Assembly: GCA_028583605.1 (NCBI GenBank)
Contig: CM053329.1
Span: forward strand, 12,572,501-12,636,500
DNA: 64,000 nucleotides
Source of the DNA: Dastarcus helophoroides
Taxonomy: Eukaryota; Arthropoda; Insecta; Coleoptera; Bothrideridae
Direction of reading: 5' to 3'
The notes under the pieces were generated by a model. The model worked only from the letters and a program-made list of their open reading frames with translations. It was not told the origin of the DNA and ran no database searches. Numbering within the stretch: position 1 is the first letter of the stretch; each line of letters opens with the position of its first letter. The translations under genes and the position numbers were made by a program. Below, in pieces: positions 1-64,000 of this stretch.

Positions 1-2159
1 TTAATGTTTTTATTAATAAATTTGGTTAAACATAAATTAGAATCATACCAAAAGGGCATAACTACAAAACTTACCATTAGACTTTTTAAAGTTATCTATC
101 AAACTGTATTTATTGAAAAACTAATAGTACATACATGAATTTCATCTGAATAAGTAGGGGAAGCAATTTGTTAATAATAAAGAGGATTACTTACCGCAAA
201 ATTGTTGTTTACATCAATAACACACGCCGTAACCATATATGGTCATAATTTCCTTCGTTAAATCGTTCAACTGACAGACGACAGAAAACAGATCTTAAAC
301 GATAGACTTCCAACCTAATCTATATGTATCTCACTTGCACATTAATGAATTATAATAACCTTTCTCATTTTGATACTGCGTAGCTACCATTTTACATTCA
401 AAAACTGCCGGCAGGCAATTTGACATAAGTGGATGGCATGACAATTCGGCTTGTTTCGCCCCCACTCCTATTACTTTCACCCCCATGATGTGCGGTTAAC
501 CTTAAATAAAAATGACATTTCCTGCTGATTCAGAACTTTAAAACTATGTCACCTTGATCAGCTGGTAATATATCACTAACCAACGGATATATGTAACTTA
601 ATATTTTTTGGCACAAAAATTTAATTTAACATTTGAATTAATTTTGTTAAATTCTTCTCCTTCACAGCATTTTATATGTTTTTAGGAAAAATGGCACCAA
701 TTGAAAATCACATTCTATTATGGAGCAAAACATCTTTAATCAAATTTTTAAACATACACTCATCAAACTTCAAAATCAATTTTTTTTTCATAATTTATAA
801 TCATCGTAAAGAACAAAATATTCCGGTAAAAGAAAAAGTTACATCATGGGACAGAAACCACGCTTAGATTGTCAGAAAACACTAAGCCAGTGGTTGAAAT
901 TGTCCCATCTAACGCTGGTCGAATCTGCTCCAAGTTAAATTTTTGAAAAAATATTTTTTTCCACTATCTATGTATAATTTTACGCCTGGGGTACTATAAA
1001 TATTAACAATCTACCATTTAACATATATCGAATGCAGCCCGTTACAGATCTAATTTAGAAAATTCGTCTGAAAAAATTGAAAATTAAAAAATTAACTTAA
1101 AATCTGATTTTTACTCAATTTTGTTTAAACACTAAAAAATGAACATGTAAAGTAATGTAACTTTCCTGGTGAGTGTTCTGACGTATGAAAAGTTACATAG
1201 GAACCTTACGAAGCTAAATTTAAATCAGGGTGCCCTTTAAAAGGACTTGGTTGAATGTGCTCCAAGGTTGAATTTGCCCCCCTTTCCCCTAAACAAGAAA
1301 TTAGTCAACCAACTTTACAACTAAACAACCAAATAAACAAACAGCTAAAATCAATTATACAAGTTAGTTAATTGCTTGTTTGGTTGGGATTTTAAATTAA
1401 AGCCAGCTACGCCTATCTAGTGACGACTTCTGCTGACGTAATATCTCTTATCTGAGTATTTTTTATTAGCGATGTAGTAAAACAGTAAAACCATCTTCGG
1501 GACTAAAGAATGAGGGCCACGTTACTCTTATACGCTCAAAAATTATTTGTGTTATCTAACCGTTCGAAATATGTGAAAGATTTATGGCAGCATCTTTGTC
1601 CTTAATTACCAGACCGTAATACATCAAGGTGGTCGACGCTTAAAGCCATTCGTCGCGACTACAGCATTCAAGACATACGACCGTAAGTAAGTAAATGGCA
1701 CCGAACTAGGACGTAAATTCATGCATCAATCTCTCAGACGCGTCGCGCCGCGTCGGCCACTCTCATACGGTGCCATACACGTCATTACCAGTGAAATCAT
1801 CTCGTACGTTATTAGTGTCGTCGACGCTTAACCGTCAAATCGAATTGACCTATTTACTTGACGGTCATCTCTGGCTAGGATATTTCCTAAAGTACACAAA
1901 ATCGTTCGACTTTATTGAGGCTGTGGTCCTAAAACCTCAGCTTCAAGGGCTGTTGCGTTTATTTATGTTTTATTTGCGGTAATGGGGGCACTTTTTAAAG
2001 TCACTTTTACGACTCGGTTTTATCGTTTGCCGCATTAATTATCGTCTGTATTCTTTCGACTGTCTGCAAGGAAGCTTGGAGCAGCTGCTTTGATACTAGT
2101 AATCTCCATCCTTAGTTAAGAAAAGCTCCCCAATCATCTCATTTGTTTAGCTATTTAAA
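1..2159. other. Noncoding, mostly single-copy DNA
   Basis: I see no supported gene. Short open frames exist but show no recognisable motif. The part at about 1400-2060 is less AT-rich than its surroundings and has a balanced base mix like single-copy intronic or regulatory DNA. Two similar phrases about 'gaat(c/g)tgctccaag' recur near 920 and 1255, which may be a degraded short repeat. Confidence 0.5.
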
Positions 2160-2161
2160 TA

Positions 2162-3267
2162 CGAGGGTAAAGGAAATATGAACCAGAATTTGTTTTTAAA
2201 AATTTATTGGTACAAGATACATATATGAAAGTTATTAACAATTTTTCTACATAGTCTCCTGATTTTGTTACGCAATTTTCTCAACGAATTGGGAGTTTTT
2301 TAATGCCATCATCATAAAAAGAAATGAGGCGTCTTTGCAGCCAATTGCGCGCACATGTCTCAACAGCAGCATCATCATGGAATCGTTCACCTCCTAGAGC
2401 TTTTTTTAGTGGGCCAAACATATGATACTCACATGGTGATCAGTCGCGATTATAATGATGGTGTTATAATGTTGCCCAATGCATTTTGTCTAATTTTTGA
2501 TGTGTCAGATTAACTGAATGGAGGCGCACATTGTGGTGAAATAAAATCACATTTTTGATCGAAAATTAGCGTCTCTTCCGCCGATATGCACGTTTTGCTT
2601 CATCGAGTAGCTGGCAGTAGTAGGCAGCATTAATCGTACAAGGTTCATGCAGAAAATCAACGTACACAACTCCCTTAAAATCCCAAGACACTGTCGCAAG
2701 AACCTTTCCAGCTGAGAGATGAGTTTTTGCTTTGACGAGTACATCTTCCCCCTTTCTTCTCCCCCCATGCTTGCTTGCTTAGATTCAGGAGTGTAATAGT
2801 GGACCCAAGTCTCATTACACGTAACGATGCGTTGCAAAAAACCACCACCTTCACGTTGAAAACGTCCAAGATTGCGTTGACAAATCTCCAGACGTTGTTG
2901 TTTTGCTCTTTAGTCAAAAGAGGAGGTACCCAACTGGCAGAAATTTTTTGAAACCGCAGCTAATCTGTAATCATGGATTGAGCATTTCCAAAGCTTATCT
3001 CCTATCTGATCCTCAATTTCACTAAAAGTTAAACGGCGATCATCTTCCAAAAGGCATTGAACAGCGTTAATCTTGTCCACAGTCACACTGGTCTGAGGAC
3101 GACGCGTATGGGGTTTATTTTCGACTTAAATTTGTCCTTACAACAATTTTTGTGTGATTCATACACTCAAGTTTTCTTCAAACAAGTATCCTCAAACTGT
3201 GCTTCTAGTCTACGAAGAATTTAGGCGGGCTTTACACCTTCAACGGCAAGAAATTTAATAATAATGT
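2162..3267 (-). mobile_element. mariner element, 5'-truncated
   Basis: This is a mariner DNA transposon on the minus strand, cut off at its 5' end. Its 3' terminus begins with CGAGGGTAAAGGAAATAT next to a TA (2160-2161). That terminus matches, in inverted orientation, the 5' terminus of the second mariner copy at 8149-8180, so the terminal inverted repeat of the family can be seen from two damaged copies. The coding frame is broken many times. The 5' end stops at about 3267, just inside the N-terminal helix-turn-helix region, where a LINE tail of opposite orientation begins. Confidence 0.85.
2225..3267 (-). pseudogene. mariner transposase pseudogene
   Basis: The remnant encodes a mariner-family transposase, which cuts and pastes its element at TA sites. 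From high to low coordinates one can read FLAV and LRRLEAQF (N-terminal domain), then the linker 'SVTVDKINAVQ', then VTCNETWVHYYTPESKQ at 2780-2830, and finally GDYVEK near 2250 at the C-terminus. In active mariners the block around the first catalytic aspartate reads GDETW; here the codon is AAT, giving CNETW, so the key Asp is Asn. Stops and frameshifts occur throughout. It cannot make an active enzyme. The nearby copy at 7799-8180 is the same family by nucleotide similarity over about 200 bp. Confidence 0.9.
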
Positions 3268-3274
3268 CATACTA

Positions 3275-3780
3275 GAGGAATACTCCAAGCCCAAGAAAGT
3301 CAAAGAAGTTCATCACTATCTCAAACAAGAAGTCCGAGTAACTTCTCGAACTGAACAAGAACGACTTAAAAATAATAATGGGACTTTTAACAGGACTCTT
3401 CTCAGTAAAGTATCACCTTAAGAAGATGGGAAAAGTGGATGATAAAAACTGCAGATTCTGTAAGGCAGCAACAGAACACCTGCTATGCGAATGCGTGGCT
3501 CAGTTCTGTAAAAGGCTCAAATTTCTTAAAAGGGTGACTGACACCTCAAGAAATAAGAGAAACAGCTTCTAAAAAGATAAAAGACTGTGTAAAAAGTCTA
3601 AACAACTTATACAATCATTAAAAAAAAAATAGAGTCCGCGCGAAAGATCCTAATGGGCCTCAGTGCTGAGAGGTGTAAAAACCTATACAACTCTCTTTTA
3701 AAACTGTAAACCCTTCTACGAAGAACCATTAATTATACAAGCAAACTAATTGTGTAAATAAAACTTTACGGGGTTAGACC
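3275..3780 (+). pseudogene. LINE 3' fragment (RNase H tail / zinc knuckle)
   Basis: A 3'-terminal piece of a non-LTR retrotransposon. The open part at about 3378-3572 reads LLTGLFSVKYHLKKMG, then CRFCKAATEHLLCEC. This is the signature that follows the RNase H domain in I/Jockey/R1-type LINEs (T-G-x-x-x-x-x-HL then C-x-x-C...H...C). It is followed by about 200 bp of 3' noncoding sequence. No reverse transcriptase lies upstream because the element is 5'-truncated at its junction with the mariner remnant. Confidence is high for LINE origin and lower for clade. Confidence 0.75.
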
Positions 3781-4738
3781 TTTTCCAAAAATGTTTTTAA
3801 CTTCTTCCCACTTCAGGTTTTACTGGAAGTAGACATTAACTTTTCTATTTTAAATAGCAATTCCTAAATTTTATTTTTTTTGGATTTTTCTTAAAAAAAT
3901 AAGGTAAGTTTATTTATACATGTTTATTGCCACCTTTGATAGTTTTGAAGACTTTTCAATTTTTGGGAAAAAAATGACAGGAAAGAGGGTAAATTTGACT
4001 CCTTTTAACTTTGTCACTGTTTGTAGCAAAAAAATGAAATTTGGGTCAAAGTCATAAAATATTATGAAGACTACAATGATGTAGTCAGGTTTTATATTTA
4101 TTATACAGGGTGACGGAAATTTTAATATCTTTATTGGTTTTGTTTTATTCAAAACTTTTTTTTTTAATAAGAACGGTATGTTTCCTAATTACATTTGAGT
4201 TTATCACATAAAAAGAAGAAAAAAGTTATATTGTGTGTTTTTCAAAATTTTACTTAAAACTCTAAATAAAAAGCAGCAAACATCTTTTTCTCAAACAGTA
4301 AATTAACTGTAGGCTTTGGAAGCTTGAAAAATTATTTATAATAAGTAACAGGAAAACAAAACTATTGACAAAAAATTACAAGTATTTAAAATGACGGGCT
4401 TTTGTTTCAATATATTTAAAGGTATGCTTTAAAATTTCGAAATAATTAACCCTTTCATGCACATCTGATCGTTCCTAGCAATCTTTTCATGCAGAAGTCG
4501 TTGCAAAATTGGTAACTAACTGGGCAAAATCAGTTTATTTTAGTAGAATTCTTCAATTTGCTTTTTAACAGACTATACCATTTAATGTCTTTTTATCTTG
4601 AGGATCTAGGATGACGAAATATTACCTGTCCATCTTCAAGACTTGGGGTGGTGAGTTATTCTCTGCTTATCGTGCGGATTTAAGGCATTGTAAGTGTCTT
4701 TAATATACTAGATGTTTACCAAATAGTTTATTGTAAAT
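3781..4738. other. AT-rich noncoding DNA
   Basis: No gene is supported. A phrase 'tatacagggtgacggaa' at about 4102 resembles the end of an insect TA-inserting MITE, but no partner end was found. The remainder is AT-rich sequence without structure I can name. Confidence 0.4.
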
Positions 4739-4746
4739 TATGCTAT

Positions 4747-5713
4747 CAGTGGCGGCTGGTCTTAAAGTCGCAATAGCACGCACTCCTCGTGAAATGAGCG
4801 ATCTATTTTTTTCTGTTTAATGTAAAAGACTTGGATTTATCACATTTTTAAACATAAAAAAGTAATATACTAATTAATAATAATACTTGTGAGTGACTTG
4901 GAATAAAGTACGCGCAATGCCTACCAACGGCCTCCACGAGATACGAAGAAATAAACTACATAACACCACGTTCAAGCTAGCCTGGGGTACGCCGCTCTGC
5001 GCTTATGAGATATTGCCAAATGGTGAGTACGAGTCGAGTTTGGAGTGTGTATTTACGGTTTATGATGCTAAGTGCGTAGGTGCCGGCTGATATAATTGCG
5101 ATTGCTAATTATGCCGCTTACAGACCTAATTACCAATAGTACCGCTATTCACAAAGAGATAGCAGTACCCATTTTAGCGTCTAATTATTAATTTGTAAAT
5201 TGAAATTTAAACAATTTTAATGAGAAAGTAATGAACACTTTATTTCTTTAAAAGATCGTGGAGCGGATTTTGCTTAAAAAACATATTTTTTTGTGTTTTT
5301 GTAGAGTTTATTTAGAACTATGTAATAACATATATTTTATTTTCAAATGCAATTTTCATGAAAAAGTAATATAATTTTATTCCTATGAAAGCAAACAATT
5401 TTAATTAAATAACCCAGAGCTGTAACGACGTGTAACGGTACAGATTACTTTAAAGGGGCTCAGAAATGTCGATAATGTTTTTTTTGTACTCAATGAAATT
5501 AATTTAAAGATGATAACCCAAAAATATTTTGGAGGTTATAAGATGTTAATTAAATTTAATTCGTAAAAATATTATTAAATATCACACCTTTTGTATCACT
5601 TTTGTTTCTCTTGAATTTAATACCTGGCTAATGGCACTGGAGTCACCTAAACCCTTAACTACTAATATTTTTGCAACTGCGCACCTCCTGTCAAAAGTAA
5701 GCAACCGCCACTG
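4747..5713. mobile_element. hAT-type nonautonomous transposon with 8-bp TSD
   Basis: A 967-bp element bounded by the inverted ends CAGTGGCGGCTG (left) and CAACCGCCACTG (right). It is flanked on both sides by a perfect 8-bp direct repeat TATGCTAT (4739-4746 and 5714-5721). Eight-bp duplications with CAGTGGCG-type ends are typical of hAT transposons. The interior has no transposase. It contains an island richer in GC at about 4890-5170 with a 65-codon open frame of no recognisable family, so the element is nonautonomous and may carry captured sequence. It must be mobilised in trans, if at all. Confidence 0.88.
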
Positions 5714-5721
5714 TATGCTAT

Positions 5722-6480
5722 GTAAAATTTTGAATCATAATTTGACCTTGGCCTGACTTATGTCTTTTCTAATGTCAGCAAGCTCTTGTTCTAAAGTTTA
5801 TATAGTAAAATTTGCGTAGAGTCGGTATTCAACAATTTTTTTGAACCTTGGATGTATTTTTAACTGCTAATCTTCAACCAAACCAAAAATAAAAAAACAT
5901 AACATTAATTAATAATATTTGAAATGTAACCATCGCTGATAAAGTAGCCCCATCTGACAAAGAAAAAAACATAACATATCAAAACATAACATCGCTAACA
6001 AATTAGCACCGCTTTGCGCTAATTTTTTTTCTTTTTTATGTGAAAAATCCAAAACTATTAAAAAATATATAGTTTCCTTAAAAGAAAACAGGAATTTTTT
6101 AGGAAAAATTGAAATAAAAAATAAAATATGGCTGCTGCTATTTAAAATAAGAAAGTTAATTTGTATTTTCGGTATAACGGGAATTAGGAGAAATTTTTAA
6201 AAGAAAATTCAGCCCCGATTTCACAAAACTAGTTCGTCTTTATAATTAGTGGCTTAGCGTATAAAGGTAAACTCCCAGCTAAAAGAAAACCCTGTTTAAG
6301 AATCTCTTTTTAAGTCGCATTTCTTAATTTATCAGAATTTTCAGCAGCATACATTCACAATGTTCAAAAGGAATCGAGGTTTCGAGAAATGATTAACATT
6401 GTGAAAAAAAATTGAGATAGTCAAAAAAGTAGAAACTTAAAAAAATCATAATTTTCTTACTCTCACTTCTTTCCTCAGAT
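5722..6480. other. AT-rich noncoding DNA
   Basis: No gene. Short repeats such as 'aacataacat' occur at about 5890-6000. From about 6380 the A-rich word pattern of the large arrays appears and leads into the conserved terminal module at 6481. Confidence 0.4.
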
Positions 6481-6551
6481 CGTCAAGGTACCAATTAAGA
6501 ATTTGCATACAAATTCGATGTTGAACGAATTTCAACCACAAGTGATGCTAG
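6481..6551 (+). mobile_element. Helentron-like 3' terminus, copy 1
   Basis: A conserved module beginning 'cgtcaaggta' and ending in CTAG followed by T (6548-6552). It carries a hairpin with arms GTTGAA (6520-6525) and TTCAAC (6531-6536), exactly 11 nt before CTAG. Rolling-circle transposons (Helitrons and Helentrons) end in CTRR preceded by such a hairpin. The same module occurs at 21263-21376, with a compensated hairpin, and at 46965-47072. In all three cases A-rich array sequence lies just upstream. The classification is an inference from the terminus only. Confidence 0.5.
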
Positions 6552-6552
6552 T

Positions 6553-7690
6553 AAATGAATAAAATTGTTTTATTTTTACTTGCTGCGACATTTTTACTTA
6601 GTTTAAGTACACGAGAATGAAATAATTAATAAACAAAATGATTTAACTTCGCTCTATCTCAGAGTACAATATCTGACGCTGTGCTCAGCACAAAATAATG
6701 AAACAAGAACGAATTATAAGTATTGGTGTTGCGGAAAAGCTTCTACTCTTAACTAGAGACATAGACATCCGAAATTCGCAAATAAACTATGCAAATTCGG
6801 GGAAAAATTGCCTTCGTCGTTATTTTGCGAAGCTCCCAGCATTTTCCACGCAATAAAAATGCTAAATTTTCGTGGTGTATTTTTCGCAACAGAAACGCCT
6901 CTTTTATGACGCAGTGAAATATGGACATTGTCGTTAAACAAAAATAGTCGCGGAGAGAATAAAATAACTCTTTACCCACCATTCGTTTTATTGAGCTGGC
7001 ATATGGGCACATACGCGTCGTTATACAGTGCAAACGAGCCAAATTGCAAATAGTCGGCCGTAATGCATTATTCAAGATGCGTTGAATTCTCTCCACACAA
7101 CACCGAACACAATTTGCAATTAGAAATTTCCTCTACATCGTTGGTTTAAAATTAGTTATGTCTCTCTGTTTAATTTTGTACGTTAAGTATGGAACACCTT
7201 GTTTTGTTGATGCCTGTTAATTATTCTTACAAGTAATTAGAAATAATAGTCTTTGAGACAATTAGATTCGAATTAGTGCCGCTGCGTAATTATTCCGCTG
7301 ACTGATCCGGCTCTGTCGGGAGTTTCATCTATTACGTCTGTTAACCAGTTTATATCTATAATGGAAAGGGTTGTATTACGGTTTTACGGGGGATAGTTGA
7401 TTAAATAATGCAAAAACTTATGGCGTCCGGATAGTTAAAAGTCTACCTTTTTTTGTATAAATGCATTAAAATTTCATTAGCAATCATATGCAGAATAATG
7501 GATGTGCTAACTTTTATGGCTTGTTCCGATAATGCAACAACCATTTTTATTAAAATTTTGCGACCACGCATTTCTATCGACCTATGAATTGTCTATTATA
7601 CGTTAAAAAATACTATTGCAGCTTCCACATGTTTTAGATTTTATGCTCAACGTCGAAAGTAATATCATATATTTCAAAATTTTTTTAAAT
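6553..7690. other. Noncoding DNA without recognised genes
   Basis: A 115-codon minus-strand open frame (6749-7096) overlaps a balanced-composition stretch, but it shows no domain and no splice context I can defend. The rest is AT-rich. Confidence 0.4.
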
Positions 7691-7693
7691 GTT

Positions 7694-7798
7694 CAATCCA
7701 CTCGAAAATGGTAACCCTATTATGTCTTCAAAGCACCGCGAGTAGGATACGGAAACAAGGATAGATGGCGATGAACCGCCTTCTTAAACAAGGATAGC
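7694..7798 (-). mobile_element. LINE 3' fragment
   Basis: About 105 bp nearly identical to the 3' end of the LINE open frame at 30811-30910, including 'ggatagatggcgat' and 'ccgccttcttaaacaaggatag'-type wording, on the same strand. Similarity stops abruptly at about 7798, where mariner sequence begins. It is therefore a truncated LINE piece fused to a mariner piece. Confidence 0.8.
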
Positions 7799-8180
7799 GC
7801 GGTAATCTTGTCCGCAGTCACACTGATACGAGGGCGACGGGCATGGGGTTCATTTTCAATTTAAGTTCATCCTTCCAAAAATTTTTTGTGCCATTCATAC
7901 GCTTGGGTTTTCTTCAAATAAGTATCCCCAAACTGTGCTTTTAATCTACGAAGGATTTCGGCGGGATTTAGATTTTTAACGGCAAGAAATGTAATATTAA
8001 TGCGCTGCGCAACATACGGATGAACCTCTTGCTCACTCATTGTATCTACAACTGACGAACAGCGAGAATGGAATTTGCCTGAGCGCCGAAAGTCACCTGA
8101 TATTCCCACCTAATTTATCTAAGAGTATGCGCACACTCTCGACATGATAGAAATTCTGGTTTATATTTGATTTGCCCTCG
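7799..8180 (-). mobile_element. mariner element, 5' part only
   Basis: The 5' end of a mariner transposon. The terminal repeat (8149-8180, ending CGAGGG on the minus strand next to TA at 8181-8182) is followed by a short leader. The transposase start at about 8040 opens with MSEQEVHPYVAQR, then KNLNPAEILRRLKAQFGD and AYEWHKKFLEG. These are the N-terminal DNA-binding helices and the EWHKKF block of mariner transposases. After about 110 codons the element is interrupted and joined to a LINE fragment. The DDD catalytic domain is missing, so it is nonfunctional. Confidence 0.88.
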
Positions 8181-8439
8181 TAATAGTTCATACAGTGCAT
8201 CAACTAAAATTTGATTTGTCAAAGACCAAATTAACCTCCCATTTTAATAAGAAATATTTTCTTTTTCTAATCGCCGCCTGACGGTATTTGCGTGGATCAT
8301 CAAGAACTTACGCTGTGCAAAATTTCAAATTCCTACGTTAGATAGTTTTCCAGAAAAATGTTTTCGGGACAGATTGATGGATGGACGAACACGAGAGCAA
8401 GGTTCCTTTTCTTCCTTTTAAAATACGGAATCCTAAAAA

Positions 8440-11400
8440 TGCTCGAAAAGCTTTCGTTTATAAGTTTACAGTTGAAATTTAAAATAACAACTAACAAGAT
8501 TGAGATAAAACTTTCGAAAACAAAAGTCAGTTATGGTTAAAAAAATAATGAAAATTGTTTGTATATAAATTTTAAGAAACCACAGAAAATTTTGCAGGCA
8601 TTTAAATAAAACTCTCCATATAACGAGAAGAGTATAAAAATTTCGAGATGAAATTAGAAATTTTGCAAAAAAAACAAAACCAAATACTAAGCTTAAAGTC
8701 AAAACTTGGAAAAAAAATTATTCCGGTTTTTATTCTTCATATTGAGAAAAAAGATAAAATCTCTAGAATTTAAAATTTCCAGGTAAGCAAAATTAAAAAA
8801 AAAGGTTAATAGCAAAAGTGTGAATTTTGAAAACATTTTGAAAATAGAACGTAAATTTTACATGAAAGGTGACATTTTAAACTTAGTCAAAATTTCGGAG
8901 TTTACTATATTAGGTTAGAAATTAATAGAACGAAATACAAAATTTTGAAATTTAGGTCGATATTTCGGAAAAAGTCCTTTGGAAAAAGTGAACTTTTCGA
9001 GTTAAAACCACGAAAAACAGTAAAACTTATAAGATTTAGTTTTAAACAATATTCGAAATTTTTTTTGACTTCGAAATGCACAAATATTTTTGACAAAATT
9101 TACAAAAGAATCAAATCAGTTTTAGTTTTCCATATAATTTCATGAAAAAATTCGAGCTTTTATTCGAAATTTGGAAAATATGCAAGTTCGTATTTTGAGA
9201 TTAGGTTTTAAAATATTTAAAAAAGAGGACATATTTTAGAAACATATAGATTTACATCTAAAAAATGGACGATAATTGCAATTTTGAGAAAATGCTGTAA
9301 ATTGTTTTTTTTTTAAATTAATTCTTGATATTTTTGGTAATATGAAATTGATTAAGTAACGTATTTTTTTAGACAACTGAACTGAAACTTCAGAGTAAAT
9401 TTCAAAGAAAACGTTTAGAAAAATAAAAACCGGAGATTTATAACAATAAACAAAGGCAAATTTAAAGTCGAAATTTCTAATTTGAAATTGCAAATTCGAA
9501 AAACAAATGCGGCTCTTTTGAAGGAAAATTGCGGCTCTTTAAATTCCCCTAAAAAAATAAATAAATAAAAGCAAGAGTGGACTGACACGCAGACACTCAT
9601 TAAACAAGTGGCCCACAGAAGTCGAAATTTCCAAAATTACTTTTCTAGGAATTTTACGTTTTACTTAAATTTTGACAAAAAGTTATAATTTCAAGAAGTA
9701 TTTTTCAAATGTTTTTTATTGATTTGTAATAACATTTTGCAAAAACACATTAAATTTACCATTTCTAGAAAAAGACCAACTTGGGGAGTCGAAATTTCTA
9801 AAAAATATTTCTTTCGTTATTTTTAATTTTATATCTGTAAATTTTTTAAAACCTTAAGATTTCGTGAAAAAGGGTGAATTCCTTTTTGTGGAAAAAAAAT
9901 TTAAATTTACAGAAACGGCAAATATCAGTTCGAAATAAAAGCTGAAATTCCCAGAAAAAGCCGAATTTTTAAAAAAAAAATTCGAAAAAATTAAGAAAAA
10001 GAAAGACTTCGAAAAAATTGTAGAAAAGGAGCAGATTTCGAAAAAACTAAGTAAAAGGAATTTATCAAAAACTCCCACTAAAAGGTAAAATATTAGAAAA
10101 AAAAACGTAGAATTTCGACAATAGATTGAAACCCAGGACAAATTAAAAACCTGGAATTTTTAGACAATTTTGGTTATTTTGAAATATAGTAACATTTCGA
10201 AAAGAGAAATTGTAAAAATCAACTGAAAATTGTCGATCTTAAAAAAAGGCGAAAAAGAAGTGAAGAAGAGAAAGTTCAATTTTAGGAAAAATTTTATGGC
10301 AAAAGTGCAGAAGAGCTCGAAATTTCGATGAAAAATTACAATTTTTCAGAGAAAGGTACATTTTAAAAATAAATTTGCATTTTCGAAAACAAGACGAAAT
10401 AAAAAAAAACTCCAAATTTTCAGATAAATTTGAATTTTAAGAAAATTGGTAAAATAATTTCGAAAGAAAATTTTAAGAAGTATTCTGCTTTACAAAAAGG
10501 TTAAAATTTCTCAGAAAAAGCCGAATTTTGAGAAAAAGGAAGAGATTTATAAAAAAAATTGGAAAAAATTAAGAGATTACAAAAAATGAATTTGTCTAAT
10601 TCGGAAAAAGGGAAAAATTTCAAAAGAAAATAATTTATCGAAAGTTTTCAAATAAGGCAAAATTTTAGAAAAAAACGTCGAATTTTGACAATAGATTGAA
10701 ACCCAAAACAAATTTAAAGACCTGAAATTTGTAGACAATTTTAAATGTTTTGAAAAATTGCAACATTTCGAAAAGCGAAATTGTAAGAAAAAACTGAACA
10801 CTTAGAAAAAATAGTTGAAATTTAGAAAAGTCAAAGTTTTTCAGAAAATAAGAAAAAGTCAAATTTTAGAAAAAATTTCATGGAAAAAGTTAAAATTTAA
10901 AGAAAAGCTTGAAATTTCGACAAAAAATATACAATTTTTCAAAAAGAGTTAAATTTTGAGAATAAAAAAATAAATTTGTCCAAAGTTCTCAAATAAGAGC
11001 AAACCTTTCAGGAAAAAGAGTCGAATTTCGACAATAGAATGAAACCCAAAACTAATTTAAAAAACTTGAAATTTTCAGATAAAAGAGAAATTGTAAAAAT
11101 AAACTGGAAGCTTAAAAAAGTGTCGGGCTTTAAAAAAGTTGAAGTTTTTCAGAAAATAAGACAAAGTCAAATTTTAGGAAAACTTTCAAGAAAAAAGTTA
11201 AAATTTTAAGAAAAGCCCGAAATTTCGACAAAATTTTACAATTTTTCAAAGAGAGTTAAATTTTGAGAATAAATTTAAAATTTCAAGAACAATACGATTT
11301 AAAAAAAATCCAAATTTTCAGATAAATTCGAATTTTGAGAACAGAATTTTGAAAGGAAATTCCAAGAAAATTTTGAGAAACGTTTTAAAAGGTCAGAATT

Positions 11401-13560
11401 TCCCAGAAAAAGCCGAATTTTGAAAAAAAGAAAGAGATTTCGAAAAAAAATTGGGAAAAATGATTTTAAAAAAAATGAATTTGGTCCAAAGTTCTCAAAT
11501 AACAGTAAAATTGTAGGAAGGAAAAAAAAAGTCGAATTTTGACAATAGATTGAAACCCAAAACAAATTTAAAAAACTTGAAATTTTCAGATAAAAGGGAA
11601 ATTGTAAAAATAAACTGGAAGCTTAAAAAAGTGTCGGACTTTAAAAAAGTTGAAGTTTTTCAGAGAAGTAGAAAAACGTCAAATTCTAGAAAAAATTTCA
11701 AGGAAAAAGTCAACATTTTAAGAAAAGGTAAAAATTTCGATAAAAATTTGCAATTTTTCAGAAAAAATTAAAATTTGAGAATAAATTTAAAATTTCGAAA
11801 AGAAATCGAATTAAAAAAAAAACTCCAAATTTTCAGATATATCGAATTTTGAGAAAATTGGTAAAATAATTTTGAAAGAAAAGAGAACGTCGATAAAACT
11901 TCCAGTTTCAAGAAAAGTACTGAATTTTAGAAAATGGTCAAAATTTCCCAGAGAAAGTCAAATTTTAAGAAAAAATAAAATTTTTATAATTGAAAATAGA
12001 CGAATTTAGTTCGAAATAAAAGTTAAAATTTTCAGAAAAAACCGAATTTTGAAAAGAGGTTTCGAAAAAACTAAATTTATTAAAAGTTATAAAAAAAAAA
12101 TAAATTAAAAAAAAACCTGAAATTTCGACAATAGATTGAAACCCAGAACAAATTTAAATACTTAAATTTTCAAATTTAAATTTTGTGAAAAATTGTACAA
12201 ATTCGAAAAGAGAAATTGTAAAAAATTGAAAGGTTAGATCGAAGTTTTGAAAGGCCTAAGTTTTTCAGAGAACAAGAAAACAAAAAATTTGCATTTTTCC
12301 CGAGAAAGTTAAATTTTGAGAATAAGTTTAAAATTTCGAGAATAAGACGAATTAAAAAAATGTTTAGATAAATTCGAATTTTAATAGAATTGGTAAAACA
12401 ATTTTTAAAGGAAAGACAATGTTGATACAAATTTCAGATTTAAGAAAAATGTTAAACTTTAAAGAAAAGTGAAATTTTGAGAAAAAAAATTAAATTTTGA
12501 GATACAGTGAAACATTTTGAAAATTGACAAATTGTCGAAAAACTTGCAGCTTGCAGGAACAATAAAATGTCGAATTTTAAAAGTCCAAATTTCCGAAAAA
12601 CTAAATTTAACGAAACAAGTCCAAATTTGTAGAAAATAAATTGAAGTATAAATGTTTAGTAAAAGTCAATATTTGGGGAAAATGACCAAATTTGAAAATA
12701 GGATGAATTTTGAAAAGAGTATATTAATTTCGAGAAAAGTGTTGAAGGTCAAAATTTTCCAGAGAAAGTTAAATTTTGAAATTAAGTCAAACATTTTGAA
12801 AATATGTAGATAAATTAAATTGAAATTTGCTGAAACAATAAAATGTTGAATATTAAAAGTCGAAATTTCGAAAAAAATAACGAATTTTGCTAAACAAGTC
12901 CAAATGTTTAAATGTTTGGTGAAGGACAGTTTTGGGTAAAATGGCGAAATTTGGTAAAAGGACAAATTTTAAAAAGAATGAAGACACTTCTAGAAAAGGC
13001 TGTAATTTAGAACAAAGTCGAAAAAATGTAATTTTGGAGCGAGGCGAAATTTGAAAATAGATCTAAATTTTGAACAAATAAACTTTGAAAAATAGGGCCA
13101 ACATCTTCAAAAACTAGTTTACCTAACATCTTCACTCACTTCACATTTTTACTTTCTTTAATAAAAAATCGACAAAAGATGAATTTTTGAGAAATAAGTC
13201 GAATCTTCCTTCAAGTAAGACGAATTAGAAAAAGTAAACCTTTTCACAAATTGTCGAGTGTTGAGAAGAAAGAAGGATTTGGGGTAAAAGACTCATTTTA
13301 GGAACAAAATAGATATTAAAAAAGAAGACTAATATAGAAAAGGGTTAAAAAAGTCTAAACTGTGAAAAAAAAACAAGAAAATTTTGAAGTAAAGGTTTAA
13401 ATTTTGAGGAATACAAGGTTTTTTTGGGGTGAATATATTTTCGTTTGACCGCATGAGTTAGAGAAGTCTCTCTTTCTGTCCCATGTTTTGTTAGATTTAT
13501 CTGATTTAATTTTAAAATAAAATGTAAAATCAGAAGTAAAAATTTGTGGCTCTTTGAAAT
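8440..13560. repeat. Fuzzy A-rich array with higher-order units
   Basis: Five kb built from endlessly varied words of about 15-25 nt such as 'gaaaaagtcgaaatttt' and 'gagaataaatttaaaattt'. There are no genes; the many 60-100 codon open frames are by-products of the low complexity. Between about 9800 and 12200 a higher-order unit is visible. The marker 'caatagattgaaaccca' starts at 10119, 10689, 11032 (one change), 11543 and 12129, giving steps of 570, 343, 511 and 586 bp. Near each marker lie the same sub-blocks in the same order. The same unit returns at 16607 and 18113. Confidence 0.8.
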
Positions 13561-15073
13561 TCACGAAATAATTTTTTTTTGTGGCTGGCTCTTTCGGTTA
13601 AAAAGTTTGCCAATCCCTGGCCTAGGGCGCCGAATTTGATGGGAAAACTTCCCAATAACCACTTGCTTGTTTTGAAGATTAGCTGACTTAATCAGATCCA
13701 ATAAAAGCAACCCGTTCTTATTTCCCTGCTTATTGAGAATCTGCGATATATTAGGGTCCAAAATAATTTTAAAAAACTTTCACTAATATGTACGTAATGT
13801 CAAAAATGAACCTCGAAGTAATTCAGGGAGGCCTTAACGATATATTTAATTAATAAGGTCACTTTAACCCCAAGGGGTAAATACCTGCGAATTCTTGGTG
13901 CGGAATTTCTAGCTTGGACTGCAAGGCGGTTAACCAGGTATTAGCACAATATCCATCCCTTTCGGCTACCAAAGGAGCCAGCAATTAGGTCAATATTCAG
14001 CCACCTACAAAATCCAACCTGTGGCGTTACGTTTAACTTTCAAATAACCCAACGTACGAAGAAAACGTAAAATCGCCTCGACCTTAGGGATGAAATAAAA
14101 CGTTCTTTTAATTGAGATACATCGAGGAGAAAGAGGAATTCGAAACACGGCAAAAAACCTTTTAAGCAAGTTCTTGTTTATCGAGGTTCCTTCAGTACAG
14201 GAGCGGTAAACGTAAATAAATATCGCTGAAAGCATTTTCCCTAATAGACCCTTCAAAACGCCCGTGATTTAATTTGGAATTGGAGATGTATAACCGACGT
14301 CGTAGGTACGTTTCGAATCAATCAAGCTTCGAGGAAACTCCTTATCTCAAGTCACTCATCCTTCGAATAGAGTCGACATAATTTGAATAGTTCTAATAAG
14401 GCAATAAATTTCAAATGAATTCTACAGCTTACGAGCTGCTTCTCCTACTAAAGCTCTATCACAAAGATCGATTTTTTGTATCCGAAGAGAGTTAAAATCA
14501 AATAATTGTCTCCGACTATAAATGAGCTTTAATTTAATTTTGTAATTACAATGTGATTGTACTGGCATCAAATGTACGAACTCGGAATGTTCAAGCTTCC
14601 AAAATTTTCTGGAATAAGCGTTAAGTTTAAGAAAACATTTTTGTGAATGTTCTAGTGTTTTAAATCCAGTTTGGGTTAGGATTTAGTATTACATGCTCTA
14701 AAGAGTCTGTCATCCAGAAACGTTTGTTGTGATTTAATTTATGGGATGCCAAGATGTAGAATGGATAAATGCTTCTACCAGATATTGATTGTTTGTTGGT
14801 CTGGCAGCATAAAAGGTAATTAATATTCCCAGGCTCTATTTGAGGTGCTTAAGGGTCTGTTTCTCGCAAAAGCATCTGAACTTTGTTCTACTTCATAGAA
14901 GCAACTTTTTGTTATTTTTTGAATGTTTACCTATTTTGCAATAACATATAGCAGTAATTACAGCGTTAATTAACCAATGCTTTTAATCTTTAAACTTTTT
15001 AATCCCAGAATTTTCCTATTTTGTTGTTTGAAAATTTTATTCACATTTTTTCCAATTATGGATTTCTACTTAC
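13561..15073. other. Noncoding DNA, probably intron of the EF-hand gene
   Basis: Base composition becomes more balanced than in the flanking arrays, and no repeats are obvious from about 13780 to 15070. I searched for the next EF-hand exon, which should lie at lower coordinates on the minus strand, and did not find it. A phrase near 13600 ('gtttgccaatccctgg') resembles the end of a hAT-type MITE, but no partner was found. Confidence 0.45.
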
Positions 15074-15147
15074 CTCAAAACTAATCAGTCCACTATGATC
15101 CTGGTCAAGGGTATTGAACACATAATGAGCATATTGGCTGGTGTTAG
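15074..15147 (-). CDS. Internal exon of a KChIP/NCS-type EF-hand calcium sensor
   Basis: A 74-nt internal exon on the minus strand, bounded by an acceptor ending TTTCAG (just above 15147) and a donor GTAAGT (just below 15074). It enters in phase 1 and encodes NTSQYAHYVFNTLDQDHSG followed by LISFE. The DQDHSGLISFE stretch is an EF-hand loop (D1, D3, S5, G6, I8, E11). The preceding YAHYVFNTLD helix is typical of Kv-channel-interacting proteins and related neuronal calcium sensors, which bind Ca2+ and modulate A-type potassium channels. Helix and loop together correspond to the second EF-hand region of such proteins. No neighbouring exons were found in the window, so the introns must be long. 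It is the only host exon I can support; KChIP rather than another NCS member is my best reading, not proven. Confidence 0.82.
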
Positions 15148-15269
15148 CTGAAACAAACAAAACTAGTAAAGATTGGTGTAAATCAGATTTCCGAGTCGTT
15201 TGATGATGCTGATATCGAAATGATACGAGGGCTTTCTTTTTAGTTTTGCACATAGCCATAGGCATTTAA

Positions 15270-15560
15270 CTTTTATTTTTCTTTTCTTAATTTTCCTGAA
15301 GGGTCCTTTTTTTCTTCTATTTCTGAAGTTAAGTCTTAATTGCCCAATACTTTTTTCTATATCGACCCCTTTTTTAAATTCCGAGAAGATTTTTTAAACA
15401 TTCTCGACTTTGTATCTACTAATTTCCATTTTATTCAAATTTTGAATTATTTTAACAAAATAGCAAGTTTAAATTCGAAATTTTGTCCGTAAAGAGTTGT
15501 AGACTTTTTTCAGAACTTATAATTCTAATTTTGTTATTCCAGAGTTACAAAAAAGTATTT
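15270..15560. repeat. Array-edge segment shared with 41210-41500
   Basis: Shares ordered similarity with 41210-41500, including 'tttcttaattttcc', 'cta(c/t)taatttccatttta', 'tttaa(a/g)ttcgaaatttt' and 'ataatttaatttt'-like phrases at matching spacing. It therefore belongs to a dispersed repeat rather than being a random low-complexity match. Confidence 0.6.
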
Positions 15561-17328
15561 ATTTTTTAATTAAATACGGAATTTGAGAATAAGGTAAAAG
15601 CTTAAGATTGAATTTTGGAAATTAAACTTGAAATTTGGTGAAATATCAAGATTTATAAAATAATTCAAAAACTCACAGTTTTTATACTTGGAAACTTTTT
15701 CAAAATTTACAGAGTTTTAGGTTTTCACTTGTAATTACTATTTTTTTCTTAATTTTAGGCATTACAATTGAAATTTCGTTATTTAAGTCGAAATTTCAGT
15801 AAACAACTTTAATATTTTAATACTCATTCGACTATTCAACTTGAAAACCAAAATTTTGTGAACGAAGTGAAAATTTAGAGTTTAAAATTACAAATTAAAA
15901 TTTCAAAAAGATAGTCAAAATTTCTCAAAATCGGAATATTGCTTAGAAACTTTTTAAATTTTTCAAAATAATAGAAACTATAAAATAGAGACTTTAAAAA
16001 AATTAAGAAAAAAGAAGAGATTTCACAAAAATTAAGAAAAAGAAAGAGATTTCGAAAGATATGAAGTTTTAACCAAATTTGAATTTTTCGAAATATAGTA
16101 AAATTTCGAAAAGAGAAATTGTTAAAATTAAATGGATCCTTAAAAAAATTGTCGATCTTTTAAAAAGTCGAAGTTTTTCAGTAAAGAAGAAAAAAGTCTA
16201 ATTTTAGGAAGAATTTCATGGAAAAAGTTTAGAACAGTCCGAAATGTCCATAAAAAATTGCATTTTTCCAGAGAAAGCAACCTTTTCAGAATACATTTTC
16301 AATTTCGAGAACAAGACGAATTAAAAAAAAAACTCCAAATTTTCAGTTAAATTCGAATTTTAAATAAATTGGTAAAATACTTTTGAAAGAAAATTCCAAG
16401 AAAGTGCTGAACTTGAAATAAAGGTCAACATTTTCCAGAAAAAAATCGAATTTTGAGGAAAAGGAAGAGATTTGGAAAAAAATCGTTAAAATGAAGAGAT
16501 TAAAACAATGATTTGCCTGATTGGAGAAAAGGAGAAAGTTCGAAAAAAAACGAATTCATCGAAAGTTCTCAAAAGGAACATTTTAGAAAAAAACGTCGAA
16601 TTTCGACAATAGATTGAAACCTAAAACAATTTAAAACCTGGAATTTGTAGACATTTTTGAATTTTTTGAAAAATTGCAAAATTTCGAGAAGATAAGTTAA
16701 GAGAGTAAACTGTAGTAAACTTAGAAAAAAAGTTAAAATTTAAAAAAGTCAAAGTCTTACAGAGAAGAAGAGAAAGCTCAAATTTTAGGAAAAATTTCAA
16801 GAAAAAAGTCTAAATTTTAAGAAAACCTTGAAACTTTGACAACAAATTTACAATTTTCCAGAGTAAGTTAAATTTTGGGAATAAATTTGAAATTTAGAAA
16901 AAAAGACAATTTAAAAAAAACCAAATTTTCAGATTAATTTAAATTTTGAGAAAATGTGTACAATAATTTCGAAAGAAAATTACAAGAAAATTTAAAGGAG
17001 TATTTGACTTTAAAAAAAGATCAAAATATCCCAGAAAAAGGCACATTTTCAGAAAAAGAGGTTTCGAAAAAAAAAATTGGGAAAAATTAAGAGATTAGAA
17101 AAATGAATTTGTCTAAAGTTCTCAAATAACCAAGAAGAATGCAACCTAGACTACAAATTCATGCAGCCCTCCAGGCGTGTATAGTGAAATCAGGTAGCTG
17201 CTGAACTACCTACCAACAGCTGAAACACTGCCACCTAGCAAAGCAGTTGCTCCCTAGGAGAGTTCCCAGAAGACGAGGATTCTATAATGCACAGACCAAA
17301 TAAGGTTTGAACATTTATTATATTTGAA

Positions 17329-17389
17329 GTTTGGAAACCAAATACCGGTTTCGATCTTGTTAGATCTCGTCAGTTTGGTATATTCAACT
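17329..17389 (-). ncRNA. Hammerhead ribozyme (type I), minus copy
   Basis: On the minus strand the motif reads ACCAAA, CTGACGA, stem II GATCT-AACA-AGATC, GAAA, CCGGTA, TTTGGT. All core bases of a hammerhead are present and helix I pairs perfectly (ACCAAA/TTTGGT). The plus-oriented copies nearby have the same structure, so this is an inverted unit of the same family. Confidence 0.75.
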
Positions 17390-17581
17390 CGAATGCTAAT
17401 AAATGTTCCGACAAGTAAGTACTAAAACATTCACAGGCGTCAAGCGAGAGACTCTTTAGTACTACCACCTATTGTTCCATAGAGAAACTATGGCCATCGC
17501 CAACAATGTTGTATGCAAGAAGAATGCAACCTAGACTACAAATTTCTGCAGCTCTCCAGGCGTGTATTTATTAGCATTCGA

Positions 17582-17641
17582 GTTGGATATACCAAACCGA
17601 CGAGATCTAACAAGATCGAAACCGGTATTTGGTTTCCAAAC
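17582..17641 (+). ncRNA. Hammerhead ribozyme, mutated core
   Basis: Same architecture as the copy at 17959-18018, but the core reads CCGACGA instead of CTGACGA. The invariant U4 is therefore C, which should abolish or strongly reduce cleavage. Helices I and II are intact. The predicted cleavage position is after 17627. Confidence 0.7.
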
Positions 17642-17958
17642 TTCGAATCTAATAAATGTTCAAACCTATTGGTCTGTGCATTATAGAATCCTTGTCTTCT
17701 GGGAACTCTCCTAGAGAGCAACCGCTTGGCTAGGTGGCAGTGTTTCAACTGTTGGTAGTTCAGTTACCTGTGATTCATTATAAACGCCTGGAGGGCTGCA
17801 TGAATTTGTAGTCTAGGTTGCATTCTTCTTGCATACGACATTGTTGACGATGGCCATAATTTCTCTATGGACCAATAGGTGGTAGTACTAAAGAGTCACT
17901 CGCTTGACGCCTGTGAATGTTTTAGTACTTACTTGTCGGAACATTTATTAGCATTCGA

Positions 17959-18018
17959 GTTGGATATACCAAACTGACGAGATCTAACAAGATCGAAACC
18001 GGTATTTGGTTTCCAAAT
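17959..18018 (+). ncRNA. Hammerhead ribozyme (type I), complete core
   Basis: The full consensus is visible: CTGACGA (17974-17980), stem II GATCT/AGATC with loop AACA (17981-17994), GAAA (17995-17998), then C-C-G-G-T-A with cleavage triplet GTA after 18004. Helix I is ACCAAA (17968-17973) with TTTGGT (18005-18010), then an internal loop ATAT/TT, then TTGG/CCAA. An internal loop in helix I opposite a stem II loop is usual in fast natural hammerheads. Helix III is the palindrome ACCGGT with no loop, so pairing would need two RNA copies. Dimeric hammerheads of this kind are known from retroelement families. Confidence 0.85.
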
Positions 18019-18932
18019 TTCGAATCTAATAAATGTTCAAACCTATTAGTCTGCGCATTATATATAGGATTCTCAAATAAGGGCAAAATTTCAAAAAGAA
18101 GTCGAATTTCGACAATAGATTGAAACTCAAAACAAATTTAAAAACTTGAAATTTTTATATAAAAGAGCAATTGTAAAAATAAACTGAAAGAATAAAAAAG
18201 TATAGGTTTTTAAAAAAGTCGATAAAAATTTCGATAAAAATTTCGATAAAAATTTGCAATTTTCCAGTGAAAATTAAATTTTGAGAATAAATTTGGAATT
18301 TCAAAAACAAGACGAATTAAAAAAACTCCAAATTTTCAGATAAATCGAATTTTGAGAAAATTGGTAAAACAATTTCGAAACGAAAGAGAATGTTGGTAAA
18401 ATTTTCAATTTCGAGAAGTGTTAAACTTTAAAAAAAGAGGTCAAAATTTCCTAGAGTAAGTAAAATTTAAAAAAAAATCCAATTTTGAAATTTGAATTTC
18501 GTTCGAAATAAAAGTTGATGTTTCCGGAAAAATTCGTTATTTAAGTCGAAATTTCAGTAAACAACTTTAATATTTTAAGACCTATTTCACTATTCACTAT
18601 TCACTATTCAACTTTAAGACCAAAATTTTGTGAACAAAGTGAAAATTTCGAGTTTAAAATTTCAAATTAAAATTTCAAAAAGACAGCCAAAATTTCTCAA
18701 AATCGGAATTTTGCTTAGAAACTTTTTAAATTTTTCAAAAAAATAGAAACTATTTTTGAATTTCGACTTCAGAAGCAAAATGTGGAGAATAAAGTCAAAA
18801 TTTTGAGACTTAAATCGAAATTTCATGAAACAAGTTCAAAATGTTCAAAACTGAAGTTGAGAGTTTGAGAAAAATTGAAATACAAAAATTGTCCCCTGAA
18901 ACCAAGAAGGATTAAAACACACAACAAAGGTT

Positions 18933-18970
18933 GCTCTAACGCATTTCGACAGCGAAGCTATCATCTTCAG
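18933..18970 (-). ncRNA. Hammerhead-like motif, family 2
   Basis: On the minus strand: CTGAAGA, an extra T, stem II GATAGC-TTC-GCTGTC, GAAA, then TGCGTTAGAG. Stem II pairs over six positions, one as a G-T wobble. CTGAAGA fits the CUGANGA core with N=A, and GAAA follows stem II directly. The extra T after the core and the very short helix III make activity uncertain. Similar shapes are known from Penelope-like elements. Confidence 0.5.
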
Positions 18971-19054
18971 CATCTCACTGAAAATGATAGCTTGGCTGTC
19001 GAAACGCGTTAAAGCAACCTTTGTTGTGTTTTTTAATCTTTCTTGGTTTCAGTC

Positions 19055-19105
19055 AGTATCTCTCTGAAGATGATAGCTTGGCTGTCGAAATGCGTTAAAG
19101 CAACC
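19055..19105 (+). ncRNA. Hammerhead-like motif, family 2
   Basis: CTGAAGA (19064-19070), T, GATAGC/GCTGTC stem around TTG (19072-19086), GAAA (19087-19090), TGCGTT. The copy about 86 bp upstream reads CTGAAAA in the core and would be inactive, but it has CGCGTT after GAAA, giving the palindrome ACGCGT for helix III. This parallels the ACCGGT palindrome in family 1. Confidence 0.5.
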
Positions 19106-19200
19106 TTTGTTGTGTTTTTTAATCTTTCTTGGTTTCAGAAAACAATGATTGTATTTCAATTTTTGAAGATAACCAAGGACCAGTCTGTTCCACCAAAATT

Positions 19201-21262
19201 GAGAAAAATTGTAAACTTCGACTGAAATATCAAAATTTTATGTTATTTAAAGAGTTTGTTAAAATTTAGACTTTTAAAAACAAAATTTAAAGAAACGAGT
19301 GAAAATTCTAAACTTAAAATAGGATATATTTAAAAAAATTCTGAAAAAAGTCAAAAAATTTAAATTGGAAATTTTAAATTATTTTCTTAAAACATACACT
19401 TTGAAATAGAATTTATAGAAAAAAAGTCGAAATTACAAGATTTCCAAAATTTGCGTTTTACAAATGTCAATTTTTATTGATTTTTATTTATTTTTTTTTC
19501 TTAAACTTGAATGTAAAATCCATATTTTCTTAAACTCGAATTTAGAATCCGGAATTTTAGATTCAAGTCAAAATTCTGCAAAAAACTTTGAACAAAATTA
19601 TGCCAGAAATTTAAAAATTTTTCACGGAATTCTGAAATAAAAAAAGACGTTGCGTGAATTTTTTCCAAATAATATTTTTTCGAATTATCTGAAATGATAG
19701 TTTACTTTAAACTTTATAAAAGAATTTTTTCTTTTGCTATTTTTATTTTGATTGGAAAGTAAAGGCTGAAAATTTAATTTTACGTTCTAGAATTGCAATT
19801 CCAAATAAAAAAAAACAATTTCAGATTTAAATTGGAAATTTTGAAATAATAACCAAAATTTTTGAAAAATTCTAACTGTTCTCTTTAGAATTAAACGTTG
19901 AATTATGAAAAAAAAAACGATTTGATATTTGAAGTGAAATTTTTGAAAAATAGCAGCAGATTTAAAAAAAAAATTAGATTTATGTAAGTAACTTCTCAAG
20001 TTCCCATCAGTCACAAAACTTTGATTTTAAATTGAAATATTTGATATTCTTGTCGACGTTTTCCATGAAATTTCAAAATCTTTAGAAAAATTCGAATAGT
20101 TTAAACTTTAAATTAAAAATTTCGAGAGAAAAGCTTAAAATTGGGCTAACGAATTGCAAACTTATAAAAAAATCTTTTGACACGTATTCCTTCTTTCAGT
20201 TCTCTAAGCAGGTAAAGTACATAGTTAGAATTAGGTGACTTGAAAATGCTTCCTTTAACCCTTTTTGTTTTCTGTTAATTCCTTTAAAATTACCATATAG
20301 TTTTCTACAAAGATGCGGAAGCACAGTCTTTTCTCGAAATTACAAATTTTCTCCGAAAATTCTTCTTTGTTGACACTTTGTCTTTACTCTCAAAATTAAA
20401 CTTTTTTCAAAAAATTTGACTTTGAGACAAATTGTTTCTAAATTTCCACAAAATTTTTACCTTGTTTGTTTTAATTCGTGCCTCTGGAATGTTGCCATTT
20501 TTCTAAACTTTGGTTGTCTAATAATTTCGACTTTTTTTCTAACAATTCGAATTTTGGTAAATGTTAACCTGGTCGGAATTATTCGTTTGTTTACCTTTTT
20601 AAAATGTTGAAATTGACAAAAAAAGCAGAATTTTTTAGAGAAAGTCGAGATCTACAACAAAATAAAAATTTTCTAAAAAAGTTGAAATTTTAAAGAAAGT
20701 CGAGATCTACAACAAAATAAAAATTTCCTGAGAAAGTTGAAATTTTAAACAATTAAAAAGTTCCAAAAATAGCACTATTTTAGAAAAAGGTAAAATTTTG
20801 AAGTGTTTACAAATTTCTAATTAAGTCATATTTTGTTTTTTTAAAAAAGAATTTAAAAGAAGTGGAAATTTTAAAATATCCTAGTCGAAATCATTAAAAA
20901 AGTAGAAATTAAAAACAACAAATTCTTCAAGCAAAATTAGAGATTTTGAAAAAAAAATGAAAATATGTATCTGAAAATAGGAATTGTCAAGAAAAGTCAA
21001 AATACTTAGTGAGTTTTTAAAATTTTCAAAACTAAATAAGGAAAAGTCGAAATTATCATAAAAATCATAGTTCTCAAAAAAATTCATAATTTTCAAAAAC
21101 AGTCCAAAGTTTCAAGATGTCGAAATTGTGAAAAAATTGAAATTTTCAAAAAAAAGTAGATTCTCAAAACAGTGTCAAAATTTTGAAAAAAGACAAAAAT
21201 TTCGAAGAATTCGAAATTTTCAAAGAGCTGCAATTTTTATTTACCCACGCATTTTCTCCTAT
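19201..21262. repeat. Fuzzy AT-rich array
   Basis: Continuation of the array in weaker form. A short tandem pair is seen at about 20641-20750, where 'aaagtcgagatctacaacaa' begins at 20641 and again at 20696 (period 55). The array runs directly into the terminal module at 21263. There are no genes. Confidence 0.7.
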
Positions 21263-21376
21263 CGTCAAGGTAAGAACTAAATATCTGCATATAAATACCT
21301 ATTAATTAATTATGTGAAAAACAATTTCGTTCTTTGCAGATATAATTGGTCGATTTTCGACTACAAGTGACGCTAG
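21263..21376 (+). mobile_element. Helentron-like 3' terminus, copy 2
   Basis: Begins 'cgtcaaggtaag' and ends in CTAG (21373-21376) followed by T. The hairpin has arms GTCGA (21349-21353) and TCGAC (21357-21361), and exactly 11 nt separate it from CTAG, as in copy 1. The arms differ from copy 1 (GTTGAA/TTCAAC) yet still pair, which argues for a selected structure. A pair TATCTGCA / TGCAGATA further upstream forms an additional inverted repeat. Confidence 0.55.
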
Positions 21377-21377
21377 T

Positions 21378-23980
21378 AGAATGTAACCTTTCCAATTTAA
21401 ATGATATAAAATCAATTTTTCTTGTCTTGCTTAAATCTGTTATAGTATTTATTTACGTAAACAATTTATATTTTTCCAAAGAGTAATATAAAAATGTTAA
21501 TTAAGAGGGAAAAAAATTCTCCTAAACATATCAAAACAAAAACCACTAAATATTCAGTAAATGATTGTAAGCTACAAATACTAAACAATTTATTTTACTC
21601 TCAAACTCTAGTAGAACAAATGTTTTAATATTGTTTATTGTTATTACGATATATCCGCCGTGCTTAGATGAAAAAATATGAGCTTGGAAGCCGAAGATAC
21701 TTCGTCCGTTGATGACGTATTGGGAAAAGGGCAAACATTTCTCTGCTCCGCATCACGTCCGTCTCTGTACCCTGCCTGATCTGAGTGAGGGCAACCGAAA
21801 TCTAAGCGCAATTTTTATGCCAAACACTGCTCTCCCATTTTTCAAATGGTGCCTTTATTTTTCAACATTTTGTTTTCAAATTTGGAGAACTTATAAAGCA
21901 AGGATGTTGAATTTGCGCATTGGAAGTACTTTTTTCAAATTTTGATTAGTTTTTGAGATATTGGATTCTGAAAACAGGCAAAAATGAGAAAAATTGTACG
22001 CCCATTTGTGGAAATACTAAAAAAAAATTAAAAATCTGCTTCCAAGGCCCAAATTCTCCAACATTTTTAAACATTATTACCAAATTTCATTAAATTCTAA
22101 GCGACAGTATTGATGTGGTTTGCAAAATGGCAAGCGAAGAATTTCGACGTTTTAAGAGTACCAGACCGCCGCCTCAAACTTATTATTCGAACGTGATAAT
22201 GGTGGATGCGCCGGGTTCTTAACTCGTTTCTCCATTATTCTTTGCTATAGATGCCAAGAGCTCTAAATTTATGTTCATAACAAACATTTTAAATTATCAT
22301 ATCCGCATAAATAGAGACTGCAAATAACAAAGGCCCATAAAATGTACTAACCACTTGTACGTGATTCATACAATGAAACTCGATCTAATGCAAATCCCCT
22401 TTGTAATGCAATCAGTTTCATGTGAACGAATCAAGAATACCTGAGCATCTGCTGACCTACTTTTTATTTCCGGCACGGTCTGTTTGTTTAAGCGGATTTC
22501 ATATTCGACAAATGTAGAATCAGCATCAATCGTCAATCATTCCGTTTCTTGAAATCAGCCTTTGAAAACTACTGCAACTGACCCTTATATTTGGTTTGAA
22601 GTGAGCCCGTTAAAATGGAAGAGGATAAAATCAGCTGGAATCTGCGGCCCTATATCTAAAACGACCGCTTTTACCTTTCAGAAAATGAAAAGAAAATCAT
22701 TCGAGTGGAATGTCTACATTCTTTTACTTGATTGATAGTGCTCGGGTATTCCGTTTTTTCAAGTAGGGGTTAAAAGAGGCGTAATTAGATACATAAGATA
22801 CACCAAATTACGCAGATTTAAATTATTTCATGTAAGATTCAAACGATTTTATTGAAGTCCAGAAACAGCTGGTGCAGTGGTTTTTCGCAACAATGATAAT
22901 TTAACTTATATATTGTAGGCGTAAGGATACGTTATCAATTGGGGCACAATAAACAAATAAGGACCGGTGGCGTAGAAGTTCTGATAGAAAAAAGGGTCAC
23001 TATACCCCAGATCTACGCCACTGGAGATGTTAGTGTACTTTTATAATAAGGCAACATTAGCCCTTTACGAGATATTTTATGTCACCAAATATTTTTTAAA
23101 TATTACTGTTCATTTAGTCGTTTCAAAAATGAAGACTTTAACACCCTGTATCTCAAAAACGGTACGTTTAAGAGGCATTGTTTATATAACAAAGTCACAT
23201 TATTTTTTGATAATCTATTGTTCCTTAAAGTTTTCGCTATAGATACCGGACCACATTTTATAATCTACAAAAATTAGACGTTTTCTTGAACTACATATTT
23301 TCCATCAAAATTTGGCAAATTCTTTAAAAGTATTAGGGTATTCTACCACTGCTTGAGGTATCTATGAAACGATAGAATTGGCTTCAAAATTAAGAGGTAT
23401 TACAACAATTTTGCGTTTATGTATCAACAAGTGCTTCATAAGCGGCTTCCCATGCCACTTGTATGAATAAAGATATAGTTAACTCAGCAACATGGAAAGG
23501 ATACATTAAACTTTGATCATAAAAAAAAATCTTCAAGCTGCTATTAATTAATCTCCCCTTAAAACTGCATACTATTTTAGGATATCACCTGGCTTCAATT
23601 AAACTGAATAAATGTACAAATGGACATTTTTCGTCCATTCTTAAAAACGTGCAGAATTGCCCCTAGTCGTCTAGCAGCCCTAACTCAATAAATTTCAACT
23701 GCCTTTTTTAAATTCAAGGTCTCGCCCACTAACGAAGTCTTACCTCTGTCTCGTTCTGTGTAAATAAACAACTACTGCTATATAATATAAATGAGCTTAT
23801 CGTTTCTTTGTAATTTTCAATTGTATAACATCCCAATTTCAAAGGAAAGCTACATAATATTAACATTGGAGTATGCTGGTAACGAGAATTAGCGTAATGG
23901 TGATGCCAAACTATAAGTTTTTTTAAAAGTTGCTCAAGAAGTTTTCACTCTAAAAAGTGCGATTTTTTTTTTAATTTGGC
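21378..23980. other. Noncoding DNA without recognised genes
   Basis: Mixed-composition sequence with no supported exon. Around 22964-23024 an imperfect hairpin pairs CCGGTGGCGTAG with CTACGCCACTGG across a 37-nt loop. Just downstream 'aacaccctgtatctc' (about 23141) looks like a fragment of an insect TA-MITE. Confidence 0.4.
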
Positions 23981-24177
23981 TTCCTCTTATTATCAGAATT
24001 ATTCTAAATTTCGACTTTTTCTCTAAATTTTTTTGTTTTAAAATTCCGCTTTCTTTCAAAGTTTTGATTTTTCTAGAAATTCGGATATTTCTAAAAATCG
24101 ACTAAAATCCCAATTTAAAAAATTTTGTTTCGTCTCTTAAATTTGAAGGTTCTTCTAAAATTTTGACATTTTTCTAA

Positions 24178-24333
24178 AAATTGAAATACAAATCTTGCCT
24201 CCAGAAACCAAGAAAGATTAAAAAACAAACAAAGGTTGCCCTTGTGTTGTGTTTTTTAATCTTTCTTGATTTCAGAGGACAAGATTTGTATTTCAATTTT
24301 TGAAGATAAGGACCTGTCCGTTCCACCAAAATT
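24178..24333 (+). repeat. Hammerhead family 2 relic, arms only
   Basis: Left arm 'gaaaccaagaaagattaaaa' and right arm 'aatctttcttgatttcag' pair as an inverted repeat, and the right tail ends in 'ttccaccaaaat'. The central hammerhead-like segment has been lost. Confidence 0.6.
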
Positions 24334-24410
24334 TCTAGTAATTGATTTTAATAAAATTTATATTTCTGCAAACGATTCTTTTTGGAAATTGCCATTTTTA
24401 TTGAATTCTA

Positions 24411-24497
24411 ACGCACATACCAATAGGTTTGAAAATTTATTAGATTCGAAGTTTGGAAACCAAAGACCGGTTTCGATCTTGTTAGATCTCGTCAAAC
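24411..24497 (-). repeat. Hammerhead family 1 fragment
   Basis: Contains the minus-oriented hammerhead with stem II and GAAA intact and cleavage triplet GTC instead of GTA. The core starts TTGACGA rather than CTGACGA, and the 5' strand of helix I is lost, so it should be inactive. Confidence 0.65.
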
Positions 24498-24729
24498 AAC
24501 GACAAATTAAACAATCATTTTATAACCCAATATTTTCTGTTGAAGATTTTCAGATAAAACTAAGATTTTTTAAAAAAATCAAAAGTTCTAAATATCTTGA
24601 TTTCAAAAGACTTTACTTTTTATTTAAATATTGACATGCTTTTTGAAATTTGATGTCTTTGTCTCTTTTATTAACATTTTGACATAATTCTAAACAACAA
24701 GCTAATTATGAGAAGAAAATAATTAATAC

Positions 24730-24875
24730 TGAAATACAAATATTGTCCCCTAAAACCAAGAAAGATTAAAAAACACAACAAAGGTTGCTGTTTGTAGTGT
24801 TTTCTAACTTATCTTGGTTTCAGGGTACAAGATTTGTATTTCAATTTTTTAAGATAACCAATGACCACCAAAATG
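24730..24875 (+). repeat. Hammerhead family 2 relic, arms only
   Basis: Inverted arms around 'gaaaccaagaaagatt' and 'cttatcttggtttcag', without the ribozyme-like centre. Confidence 0.6.
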
Positions 24876-25154
24876 ATGCACCAAAAAAACTGAAATATTT
24901 AAAAAATGACAAATTTCAAGAGTCAAAATTTCTAACAATCTCTCTTCTAATTTTTAAGCGTCCATTTCAATTTGAACACAATCTTTGGAGAAAAAAGTTA
25001 AAAATTAAGAAGTATTTCGAAAAATAATAACTTTACTAAAATTTTACTTTTTTTTGAAAACTGGCAACATTTTCGAAAACGTGTTGTTGGAGAAAAACAA
25101 AAAATGTTGAAGATTAAGATAAAAGTCAAAATTTTCAGAAATTAACGAATTTTG

Positions 25155-25312
25155 TGTGCATTAGAATCCTTATCTTCTGGGAACTTTCCTAAAGAGCAAC
25201 CGCCTCGCTAGGTGGCAGTGTTTCAACTGTTGGCAGTTCAGCTACCTATGATTCACTATACAGGCCTGGAGGACTGCATGAGTTTGCGGTGTAGGTTGTA
25301 TTCTACTTGCAT
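25155..25312 (+). repeat. Hammerhead family 1 fragment lacking the ribozyme
   Basis: Matches the non-ribozyme part of the 377-bp unit ('ctaggtggcagtgtttcaac', 'cctggagg'), comparable to 44249-44410, and ends at 'cttgcat' as the complete locus does. There is no hammerhead core. Confidence 0.7.
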
Positions 25313-27064
25313 TTTTATTAAAATAAATTTTATTTTCTCAATTCTTTTTAAGTAGGACCTTATCCCAAATATTGAAACTTTTTTAATGTTCTTTCTCCAA
25401 GAATTTTGTCTTTTTTTAAGATCCTATCTTTTTAGTGGAATGTTCTTTTTGGGATTTAGATTTATCCTTGAAATTCACTACTTTTTTCCAAATTTCTAAT
25501 TTATTCTGAAAATTTGGCTTTTTTATTGCAAATTCATTGATGTTATAATGGAAAATCTGACACAAGTATTTTTAAAATATTGACATTTTACTAAAAAATT
25601 GGGCTTGCCTAGAATTTGTCTTTTTTTATTGTCCCAAAATTGGACTTTTCCTGGAAATGCAGACCTTCATATCAAAATTTGTCATTGTGTCAATTTTTAT
25701 TTCGTTAAAAGGAAGTAAAAGTTTTTCCCAAAATTTCAACTTTTGTTCTTAAAATTTAATCCTTTGTGTTTTTTCAAAATTCGACTTCTGCTCAAAATTT
25801 GTCTTTTATCGAAATTTTCACTTTTTTTAAAAATATTTTTTTTTTTTTAACTTAAGAACTATTCTCAAACTTAAACTTTTTCTAAAACTTGGATTTTTTG
25901 TAAAATTATATATTTTTCAAAGCTATTAAAATTGAGTATTTCTCCAAATTCGACTTTATCAAATTAGTCTTCTCAAAATAGCAATTAATTCCAGAAAGTT
26001 ATCTATTTTTTTCAACACCTTAACAAATTTTTGAAATTTATCTTTTTAAAAAAGTCGAATTTTTTTAAAAATGTAGATTTATTTAAAATATTGAGGTTTT
26101 TTCAATATAAAAATAAAAACTTAAAAACATTAAAAATAAACAATAACTTTTTTAAAAATCTTCGCTTAATTTTTTAAAATTCATACTTTCTATAAAAATT
26201 TCGACTTTCAAAATTATGGCTTCAAAAGTTTCGACCTTTTCAAAATTTTCATTATTTTGAAAATCTCAACTTTTCAAAATTTGGGGTTTTTCTTGCAAAT
26301 TGGTTGATGTTATAATGCAAAATCTGACTTAAGTATTTTTAAAATGTCTACATTGTACTAAAAAATTTGGCTTGTCTCGGATTTGTCTTTTGTTCCTTAT
26401 TTTCTCAAAATTTGACTTTTCTTCCTTTATTTCAAATTTTGTGATTGTGTATTTCTCGAAATTTCAATTTTGTTTATATTAAAAGAGGACAAGAGTTTTT
26501 CCCAAAATTTCAACTCTTTTATCAAAATTTAAAACTTTGCGTTTTTGTAAATTTCGACTTTTGTCTTAAAATTTATTTTTTGTCAAAATTTTGACTTATT
26601 TTTAATATTTGTTCTCTTTTTCAACTTTAACTCGATTCTGAAATTTCATCTGTTTCTCAAAATTTTGTTTTTTATGAAATTATACAAAGTTCCTGACATT
26701 GGGGTTTTTTCCAAATTTCTAAATTAGTATTCTCAAAATATCAAGTAATTACCAAAATGTATCTTTTTTTCAAAAATTTTGACTTTATTTTTAAAATTTA
26801 ACTTTTATCCCAAAGCTTGACGTTTTCGTTGCGAATCTATACTCAAGGCTTTGATACTTTACTCGTTATTTCAACCTTGATGCATTTTCTCTTTTTCTGT
26901 TTTTTATTATTTTTTAAGAGGGTTTGGCTATTTCCGGAAATGTAGACTTTATCTAGAAATCAGACATTTTCTGTTTTTAGAACCAAAATTTCAATTGGAA
27001 ATTTGTCATTTTTTTTAAATTTAGATTTTTGCGTATCGAAATTAGATCCAAGTTTGTTAAAAAT

Positions 27065-27203
27065 AAAAATACAAAACTTATCCCCTGAAACCAAGAAAGA
27101 TTAAAAAACACAACAAAGTTTTTTTAATCTTTCTTGGTTTCAGGGGACAAGTTTTGTATTTCAATTTTTAAAGATAACCAAGGACTAGTCCGTTTCACCA
27201 AGT
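27065..27203 (+). repeat. Hammerhead family 2 relic, arms only
   Basis: Arms 'cccctgaaaccaag' and 'cttggtttcagggg' form a tight inverted repeat; the tail is 'aaggactagtccgtttcacc'. The ribozyme-like centre is deleted. Confidence 0.6.
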
Positions 27204-30200
27204 GCTATACGAAAGGTTTAACATTTTTTCGAAATTTTCGGCTTTGCTCTCAAAAAATAATCTTTTGCATTTCTCAAAATATCAGCTTTTTTTTTAAATT
27301 CGCTTTCTCATCAAATTTCGACTCGTTATCAATCTTTTCCTTTTATATTTGATTTCATTTTTAAAATTTGGCTTTTACTGACAATTTCGAGATTTTTTTA
27401 TAAATTCGTCTATTTTTAATTTGTTTAATTTTCCCAAACTCTGGAAATTTTAACTTATCTACAAAATACGTCTTTAAAATTGTAAACATTTTGATATGCT
27501 TTTCAAAATTCGACCCTTTTCTTAAAATTTGACTTTCTATTGGAAAAATTCATAATTTCGCAAAAAGTTTACCCTTTTCGTAAAATATAGACTTTTCTTT
27601 TAAAAATTTATATTTCTTTCTTAATATTTTCCAAAGTTTGGTTTTTTGGGAAATGTCGACTCTTAAGTAAAAATTTGTCATTTTGGGCTTCTAGTGATTT
27701 TGATTTTTTTTCTGGATATTCGTTCGTGACCGAAGTGTCAATATTTGTTTCCTGAAAACAACTCAATATTTTATAAAGTAAGGTTAAAATTAATCCCCAA
27801 ATTTTGATTGTTTTTTTAAAATTTCACTTTCAAATTTCTGTAAAATTCAATTTTTCTCTCGAAGTTCGTTTTTTTTTAAATTTAAATTTCAAGATATTTT
27901 TTTAATATTTGTCTTTTTTAAAGGTCGTTTTCTTTGGAGGTTACTTTGTTCTGAACTTTTCTCTTGGACTGTATCTTGAAATTTGAATTTATTTTTAAAA
28001 TTTATTCATTTTTATTAGAAACTTTACAAAATTAGACCCTTCCTTTAAAATTTGACTTTCCTTTGAAAAAATTTATATTTCTTAAACATTTTCTCTCACT
28101 GGATATTGTTGAAATTTCTATTTCTTTCTTAATATCTTTCAGAGCTTGGATTTTCGGCTTTAAGGTAAAAATTAAGCATTTTTCGTCTTTTTGTTCCAAT
28201 TTTGACTTCTTCCCAAAAGCTTTTCCTAAAACTTGATTTTCTATTTTAAAAATTCATATTTTATTTTAAATATCTATTTCTTTTTCATATTTTTTAAAGC
28301 TTGACTTTTTTTGGGAATTTTGACTATAAGGTAAATATTCGCCATTATTTGCTTCTCGAAATTTCGATTTTTTTTCTCGAAATTTGTTTTTTAGCAAAGG
28401 TTTAGTGTTTTTATCTTGAAATCAACTAAAAATTTTAAAAAGTAAGCTGAAAATGTCTGCCAGAATTTCGATTGATTTTTCAAAATACGATCTTTTATAT
28501 TTCTACAAAATTAAAATTCTTCTCGAGATTTTTTATGTAAAAATCAACGTTCTTTTATTAATTATTGTCATTTTTTAAATGTTGTTTTCTTTGAATGTTA
28601 TTTTGTACTAAATTTCATTTTTTATCGGACTTTTTTTCGAAGTTTTAATTTATTTTGAAAATTCATATATTTTTTTAAATTTTAACTTTAATCCCAAAAT
28701 TATACTTTTTCTCAAAGCTCGACTTTTTATTGGAAAATTGGATCTCTAATTTTAAGAAAAAATTTCCAATTGAGCTTTTTTTCTTCCAATTTTCAAAGAG
28801 TTTGGCTTCATCTGGAAATCTTTTTTTTAATCTCAAAATTCGACATTTTCCGCTTTTCGAAGTTTCGGTAATTTACGATTTTTTTTCGAAATTAGGCCAA
28901 AATTTTATTAAAAAGAGTAAACATTTCAGAAAAAATATTTGTTATAAGGTTCAGTTATTTCCTTGAACCTTTTTCGAAATTAGGCCAGAATTTGATTATA
29001 AAGGGTAAAGATTTCGGAAAAAATATTTGTTATGAATTTCAGCCATTTGTTTGAATCTTCCAGCATGTCAGGATTTAAGTAAAAAAGTAAAAATTGATGT
29101 CATTTGATCCGATTTTTCTCAAAATTTTTTATTTTCTAAAAATTAAGCCAAGACTAATAAAAGCAACAGTAATTAAAAAAATTTTTGAGAGAAATTGTGT
29201 TTTATAGAAATCCTAACTTTTTCGAAATTTCTATGATTTTAAATAAAAATATTGAAAAAAATCGAATTATTGAGAAACTCTAAACAAATTAAAAAAAATA
29301 AAATGTTTACTAAAAATTTAATGTAAAAATGTATCATTTCGATTTTGATCATAAATGTAAAAAAATCAAAAAGGTGAAGTAGTGGAAATTTTGGAATGTC
29401 GAATCATATTAAGAAAAAAGTAAAGTTTCGAGTAAAATGTCGATATTTCAGAAAACAACCTTGTTTCCCTCCCACTTAAGGAGTTAAGAGAAAATAAATA
29501 TTCAACCAAAATATCAAGTCCTTCTCAAAATTTGCCCATTTTATTTTCAAAATTTAGGTTTCAAATATTTTGGATTTCTACTAGATTTCGTTTTTTTCTT
29601 TGAAATTTATTACTTAAAATTCGATTTTTTCTCAAAATTTTGTCTCTAAATTTCAAGGTTTTTCTCGAAATTTCGTCTTCTTCGAAACGTTATATTTTTA
29701 ATATTGGATCTGTTTCTCGAAATTGTGTTGTTTTCTCCTTAAATAGGTGTTTTTTCAAAAAAAAAAAATTTAAATTCGTCATATTTTTTTTTTATAAAAA
29801 CTTTAGTGAAAAAGCTTTAAATTAAAAAAAAATGTATCAAATTCGAAAGATTTTGATAAAAATACAAGATTCTCGATCTTGAAATTAAAAAAAACAAAAG
29901 TCCTAAAAAAGCCAAATAAAAAAAATCTATATCTTTAAAAAAGGGAGAAAAGTCATAAGATCTAATTTAAATTTTTAAATAAAGCTAGAAATTGTCAAAG
30001 AAATCAGGGTTTGAAAATGTTGAATTTTGAAAGTCACAGTTTTAAAAAAGTTGAAATTTCGAAGTCCCTATTTTGAAAAAAAGTGAAATATTTAAAAAAC
30101 TTTGAAATTACTCAAAAAAAGTTAAAAAAAGGTAAAATAAAAATTTGAAATTTGAAATTTTGAAAACAAGAAATGAAAATATTGGAAAAGGTCAGAATTT

Positions 30201-30809
30201 TCAAAAAAGTCAACTCACCTTAAAATTTCCAAATTATACTTAAATTTAAAAAAAAATGTCGAAATTTTAAGGGCAATAAACCCATAACAAAATAAAATTC
30301 GGAATTTGTTTAAATCCAATTTCAAGAAAAACTTTTTAATTTTGGTAGCCACATACCAGAAATTTGTTAAAATTAGAAGCAATTTTTTTCGTACTGAAAA
30401 TAAACTTACTCAAATAAGTAGCAAATTTGTTTAAATTAGTATGAAACCTATTCAAATTAGAAGTAAATTAATTGACAAAAAGAAGAGAAAAGAAAATGGG
30501 TTCAAATTCGAAGCAAATTTGTTCAAATTACAACAGAATTATTATTTAAAGTTTAATATTTTGACCCTTTTATGCATATTTTAGGTATTTTGCGTGCATA
30601 GTCTACGGTTTTATCAGTAGTTTGTTTAGCCATTGTTATGCTAATAAGCTCCATGGATCACAGACTCTTATGAATAGTCCGCCTAATCCGATTTTTTTTC
30701 TTTTTTTTTCTTTTAGACTAAATAAATTTTCATTTTAAACGAGGACACACTTCAACCCTTCACTTTGAGTTAACGATGAAAAAATCATTTAGTTTTATTT
30801 TTTAGTTTA

Positions 30810-31346
30810 ATCCACTCGCAAGGGGTAACCCCATTATGCTTTCAAAGGACTACGAGTAGGATGCGGAAACAAGGATAGATGGCGATAAACCGCCTTCTTA
30901 AACAAGGATAGGTTGTAATTATTGGGGAAAATTCCTTTCGGTAACAAGTTCCATAACTTGGAAGTTCTATAGAAAAAAGAGTCTCCGTAGACAGAAGTCC
31001 TCACTGTGTCAAGATGGACCGCACAGGAATTTCCTGTCTTCGACTGTCTAGTATGCCTCAAGAATCTTGCCCTTGGGGGGACCAAACCTATTAGTTTCTG
31101 AGAGCATCTTCCATGATCGTACTTGTAGAAAAGAGACAAGTCACCAACCATACGCCTGTGCTCTAGTGTTTCAAGAGAATTAGTCAGACTCTCGTCATCA
31201 ATTAGGCGAATCGCTCTTATTTGAATTGAATCCAAGAGAGCTAAAGTGTGTTTTGGGGCTGAACTCGAAACATGAGAACATGAGAATTCTCCTCTAAAGC
31301 TTCTATTAAAGGTGTGTTCAGAAGAAACCAGGTCCGACCATATCAA
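30810..31346 (-). pseudogene. LINE reverse-transcriptase C-terminal fragment
   Basis: A 170-codon open frame on the minus strand, intact but truncated at its 5' end. It carries the region after the polymerase domain of Jockey/RTE-type non-LTR elements: LLDSIQIRAIRLIDD, then LEHRRMVGDLSLFYKYDHG, then YRTSKLWNLLPKGIFP near the C-terminus. There is no catalytic FADD box, so it is a tail fragment, typical of aborted reverse transcription. Its last 100 bp recur at 7694-7798. About 90 bp of 3' noncoding sequence follow toward 30720. Confidence 0.85.
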
Positions 31347-31349
31347 ATA

Positions 31350-32768
31350 TTTGTAGAAATATCGTAGAATTGTTAATATTTCTTGTTGCGTTTATCGTTA
31401 ATACAGTTTAATAGGTAGGAAGGAAAAATAGAAACAAAAATGAAAGATTATAGCCGAAATTTAAATTCGCTTCAGGAATTTTGACCACATTGATATAGAA
31501 TAAAACATTTTTATTTTTTGTATGGGTAGTATGCGACCTGCATATTTATTCTTTACATGCAAAATTTAATATGCTTTTTCACTCTCCTAGGGGCGGAATT
31601 TTAAAAGATCCTTTCTTAGCAGATGTCTTCTTACTATAAAGCCAAGTTTCGGTGATATCGTTATGAGTGAGTGGTATTTGCCTTTTATATAAATTAGATC
31701 ATAGCAGGTATGTATTCATATATTTCATTGTTAGACGCTTCCTCATATGTCAAAGAAATTAATGTTGTCTGGATTATCGTTTTATGTGAAACGAATGAAG
31801 AAATTTTATTAGAAGCAACTGCAATAAATCACATTATTAAATTGTAAGCTTACAGACGCAAATAGATCTTCGGAACGAGTAGTTGAAATATTTCCAGAGA
31901 TTTAGGACAAACGATCAAATTTATTACTGCAATCCAAGTAACTGGCTACATAGTTTAAATCAGGATCAGGACCTAACGGAGCTAGTTAATATCTCTTCTC
32001 TTCCGCTGTCTCTTGTTTTATTGATCTGTCAATCACAATACATTATTTTACGACAAACAAACGGCAACATCCCCGGCAGCATTGTGCAATTAAATTATTT
32101 ACCTACGCTGGAAATTGCTTTTTTTAGTTCAAAATAAAACCTTGAAGTCATTCTATATACAACTGCGTTTTGTAATCTTTCGTAAATTGGAAACTATTCG
32201 CGGAATATATTAAATGTTTGATAGAATTACCTTCCTTAATCTCGCAGCTAATTAGCCCAAAGCTGTGCACTAACATCTCCCTATTGATGGAATTCATCAA
32301 TTATTTCCCGATGTGGATTCCACGCTTTCAAACTTTGTAATGTTAAGGAACAGAGTAGAACATAACGGAAATTTTTCCTGCATTATATAAATTATATCTT
32401 CCCATTTCGATGTTCTCTTTTACGTCTGTATAAAATTTAGATACCGAGCAGGTTTTCTTTTATGTGTCTTTTTTGATATATTGCGCCGCCAGTTATTATC
32501 ATTCCGATGCTATAACCCGCTTCTAAAACGAAGCTTTCCGAGAAAGAATTACGATCCGTGTCTTTGCATAAATGTTACAATTTACAAAAATGAATAAATG
32601 TTGCAATACAGGCAAGCTACCTGCGCTTCTGAAAACTTCTCACGTCCCATATTTAAAGTTTGCATCGAGAAAACGTAGAAGATGCTTTCGGTGGATTCTC
32701 AGCTATTTTTCAGGCGAAAGCCGCTGATAAAATACAACTTTGTTAGGGCTTAGGTATAAAGATGTAAA
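31350..32768. other. Noncoding, mostly single-copy DNA
   Basis: Balanced composition compared with the arrays; no exon or repeat that I can defend. Confidence 0.4.
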
Positions 32769-32774
32769 GAGTTT

Positions 32775-33349
32775 AGTAGATATATCATAGTGATTCTGGG
32801 CCAAATGACGTCACAGAATAACTACTTGTCGAACAGTTGGTTTTACTTTTCTAGTAGTTGGTTTCAGTTGTAGAGCTACTTGTCTAACAGTTGATTTTAA
32901 TTCGACAGCTACTTGCCTAACAGTTGTTTAGTTGTTAACAACTATTTGTCTAACAGTTGGTTTCATTTGTACAGCTACTTGTCTAACAGTTGGTTTTAGT
33001 TGGATAGCTACTTGTCTAACAGTTCGTTAGTTGTTTTATCAACATGTAAACTCAGAGCTACCTTTGTTTGTTCTACGCTAACAACTAACGAACTGTTAGA
33101 CAAGTAGTTGTCCAACTGGAACCAACTGTTAAACAAGTAGCTGTATAAGTGAAACCAACTGTTCCAACTGTTAGACAAGTAGTTGTTAACAACTAACCAA
33201 CTGTTAGACAAGTAGGTGTCCAACTGAAATCAACTGTTAGGCAAGTAGCTCTAAAACTGGAATCAACTGCTAGAAAAATAAAACCAACTGTTAGACAAGT
33301 AGTTGTTCTGTGACCTCATTTGGTGCAGAATCGCTATGATACATCTACT
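32775..33349. mobile_element. Fold-back element FB-1 with 6-bp TSD
   Basis: A 575-bp palindromic element. Its ends are AGTAGATATATC (left) and GATACATCTACT (right), flanked by the direct repeat GAGTTT (32769-32774 and 33350-33355). Each arm is built from short tandem units around 'caactgttagacaagtag' or its complement, repeated roughly every 30-60 bp, with a small unpaired centre near 33050. No protein is encoded. The same family is seen at 37723-38234. Confidence 0.85.
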
Positions 33350-33355
33350 GAGTTT

Positions 33356-35194
33356 GGCATACAACTCATTACACTGTTATCGCAGTGACATCATTAGCCA
33401 ACTTATTTTCGTAGTCGCCATTCTATTTTTTGAAATGGACAAATGAAACTTGCTGAAATTGTACAGGGTGCCTATTTTTCAAAACTCATTATCGGAATTA
33501 CGCTTACTTGAGGAGCTGGAATATTGGTAAAATGAAAACAAAGTCGATGTTGCAATAAAAAAAGGAATTCTGTAACCTGCCAATCTCAAAATTTTAATTT
33601 TAATAACAAAATTTAAGTCTGGTTCTGTTTTTCCTCAAAATTTCCATTTGATTTGTAAGTTTGTACTCAAAACTCTACACTGAATTTTTAAATTTGGCAA
33701 TAAAAATATATATTTTTTTTTTGACAAAGAAAAAAAGATTGAAATTGACTTTTCTTCGTCTTATAAAGTTTATTTTTATAAATTTCAACATTGTAGCTAT
33801 GAATGGCAAAAAAAGAAAAATTTTCGAAATCAAGACTCTAAGTTAAAGTTTTCTCAAAGCATTTGTTATAGAAATTCTGCATTAATCTGAAAATTTCTAT
33901 TTTCATTACCGAATTCAGAAATTTAGATTTGAACGTGGAAATTTTGACGCAACATCCAGAATGTTGACTGAAACAAAATTTTAAATTTATTCTTAAGTTT
34001 GCGCCAGAAATTTCTTAAAAAATTATAAATTTCGAGAGAATTTTCACATGCATAACAATGTAGGAATTTTCGATTCAACTTCGAAAGTTGCAACTTTTTC
34101 TTAGCAATTCGATTTAAAATTTGGTATTTGAAGAAAAATGCCAACACTCCAAATTTCTATATTCGTATTCTATATCTTAAGTTTAAACTGCTATTTTTTA
34201 TTAGGAATTTTTCTTCATTTCTAGCTAGATATTTTATTTTAACATTTCCAGTATAAATCTTGTATTCGCAGTTAAATTTACTTCCCAAAATTTTAACACA
34301 AAATTCCATATTTTGAGAGCATTAAATTTATGAAGGCTTTTCGAAACGCAAAACCAGGCAATTTAATCAGCCACTTTATTCAGCCTCCAAGTATACAGCT
34401 TTCTACAGGTTACGTTTCTAACGTTGCAATTTAACCCAATTTAAAAGATGATATAAATAGTTTACCTAATACAAATTTATGATCGCAACCATCATAACTA
34501 AATATCAAAGAGGTTAGTGCTCTGGGATATCGAGTTATTTACATTGCAATTTCCCAAGCATTTAAACCAAAAATATATTTCGTGATTGAAATGTAAGCTT
34601 GTGAAGGTGTTTCATGTTTATTTTTCCTTATAGCCACCATAACCACTTTATATATAGCTTTAACAGGATCTTCGATGTACTTAAGTTTACGCAAAATATT
34701 ATCTTAAAGTAAATATTTTCTGCAACAAAAATATCAGACTAAATATAAATCGCAAATAAAATTCCTTAGAAAAAATCTGGTGCCTTTCCATTTAATCGTA
34801 CGTATAGAAAAGAAAAAATTTATCATATATTTAACCTGTAAAAATAACAAAGTAATTTTACTAAGGATTACTAAAGACAGACAAAGATGATTATAATAAA
34901 CATTATTTGACAATTTGATAGCACGATAAATTAGGGCCACACCTGCTCAGAGATGCAAATAAAACATAATCTATTCAGAGCACTGGCGAGATTATCACTG
35001 ACTTATGGGAAATGAGTTTTTACGAATTATTATTTCACTGTACAATTCTTTCTACACAGTTGAAACAGGTGTAAATAATGACATATTTTAATTTTTGTCT
35101 TCAGCAATCAATCGGTGTGCTGGCAAACGAGAATTCTAAGCGGACGCAAAAAAAAGTATAAAAATAAATAACCGATTTTTAAAAAGGTCTGAAT
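33356..35194. other. Noncoding DNA, partly array
   Basis: About 33560-34340 shows a short stretch of the fuzzy AT-rich array; a solitary MITE-like end 'tacagggtgcc' lies near 33467. From 34340 to 35190 nothing recognisable was found. Confidence 0.4.
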
Positions 35195-35740
35195 TAGGGA
35201 TGCACAAAATTTTTAAAACATCGATACTGTACTGATGTATGGAAAAAGATATATCAATATGATTCAATACATCGACAAATTTATTCGATATTCGATGTAT
35301 CATATTGTTACGGGCTTATCGGTTCGAATTGATTAACACATTGAATAATACCCACTTTATTATCAAACTAAACTCGAATAACTACAACTGAACAAATAAC
35401 TCACTTATTATTGACTTCTACTAACTTACTAACTACACTGACTTTTAACTGACCTCCTCTAGGAAAAGTTGTCCGCCTTATATAGTTTTGGCGCCAGGGT
35501 TCTAGAAAAATGCAGCAGATAAGGCTTATCGTTTGCCGAAATTTCTGGAACGCTTATCTACCGTTTGTTTCGTTATCGCGGCCCCTTTCCCCTTATCAGA
35601 TCTTTATAGAAACTTTTCTTATGCACTAAATTCTATTCTAAATTCTATTCTATTTCTTTACATTGCGTTAAAATATAAATACAATACCATACAGCAGGAG
35701 TTCTCAACGAGCGAGACGAGCCTCTCATATTTTTTTTTTT
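35195..35740 (+). repeat. TAGGGATG repeat at an array edge, copy 1, split by an LTR
   Basis: Starts TAGGGATGCACAAAATTTT and continues with 'aaaacatcgatact' and 'cgatgtatcatat'. The solo LTR at 35306-35672 interrupts it, after which it resumes with 'aaatacaataccata' and 'tctcaac'. A copy without the LTR is at 43475-43650. In both copies the fuzzy array begins right after this module. The TAGGGATG start resembles hAT-type ends, but no partner terminus was proven. Confidence 0.65.
35306..35672 (-). mobile_element. Solo LTR, minus orientation, TSD ATAT
   Basis: About 367 bp, homologous in inverted orientation to the LTR at 38760-39131. Its 3' end reads TGTTACGGGCTTATCGG on the plus strand. It is flanked by ATAT on both sides (35302-35305 and 35673-35676). 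The related sequence at 43475-43650 gives the empty site, reading straight through ATAT, which confirms insertion and boundaries. Four-bp duplications and TG...CA-type ends fit Ty3/gypsy-like LTR retrotransposons. No internal coding region remains. Confidence 0.88.
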
Positions 35741-36355
35741 AATTCTTAATTTTTAAAACAAATTTTGACCTATTTTGAATTTTCGAATTTTTAGAAGTTG
35801 TGACTTTTTCAAAAGCTTCTGTTTAAATTTTCGGTTTTTGTATTAAACTTCGAAAATTGCAACTATTTTTTAAAATTTCAGTTCTTAAGCTTTACATTTT
35901 CTTAAAAATGTCGAGTTTTTAAAAAGTTAAAATTATTTTACGATTTTATTCCAGAATTAGGACTTCTTTTGCCAAAATTTGCACTTTTCCGCAAATAGCG
36001 ATTTTTTTCAAAATTTTTATTGTTTTAAAATGTCGACTTTTAAAAGGTTAAATCTCTAAAAGTTTCGACCTCTTAGAATTTTGGATATTTCAATTTTTTC
36101 GAAAAATTCGATTTTGTTTTGAAAATCTAAACTTTTGATAATTTTCACATCTTATTTGAAATTTTCGATTGTTTTTTTTAATTCCCGATTTTTTTCACCA
36201 ACTTTTTGGCAAATTCAAACTTTTTTTAAGATTCGTTACTTTTTTTAAAACCCTTGGTTTTTTTCGAAAATTTTAAATATTTTTATTTAAATTTCGAAAT
36301 TTTTTAAAATATTGACTAAATTTAAAATTTTTGCAGTCATTTTCAACATTTTAGG
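35741..36355. repeat. Fuzzy AT-rich array
   Basis: T-rich array words such as 'aaatttcgacttttt' fill this stretch. No genes. Confidence 0.65.
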
Positions 36356-36357
36356 TA

Positions 36358-37088
36358 CAGTGAGACCCTGCTTAACGCTGCTCCATTTAGCTCTGTTTCG
36401 GTTTAACGCTTTTTTATTGGAATAGTGGGATTCCCCGAAAATTGCACGCATCATTAGGTCTCCCATAAATCCAAAGTACATACAACATACATTATAATTT
36501 TTTTTTGAATGAGGTAATAAAAAAATGTTTAAAAGGAGTGTGGAAAAACGTTTGGTCAGATCTAAGCGAGGGCGATGACCGTAGAAAATTTGTTGTTGAT
36601 ATGAATGAAGTAATCAAATTAGCCCAACAAACAGGTTAGGAATGGGGAAGATTTCAAAAAAAAATAATGATGAGCTCAAGGAAATAGTGGACCAAGAACA
36701 CAAAAATATTGAAAAAAGTGATTCTGAAGAAAAGCAAAAAATAAACTGTCAAGGTCATTTCTAAAAACCAGTTTAGTTACAAAAATTAAGAAACAATTTA
36801 TTGAAAATGAGGCGGAATTTGATAGGAGTTCAAAGGCAAAACGGAGTGCCAACTTCTTATAGGGCGCAAAAGAAAATTACAAATGATATAAGGCACCTTC
36901 TCGATAAAAAAACAAAAAAATTGTAAAAGCAGAATATGAATGATCTTAATATAAATGGCGACTTACTTTTTATATCAGTTTTCCCCTAACCCCAATATTT
37001 ACATAAGGAGATGACCTCGTTTAACACTGTTTCGTATAACGCTCTACTTGGTTGGAACGTAATCCCCGCGTTAAACGGGGTATTACTG
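36358..37088 (+). mobile_element. Tigger/pogo-like element, internally deleted
   Basis: A 731-bp element between TA dinucleotides (36356-36357 and 37089-37090). Its inverted ends are CAGTGAGACCCTGCTTAACG and, on the other strand, CAGTAATACCCCGTTTAACG. This is the form of Tigger/pogo termini. The interior keeps a piece of the transposase C-terminal region. It is a deletion derivative that cannot move by itself. Confidence 0.85.
36532..36760 (+). pseudogene. Tigger/pogo transposase C-terminal remnant
   Basis: Frame starting at 36532 reads KGVWKNVWSDLSEGDDRRK and continues to a stop at 36637-36639. The W-K-x-x-W-x-D-L pattern followed by an acidic tail is typical of the region after the DDE domain in Tigger/pogo/CENP-B-like transposases. 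Beyond the stop, related acidic coding sequence continues in another frame ('DELKEIVDQEHK'). There is no catalytic domain. Confidence 0.65.
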
Positions 37089-37130
37089 TACCTTTTAAAA
37101 TTTTTCGCCATTTTAGAAAATTTATATGTC

Positions 37131-38650
37131 GGGTGTAACAGGATCATGGTACACCCCCTATTTTTTTTATTTATAAAGATAAAATTTTCAAAGTTGCCAC
37201 ACTTGATGTATTTATGAAATGTAAAATTTTGACATAAAATTGACATTCCTGCTGCTATCGCTTTTGCTAAAACTAATACCAACTTTTGATTTTTAAATAG
37301 AACACCCTATATATTTTTACATTTTTAGAATTTGCACAATTTTCTGGATACAATACACACAAAATAAATGATTTTTAATGGATCTAAAATTTTATTGGTC
37401 CCATTTTATTTTTCAGCCTAGAAGGTCATGACTCATCCTAATAAATGCTAACTGACCACATTAGCGCTGCAAAAAAATTAAATGAGGAAAACTTAGGAAG
37501 TGTCGTTTTTCTAAATTTGTTTTTGACAGGTATCTTATGTTTTTACTGAATAAATCTTTAAATAAATTGAAACCGAATATTTTGAATTATTTTGCCTAAA
37601 ACTTCAGTGCTATTGATTTCATAGCAAAAATGAAAATATGGTTAGTTTCGCCACTAATTACACTTTTTGGTGGTACGACATTACCAATATGGTGCCATTT
37701 AAGAAAATGAAGTTATGACATAAGTAGATATATCAGGAAGATTCTAGGACAGATGACGTCACAGCAGCTTCGGATGACATGTCGCTGAATAAGTAATGAG
37801 GCGGGGCAGGTTGGGTATCAAATGAAAGGGTGTGTACTTCTCTAACAGTTGGTTTTACTTATCTAACAGTTGGTTGCAGTGGTACAGCTACTTGTCTAAC
37901 AGTTTATTTCAGTTGGAGAGCTGCTTGTCTAACAGTTGGTTAGTTGTTAACAACTACTTGGTTAGACAAGCAGCTGGCCAATTGAAATCAACTGTTAGAC
38001 AAATAGCTGTACAACTGAAACCAACTATTAGACAAGTAGCTGTTAACAACTAACCAACTGTTAGACAAGTAGCTGTACAACTGAAACCAACTGTTAGACA
38101 AGTAGCTGTACAACTGCAACTGTTTTACAAGTACATTTGATACCCAACCTGCCCCCCTCTCTACTTCTTCAGCGACATGTCATCCGAAGCTGCTGTGACG
38201 TCATATGTCCTAGAATCCCCCTGATATATCTACTGACATAAAAACCATTTTTGTTAATTTTATCACGTGATAAAGGAATGAAATATTCCTTTTTTCACGT
38301 GATTTAATTTATTTAGCGTTAATGTGGTCCATTAGAGTTAATTTTAATGAGCCTTTTAGGTTGAAAAACAAAATGGGACCAAAAAATTTTTCGATCCTTT
38401 CAAAATCACTATTTTAGGTGAATTGTAGTCAAAAATTTGTGCAGCTTCCAAAAATGTAATAATATATAGGGTGTTTCATTTAAAAATCAAAAGTTGGTAT
38501 CAGTTTTAGCGAAAGTGACAGCAGTAGAAATGTAATTTTTATGTTAAAATTTGACATTTTATAAGTACATTAGGTGTAGTAAGTTTGAAAATTGTATCTT
38601 GATAAATAAAAAAAAGGGGGTGTACCATGATTTTGTTACACACAATATAT
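37131..38650. mobile_element. Fold-back element with ~400-bp arms, host of FB-2
   Basis: The outer arms (about 37131-37480 and 38290-38650) are imperfect inverted repeats of each other, sharing 'atcatggtacaccccct' and 'aaaagttggtatcagtttt'-type blocks. The phrase 'acaccctatatattttt' inside the left arm also occurs in the element at 47079-48768, so the two are related families. Flanking TATAT-like sequence suggests a TA-rich target duplication, but the exact ends are not resolved. FB-2 (37723-38234) is inserted in its centre. No protein. Confidence 0.7.
37723..38234. mobile_element. Fold-back element FB-2 with 6-bp TSD
   Basis: A 512-bp palindrome with ends AGTAGATATATC / GATATATCTACT and a perfect 6-bp direct repeat GACATA (37717-37722 and 38235-38240). 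The arms contain the same tandem 'caactgttagacaagtagct' units as FB-1, plus an outer block ('tgacgtcacagcagc') that pairs with the right arm almost perfectly. The better arm match suggests a younger insertion than FB-1. Confidence 0.88.
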
Positions 38651-38759
38651 TTTCAAAATTTGACTTTTTCGAAGAACGTTTTTTGGAAACATTTTTATAT
38701 ATTCGAATATTCTTTAAAATTCTTTGATTTTTCAATATTTGGGTTTTTTGAATTAATAC

Positions 38760-39131
38760 TGTAACGCAATGTAAATAGATGGAATAGAGTTTAGAATAGC
38801 ATTGTATAATTTAGTGAATAAAAAAAAGTTTCTAGAAGGATCTTATAAGGGGAAAGCGGCCGCGATAACGAAACAAATGGCAGATAAGCCTTTCCGAAAT
38901 TTCGGGAACGATAGGCCTTATGTGCCGAAAAGTTGTAAAAGCCGGGGGCCAAAACTATAAAAGGCGGTCAGCTTTCCCTCGGGAGAGTCAGTTAGAAGTC
39001 AGTGTAGTTAGTGGGTTAGCAATTAGTAAATAAGTAGTGAGCTACTGTTCAGTTGAAATGTGCCGCTAATTTGGTAATAAAGTGGCGTAATTCACACGTG
39101 GTAATCTATTTGAACCGATAAGCCCGTAACA
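38760..39131 (+). mobile_element. Solo LTR, plus orientation, TSD ATAC
   Basis: A 372-bp LTR starting TGTAACGCAATG and ending CCCGTAACA, flanked by ATAC (38756-38759 and 39132-39135). A TATA box (ACTATAAAAGG, about 38956) and an AATAAA signal (about 39079) lie in the order expected for an LTR promoter and polyadenylation site. No internal region or second LTR in the same orientation is present, so it is a solo LTR left by recombination. It is inverted relative to the copy at 35306-35672. Confidence 0.85.
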
Positions 39132-39135
39132 ATAC

Positions 39136-41500
39136 AAATTTTTCGACCGTTTGAAAATTTTAATTTTCTTAAAGATTTCGATATTAGTCAAAATTTTTCG
39201 CTAAATTTTTTTTTTCAAATTGTTTCTTTTTGGAAAATTAAGCTTTTTTTAAAAATTGTAACATTTTTTAAAAATCCATCTCTTTTTCAAAATGTTGAAA
39301 AGTTTTCTGTTTTATTGTTTTTCGAAAATTTAGATTTTTTTTAAATCGTATGGTTTTCTTAAGACTGAGATTTTTAGGAAATTTTTATTTTTTTTCAAAA
39401 TTTCACTTTTTTCACATTTTTGATTGTTACAATATTATGATTTTTTTTAAAATTAAAAACGAATTTTTCTAAAACTCCAATATTTTTGAAAACTGATTTT
39501 TTAAAAATTTTTACTTTTTATGAAAATTCCTTCAAGTTTTTGAATTTATTCAACATTTTAACTTTTTCTGAACATTTTGACTCTAAATTTGAGACGTTTT
39601 CAAAAATTTGGAATTCTCTGAAAATCTTGCACTATTTGTGAAATTTTCTAAAATAAGCACTTGAGTATATTATATAAAAATGTCGAAATTTTTAAACAAG
39701 ATCTGATTTAAAAAACAAAAATTTAAAAAGTAAAAATTTTCAAAAAAGAACATTTTGAAATTTTTAAAAAAATTCAAAATTTTCAGGAAAAATCCTTTCT
39801 TAAGAATTATTTAAAATGTTAATATTTTAAATATAAATATATCTTTCAAAAATATTTCAGATCTTGAAAAAGTAGAAATTTTGAAAAATTTCAAAAAAAT
39901 CGAAATTTTAGAGAAAGAGGAAATTCTCCAATCAAAATCTCCAAAAAAATTTAGAAAAATGTCGAAATGTCAGAATTTTGACTTTTTGGAAAATTTGGCT
40001 ATTTTAAAAATTGCGACATTTTTGATAATTTATATATTTTTCAAAATGATGAGCACTTTTGTATTTCTTTTGTTTTTTAAGAATGTTTTTTCGGAAATTT
40101 TTTTTTTAAGATTTCACTTTTTTGACATTTTTATCTGTCAACTGTTGTTGGAAATGTCAAATCTTTCATGGAAAGTTAAAACTTCCAAAAAAAACCTAAG
40201 AATTTAAATAAAATCAACATTTTAAAAAAAGTGCAAATTTTCGAAAAAAAAGTTTCAATTTTAAGAAAGTCTCAAAAGTATAAAATATTCGAAAGAAATA
40301 ATGAAAAAATGAAGAATTTTCAGTGAAATCTTCTAAAAACTTAAATTTTTGAAAAGTCCAAATTCCGGAAAAAATCAAAAATGTCAAAATTTTTGTTAGT
40401 AAAAACTATGAGAAAAAAATAAAAGAGTATTTCTTCAAAATGTTCACTTTCAAAATTTTGTTCTTTTTCATAATTTTCTTTTTTATCAAAAATTCCAACT
40501 TTCTTGCAACTTTTTATTTTTTCAAAATTTCGAATTAAATTTATTTTTTCTTTTTCATAATTCTCATTTTTATCAAAAACCTCAACCATTTTTCACATTT
40601 TTGACTGCTTCTCAAAATAAGAACTTTATTTTGAAAGTTATGTCTTATTTTCGAAATTTCGACTTTTGCTCTAAATTTCTAAAAAAATTTAATATTTTGG
40701 TTTTTTTAGATTTAAACCCTTTTTAGAATTTCTTGATTTTATAATTTTTAAATTTTTTAAAAAGCTAATTTGTTACACATAATTTTTTTTCAAAATTTTT
40801 ACTATTCTGAAGTTTTTGAATTTTCTGCTTTTTCAACCTTTAAAAATTGTGCCTTACCAAGCCAAAATTTATTCTTCACGTTTCTTCTAAAATTTTGACT
40901 GTAAGCTTGAATTTTTGACTTTTTGAAATAAAACTATTTTCTCCTTTATCTGATCCCCGATTTTATCTCAAAATTTTTAAAGGCATTTTTTAAATTTTGA
41001 TTCTTCTTCAAAATTTCTAGTTTAGTCTCGAAAATAATAGGAACTGTAAAATGTAAACTTAGAATTTTGAGAAGAAACAAAAATTTCGAGGAAAAACTCT
41101 ACATTTATGAGAAAACGATCAACCTTTCTTTTAGTTTGTTTCTTTTACATAAATATTAATTTTATCTCAAAATTTGGCCTTTTTCTAAACTCTTTTTAGT
41201 TAGTACGTAAGTTTTATTTAAATTTTTCTTAATTTTCCTTAAACGACGACTTCATTTTTTTCTTCTTCTGTTTGCGAAATAAGGACTTGATTGATGAGAC
41301 GTAATCGATGACTTTTTTTTTTAAATATCAAGAAATTTTTTTGAAATATTTGTCACTTTTATATCTATTAATTTCCATTTTATCTAAATTTTAAATTTTT
41401 TCAGCAAAGTCGGGAGTTTAAGTTCGAAATTTTTTATGTAAAGGGTTCTGCACTTTTGCGGAAAACATAATTTTAATTTTGTAATTTCGAAAAATTTTGT
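39136..41500. repeat. Fuzzy AT-rich array
   Basis: Array words in both T-rich and A-rich polarity; open frames of up to 108 codons are by-products. The last 290 bp match 15270-15560 in order. Confidence 0.7.
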
Positions 41501-43120
41501 ATACACTTTAGAATTTTATTTAGTTTTTAGCTTGAACTTTTAACAAGAATTGTATCTTCTGAATTAAAAAAATTTGAAGAAGAACCCCATTTGCCCACCT
41601 TTGACATAGACCGATATAGAAAAACGATGTGTAAAACTTTTTAATTATTGAATGGCTCAAATTATATTTTGATTTAGCTGCTTTCGCCGCCCCCTTAAGG
41701 GGCCGCCTGATGCCGTTGTCTCTTTGCATCATAGCACGTCAAGGCCCGGGTCAAGCACTCTTGGCGTAAAATTCAACGAGTATTTTGATGAATAATTCAT
41801 TGGTTAGTAATTAGAAAACCATTGGTGTAAATTACAACTTTGCCTATCTTAACTTTCCAATACTCTATGAAACTAGTTCATATAAAACGATACAAATAAA
41901 TTCAATATAGTTTGACATTTATAGTTTTCTCTTTTCCCACTGTTATTTCTCTTATATCTGTGACATTCTTACTCTAAAGCACAACACGGTTCAATTTATA
42001 TTTCCAATACTGTATACTGTAATCAAAGGCATCATCTAAAAGATAAAAAAGAGTCTATTATTCCCGTCAGTAAAAATAAACTCTTCTATGACTAGATATT
42101 AGAAAAATTTACTACAAAGTATTAATTTATCGTGAAAAAATAAATATAATTTATAAAGGGCAATTTATAAGTCCTCTAAGTTAGGTGGCGTAAAAACCAA
42201 CTTTATTGATAGCGAACGACTTTGTGCCTCGCATATATGAAGCCTTTCCAATCTGCCAAATGCCGTAAAATGGTTCGAACTAGCATTAAAAACCCAAATA
42301 CACCCCCATAGTTATATAGAGTAGTTTTATTTTACAGCTATTTTAAGTGTAAAAGTGTTTCCAAGGCGAAATGTCCGAGGATTACAGCGGGATAAACCCG
42401 AAGAACGATATCTCTCTCCAGACAGGAGACTTCGCGCTAGATAACAGGTCGTTATAAAACATAAATCACTTTCCCTGCGAGTTATGGAAAATTCGGAAAA
42501 TTCGATATGAATTAGCCGGAAAATTACTTTGAATTATTCATACCCGGAGATAAACGCCCCAATTGTAATGTAGATCACATAATTAGGAAACGCAGGTAAT
42601 ATCTTTGCAAATGGCCATTAAGAGGTAGCAGATGCTTAAGATTAGTCCGTGAGATTTCCTCCAATTTCGGGGAATTACCGTCTAATGTTTTCGGGGCATT
42701 ATTACGAACTTTCTTGTGACGTCTGAGGCATTTTTTCGAGTTGGTGGTTTGGGAAAGTTCGCGAGTTAAACCGTGAAATACGAGATTTCTTATTGCTCGG
42801 GCAATAATAAATTCGGTTTAAAGGTAACAAAACCTAACAAACGAACGGAGCTCGGAGGTTTTAGAAATGCTTCGTTTTTGCTTTTTTGCCTCTTGATTTT
42901 AATCTCGCTTATACTGAACAAGGTGTATTTCTAGTTTCCTCGTTTTTTTCTGAAAAAGAATGACGTTCTTATATTTCGTCCTAGGAATTCTATAACTTAT
43001 ATCGTTGACTTCTTTGCAATGGCAATCATCAATAATTAATTGACATTTTCAACCTTCAACCTGGTCCGGTGTTAGCAAATATTTATGGAAACATTGTGGA
43101 ATTCTTAATATCTGTTTTTT
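41501..43120. other. Noncoding single-copy DNA, balanced composition
   Basis: The stretch 42360-42860 is unusually GC-balanced for the window and looks like conserved intronic or regulatory DNA. The part at 41680-41760 ('cgccgcccccttaaggggcc') is GC-rich and may be a transposon fragment. No exon can be defended. Confidence 0.4.
42371..42457 (+). other. Possible 28-codon open frame
   Basis: ATG to TAA frame beginning MSEDYSGINPK. Amino-acid composition looks protein-like and lies in the most gene-like stretch of the window, but it is short, has no homology I recognise and lies on the strand opposite the EF-hand exon. Chance is a good alternative. Confidence 0.15.
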
Positions 43121-43300
43121 TAATCTTTATATATAAACATGGAAACTGACTGATACATATATCAACGTACAGCACAAGCCGCAAACTTTAGGAACACGAA
43201 ATTTTGCACAGAAGTTCTTTTTGTAATGTAGGCGCACATTAAGAAAGCATTTTTGGAAATTCGATCTCTAAGGGGATCTAGTGGGGCGTTAAAAGTACAC
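43121..43300. repeat. Transposon-like fragment
   Basis: The wording 'gaaattttgcacagaagttc' and 'ttttggaaattcgatctcta' has the look of a dispersed arthropod repeat. This rests on general familiarity only; no second copy is present in the window. Confidence 0.3.
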
Positions 43301-43474
43301 TCTGTCAGTGTAACAAATTTTGGTGTCCAAATCTGAGTGGGCAGACAGCAAATTAAGATTTTTTTTACAGTACGTTGACAGTTGTTTGCAATTTTTAAAT
43401 AGATAACCGTTTTTGTTTATTAAACATTTTAGTTTATCGATTAAACTGATAAATGATTGCGAGAGTGCTAAGTA

Positions 43475-43650
43475 TAGGGATGCACAAGATTTTAAAAACA
43501 TCGATACTCTATTCTATTGATGTATCACAAAAAAAATATAGCGATATGTTTCGATAAATCGGTAAAATTGTTTGATACTCGATGTATCATATAAATCCAA
43601 TGCCATACAATACGACTTCTCAACCAGCCAGGCGTTCTTCTCGTAATTTC
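43475..43650 (+). repeat. TAGGGATG repeat at an array edge, copy 2 (empty site)
   Basis: Starts TAGGGATGCACAAGATTTT and runs through 'cgatgtatcatataaatcc' without interruption, giving the pre-insertion sequence for the LTR at 35306-35672. It is followed directly by the fuzzy array, as in copy 1. Confidence 0.7.
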
Positions 43651-44166
43651 GCTTTTTTTTCAGAATTTCTACCTTTTAAAACAAATTTTTTCTTATTTAA
43701 AATCTAGGACTTTTTTTAATTTTGACTTTTTTAAAATTCGACATTTTTGTACAAAGAAAATTCTGCCTCTATTTAAAACTTCTATTTTTTTTATTAAACT
43801 TCAAAATTTGCAACTATTTATTTTCAGTTTTAAAGCTTTAAAGTTGTCGAATTTTTTTACGATTTTTTTTGAATTAGGACTCTTTCCAGAATTTGCACTT
43901 TTTCAAGATTTTTGACTTTCCCTCAAATTTCGATGTTTTTCAAAATTTCCACTTTCTTAAAATGTCAACTTTGATTTTTGAAAAGTTCGACCTTTATGGA
44001 AAATCTTGATATTTCAGAAATTTAAATTTTGAGATTTTTTTCAAATACCGCTTTTATTTATAATTTTCAAACTTTTTCAAATTTTCGATTGTTTATTTCA
44101 ATTTCTGAATTTTTATGAAGTTTCGAATTTCTTTGAAAATCTTGGTTTTTCAATATTCCATTTTTT

Positions 44167-44780
44167 CTATAATGCACAGACCAATAGGTTTGAACATTTA
44201 TTAGATTCGAAGTTTGGAAACCAAATACCGGTTCAAACCTATTGGTCTGTGCATTATAGAATCCTTGTCTTCTGGGAACTCTCCTAGAGAGCAACCGCTT
44301 CGCTAGGTGGCAGTGTTTTAACTGTTGGTAGTTCAGCTACCTATGATTCACTATACACGCCTGGAGGGCTGCATGAATTTGTAGTCTAGGTTGCATTCTT
44401 CTTGCATACGACATTGTTGGCGATGGCCATAGTTTCTCTATGGACCAATAGGTGGTAGTACTAAAGAGTCACTCGCTTGACGCCTGTGAATGTTTTAGTA
44501 CTTACTTGTCGGAACATTTATTAGCATTCGACTTGGATATACCAAACTGACGAGATCTAACAAGATCGAAACCGGTATTTGGTTTCCAAACTTCTAATCT
44601 AATAAATGTTCAAACCTATTGGTCTGTGCATTATAGAATCCTTGTCTTCTGGAACTCTCCTAGAGACAACCGCTTCGCTAGGTGGCAGTGTTTCAACTGT
44701 TGGTAGTTCAGCTACCTATGATTCACTATACACGCCTGGAGGGATGCATGAATTTGTAGTCTAGGTTGCATTCTTCTTGC
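44167..44780 (+). mobile_element. Hammerhead tandem repeat (retrozyme/Penelope-like), locus 2
   Basis: A 614-bp insertion flanked by a 14-bp direct repeat with one mismatch (ATATTCCATTTTTT at 44153-44166, ATATTCTATTTTTT at 44781-44794). It contains a short inverted start (44167-44233), then about 1.45 units in plus orientation. 'cctattggtctgtgcatt' recurs at 44238 and 44615, so the period is exactly 377 bp as at locus 1. One complete hammerhead sits at 44532-44591. Both loci finish at the same point of the unit ('cttcttgcat' here and its complement at the left of locus 1), which supports a defined transcript end rather than random breakage. Confidence 0.78.
44532..44591 (+). ncRNA. Hammerhead ribozyme (type I), complete core
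   Basis: Core CTGACGA (44547-44553), stem II GATCT-AACA-AGATC, GAAA (44568-44571), CCGGTA with predicted cleavage after 44577. Helix I ACCAAA/TTTGGT is complete with the same internal loop as at locus 1. All invariant bases are present. Confidence 0.85.
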
Positions 44781-45647
44781 ATATTCTATTTTTTGATTAA
44801 AGTTTAAAATAAATGTCAACGTTAGTGACGAATTTCGATTTTTTTTTAAACTTTGCTTTGACTTTTTTTGAAACTTGCTACTTTTTTTGAAAACCCTCAA
44901 TCTTTTTGAAAATTTTGAATGTTTATATTAAATTTTCGAAATGTTTAACAATTTTGACTTTTGTTTTCAAATTTTTGCACTATTTTCCAAAATTTTAACT
45001 TTTTTTTTAAATTGTCTTTTATAAATTTCGACCCTTTTTTAAAATTGATCCATTTTTTTCAAATTTTGGCTTTTTCAAACATTTGAAACTTTTTTCAAAA
45101 TATTTTTTAAAACACTTTATTTTATTTCTTTTATTTTTTTTTATTTCGAAATTTCTTAATTTATTCAGTTTTTCATATTTTGGAAAATTTGCCTGTATCT
45201 CAAAATTTGTCTTTTTTTGAAATTTCAATTTTATTTTCAAAGTCCTCCTTTTTGGCCTTTTTTAAAAATGGTTTATTTATTTCCAAATTTTGTCATTTTT
45301 CTGAATATTTCTATTTTTCAACAAATTGCGACTTTTAGCTCAAATAGTTTTATGATTCTGAAACTGTTCACTTTTACCTCTAAATTAGATCGAAATGTTA
45401 ATAAAAATGTTATAAAAAATTTTTTTGAGGATTTTGAGAAAAATATTTCTTGTGAATTCAACATCTTTACTGCATTATAAATTTTGAGAAGAATGTGTTT
45501 AAAAATTGCGATGTTTTTTTGTCAAAATTCTGAAAATTGCGACTTTTCACAAAAATAGACCTTAAAAAATTTTGACATTTTCGAATTATAAACATTTCTC
45601 GAGCTTTTAAGAAAGGTTAGGTTTTTATTTTTAATATATATTAATAA

Positions 45648-45937
45648 CAGCTCCACTGCAGTGCCTTTTCAGAGCTATGGGAGACAATAGCCGGTATGAG
45701 CTGCTATTGCTTGGGCCGAATGGCATACGAGGAAGGCAGTGTGGCCGACACTGCGCTTCAGCCGCCTATTATTACCTCGAGTTACACCCGAGTACTTATT
45801 TCATCGTCGTGAGGCTGAGTCGAACTTGGGAACCAGAGGGTTTCATGAAAACGGGCGGTGAATGAAACCGCCAGCGGAAATCGAACCCAGCTTTCTAATT
45901 TGTAGTCCAGCACTCATTATCGGACCACGGTTCCTCT
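45648..45937 (-). mobile_element. tRNA-derived SINE
   Basis: About 290 bp on the minus strand. The head (45937 downward) reads GAGGAACCGTGGTCCGATAA and then GAGTGCTGG, an A-box-like pol III promoter. It is followed at about 45877-45887 by GGTTCGATTTC, a good B-box. The order and spacing of the boxes match a tRNA-related SINE head. The body is GC-richer than the surrounding array and has no relation to it. The 3' end merges with an AT-rich tail near 45640. A 62-codon plus-strand open frame across it is a by-product. Confidence 0.72.
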
Positions 45938-46964
45938 TTATTATTTGAATTATTTATTATTTTTAATATGATTTATTAAAAACTCTAACTTTTTTAATAT
46001 CCCTCTTAAAATTTTTGAAACAATTATTTCTTCAAAACTTGATGACATTACCAACAATTTTTATCGTCGAGTTTTCAAAGAAGTCTGAGATTCTAGGAAA
46101 GTAAAAATTTTAAAGAATGTCAAAATTTTCAAAAAGGCAAAATTTCCAAAAGGCAAAATTTTGAAAAGTTAAAATTTTGAAAAGTCGATCATTTAAAAAA
46201 CCTATATTTTGAAAAAAGTCGAAATTTTAATAAAAAAGTCAAAATTTTGCAATGATCAGATATCTTAGAAAAAATTCTATCCTCACAAAAAGCCAAAATT
46301 AAAAAAAAATGGAAAACTTAAAAAGATGAGAATTTCACAAAAATCGAGAATTTGGAAAAATGTTGAATTAAAAAAAATTGATTCATTTAACACGTTGAAG
46401 AAAGTAGTGGCCGTGGTAATAGTGACTGAGGTCATCTGACATACCAGTAAGTTTGTTTCACAAATTGCATCGACCAAAAAAAAGTCGTTGTCTGGAATTA
46501 GCACGATTATTTGAAATAACATCCGAAATTATCCGAAACATTTATATCGCTTTCGGTGACGAATTAGGATATTTTTTTATTTCTGATATCCGATGGTTTC
46601 GGTTATGGAGCTCCATAACATCCCTAGTTGAAAGCATCAGATTGTCGAAAGTTGCGAAAAAAAATCCAAATTTTGAAAAAATCGTCTACCAAAAAAAGCC
46701 AAATTTAAAAAATATGTAAATATTGAAAGAAAAAGGTAAAGTTATCCAAAAATTCTGTTTTTATTTTAAGTTAACATTTTAGAAAAAGTCAGTCCCAAAA
46801 AACTGTTAATTGAACAATAAAAATTTATGGTCAAAAATAGAAGTTTTGAAAAAAGGTAGAAATTTTGAAAACACTGAGATTTACATAAAATTGTCGAAAT
46901 TTAGAGGAAGCAAAAATTGTCGATAAGAATCGAAATTTTTAGATTCGATATTTTCATACTCCTC

Positions 46965-47072
46965 ACTCCTAAAGGTAAGAATTTAGAATTTGCATACAAA
47001 TAAATACCAATTAATTATATGAAAAACAATTTCGTTCTTTATAGATAAACTTTCGACCACAAGCGATGCTGG
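46965..47072 (+). mobile_element. Helentron-like 3' terminus, copy 3
   Basis: Similar to copies 1 and 2 ('aaggtaagaatttagaatttg', 'ttcgaccacaag') and ends CTGG followed by T (47069-47073), still within the CTRR rule. The right hairpin arm TCGAC is kept, but the left arm has decayed. A fold-back element starts six bases later, at 47079. Confidence 0.45.
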
Positions 47073-47078
47073 TATATA

Positions 47079-48768
47079 CAGTGTGTCCCACCGGGAATCG
47101 CCGCGATCGATATCTGGCAAAGTACTCACCTAAAACATTTGAAAATTTGGCAACTTAGCAAAGACGATAGCACCAACACAATTAAAATATTCGCAAAGTT
47201 GTAGTATTTCCGGTTATACCGGAAGTTGACACCAACTTCGTTATTTTAAATAAGACACCCTATATATTTTTGCATTTTTAGATTTAATTTAATATTTTAA
47301 GGCCACTTTAAAAAACAAACATTGTTACTAAAATTTATAATTTTTAAGATAATGGATTTTTATCAAAAATTTGACAGATGCAAGGTTTCACGGAATTCTT
47401 CGTATCTTTTTCCAGAAACTAGATATTTATTTCATGTTTGTCATATAAGTAGAACACATACTAAACTATCTTGCGCAACCTTTATAAGTCCAAAAACATT
47501 ATACCGAGTGTTGAATTCTGGTCTGCATATTTTGGTAAATTCAAACAGCGATAACCTTGTTATCTCAAATGGAACACCTAATATAAGCTTACTAGGGAAT
47601 GCTTTTAAAACTTTTAGAAATAATTGCAATTTTTTACTTTTTTTGCCATTTCACATTAAATGATGAACTCTTATCGGGTCGCATATCAGTGACGTAATGA
47701 GTAGAAATAATCTCTATCGACAATTGTACTGCTTGAAAACCATTTGTCAAATTATTTATAGTTGATTTTAAATTGTTTATTTTTTTCTGACTATGTAACA
47801 GTAATATCACAAACATGTGATACAGTGATAAATTTGCTGTTCTATATCCAATAAAGCTTCCATGAAATCCAATATAAGTGAATGGTAGAAAATCTCACCA
47901 ATTTCGACTCCGTCAACAAGAAATCAGATAGAAGAAAATCTGTTGTTGATAATAAAAATGTAGAAATAGGATTTCCAATTATGTCAACTAGTTATGTTTT
48001 AATTTTATTCTCATCACACACGATGAAGTACTATAAGTAATTTTACTGATTGTTTCATAATTTAAATGTTGATATCGATTGTTTCTTTTTTTCTAAGTAT
48101 TTGTTTCTACTTATTATGTCACTCATAAGCTACTCAGTAAGAATTCAATGGCCGTGAAATAAAAAAAAATGTTAAAATTACAATTACAAAAGTTGTAAAA
48201 GAAACTCCTGCAATGCCTATATCAGTTGAAAGATAATTTAAATCTGGATTAGATAGGTCAAAAAAATATAGGTCGTTCCATTTGAGATAAAAAGGTTATC
48301 GCTGTTTGAATTTACTAAAATGTACAGTCGTGAAATCACCGTTATAATGTTTTTTAATCTATGAAAGTTGTGCAAGATAGCTTTGTACGTGTTCTACTCA
48401 TATGCCAAATATGAAATAAATATCTAGTTTCTGGAAAAGGATACGAAGAATTTCGTGGAACCTTGCATCTGTCAATTTTTTTATAAAAATCCAATTATCT
48501 TAAAAACTATAAATTTTAGGAACAATGTTTGTTATTCAAAGTGGCCTTAAAATATTAAATTAAATCAAAAAAGGCAAAAATATATAGGGTGCCTTATTTA
48601 AAATAACGAAGTTGGCGTCAACTTCCGGTATAACCAGAAATACTAAAACTTTGCGAATATTTTAATTGTGTTGGTCCTATCGTCTTTGATAAGTTGCCAA
48701 ATTTTCAAATGTTAAAGATGAGTACTTTGTCAGATATCGATTGTCGCGATTCCCTGTGGGACACGCTG
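47079..48768. mobile_element. Large fold-back transposon, nonautonomous
   Basis: A 1690-bp element starting CAGTGTGTCCCAC and ending, on the other strand, CAGCGTGTCCCAC, flanked by TATA (47075-47078 and 48769-48772) from which a TA or TATA duplication can be read. The arms are about 640 bp each (47079-47725 and 48075-48768), imperfectly complementary along their length with small indels. The 350-bp centre has no recognised coding potential. A 113-codon open frame in the left arm is not matched in the right arm. 'acaccctatatattttt' links it to the element at 37131-38650. Confidence 0.82.
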
Positions 48769-48774
48769 TATAAT

Positions 48775-50485
48775 TGTCCTGTGGTTTGTGAAAATTCAGC
48801 TACCATTGAAGATTAGCTGGAGTCAAACCACACAGAAAACAAAACTTTTTAAGCCCCTTTAGGGATTTTAAAATATTTTGTTGCAGCATAAACGTATTCA
48901 GTAAAACTCAGATGTATCCATTACTGCAACTTTCAACATAAATATAGATATACACTATTTGGAGGCATACGACGCAGCTGAATTTTTTCATTTTCTTATT
49001 ATAACCACAACGCTCTATTGAACCATGCAAGCCGATTAAGCTCAAGATAAAAGAATATTGCATTTTATCTGGTTAAGTTTGCGCATCCCGGTCGCCATTA
49101 TGAAGTTTTTTTTTTCTAGTTTACGACCCAGCAGGCAGTCCGTGTTTGGGAATACGATTTTTATTACTCCATTCGCTCAGTGTTCCGCTAGAGATTGCAT
49201 CCCGGATAATATCTCCTTTAGCGTTGGAATTATTGAAATTTGTTTCGAAACTGTTCAAAGAAAAGAGCGAGGCAATATAATCTATACGCCAAACTGGTCA
49301 AAAGGATCATCTCCCTTCCCGGAGTCAATCCAGAAGCTGGATTTTTGGTGCAAGATTATTGATATTGATTGTGTTGGGGGCGAGAAGTTGATAAATATTG
49401 ATGATGAAACTTAGCCCTTTTAAACCTATTTTAAATAACTTGTTTTGTCACTTTATGGCTCAAGAAGTTGAAACTAATCATTTTTATCACACGTAAGAGA
49501 TTAGGTTGTTTATTAATGACTTTTCAGTTAAACAGTATTGCTAATTTTTTACAAACGTAAAGATTCATAACGTAATGTAATATTCATATTTATTTGAATA
49601 CTTTACAAATATTATATCTGCTTTGTTGCTCAAATTATGGTTATATTGGACAACAATGATTTTCTCACACGAACTCTGGAATGTAATTGTGTTTGGACTA
49701 CCTACCCCCATACGGACATATTTTTTCCATCACCCCCCAGTTTTCTTGTGACAAGGTAAAATTTATTTTTGGAAATGTTGTTTTCCCAAATACTGTTCGT
49801 TTTAATTGAGGTCCATATATTATTTACATTTTAAAAAAATTATCGGAAATAAAACATATCATAATCATATTAATTTTTCATTTGAAGTCTTTTTTATCAT
49901 TAAAATTTGGCTCCTTTTTAAGTGAATGGGACTCCAGGGATCAAAAAAATTACAATTAGAAAAAAGTTTATCCTACACATAGATCTTTAATTTGTAAATA
50001 GAAAACTGTAAAGCATATTCATTTGTAAAGCTCTCTGGTTTATTTCTGCCAACACTCCACATCAAATTAGGCTTACCAAAAATCTTCTAAAGGGAATGGG
50101 TCTCAATAAAATTGGATTTTTATACTTCAAAGAGGAATTCCACACAATGAGTGAAAATATAGTAGTAGCAGCAAAACCTTAGATCAACAAAATAAATAAA
50201 AGAAGCGTTGTGTAAAAAAATTAAATGTTTTGAAAAAATCAGTATGAAGATGCTTCAAAAATTTAAGTGTAAATTTTTTGCTTTACCATAAGAGTGACAT
50301 TTAATGATATTTGGTTAAAAAACTTTTATTGAAGTATAAAACTTTGGGTTGCAATATGGGGATCAAGATTTATTTTTTAGACACATATTTTAACTTTATT
50401 TCTACGAATTGGGGATCTTGGGAGGGGTCTAAGTGAAAAGAACTGATAAACGGTTCATGCGGACATTCCAATAATGAGAAAACTT
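48775..50485. other. Noncoding DNA without recognised genes
   Basis: A 118-codon plus-strand frame (49058-49414) lies in balanced-composition sequence but has no domain and no codon pattern I recognise. The rest is AT-rich. Confidence 0.4.
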
Positions 50486-50487
50486 TA

Positions 50488-52680
50488 TAGTAGTAGTAGT
50501 TTATTTTAAATGTATAAAATACATATTAATTATAAATGATTCATAAAAGAATGGTAACAATAGTAATATTAATAATAAATAGATACATATTATGACAAAA
50601 TGACAATAAATTAATCTAACATATTAAAAAAAAATACACATATATAAAATTCCGAATCTATTTTCTAGGGATAATTTTTCGTAAAAGACTCTTAAATTGA
50701 TAGAGGGAATTAGAATTTTTTATTGCGACAGGTAAGTTGTTGAATTCACATAAACCATCAAAAAAAAAGTGATCTTTTGGTACTTTGCTTTTTAACTGTG
50801 TTTATATAAAAATTTGTTGTGTTGCGGGTATTATGGTTGTGAATATCTCTAACATTGATTAAACAAATTTTTAAATAATTCGGCAAAAGGTTTTTAGTTA
50901 TTTTAAAAATAAAGCACATGTTAAGATAGAACAGATATTGTTTTACGGACAAGAACTGGAGACATTCAAGCATGAAGTCAACACTAACATGATTATTGCA
51001 TCGCAAAATGATTCTTAATGCTCTATTTTGTAATAGTTGTAGTTTATTTAAGAGTTCATGAGTGAAATAATGCGTAATTGTTGCGCAATAGATGAATAAA
51101 GGGGCAATCCATGACTTATAGAGGTCAATTCTAGCAGGAAGATTTAAAGATTGACAAATACGCCAAAAATATTTAATTCTAGATGAAAGTTTATCAATAG
51201 TAGACTTAGCATGATTTTTAAAGTTCAGGGATGAATCTATAATAATACCTAAGTATTTGATCTCATTGACATATTCTAAATTTGTTTGGTTTAATATTAT
51301 TGGTCGTATATTAGATGCATCATAGTTTCCCATTATCATTACTTTGGATTTGTTTGTGTTAATTAGCAATTTATTTGTTTGTAACCAGTGACTCATTGAA
51401 TCTAGCACTAAGTTCATTTTCACAATAGCACTGTCAATGTTATCATCAAGCACCGTAACAAGGGTATCATCCGCAAAAAGGTTTAGGAATGTATTTGGAT
51501 CACTAATAACATTTTTTATGTCATTAATATACATTAAAAATAATATTGGTCCCAGGATCGTTCCTTGTGGAACTCCATAAATGTTGTCGACAGGATTAGA
51601 GGAAAATCCATCGATCGTTGTTCTCTGACTTCTGCCAAATAGATATGAACTAAACCATTGCACTGTAGAATCATGAAAGCCCATATTTTCCAGTTTTACT
51701 AGAAGAGTCGATCTATCAATAGTTTCGAAAGCACGTTTTAAGTCGAGGAATGTCGCAATGGCTACACAGTTATTATTGTCCAACCATTTATCCATTTTGA
51801 TACTACTAATTGCAGAGAAGATTCACAGGAGTGTTTTTCACGAAAACCCGATTGCTGTTCAATTAAAATATTATTGGAGTTTATGTAATTAATAAATTGA
51901 GTATATATTAATGATTCAAAAACTTTTTCGAGGTATGGCATAGTACTAACAGGTCTATAATCATTGGGTTGTATTGAATTTGGTACTTTTTGTTCAGGGA
52001 AAATTAATGATGTTTTCCAACGTGTTGGGAAAGTGGTAGTAGAAATTGATTTATTGTATATATCGGTCAATTTGGTTGCAATGAACCCTCCGCCGGCTTC
52101 TATGACAGATTTGGTGACTAAATCAGTCGATGAATTTTTTGTGTTCCTAATGGCCTTTGATACTTCTTCGTACGTAAATGATTTAAGGATAAACGTACTC
52201 TCAATAGGTTCATTTGAGATAGTTGTTCTTGTTGATGGGTTTAATTGTATTAATAGCTCAATGCTATTTACAATAAATTTGTTATAATTTTCAGCAATGT
52301 TTTGGGGGTTAGTTAAATTAATATTATCAAATTCCATTTTTGCGGGAGAAGTTTTTTTGAGCACCATCCATAATTTCTCCAAGTACTTTCCACATCTTTT
52401 TGCTATCATTTTTGTTTTGAATAATTAAATTTGTATAGTAATTTTTCTTTTTCTCCCTTATAAGCTTGGTCACATTATTTCTTAATCTTCTGTATTCTTT
52501 CCAAATGTCGGTGGAATTAATCAAAATTGCTTTCTGGTAATATAGATCTCGATGTTTAGCTAACTCTTTTATTTCCGTGTCGTACCATTTATTTTTACTA
52601 TTATTTACGGTAAATGTTCTTAAAGGTGCAAATTCATCCAAGGCGATAGTGATATTTTCATATATCAGGACAGATTAAAC
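50488..52680 (-). mobile_element. CR1/L2/Jockey-like LINE, 5'-truncated
   Basis: A 2.2-kb non-LTR retrotransposon on the minus strand. It keeps most of the reverse-transcriptase open frame and the whole 3' end. The 3' terminus is a short microsatellite (CTA repeated four times on the coding strand, at about 50489-50500), a tail type common in CR1/L2-related LINEs and different from a poly-A tail. The endonuclease domain upstream is missing through 5' truncation near 52680. Confidence 0.85.
50758..52641 (-). pseudogene. LINE reverse transcriptase with two frameshifts
   Basis: Three overlapping frames together make one reverse transcriptase. The first (52641 to 52327) holds the linker before the polymerase, with KWYDTEIKELAKHRDLYYQK. 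The second (52409 to 51762) holds the fingers, with PNDYRPVSTMPYLEKVFESL and QSGFREKHSCESSL. The third (51795 to 50758, 345 codons) holds the palm, with FLDLKRAFETID (first Asp at residue 18), YGVPQGTILGPILFLMYIND and the catalytic FADD at residues 107-110, then IKYLGIIID and a thumb/C-terminal region. The overlaps mark two single-base-type frameshifts near 51780 and 52380. The catalytic residues are all kept, so decay is recent. It would prime reverse transcription at nicked target DNA. Confidence 0.9.
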
Positions 52681-52774
52681 TCAAGAGTGTTGACTGACTA
52701 CTACTGCTTGATCAAGAGAGACGAATTAAAATCTAAATAATGTAGAAAAACAAAATATATAAGTTCCTAATGTA

Positions 52775-55052
52775 CCGGGTGTCCAACTAAGAAAGGACGC
52801 CAGCTATATCCCAGCAACGAATCACTTTACAGCTTTGGGGAAAAATTTCAATAAGAAAAGTGGCCCTGAAAAATCGCTGAAAAATATTTTTGAAGTTCTA
52901 AAATGAGCGCTAGGTGGCGTAATAGGTAAGACTGAATGGAAAATTAGGATTTTCTCGAAATTTTGCCTACATAAGGTTTATGGAAAATACATGCATTGTA
53001 ATCCTAGAATATTTTCGATTTGTTTTGCTTTACACTTTTTGTTCTATCTTTAAAAATAAAGTGGTGATGAGACGTCGAAAAAAAAAATTTTAAATACCAT
53101 TTACTTCAGTTAGTTTTAAGAAAATTTAACAGATTTAGTCTTTATAGGAAGAGTACTATTTAGTCTATCGACGGCACTTTCACGTGTTTTTATTTTAAAA
53201 TTATTGTCGCTGCTACAGTGCGTCATATAAAATGGTAACAAATTTTGCCGTTTTTCTAAAAAAAATTAAATAGAATGATATGTTAATCTGGATATCTTAA
53301 AATAAAAAATTAAAAGCCCTAAATATCAGTAAAAATGGCAACTCGATATCTTTTGTCTAACCAAAGATATTGACAAACAAACTTTAAGTTATAAATTATC
53401 ACATAGTTTGTCCACAAAACTGGTAAAGTGGCCCTTGAAAAAAATTAACTGCGAAAATGAAATGAAAAAGTTGCAAATCTTTAAGGTTGCAAATGTGTTT
53501 ACTACCTGCTCTTCTAACTGAATTGTTATTTCCGCTTTTACATTTCTTTATAAAATAAAAAATTGGTTTCAGGGGACAAGATTTGTATTTTAATTTTTAA
53601 AATTAAAAAGATTTAAACAAATGAAGAAGCATTTGACATGCTAACTAACCATTTATTTCGAATGCATGAAAATGCAAGGGATGCTGCCAAACCTACGCGT
53701 GCAGTATCCCGAAAAATGTAATCAAAGGGAAAGAGTTTTCCTTCGACTGATACATCGGATACGCACCACAGGAAATGTGCATGTTACTATGTTCAGAATA
53801 TAACGTAGAGGTGGCATCGAGCAAAATATTATAAATGTTTTAGAATATGTGAAATTTAATCCTCATTTAAGTGCCAAAACAATAGCTAATGACTTGGGGA
53901 TATGCTGAATCACCGTTCAAAACTAGGCCCGCCTGGCAAATAGATAGGAAGTAGAAGTCAGTTTTCTTGGCCATCCAGGTCCCCAGATTTGACTTGCCTT
54001 GATTTTTATTTGTCAAGCGAATAGAAGGCTTTGTTTTTGTTAACAATCTTACACAAGAAAGGGCATGATCAAAAGAATAAGAAACAATATTTAGAGGGGT
54101 AGAATGGTCAGTGGTAAAAGTTAAAATTGCAGTGTTGTTCATTCATCAGAGGATTTACTGCATGAAAATGATGGGCTGCAATCAGTTTGAACATCTAGGG
54201 CTCCAGTCAATAGAGGATATTAATTTAACATTTTTAATGTAATGCACTGTCTTTTTTTTCCTTTTTTGAATATTAGATTGTTTCTTCGGTTAATTTTTTT
54301 ACATTATTCACTATTATTACTATTAGAACATTGTAGGTATGTTAACTACCTATTTTTATATTTTGTAAGACAAATTCTAAACCTCCTCTGATTTCGTATT
54401 CTAAATGGTAAACCACGTCATCAAGCTTTTACGTTACTGAAATTTTATTTGCCAATATCTCCGGTTAGATAAAAGATATCGAGTTGTAGTTTTCACTGAT
54501 ATCTAAAACTTTCAATTCTCTATTTTAAGATATCAAAATTGACATATCTTTCTATTTAATTTTTTTTAGAAAAACGGCGAAATTTGTTACCATTTTATAT
54601 AACGCGCTGTAGCAAAGACAATAATTTTAAAATAAAAACATATGAAAGAGCTTTCGATAAACTAAATAACACTTTTTCTATAGAGATTAAATTTGTTAAA
54701 TTTTATTGAGGCTAACTGAAGTAAATGGTATTAAAAAAATTTTTTTTTGATGTCTCCCCACCACTTAATTTTTAGAGATAGAAGAAAGAGTGCAGAACAA
54801 AAACATATTGAAACTATCCTGGGATTAAAATGCATGAATTTTCAATATACCTTAATAAAGCAAAATTTCGAGAAAATTCTAATTTTCTATTTAGCTTTAC
54901 GTATTACGCCACCTAGCGGTCATTTTAGAACCTCAAAAATATTTTCCAGCGATTTTTCAGCGCCACTTTTCTCATTGAAATTTTTTTCTCAAAACTGTGG
55001 GATGGTTCGTTGCTGAGATATAGCCGGCGTCCTTTCTTAGTTGGCCACCCGG
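52775..55052 (+). mobile_element. IS630/Tc1-mariner-like transposon with ~600-bp TIRs
   Basis: A 2278-bp element between TA dinucleotides (52773-52774 and 55053-55054). Ends are CCGGGTGTCCAACTAAGAA (left) and, on the other strand, CCGGGTGGCCAACTAAGAA. The inverted repeats run on for about 600 bp (52775-53395 and 54450-55052) with roughly one mismatch in ten. The centre keeps a degenerate transposase. TIRs of this length are unusual for a 2-kb TA-inserting element. Confidence 0.85.
53618..54110 (+). pseudogene. Degenerate transposase with DUF4817-like N-terminus
   Basis: In broken frames one can read DMLTNHLFRMHENARDAAK, then LRLIHRIRTTGNVHV, then ILEYV/NVLEYVKFNPHLSAKTIAND. This is the sequence of a DUF4817-type helix-turn-helix, the arginine-rich linker and the second helix-turn-helix seen in many insect transposases of the IS630/Tc1-mariner superfamily. 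Near 53960 a frame resembles the 'WPSRSPDLT' block that carries a catalytic Asp. Several hundred bases of the catalytic domain are deleted between these blocks. Nonfunctional. Confidence 0.7.
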
Positions 55053-55054
55053 TA

Positions 55055-56215
55055 CATTGTTTATGTTAAATTTCTGGAGATCCATCATTTTTCAAACATT
55101 TAACAAACAAATGTCGTGGGTGATGAAAATTTTAAAACTACTTAGTTTAAATGACAACAATTAATACTATTAAAAAATACAAAGAAGTTCATATGACATG
55201 ACAAAACTTCAATTTTGTTGACCAGTGTTATCCTAATTCCTGGTAAATAAATAGAAATTTATAAACAAGATAAATTAGATAAATTGCCTTACGTAATATG
55301 TCTTCACTTGCATCAAAGGTATGGAAATATCTCTTCAGGACTAAAATCCACAAGCCGGCTTTATCAAACAGAGAAAAGTTTCGTACAACTCTTCAATTTA
55401 AACTGGCAAAACACGACACAATAGTTAGACACTTTGAAACGAAATACCGCACTTTTCGATTACGCTCTCGGAAACAAAACAGACTTATGCAAATAGTTTT
55501 AAGTGTTTATCGTTTCAGTCAGTCATCCCCTTAAGTTGGCTTGGTTTCCCATCTCGAGAAATTAAGGGTAAGGAAATACTCATTATTGCAGCGGAAAATG
55601 TGATTACAAGTTTGCGGCTTTACATTAGGGTATTTCCTTAAATTAGTACGTTGGAATGTTTAGGTAAATTGTTTAAGTAGTTGGCAGACTTTTTCTCTTG
55701 ACAATTATTGACACGCAACGCAAAATGATTTCTCAACGTTAAATGCTTACTTACAATTAGAGGTTAATGTTGGATTCTTTGAAAATTCAACATACTTCAG
55801 CATCATTTTCTGGATGAATCGTTTTTTTTACATCAGTAACCGTTTTTTGTTAGTAACAACACTTGAATATTAGTTAAATGACATATGGAGATTTTTGTCT
55901 GTTAGTTAAATGATTTTCAATCATTCGAATCTAATAATTTTTTGCCTTATCATATACAGTGCTAGTCTGTAACTTGGAATATATTCAGCAAATCAAAGTC
56001 AGTTTTTTTTTTGGAAAATTGCTCTGACATGTTGAATAATATTTTAATTTGCGCTCTTTGTGATGTAGGAAAATATTATGCAGCATGTCTCAAATTTAAA
56101 ATGTGACGTCGTAGACAATTTTTTTTAGTGGCAACCCTATTTTTTTTAACTATTCTTAAAGGATATATCAAGTTAGACATGCGTATCAAATTTCAATTTT
56201 TTTTTCTTGTCATTT
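55055..56215. other. Noncoding DNA without recognised genes
   Basis: Contains a 78-codon frame (55298-55534) of basic composition (MSSLASKVWKYLFRTK...) with no family I recognise. The sequence 'agtggcaaccctattttttt' at about 56127 may be the outer end of the transposase element broken by the hAT-like insertion. Confidence 0.4.
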
Positions 56216-56219
56216 AACA

Positions 56220-56295
56220 GATATTTAATATTAATCAATTTGAAAAATCAAGGAATCTGATTGAACTCGATAATCTTTCTTCAATATATGTTCAA
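56220..56295 (-). pseudogene. C-terminal end of transposase split by the hAT-like element
   Basis: If the 56296-60049 element and one copy of its 8-bp duplication are removed, the minus-strand frame from 60050 upward continues through the junction as GQHFEH then ILKKDYR before decaying. This shows that this short stretch is the former 3' end of the transposase fragment at 60050-60350. Confidence 0.65.
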
Positions 56296-57121
56296 TAGGG
56301 TGGTCCTTATTTAGGAAATGTTCGAATTTTTTTCCACGATAGTCCTAAATCGGTTCCAAATATATAAAAAAAAATTCATGCCAAGTTATAGCTCTTAATT
56401 TTAATATCAACCCGGCCCCTCCGATAGCCAAAGTTTTAAATGGAAATAACATAGGAAAAGTTCTGTTAATACTTTGGAATTTTTTATCCCATAAACCAAT
56501 AAACATATCATGTCGACAAATGATTATTTTTATAGAAAATTTACCGCTCTACAAAAAAGGTCTCTTATGATTTTTGGCTAACTTGACTGGTTTAAAAGTT
56601 ATTCGAGGTCAAAATCAAAGTTCTAGTCAATCTAATGGTTTTTTTCGTTTTTACCATCATTTTATGATTCAAAAATGAAAAAAGGGTTATAATTTTTAAT
56701 CTTGATGATTTTTTTCCAGAAAAATTCCAAGGTGACCGTGACCCTAAAATAATAGTTACACTAATTTTTTTTTATTTTTGAACTGTCATAAGTTTCAACT
56801 ATATTTCCAATTTCAAAATACACAAAATATTTTTGGCAAATTATTGAACGATTTTAATTTTGATTGATAAAAATATTGATACAATCTGGTTTCAAATTTA
56901 AATTTCAAGATAAAAACATTTCAGAAACTGATTATGCCGCCATCTATTAGATTTTACTTCAACTTTTCACATTACAATTTATTCTAAAGTACTCATAACC
57001 TATATTTATTATCTCAACTCTATTAAAATCGTTCACGAATATTTACTAATAGTTATGTTTTCTCGTTGTTTAATTAAATCCTTAAATTTCATCAATTCGA
57101 TTTTAAAGTCATCAGACAAAT

Positions 57122-59510
57122 ATGGAACTATCACGTTTACGTCAAAACATCTTTTTAATTGGTGATGTTGACGTCCAAATAGTGGGTAATAAATTACCAT
57201 CGAAATTGCAAGCTCTAAAAGTGTTCTTTTTTCATACACGTATTTTAAATACTTCTGTACCAGAAAGTATCGCTGCAGTAATTGATGAAATTATTGTGTT
57301 TTGGAAAAAAGCTCAAATTCCCGTTCAAGATATGCAAAGATGCCGAGATAAATTGAAAAAATTGTACGATGAGTGGCGCATACTTGTCAAACACAAAAAT
57401 TGGAGTGACGTGGCTGTAAAAAAACAAAATGAATTTGTTTGTTCATTAAAAAAATTATTTGACATTGCACCATCAAATGTATTTGAAGTTATTGATGAAA
57501 ATTCTAAAGAATTCTTAATTAATCAGAGATCAGATGAACGAATTGGTTTTATTGCAAATATTAAAACAAAATATGATGACGATGATAATAATTCTAATAA
57601 ATTAAACAAAAAAACTCATTTTGAAAAACGAAAAAAAAAGAGTGATGAAGAAAAAGCATTATTGGGTAAATTATGAGAATCAAATAATCAATTGATTTTT
57701 TATTACTTATTCACGTTCATATTTTATTCGTCATATTATTGTCCTTATTTGTTTTAGACAAAAATGTTGAACTTTTATCTAGCCAGGGAAGTGCTTTATC
57801 TGCATCTAGTGAAGAAATATACTTTCCTACTACTGCCGGATCATCAGAATCAAAAAAAAACAAGAGGAAGTTATAATATTCTGAGTGATAGAGTTGTAGC
57901 TACTTTCGATCGATGTAAAGTAAGTGACAGAGATGCTGTATTTATAATAACTGCTATCTGTCAATCACTTATTGATATAAACCTACTAGATGTGGATATT
58001 AACTCTTTGATTATCAATCGATCATCTATTCGAAGACAACGACAAACTCTGCGAGAGTCAAAATCAATAGAAATAAAAAAACACTTCCAAGACTTGAATT
58101 TATCATCTATTGTTGTACACTGGGACGGAAAATTATTACCTAATTTGTTAAATACCGAAACCGTTCATCGATTACCAGTGATAATTACGTCAGAGGGCAA
58201 AGAAATTATGTTAGGTGTACCAACGAGTGAAGATGGGACTGGAAAGGCACAAGCTACTATTATTCACGAAACATTGCTGGATTGGGGATTCGACACTTCT
58301 GTCAAAGCGATATCCTGTGATACTACTGCTTCAAATTTAGGCATTCGAAATGGTGCTGCTGCATTACTGGAGAAATTATTAGAGAGAGATTTATTATATC
58401 TTCCGTGTAGGCATCACATTTTCGAAATTGTCCTAAGATATGTGTTCGAAGCTGTTTTTCCAAATACTGTTAGGCCAAATGTTCCACTTTTTATCAGATT
58501 TCAAAAGCAATGGGAAACTTTGAATAAACTGAATTACAAAACAGGATTAGATGATCCAAGAAATAAAAACGAGTTAACAGTAGAAAAAATTAGGTCTATA
58601 AAAACTTTTGCCACTGAAGTTCTGACAACAAAGCTGCCTCGTGATGATTACAAAGAGTTTTTGGAGCTTACTCTAGTCTTCATTGGTGTTATCCCAGAAA
58701 AATTTAGTTTTCGTAAGCCAGGAGCTTGCCATCATGCACGGTGGATGGCAAAAGCTATTTACGTGCTGAAAATGTACCTGTTTCGTGAACAGTTATCGTT
58801 GAAAAAAGGTGAAGACAATAAACTTCGACAAATATGTGTTTTTGTGACAACTGTTTATGTTAAAGCTTGGTATTTATCATCTAATAGTGTAAAAGCTCCG
58901 TACCATGATCTACAATTTATAAAAGAGCTACACAACTTTAAGGCGATCAACAGTAATCTTGCTACTGTAGCAATTAATAGATTTATGAATCATCTATGAT
59001 ACTTATCGCCAGAGTTAGCGATCATCGCAATTTTCGATGAAGATGTTCCATTAGAAACCAAATTAAAAATTGTGGCTAAGCTGCATACAGAAGAAGACAA
59101 GATTTCAATTGATATTATTCCGGAAGGAGAGCTGGATTATACTAGTGAAAAATGTAGCGTAAGACGCTTTCAAAGCAAGAATATAAACGATTTATTGTAC
59201 AACGATATCGATTTTTTTGTAACTGCAGAATCGATCAAATTTTTTTGAAAGATTTGAATTACAAACAGAATTTTTACAAATTCATCCTTCTGAATGGGCT
59301 GAAAATGAAAGCTACAAAACTGCATTACGGTTTGTCGAAAAACTATCGGTTGTAAATGACTGTGCTGAGAGAGGAGTTAAACTAGTGCAAGATTTTTGTA
59401 AACATTATACCAAAGATGAGAAACAAATGCAATTTGTATTACAATTAGTTAAAGATCACCGTCAAATGTTTTCTGATGCGCTAAAGAAAACTAATGTAAC
59501 AACTTCATAA
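57122..59510 (+). pseudogene. hAT-like transposase gene, two exons, three lesions
   Basis: Exon 1 (57122-57665) starts MELSRLRQNIF and ends in a lysine-rich stretch typical of a nuclear signal. A 92-nt intron (57666-57757, GTAAAT...TTTTAG) restores a sensible frame into exon 2, beginning DKNVELLSSQ. A run of nine A near 57856 then shifts the frame. From there the main open part reads SDRVVATFDRCKVSDRDA, VVHWDGKLLPNL, ISCDTTASNLGIRNGAA and YLPCRHHIFEIVL. The Asp residues of WDGK and SCDTT and the C-x-x-H of PCRHH fit an RNase-H-like DDE transposase with a C/D-x-x-H motif. At 58997-58999 TGA interrupts, where TGG (Trp) would restore reading. A second frameshift lies in a T run near 59240. The last frame ends at 59510. 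Total about 765 codons. No classical hATC dimerisation block was recognised. Confidence 0.8.
57666..57757 (+). other. Predicted intron of the hAT-like transposase
   Basis: GT at 57666-57667 and TTTTAG ending at 57757. Splicing joins ...KALL to DKNVELL in the frame that stays open into the serine-rich segment, whereas reading through meets TGA at once. AT content is higher than in the exons. Confidence 0.65.
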
Positions 59511-60049
59511 AAGTATGTGATTAAAAAAAAAAAATGATAATATTGGTATTTTCTTTCAAGTCATTCAAATTTTAATAATAAATTTTTTCAATTCATTAAT
59601 ACTTTTCTTTCAGAGCATACGTCAAGGTAAGAAAATTTGTTTGAAATATAAATTATAACTCTTTTTTCATTTTTGAATCATAAAATGACGATAAAAACGA
59701 AAAAAACCATTAGATTGACTAGAACTTTTATTTTAACCTCGAATAACTTTTAAACCAGTCAAGTTAGCCAAAAATTACAAGAGACCTTTTTTGTAGAGCG
59801 GTAAATTTTCCCTAAAACTAATTATTTGTCGACATGATATGTTTATTGGTTTATGGGATAAAAAATTCCAAAATATTAACAGAACTTTTCCTATGTTATT
59901 TCCATTTAAAACTTTGGCTATCGGGGGGGCCGGGTTGATATTAAAATTAAGAGCTATAACTTGGCATGAATTTTTTTTTATATATTTGGAACCGATTTAG
60001 GACTATCGTGGAAAAAAATTCGAACATTTTCTAAATAAGGACCACCCTA

Positions 60050-60350
60050 ATGTTCAAAATGTTGTCCATTTACTAACGGACAATACCCCAAACGAAACTG
60101 AAACTGATTTTGATCATTTCTAATTACTTCGGAGGAAATTAGTCTACATTCCTGTCCGTCCTTTTAAATCCTCAATATTTGCAGGTTTGGTCTCAAAAAC
60201 TTTGCTCTTCAAATACCCGCATAAGAAATAGTTCATAGGTGTTAAGTCCGGAGACCTGGATGGCCATTCAAAAGGTCCTCTTCTACCTTCTGCCTAGAAA
60301 TACATCATCAAAATGCTAACGAACAGGTCGTACAAAGTTGTTGAAACCAG
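60050..60350 (-). pseudogene. IS630/Tc1-mariner-like transposase C-terminal fragment
   Basis: On the minus strand: GPFEWPSRSPDLTPMNYFL, then CGYLKSKVFETKPANIEDLK, then (after a small frame-shifting deletion relative to the sister copy at 61255) the end ...FQFRLGYCPLVNGQHFEH. WPSRSPDLTP...DFFLWGYLK is the hallmark of insect transposases with DUF4817-type N-termini; the Asp belongs to the catalytic triad. The hAT-like element at 56296-60049 is inserted six codons from its visible end. Confidence 0.85.
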
Positions 60351-60379
60351 ATGTTTTTATTCGGGACATCAGCTTCGAC

Positions 60380-61130
60380 CGGATCAGGAAACATAATAGC
60401 TTGAAAAAAAAATTTGAAAGAACTTTGAAACGGACAAAAGATTGTCCAAATAAAGTCAAATGAAAAAAAAGTTACAAAAAAATAGTCAAAACTCCTAGAA
60501 AAAGACGATATTGTAAGAGAAATTTTGCAAAAAAGATCTAAATTTTAAGCAAAATTATTTAATCTTAGTGGAACTTCGAAATTCAGAAAAAGAGTAAACT
60601 GTAAGAGAAAAAAGGAATATTTATTTTTTCTGGACTCTTTGGATGAGTCAGAGAAAGACAGGCTTCCTACCTTGCCTCAATAAACGTCAACAAGTTGAAA
60701 CTACCAAAATTTGAATTAAAAAAGGGTTGAAATTTACAAAGAAATTTTTGTCCTTTCACAAAAATTTTAAATTTCTAAAAAATATACCTTTTTGTCAAAA
60801 GATCGACCAGATTTCGATAAAAAGGCACATTTTAATGAACAATCTGAAATTTTCAGAATCAAAAAAGGCGAAATTTTCAGGAAAAGTCGAATTTCGAGAA
60901 ATGACGAAATTTCAGAAAAAAAGAGGAACTTTTAAATTCAAAATTTTAAATGTTATGTTTGATAAAAGAAGGCACATTTTATGAGTAAATGCAAAACTTT
61001 AAAAGAAAAAGTCAAATTTTGTAAAAAAATACACAAAATTTGAGGAAAAGGTAGAAATTAAAAACAAATGTTTTAAGCGAAGGATGGATTCTAAAGAATT
61101 GGAAAGTCCTTCAATTGAATAGATACAAAT
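60380..61130. repeat. Fuzzy A-rich array
   Basis: Words such as 'gaaaaagtcgaatttcgag' as in the large arrays. Separates two copies of the same transposase C-terminus. Confidence 0.65.
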
Positions 61131-61254
61131 TTTCAGTTTGCTGCATGAGCCAGGGGGTGCAAGCGCCCCCGCATTTATATTTTTCTCACATGCGGCCCGC
61201 ACAACATTTTTAGCTTTGTAATTGGCCCGCTGTAAAAAAAAAGGTTGCTCATCC
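61131..61254. other. GC-richer segment, possible MITE end
   Basis: Contains a small hairpin GGGGGTGC-AAGC-GCCCCC and ends 'ggttgctcatccctgcc', wording typical of hAT-type MITE ends. No partner terminus was found. Confidence 0.3.
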
Positions 61255-61365
61255 CTGCCCTAAACGGAACTGAAATTTGTTTTGAAAACTTCTAATTGCT
61301 TCAGGGGAAACTAGTCTACATTCCTGTCTTATTCGTCCTTTCAATTCCTCAATATTTGCGGGTTT
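61255..61365 (-). pseudogene. Second fragment of the same transposase family
   Basis: Minus strand reads KPANIEELKGRIRQECRLVS then PEAIRSFQNKFQFRLG, collinear with the fragment at 60050-60200 and in a better-preserved frame. It shows the bases the other copy has lost near its 'GRTG' position. Confidence 0.8.
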
Positions 61366-61369
61366 ATTT

Positions 61370-61952
61370 TTTTTATCTTTTTTTAAATATATTTCTCTAA
61401 AGTATATTGATTTTTAAAGTGAAAACATTTTTAGGGGCTTTGAGTAAATTTTGATCAGGAAAAAAATTATGATTTCCGTCAGTTTCACGCAAATTTCCGT
61501 TACCAACATGCAGTAATGTTAACAGTGTTATGTAGACTTAGATAAGATAATAGAATTAATAATTTGTATGGCTAGTAAAGAGCTTAAGTCATTCTCGAAA
61601 TCAGACAAATGTTAATAATTTGATTTATTAATTTTGAAATTTACACAGTTAATTTGAAAATAAAAAAAAAACACTGTTACTTCTGTGCTTTAATTTTCAC
61701 CTCTATCGGCAGTCCGTGGGTAAATAATGTTTTTATATACAAAGCACTTTTCTCGAAACAAGGCAATTTTTGTTAGGAAAAGAAAAAAAGGTTTTTCTTA
61801 AAAATGAAAATTTTAATTACTTTTAGCTAAGTTGTTAATGCTTCCCAAAACTTTCACTTAAAAAAATCCATTATTGCTTTTCTTAGCAAATTTCTTTATA
61901 AAAGGTTTTTAAAAGTTCAACTTCTTTTGTTAAATTTCAAATTTTCTAAAAA
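61370..61952. other. AT-rich noncoding DNA
   Basis: No gene or named repeat; fades into array words after about 61880. Confidence 0.4.
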
Positions 61953-62264
61953 ATTAAACTACAAAACTTGTATTCTGAAACCAAGAAAGATTAAAAAACA
62001 CAACAAAGGTTGTTCTTTTTTTTGTATGCAGTTTTATTAGCTTTTTCTTCGCCAATAAAACTGCATACAAATATTAATACTTCGCAAATGAATTACAGAG
62101 CGTTTCGATAGCCTAGCTATCATCTTCAGAGAGATACTTGATAGCTTGGCTTTCGAAACGCGTTAGAGCAATCTTTGTTGTGATTTTTAATCTTTCTTGG
62201 TTTCAGGGGACAAGTTTTGTATTTAATTTTTGAAGATATTCAAGGACCAGTCCGTTTCACCAAA
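61953..62264 (+). repeat. Second hammerhead-like repeat family, locus e
   Basis: Left arm 'gaaaccaagaaagattaaaa' and right arm 'aatctttcttggtttcaggg' with the right-only tail 'caaggaccagtccgtttcac'. Between them lie a separate 18-bp hairpin (GTATGCAGTTTTATT... at about 62019-62072) and the hammerhead-like motif at 62097-62140. It is the best preserved copy of the family outside locus a. Confidence 0.65.
62097..62140 (-). ncRNA. Hammerhead-like motif, family 2
   Basis: Minus strand: TCTCTCTGAAGA, T, GATAGC-TAG-GCTATC, GAAA, CGCTCTG. Stem II is a perfect six-pair helix here, versus GATAGC/GCTGTC at locus a; the A-T pair replaces a wobble, a compensating difference. In the plus-oriented half nearby, CGCGTTAGAG could supply AGAG to pair with CTCT as helix I. 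Confidence 0.5.
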
Positions 62265-63545
62265 TCTTCGAATTTTTTTTCAAAAGCTTTTTGATAAATT
62301 TGGAATTCGAATTATTCCTTAAAAGTTCTTTTTCTTTAAATTTTTTTTAAACAAATACCCAAGTTCTCGTCAAAAACTCTTTCATAGAAACTTTTTGTTA
62401 AGGCTAAAACCTTAATCTGGTTTTTCTTCAAATTTAAAATTTTCAAAATGTCTTAATTTTTAAAAAATTACATGTCAAAGTCGGTGTCTTTGTTTAAATT
62501 ACTTTATTGAAAATCCGCGCTTAGGATTGAATTTTCTAAGCTCTGAAATTAAGGCATTTTCTGAAATAAATTTCGATGGCTTCCCTTTCGGCTTTTTCTT
62601 AGATTAGATGTTTAAATGTGATACATTTATTATAATTTTCTGCGGCACAATAATTTTTGACTAAAAGAAAAAACGTATTAATACAGATAACTCGCAACCG
62701 TTCATCTTGCTATATTTTGGCAAATAAAACAAAAAAGGGGCTGAGTTTACCCGTTTTAAATTAGTAGAGTCTAGTATAAAAGAGTTTCATATTACGTGAC
62801 ACACCTCAGTAATTCCAGCGACATATTTGTGTGCCATGACACATTGGTTTTACTGTTTTTTTTACTGTATTTACTGGTCACGTTTTAGATTTCAGGGCCC
62901 CATATAAATTTTAAAAACGTAGTGCTCTAGGTAATACCTTATTGAGCTGAGACTGCGTTTGAACATGAAATGTTATGGTGCCTCTTATCGTAAGAGTGTC
63001 TCTTACAAAAATTTTGAGTAGGATTATTGAACATGAGTTTGTCGATACGTTTAAGGTAAATTTATTAAGTGTGATGGGACAGCCATGTATCAGATTCGAG
63101 TTGAAGTTTTGGAGTAACCAAAATCGTAGTTTCGCTTTAAGGTTTGGTAGTTGTAAGCCCAGTGGGGGTAAGCAGCGGTACCAAGAAACTACTTGTCACC
63201 CAATTTACTGAAATTATGCATTAGTCTTCTGCTGCCCCCACCTTTTCCACCATTCAAAGTTTAAATGAGTTTTATTAATTGCTTGGACTTTACGGTACAC
63301 AGGATGAGTCACTGTTACTACTAAAACATTGTAGCCCTTACAATTTTTTTTATAACAAAAAACTTTTTGTTATAAGGATACACTAGCAGGTGGCTCGTAC
63401 TTTAAAATTAGTTTTTACCATACAGAGTTAACATATATACGATAAAGATACCATTTTTAAAGAAACACAATATCGCTTTCTAGTGGCACTATTCCTTTTT
63501 AATATATCTTAATATTAAAGGATATACTTCTTCCGGGATTGGACC
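62265..63545. other. Noncoding DNA; array words to ~62500
   Basis: After 62500 the composition is ordinary. A 78-codon frame at 62975-63211 has no recognised family. No exon was found. Confidence 0.4.
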
Positions 63546-63554
63546 GTATCAAAG

Positions 63555-63625
63555 AACTACTAAAAGTATTCGATGTTTTGCCCACGACCGTAGGGAGCTT
63601 CTTCAGGAACAAAGAAATATAATAC
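63555..63625 (-). repeat. Possible decayed Penelope-type hammerhead region
   Basis: Minus strand reads CCTGAAGAAGCTCCC...GTGGGCAAAACATCG. The order CTGAAGA, short stem, (G/A)AAAC resembles Penelope-element hammerheads, but the GAAA box reads AAAA and stem II is imperfect. Treated as a weak call. Confidence 0.25.
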
Positions 63626-63679
63626 AAGGAAATATACAAAAATGAAAAATGAAAAAAGAGGCCAATTTCAAAACATCAA

Positions 63680-63805
63680 AGCACCGTAACTCAGTATGTC
63701 CACTATACCAGAGGCAAAACTCCTTTGAATTGAAAATTTAGTACAAAGAATAAGAAAGCTAGACAGAAGAGCACGGTAACTCAGTATGTCCACCATACCA
63801 GATAC
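63680..63805 (+). repeat. Tandem duplication, 90-bp period
   Basis: 'agcac(c/g)gtaactcagtatg' begins at 63680 and again at 63770, with 'tccac(t/c)ataccaga' following in both. Confidence 0.7.
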
Positions 63806-63814
63806 ATTACATTA

Positions 63815-63862
63815 CAGTACAGGATAGACGAAACTCAGAAGAGTTTCGCCTATCCTGTACTG
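63815..63862. repeat. 22-bp-stem hairpin
   Basis: CAGTACAGGATAGACGAAAC pairs with GTTTCGCCTATCCTGTACTG around the loop AGAA, with one mismatch in 22 pairs. It lies next to the tandem duplication; function unknown. Confidence 0.8.
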
Positions 63863-64000
63863 ATTCTGGCCGTGGAAGCCTTCGTTATCATATCTTGATA
63901 TCTTGATATTGTCGAAAATACAATAACACAATTCCTTGTTTAATATATTCCAATTTCTATGTGGTAAATATAATTCCCCCTACTTTAACCAAGATATCCT

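What the first reader, a model, noticed from the sequence alone, without database searches (positions are those of the whole stretch)
17130..18069. Retrozyme-like element with hammerhead ribozymes in 377-bp tandem register
Seen: two plus-oriented hammerheads whose predicted cleavage sites are exactly 377 bp apart, one inverted copy, no coding capacity, and an 11-bp target-site duplication in an array whose unit spacing returns to ~570 bp once the insert is removed. Known: animal retrozymes and Penelope-like terminal repeats carry type-I hammerheads with minimal helix III and make variable-length duplications. Inferred: the unit is excised as a 377-nt RNA, possibly circular, and reinserted by a retroelement.
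Basis: partly seen in the sequence, partly recalled or inferred. Interest (0 to 1): 0.93.

Follow-up and report, generated by a model that had tools for sequence, protein, structure and literature searches.

The report
Ribozyme circle copied from both ends
This is a small non-coding insect mobile element whose RNA carries a self-cutting ribozyme and probably forms a circle; the scars it leaves suggest that both broken strands of the target DNA copy the same RNA circle, using an enzyme borrowed from a Penelope-type retrotransposon.

Summary
Window 17130-18069 is a retrozyme-like insertion: three type-I hammerheads (Rfam HH9, E 2e-6 to 1e-5, below gathering), two in exact 377-bp register, one inverted, non-coding, with a true 11-bp target-site duplication that an empty paralogous array unit carries once. 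It belongs to a dispersed family (2,644 exact hammerhead matches in the 539-Mb genome).

The inverted copy is the rule, and the key. Of 42 insertions examined, 37 have two arms; all 37 are head-to-head (minus arm left, plus arm right). Both outer ends are hammerhead-sense 3' ends at two fixed unit positions, A (about u61) and B (about u208). Where both ends could be classified, 34 of 34 have one A and one B. The two arms share alleles, some found nowhere else, so they copy one template. Arms run up to 3.6 laps, through the ribozyme's cleavage point. The predicted fold sets A opposite B.

A resident Penelope-like element (PLE) shows the same grammar: head-to-head arms, one end at each of two 3' sites (7 of 7), duplications of about 12 bp.

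Best reading: PLE-driven, two-ended target-primed reverse transcription of one RNA circle. Animal retrozymes are known; I found no description of this integration pattern for them in eight literature searches.

The parts
17119..17129 (.). left target-site duplication TTCTCAAATAA
   Evidence: single copy in paralogous empty unit 11208-11877
17131..17567 (-). left arm, hammerhead-sense pointing left; outer (3') end at site B (u204), inner end u153
17319..17392 (-). type-I hammerhead ribozyme, intact core
   Evidence: HH9 33.8 bits, E 2.1e-6
17566..18062 (+). right arm, 1.3 laps; inner end u316, outer (3') end at site A (u58)
17579..17650 (+). type-I hammerhead, core changed to CCGACGA
   Evidence: HH9 31.6 bits, E 1e-5
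17628..18004 (+). one full 377-bp unit from cleavage point to cleavage point
17956..18027 (+). type-I hammerhead, intact core, loopless palindromic helix III ACCGGU
   Evidence: HH9 32.6 bits, E 4.9e-6; loopless helix III read from that alignment
18063..18069 (.). 7 extra bases between the A end and the right duplication
18070..18080 (.). right target-site duplication TTCTCAAATAA
44165..44233 (-). second insertion of the family, left arm, outer end A (u61)
44231..44783 (+). second insertion, right arm, outer end B (u208)
24409..24494 (-). third, older insertion, left arm, outer end A (u56)
25155..25312 (+). third insertion, right arm, outer end B (u207); 660 bp of other DNA lies between the arms

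Best explanation
A non-autonomous animal retrozyme. Transcripts of its tandem units are cut by the hammerhead (probably as a dimer of two ribozymes, because helix III is a loopless palindrome) and closed into a 377-379-nt rod-like circle. The protein of the resident Penelope-like element cuts both strands of an AT-rich target about 12 bp apart. Each freed 3' end then primes reverse transcription on the SAME circle, one at site A and the other at site B, which the fold holds face to face. Each polymerase runs round the circle for up to several laps; the two cDNAs are joined at their inner ends. The scar is duplication - minus arm - plus arm - duplication. SHOWN by sequence: head-to-head layout, the two end sites, one of each per insertion, duplications, shared alleles of the arms, reading through the cleavage point, and the same grammar in the PLE. 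INFERRED: circularity, the PLE protein as the enzyme, simultaneity of the two primings, dimeric cleavage.
For: Layout: 37 two-armed of 42 insertions, all minus-left/plus-right; in a second sample drawn with a junction-free query 27 of 39 loci show both strands, all 27 the same way round, 0 reversed (two of the 27 are also in the first sample); among the first 100 listed of 2,644 exact hammerheads, neighbours within 1 kb on opposite strands are 12 minus-plus and 0 plus-minus, the 5 same-strand pairs spaced 377, 381, 377, 376, 363. Ends: 34 of 34 classifiable insertions have one A (u52-67, median 61.5) and one B (u204-215, median 208), 20 B/A and 14 A/B; chance under independent choice 5.5e-11. 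Duplications: 23 exact (11-14 bp, mode 12), 11 with one mismatch, 7 not found of 41. One template: biallelic sites agree between arms 28/29, 26/27, 26/27; minor alleles shared between arms 71/197 against a mean fraction of 0.020 (maximum 0.082) in 500 arm shuffles; 10 private alleles in both arms; mean distance same arm 0.0069, other arm of the insertion 0.0096, different insertions 0.0214. Circle: 74 of 77 arms cross the cleavage point, 57 exceed one lap, maximum 3.62; only 2 of 66 inner ends lie within 5 nt of the cleavage point; alleles shared by at least 4 insertions are in all laps 61 times, one lap 16 times, some laps twice. Fold: z -8.1, 0 of 100 shuffles as stable; A faces B across helix u49-53/u203-207, in 29 of 30 loci tested, against 9 of 300 shuffles. 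PLE: RT plus GIY-YIG, 105 scored matches 81-100% identical; 7 of 7 two-armed copies have one alpha and one beta end, duplications of 11-15 bp in all 7. End motifs: A resembles beta (rank 4 of 377 windows), B resembles alpha (rank 7 of 377), not crosswise (167 and 210). Published: a PLE protein cuts and extends both target strands and starts internally at two adjacent RNA sites (PMC11167929, parts 1-2 of 4 read).
Against: No RNA data; the circle is inferred from DNA. Two of 37 two-armed insertions (L025, L041) have one end elsewhere, one (L021) runs into Ns; 5 of 42 have one arm only; L011, L030 and L018 have broken arms. In the first sample 4 of 33 insertions have inner ends within 2 nt of each other and in the second 3 of 27 within 8 nt, more than expected by chance in the first, which could mean some linear or broken templates. 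Alleles shared by 2-3 insertions are more often in one lap (63) than in all (16); I attribute that to recurrent mutation without a test. No Rfam hammerhead was found in the PLE loci scanned. PLE arm sharing is weak in L055 (4 of 26 variants) and L059 (5 of 12), and some pairs of different PLE copies are as alike as arms. The A/beta and B/alpha resemblances are short.
Confidence: 0.72

Rival explanations
1. Same two-ended priming by the PLE protein, but on an uncut linear multimer transcript instead of a circle.
For: 4 of 33 insertions have both arms ending at the same unit position within 2 nt, as run-off at a shared 5' end would give; six PLE copies, whose template is linear, have inner ends within 2-51 nt. 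Genomic copies are multimers and could be transcribed whole.
Against: In the junction-unbiased sample the two inner ends lie within 51 nt in 7 of 27, expected 7.4, against 6 of 8 adjacent two-armed PLE copies (the six, plus L052 about 1.4 kb apart and C1:32668517, 321 nt; Fisher p 0.032). About 7 of the 27 positions were estimated from gap lengths, and the PLE pairs were picked because both arms matched the query, which favours similar arms. Laps within an insertion carry the same common alleles.
Confidence: 0.17
2. One-ended priming followed by fold-back, self-priming or a jump to an antisense RNA makes the inverted arm, as proposed for Penelope elements in PMC3846280 (passages seen).
For: Head-to-head PLE copies with near-equal arms look like fold-backs; L061 has a complex junction with short repeats.
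Against: The second end would not then fall on the other fixed site 34 of 34 times; retrozyme arms are of unequal length with scattered inner ends; the sense RNA is enough if both strands prime.
Confidence: 0.06
3. A LINE of the genome mobilises the element, with L1-type twin priming.
For: LINE-type reverse transcriptase matches are very numerous (150 scored of 16001 candidates for RVT_1, not sorted by class); twin priming gives inverted 5' parts (recalled).
Against: L1-type inversion leaves a poly(A) 3' end on one side and an internal scattered point on the other (recalled); here both ends are fixed 3' sites. The PLE of the genome shows the same two-site rule and duplication length.
Confidence: 0.03
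4. Ordinary satellite repeat with local inversions or assembly artefacts.
For: Tandem 377-bp units; AT-rich repetitive host sequence.
Against: Dispersed over the genome with duplications at most sites, a paralogous empty unit, and a fixed layout in two samples.
Confidence: 0.02

Closest known systems
Metazoan non-LTR retrozymes (Cervera and de la Pena 2020, PMC7229834; abstract, passages and Discussion seen)
   Same: Type-I hammerhead in each unit of a short non-coding tandem repeat (170-400 nt), low GC, PLEs in the same genome; authors name PLEs as a strong candidate for mobilisation and propose circRNA as template.
   Different: That text describes tandem repeats; the word 'inverted' occurs 0 times in its main text. 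Here most well-preserved insertions are head-to-head with two fixed 3' ends, one of each, and both arms come from one template.
Penelope-like elements: Anolis Poseidon PAc (PMC11167929, parts 1-2 of 4 and passages seen) and Adineta Penelope (PMC3846280, passages seen)
   Same: Both target strands cut and extended, two internal start sites (the 'tail'), AT-rich targets, inverted pseudo-LTRs head-to-head, short target-site duplications.
   Different: PLEs code for RT and GIY-YIG endonuclease; start sites are adjacent on a linear RNA. In the retrozyme the two sites are 147 nt apart along the RNA but opposed in its fold, and the template appears circular. The 2013 paper preferred self-priming on an antisense template; the present data fit two primers on one sense RNA.
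Dimeric hammerheads of PLEs and newts (cited in PMC7761336, passages seen; the underlying papers not read)
   Same: Minimal helix III, so cleavage probably needs two ribozymes.
   Different: Activity not measured here.
L1 twin priming (recalled; no paper read)
   Same: Two primers on one RNA give an inverted arm.
   Different: Here both primers use fixed internal sites, one each, and go round more than one lap.

Membership tests
metazoan retrozyme | type-I hammerhead in each unit | tested here: met
   HH9 hits E 2e-6 to 1e-5 though below gathering; 128 of 132 cores intact in sampled loci
metazoan retrozyme | short tandem units of 150-450 bp | tested here: met
   377-bp unit in the window; 375-382 bp spacings in most fetched loci
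metazoan retrozyme | no coding capacity, GC below 45% | tested here: met
   longest ORF 70 aa; unit GC 41.6%, flanks 24.9%
metazoan retrozyme | no LTR, primer-binding site or polypurine tract | not tested
   no LTR pair was seen in the layouts, but PBS and PPT were not sought
metazoan retrozyme | expressed as linear and circular RNA | not testable with these tools
   no RNA data; circle inferred from arms that cross the cleavage point (74 of 77)
metazoan retrozyme | mobilised in trans by a retroelement | tested here: met
   dispersed copies with duplications; identity of the helper inferred from shared grammar with the resident PLE
Penelope-like element | RT and GIY-YIG endonuclease ORF | tested here: not met
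   no such ORF in the insert; the resident PLE has both
Penelope-like element | integration grammar: two 3' sites, head-to-head arms, short duplications (works like, not membership) | tested here: met
   34 of 34 retrozyme and 7 of 7 two-armed PLE copies with one end of each kind

The most novel reading that the evidence does not exclude
A single RNA circle is reverse-transcribed from both strands of the target cut: two primers enter at two opposed sites of the folded circle and two polymerases chase each other round it, giving bidirectional rolling-circle target-primed reverse transcription. One template bridging both DNA ends would also explain the inverted repeats and the optional 'tail' of Penelope-like elements in general.
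Probability: 0.6. Interest if true: 0.87.

Novelty: new variant of a known kind. Interest (0 to 1): 0.74.

Why it matters
How ribozyme-bearing circles get back into animal genomes is open: the Discussion of PMC7229834 leaves priming and the helper enzyme as hypotheses. The scars here answer several parts at once: the helper is very probably the PLE, the template strand is the hammerhead-sense RNA, the start sites are two defined positions, both arms come from one molecule, and the template is continuous across the cleavage point. The same rule gives a simple alternative to antisense self-priming for the long-puzzling inverted repeats of Penelope elements, and defines a 377-nt RNA with two sites that can be tested directly with purified protein.

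Tried and rejected
Rfam at gathering thresholds gave nothing; only the E-value scan shows the ribozyme. The constant sum of inner-end positions in part of the first sample looked like a structural signal but is a selection effect: those loci are the best BLAST hits of the window's own insert, so their junctions resemble it. I therefore drew a second sample with a single unit as query. Apparent '1-50' outer ends proved to be cuts made by the search: two loci fetched to check continue past them. The idea that the TSD belongs to the host array was rejected by the empty unit. MicroRNA and leader matches in PLE loci are palindromic arm junctions. A hammerhead in the PLE 3' region: no Rfam hit up to E 10 in the 221-bp stretch scanned; by eye there is a stem II - GAAA - palindrome remnant, untested. 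Pfam family PF26215 is not in the library of that tool. A genome search with the Rfam family RF02275 was asked many times and never answered, so other hammerhead families of this genome remain unknown.

An earlier count of PLE arms left out L052, whose arms are very unequal; with it the contrast to the retrozyme falls to p 0.032 from 0.007.

Full report
THE OBSERVATION. Cleavage points are 17628 and 18005 on plus, 377 apart, and 17342 on minus. Rfam finds none at gathering, but HH9 matches at E 2e-6 to 1e-5. In plus sense the intact ribozyme has stem I ACCAAA/UUUGGU, core CUGACGA, stem II GAUCU/AGAUC, GAAA and a helix III made of the palindrome ACCGGU without loop, cutting after GGUA. The plus copy at 17579-17650 has CCGACGA in the core. 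The insert has no ORF over 70 aa, GC 40.6% in flanks of 24.9%. TTCTCAAATAA flanks it, and a paralogous array unit at 11208-11877 carries that 11-mer once.

THE FAMILY. The insert matches 264 places from 40 scored of 3753 candidates. An exact 34-place hammerhead pattern occurs 2,644 times, backward control 0. I fetched 39 of the loci besides the window and set unit coordinates with u1 as the first base after the cut, using the 377-nt unit of L034. Three insertions lie in this window alone.

THE GRAMMAR. Forty-two insertions were examined: 39 loci and 3 in the window. Thirty-seven have two arms; in all of them the minus arm is left and the plus arm right, so both outer ends are hammerhead-sense 3' ends. 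Five have one arm (L019, L020, L023, L035, L037). The outer ends fall in two zones, A u52-67 and B u204-215. I set the zones after seeing the data. Thirty-four of 37 have both ends in a zone, and all 34 have one A and one B, 20 B/A and 14 A/B; the rest are L025 and L041 with one end elsewhere and L021 with Ns. Independent choice would give that with probability 5.5e-11. Target-site duplications: 23 exact (eleven of 12 bp, six of 11, four of 13, two of 14), 11 with one mismatch, 7 not found, of 41; two of the 7, L011 and L030, show exact repeats of 12 and 15 bp when their outer fragments are included, and the third window insertion shows 10 bp. Because these loci were picked by similarity to the window's insert, I repeated the layout test with one unit as query: 27 of 39 loci show both strands in the rows listed, all 27 minus-left, none reversed; the list was cut, so the 12 single-strand loci may have short unlisted arms. 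Two loci are in both samples. As a third test, among the first 100 listed hammerheads on contig C1, neighbours within 1 kb are 12 minus-plus, 0 plus-minus and 5 same-strand with spacings 377, 381, 377, 376, 363.

ONE TEMPLATE. The arms of an insertion agree at the common polymorphic sites u109 (28 of 29), u278 (26 of 27) and u290 (26 of 27). At other sites 71 of 197 minor alleles fixed in one arm occur in the other, against a mean of 2.0% (maximum 8.2%) when arms are shuffled between insertions 500 times. Of 170 private alleles at sites covered by both arms, 10 are in both. Mean distances are 0.0069 within an arm, 0.0096 between arms, 0.0214 between insertions. Most of the other private alleles are in a single lap, as later mutation would give.

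CIRCLE OR NOT. Seventy-four of 77 arms cross the cleavage point, 57 are longer than one lap, 21 longer than two, maximum 3.62; an insertion has a median of 2.7 and at most 6.6 laps in all. Inner ends do not gather at the cleavage point (2 of 66 within 5 nt), so the template is not the linear cut monomer. Common alleles are in all laps of an insertion 61 times, in one lap 16 times, in some laps twice. In the junction-unbiased sample the inner ends of the two arms are unrelated (7 of 27 within 51 nt, expected 7.4; several positions estimated from gap lengths). Six PLE copies, on a linear template, have inner ends 2, 6, 17, 18, 23 and 51 nt apart over arms of about 1.1-1.3 kb, as run-off at one 5' end would give; two further PLE pairs do not (L052 about 1.4 kb apart; C1:32668517, 321 nt), so the contrast is 6 of 8 against 7 of 27, p 0.032. 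In the first, biased sample 4 of 33 retrozyme insertions have inner ends within 2 nt, which may be broken circles or linear templates.

THE FOLD. The unit folds at -139 kcal/mol, z -8.1, 0 of 100 shuffles as stable. As a circle (-134.5) u49-53 pairs with u203-207 and u58-62 with u195-199, so A and B face each other about ten base pairs apart. This holds in 29 of 30 loci whose unit carried both motif strings (35 loci had a full unit, 5 lacked a string); 9 of 300 shuffles reach four pairs between the zones, and 16 of 377 rotations of the two windows on the real fold. In the monomer the core strand ACUG pairs with CGGU of helix III, which would mask the ribozyme in a circle; prediction only.

THE HELPER. 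The genome has an abundant PLE with RVT_1 and GIY-YIG domains. Its nearest named relatives are insect proteins (Molorchus minor 53%, Aromia moschata, Tribolium castaneum), so the host is probably an insect. Of 11 PLE loci read, 7 have two arms, all head-to-head; each has one end at alpha (after CUUUGGACUUA) and one at beta (after GUGCUUUAG, about 35 nt on), with duplications of 15, 12, 12, 12, 11, 12 and 13 bp. The other four (L048, L049, L051, L053) show one clear end, alpha or beta; L049 has no convincing duplication. Six of the 7 were chosen as head-to-head pairs, so layout there was selected, but the end rule was not. Arms share 12 of 14, 11 of 11, 3 of 4 and 17 of 21 variants in L054, L056, L057 and L058, but 5 of 12 in L059 and 4 of 26 in L055; different copies share 0.195 on average, up to 0.85. 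The last 16 nt before A and beta, and before B and alpha, resemble each other (ranks 4 and 7 of 377 windows); the crossed pairs do not.

MECHANISM AND LITERATURE. A purified PLE protein cuts and extends both strands and starts at two adjacent internal sites that match the genomic tail (PMC11167929, parts 1-2 of 4 and passages). Inverted pseudo-LTRs, one of them with a tail, are known for Penelope, and were ascribed to self-priming on antisense RNA (PMC3846280, passages). Retrozyme circles as template and PLEs as helper are a published hypothesis (PMC7229834, Discussion). Searches for the combination found no description of head-to-head retrozymes: 'retrozyme' with 'head-to-head' gave 0 papers. 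The library holds open-licence papers only, so this does not show absence from print. The Schistosoma W-element paper (PMC8490949, passages) and two reviews (PMC7761336, PMC11722881, passages) did not describe it in the passages seen.

VERDICT. Membership: animal retrozyme, with the RNA features untested. What it adds is the integration grammar, which makes two-ended priming on one circular RNA by the PLE enzyme the best explanation (0.72).

Noticed in passing
L054-L059 (fetched PLE loci): The resident PLE often forms near-perfect palindromes: two 5'-truncated copies head-to-head with nearly equal arms, joined with small gaps or overlaps.
   Followed up: yes
window 24494-25155: About 660 bp between the two arms of the third insertion; includes an inverted-repeat element (AAACCAAGAAAGATTAAAAAACACAACAAAGG...) that also occurs as an 86-bp tandem pair at 18967-19138 and in L048 4123-4361. 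It may be a later insertion or captured filler.
   Followed up: no
window 32844-33274 and 37856-38120: 33-bp tandem arrays (TACTTGTCTAACAGTTGGTTTCAGTTGTACAGC) arranged as facing inverted arrays.
   Followed up: no
window 50758-52409 (-): Two overlapping ORFs of 345 and 215 aa with reverse-transcriptase-like motifs by eye, LINE-like.
   Followed up: no
window 9000-21000: Diverged AT-rich host array with units of roughly 500-650 bp (paralogous alignments at 57-73%), the substrate of the insertion.
   Followed up: partly
L061 660-690: Junction of two retrozyme arms with a repeated 28-bp stretch at one point (u244-272), as if a polymerase slipped before the arms were joined.
   Followed up: no
L053 1337-1400 (-): PLE 3' region has a stem II - GAAA - palindrome (AUACGUAU) arrangement like a degenerate hammerhead; no Rfam support.
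   Followed up: partly
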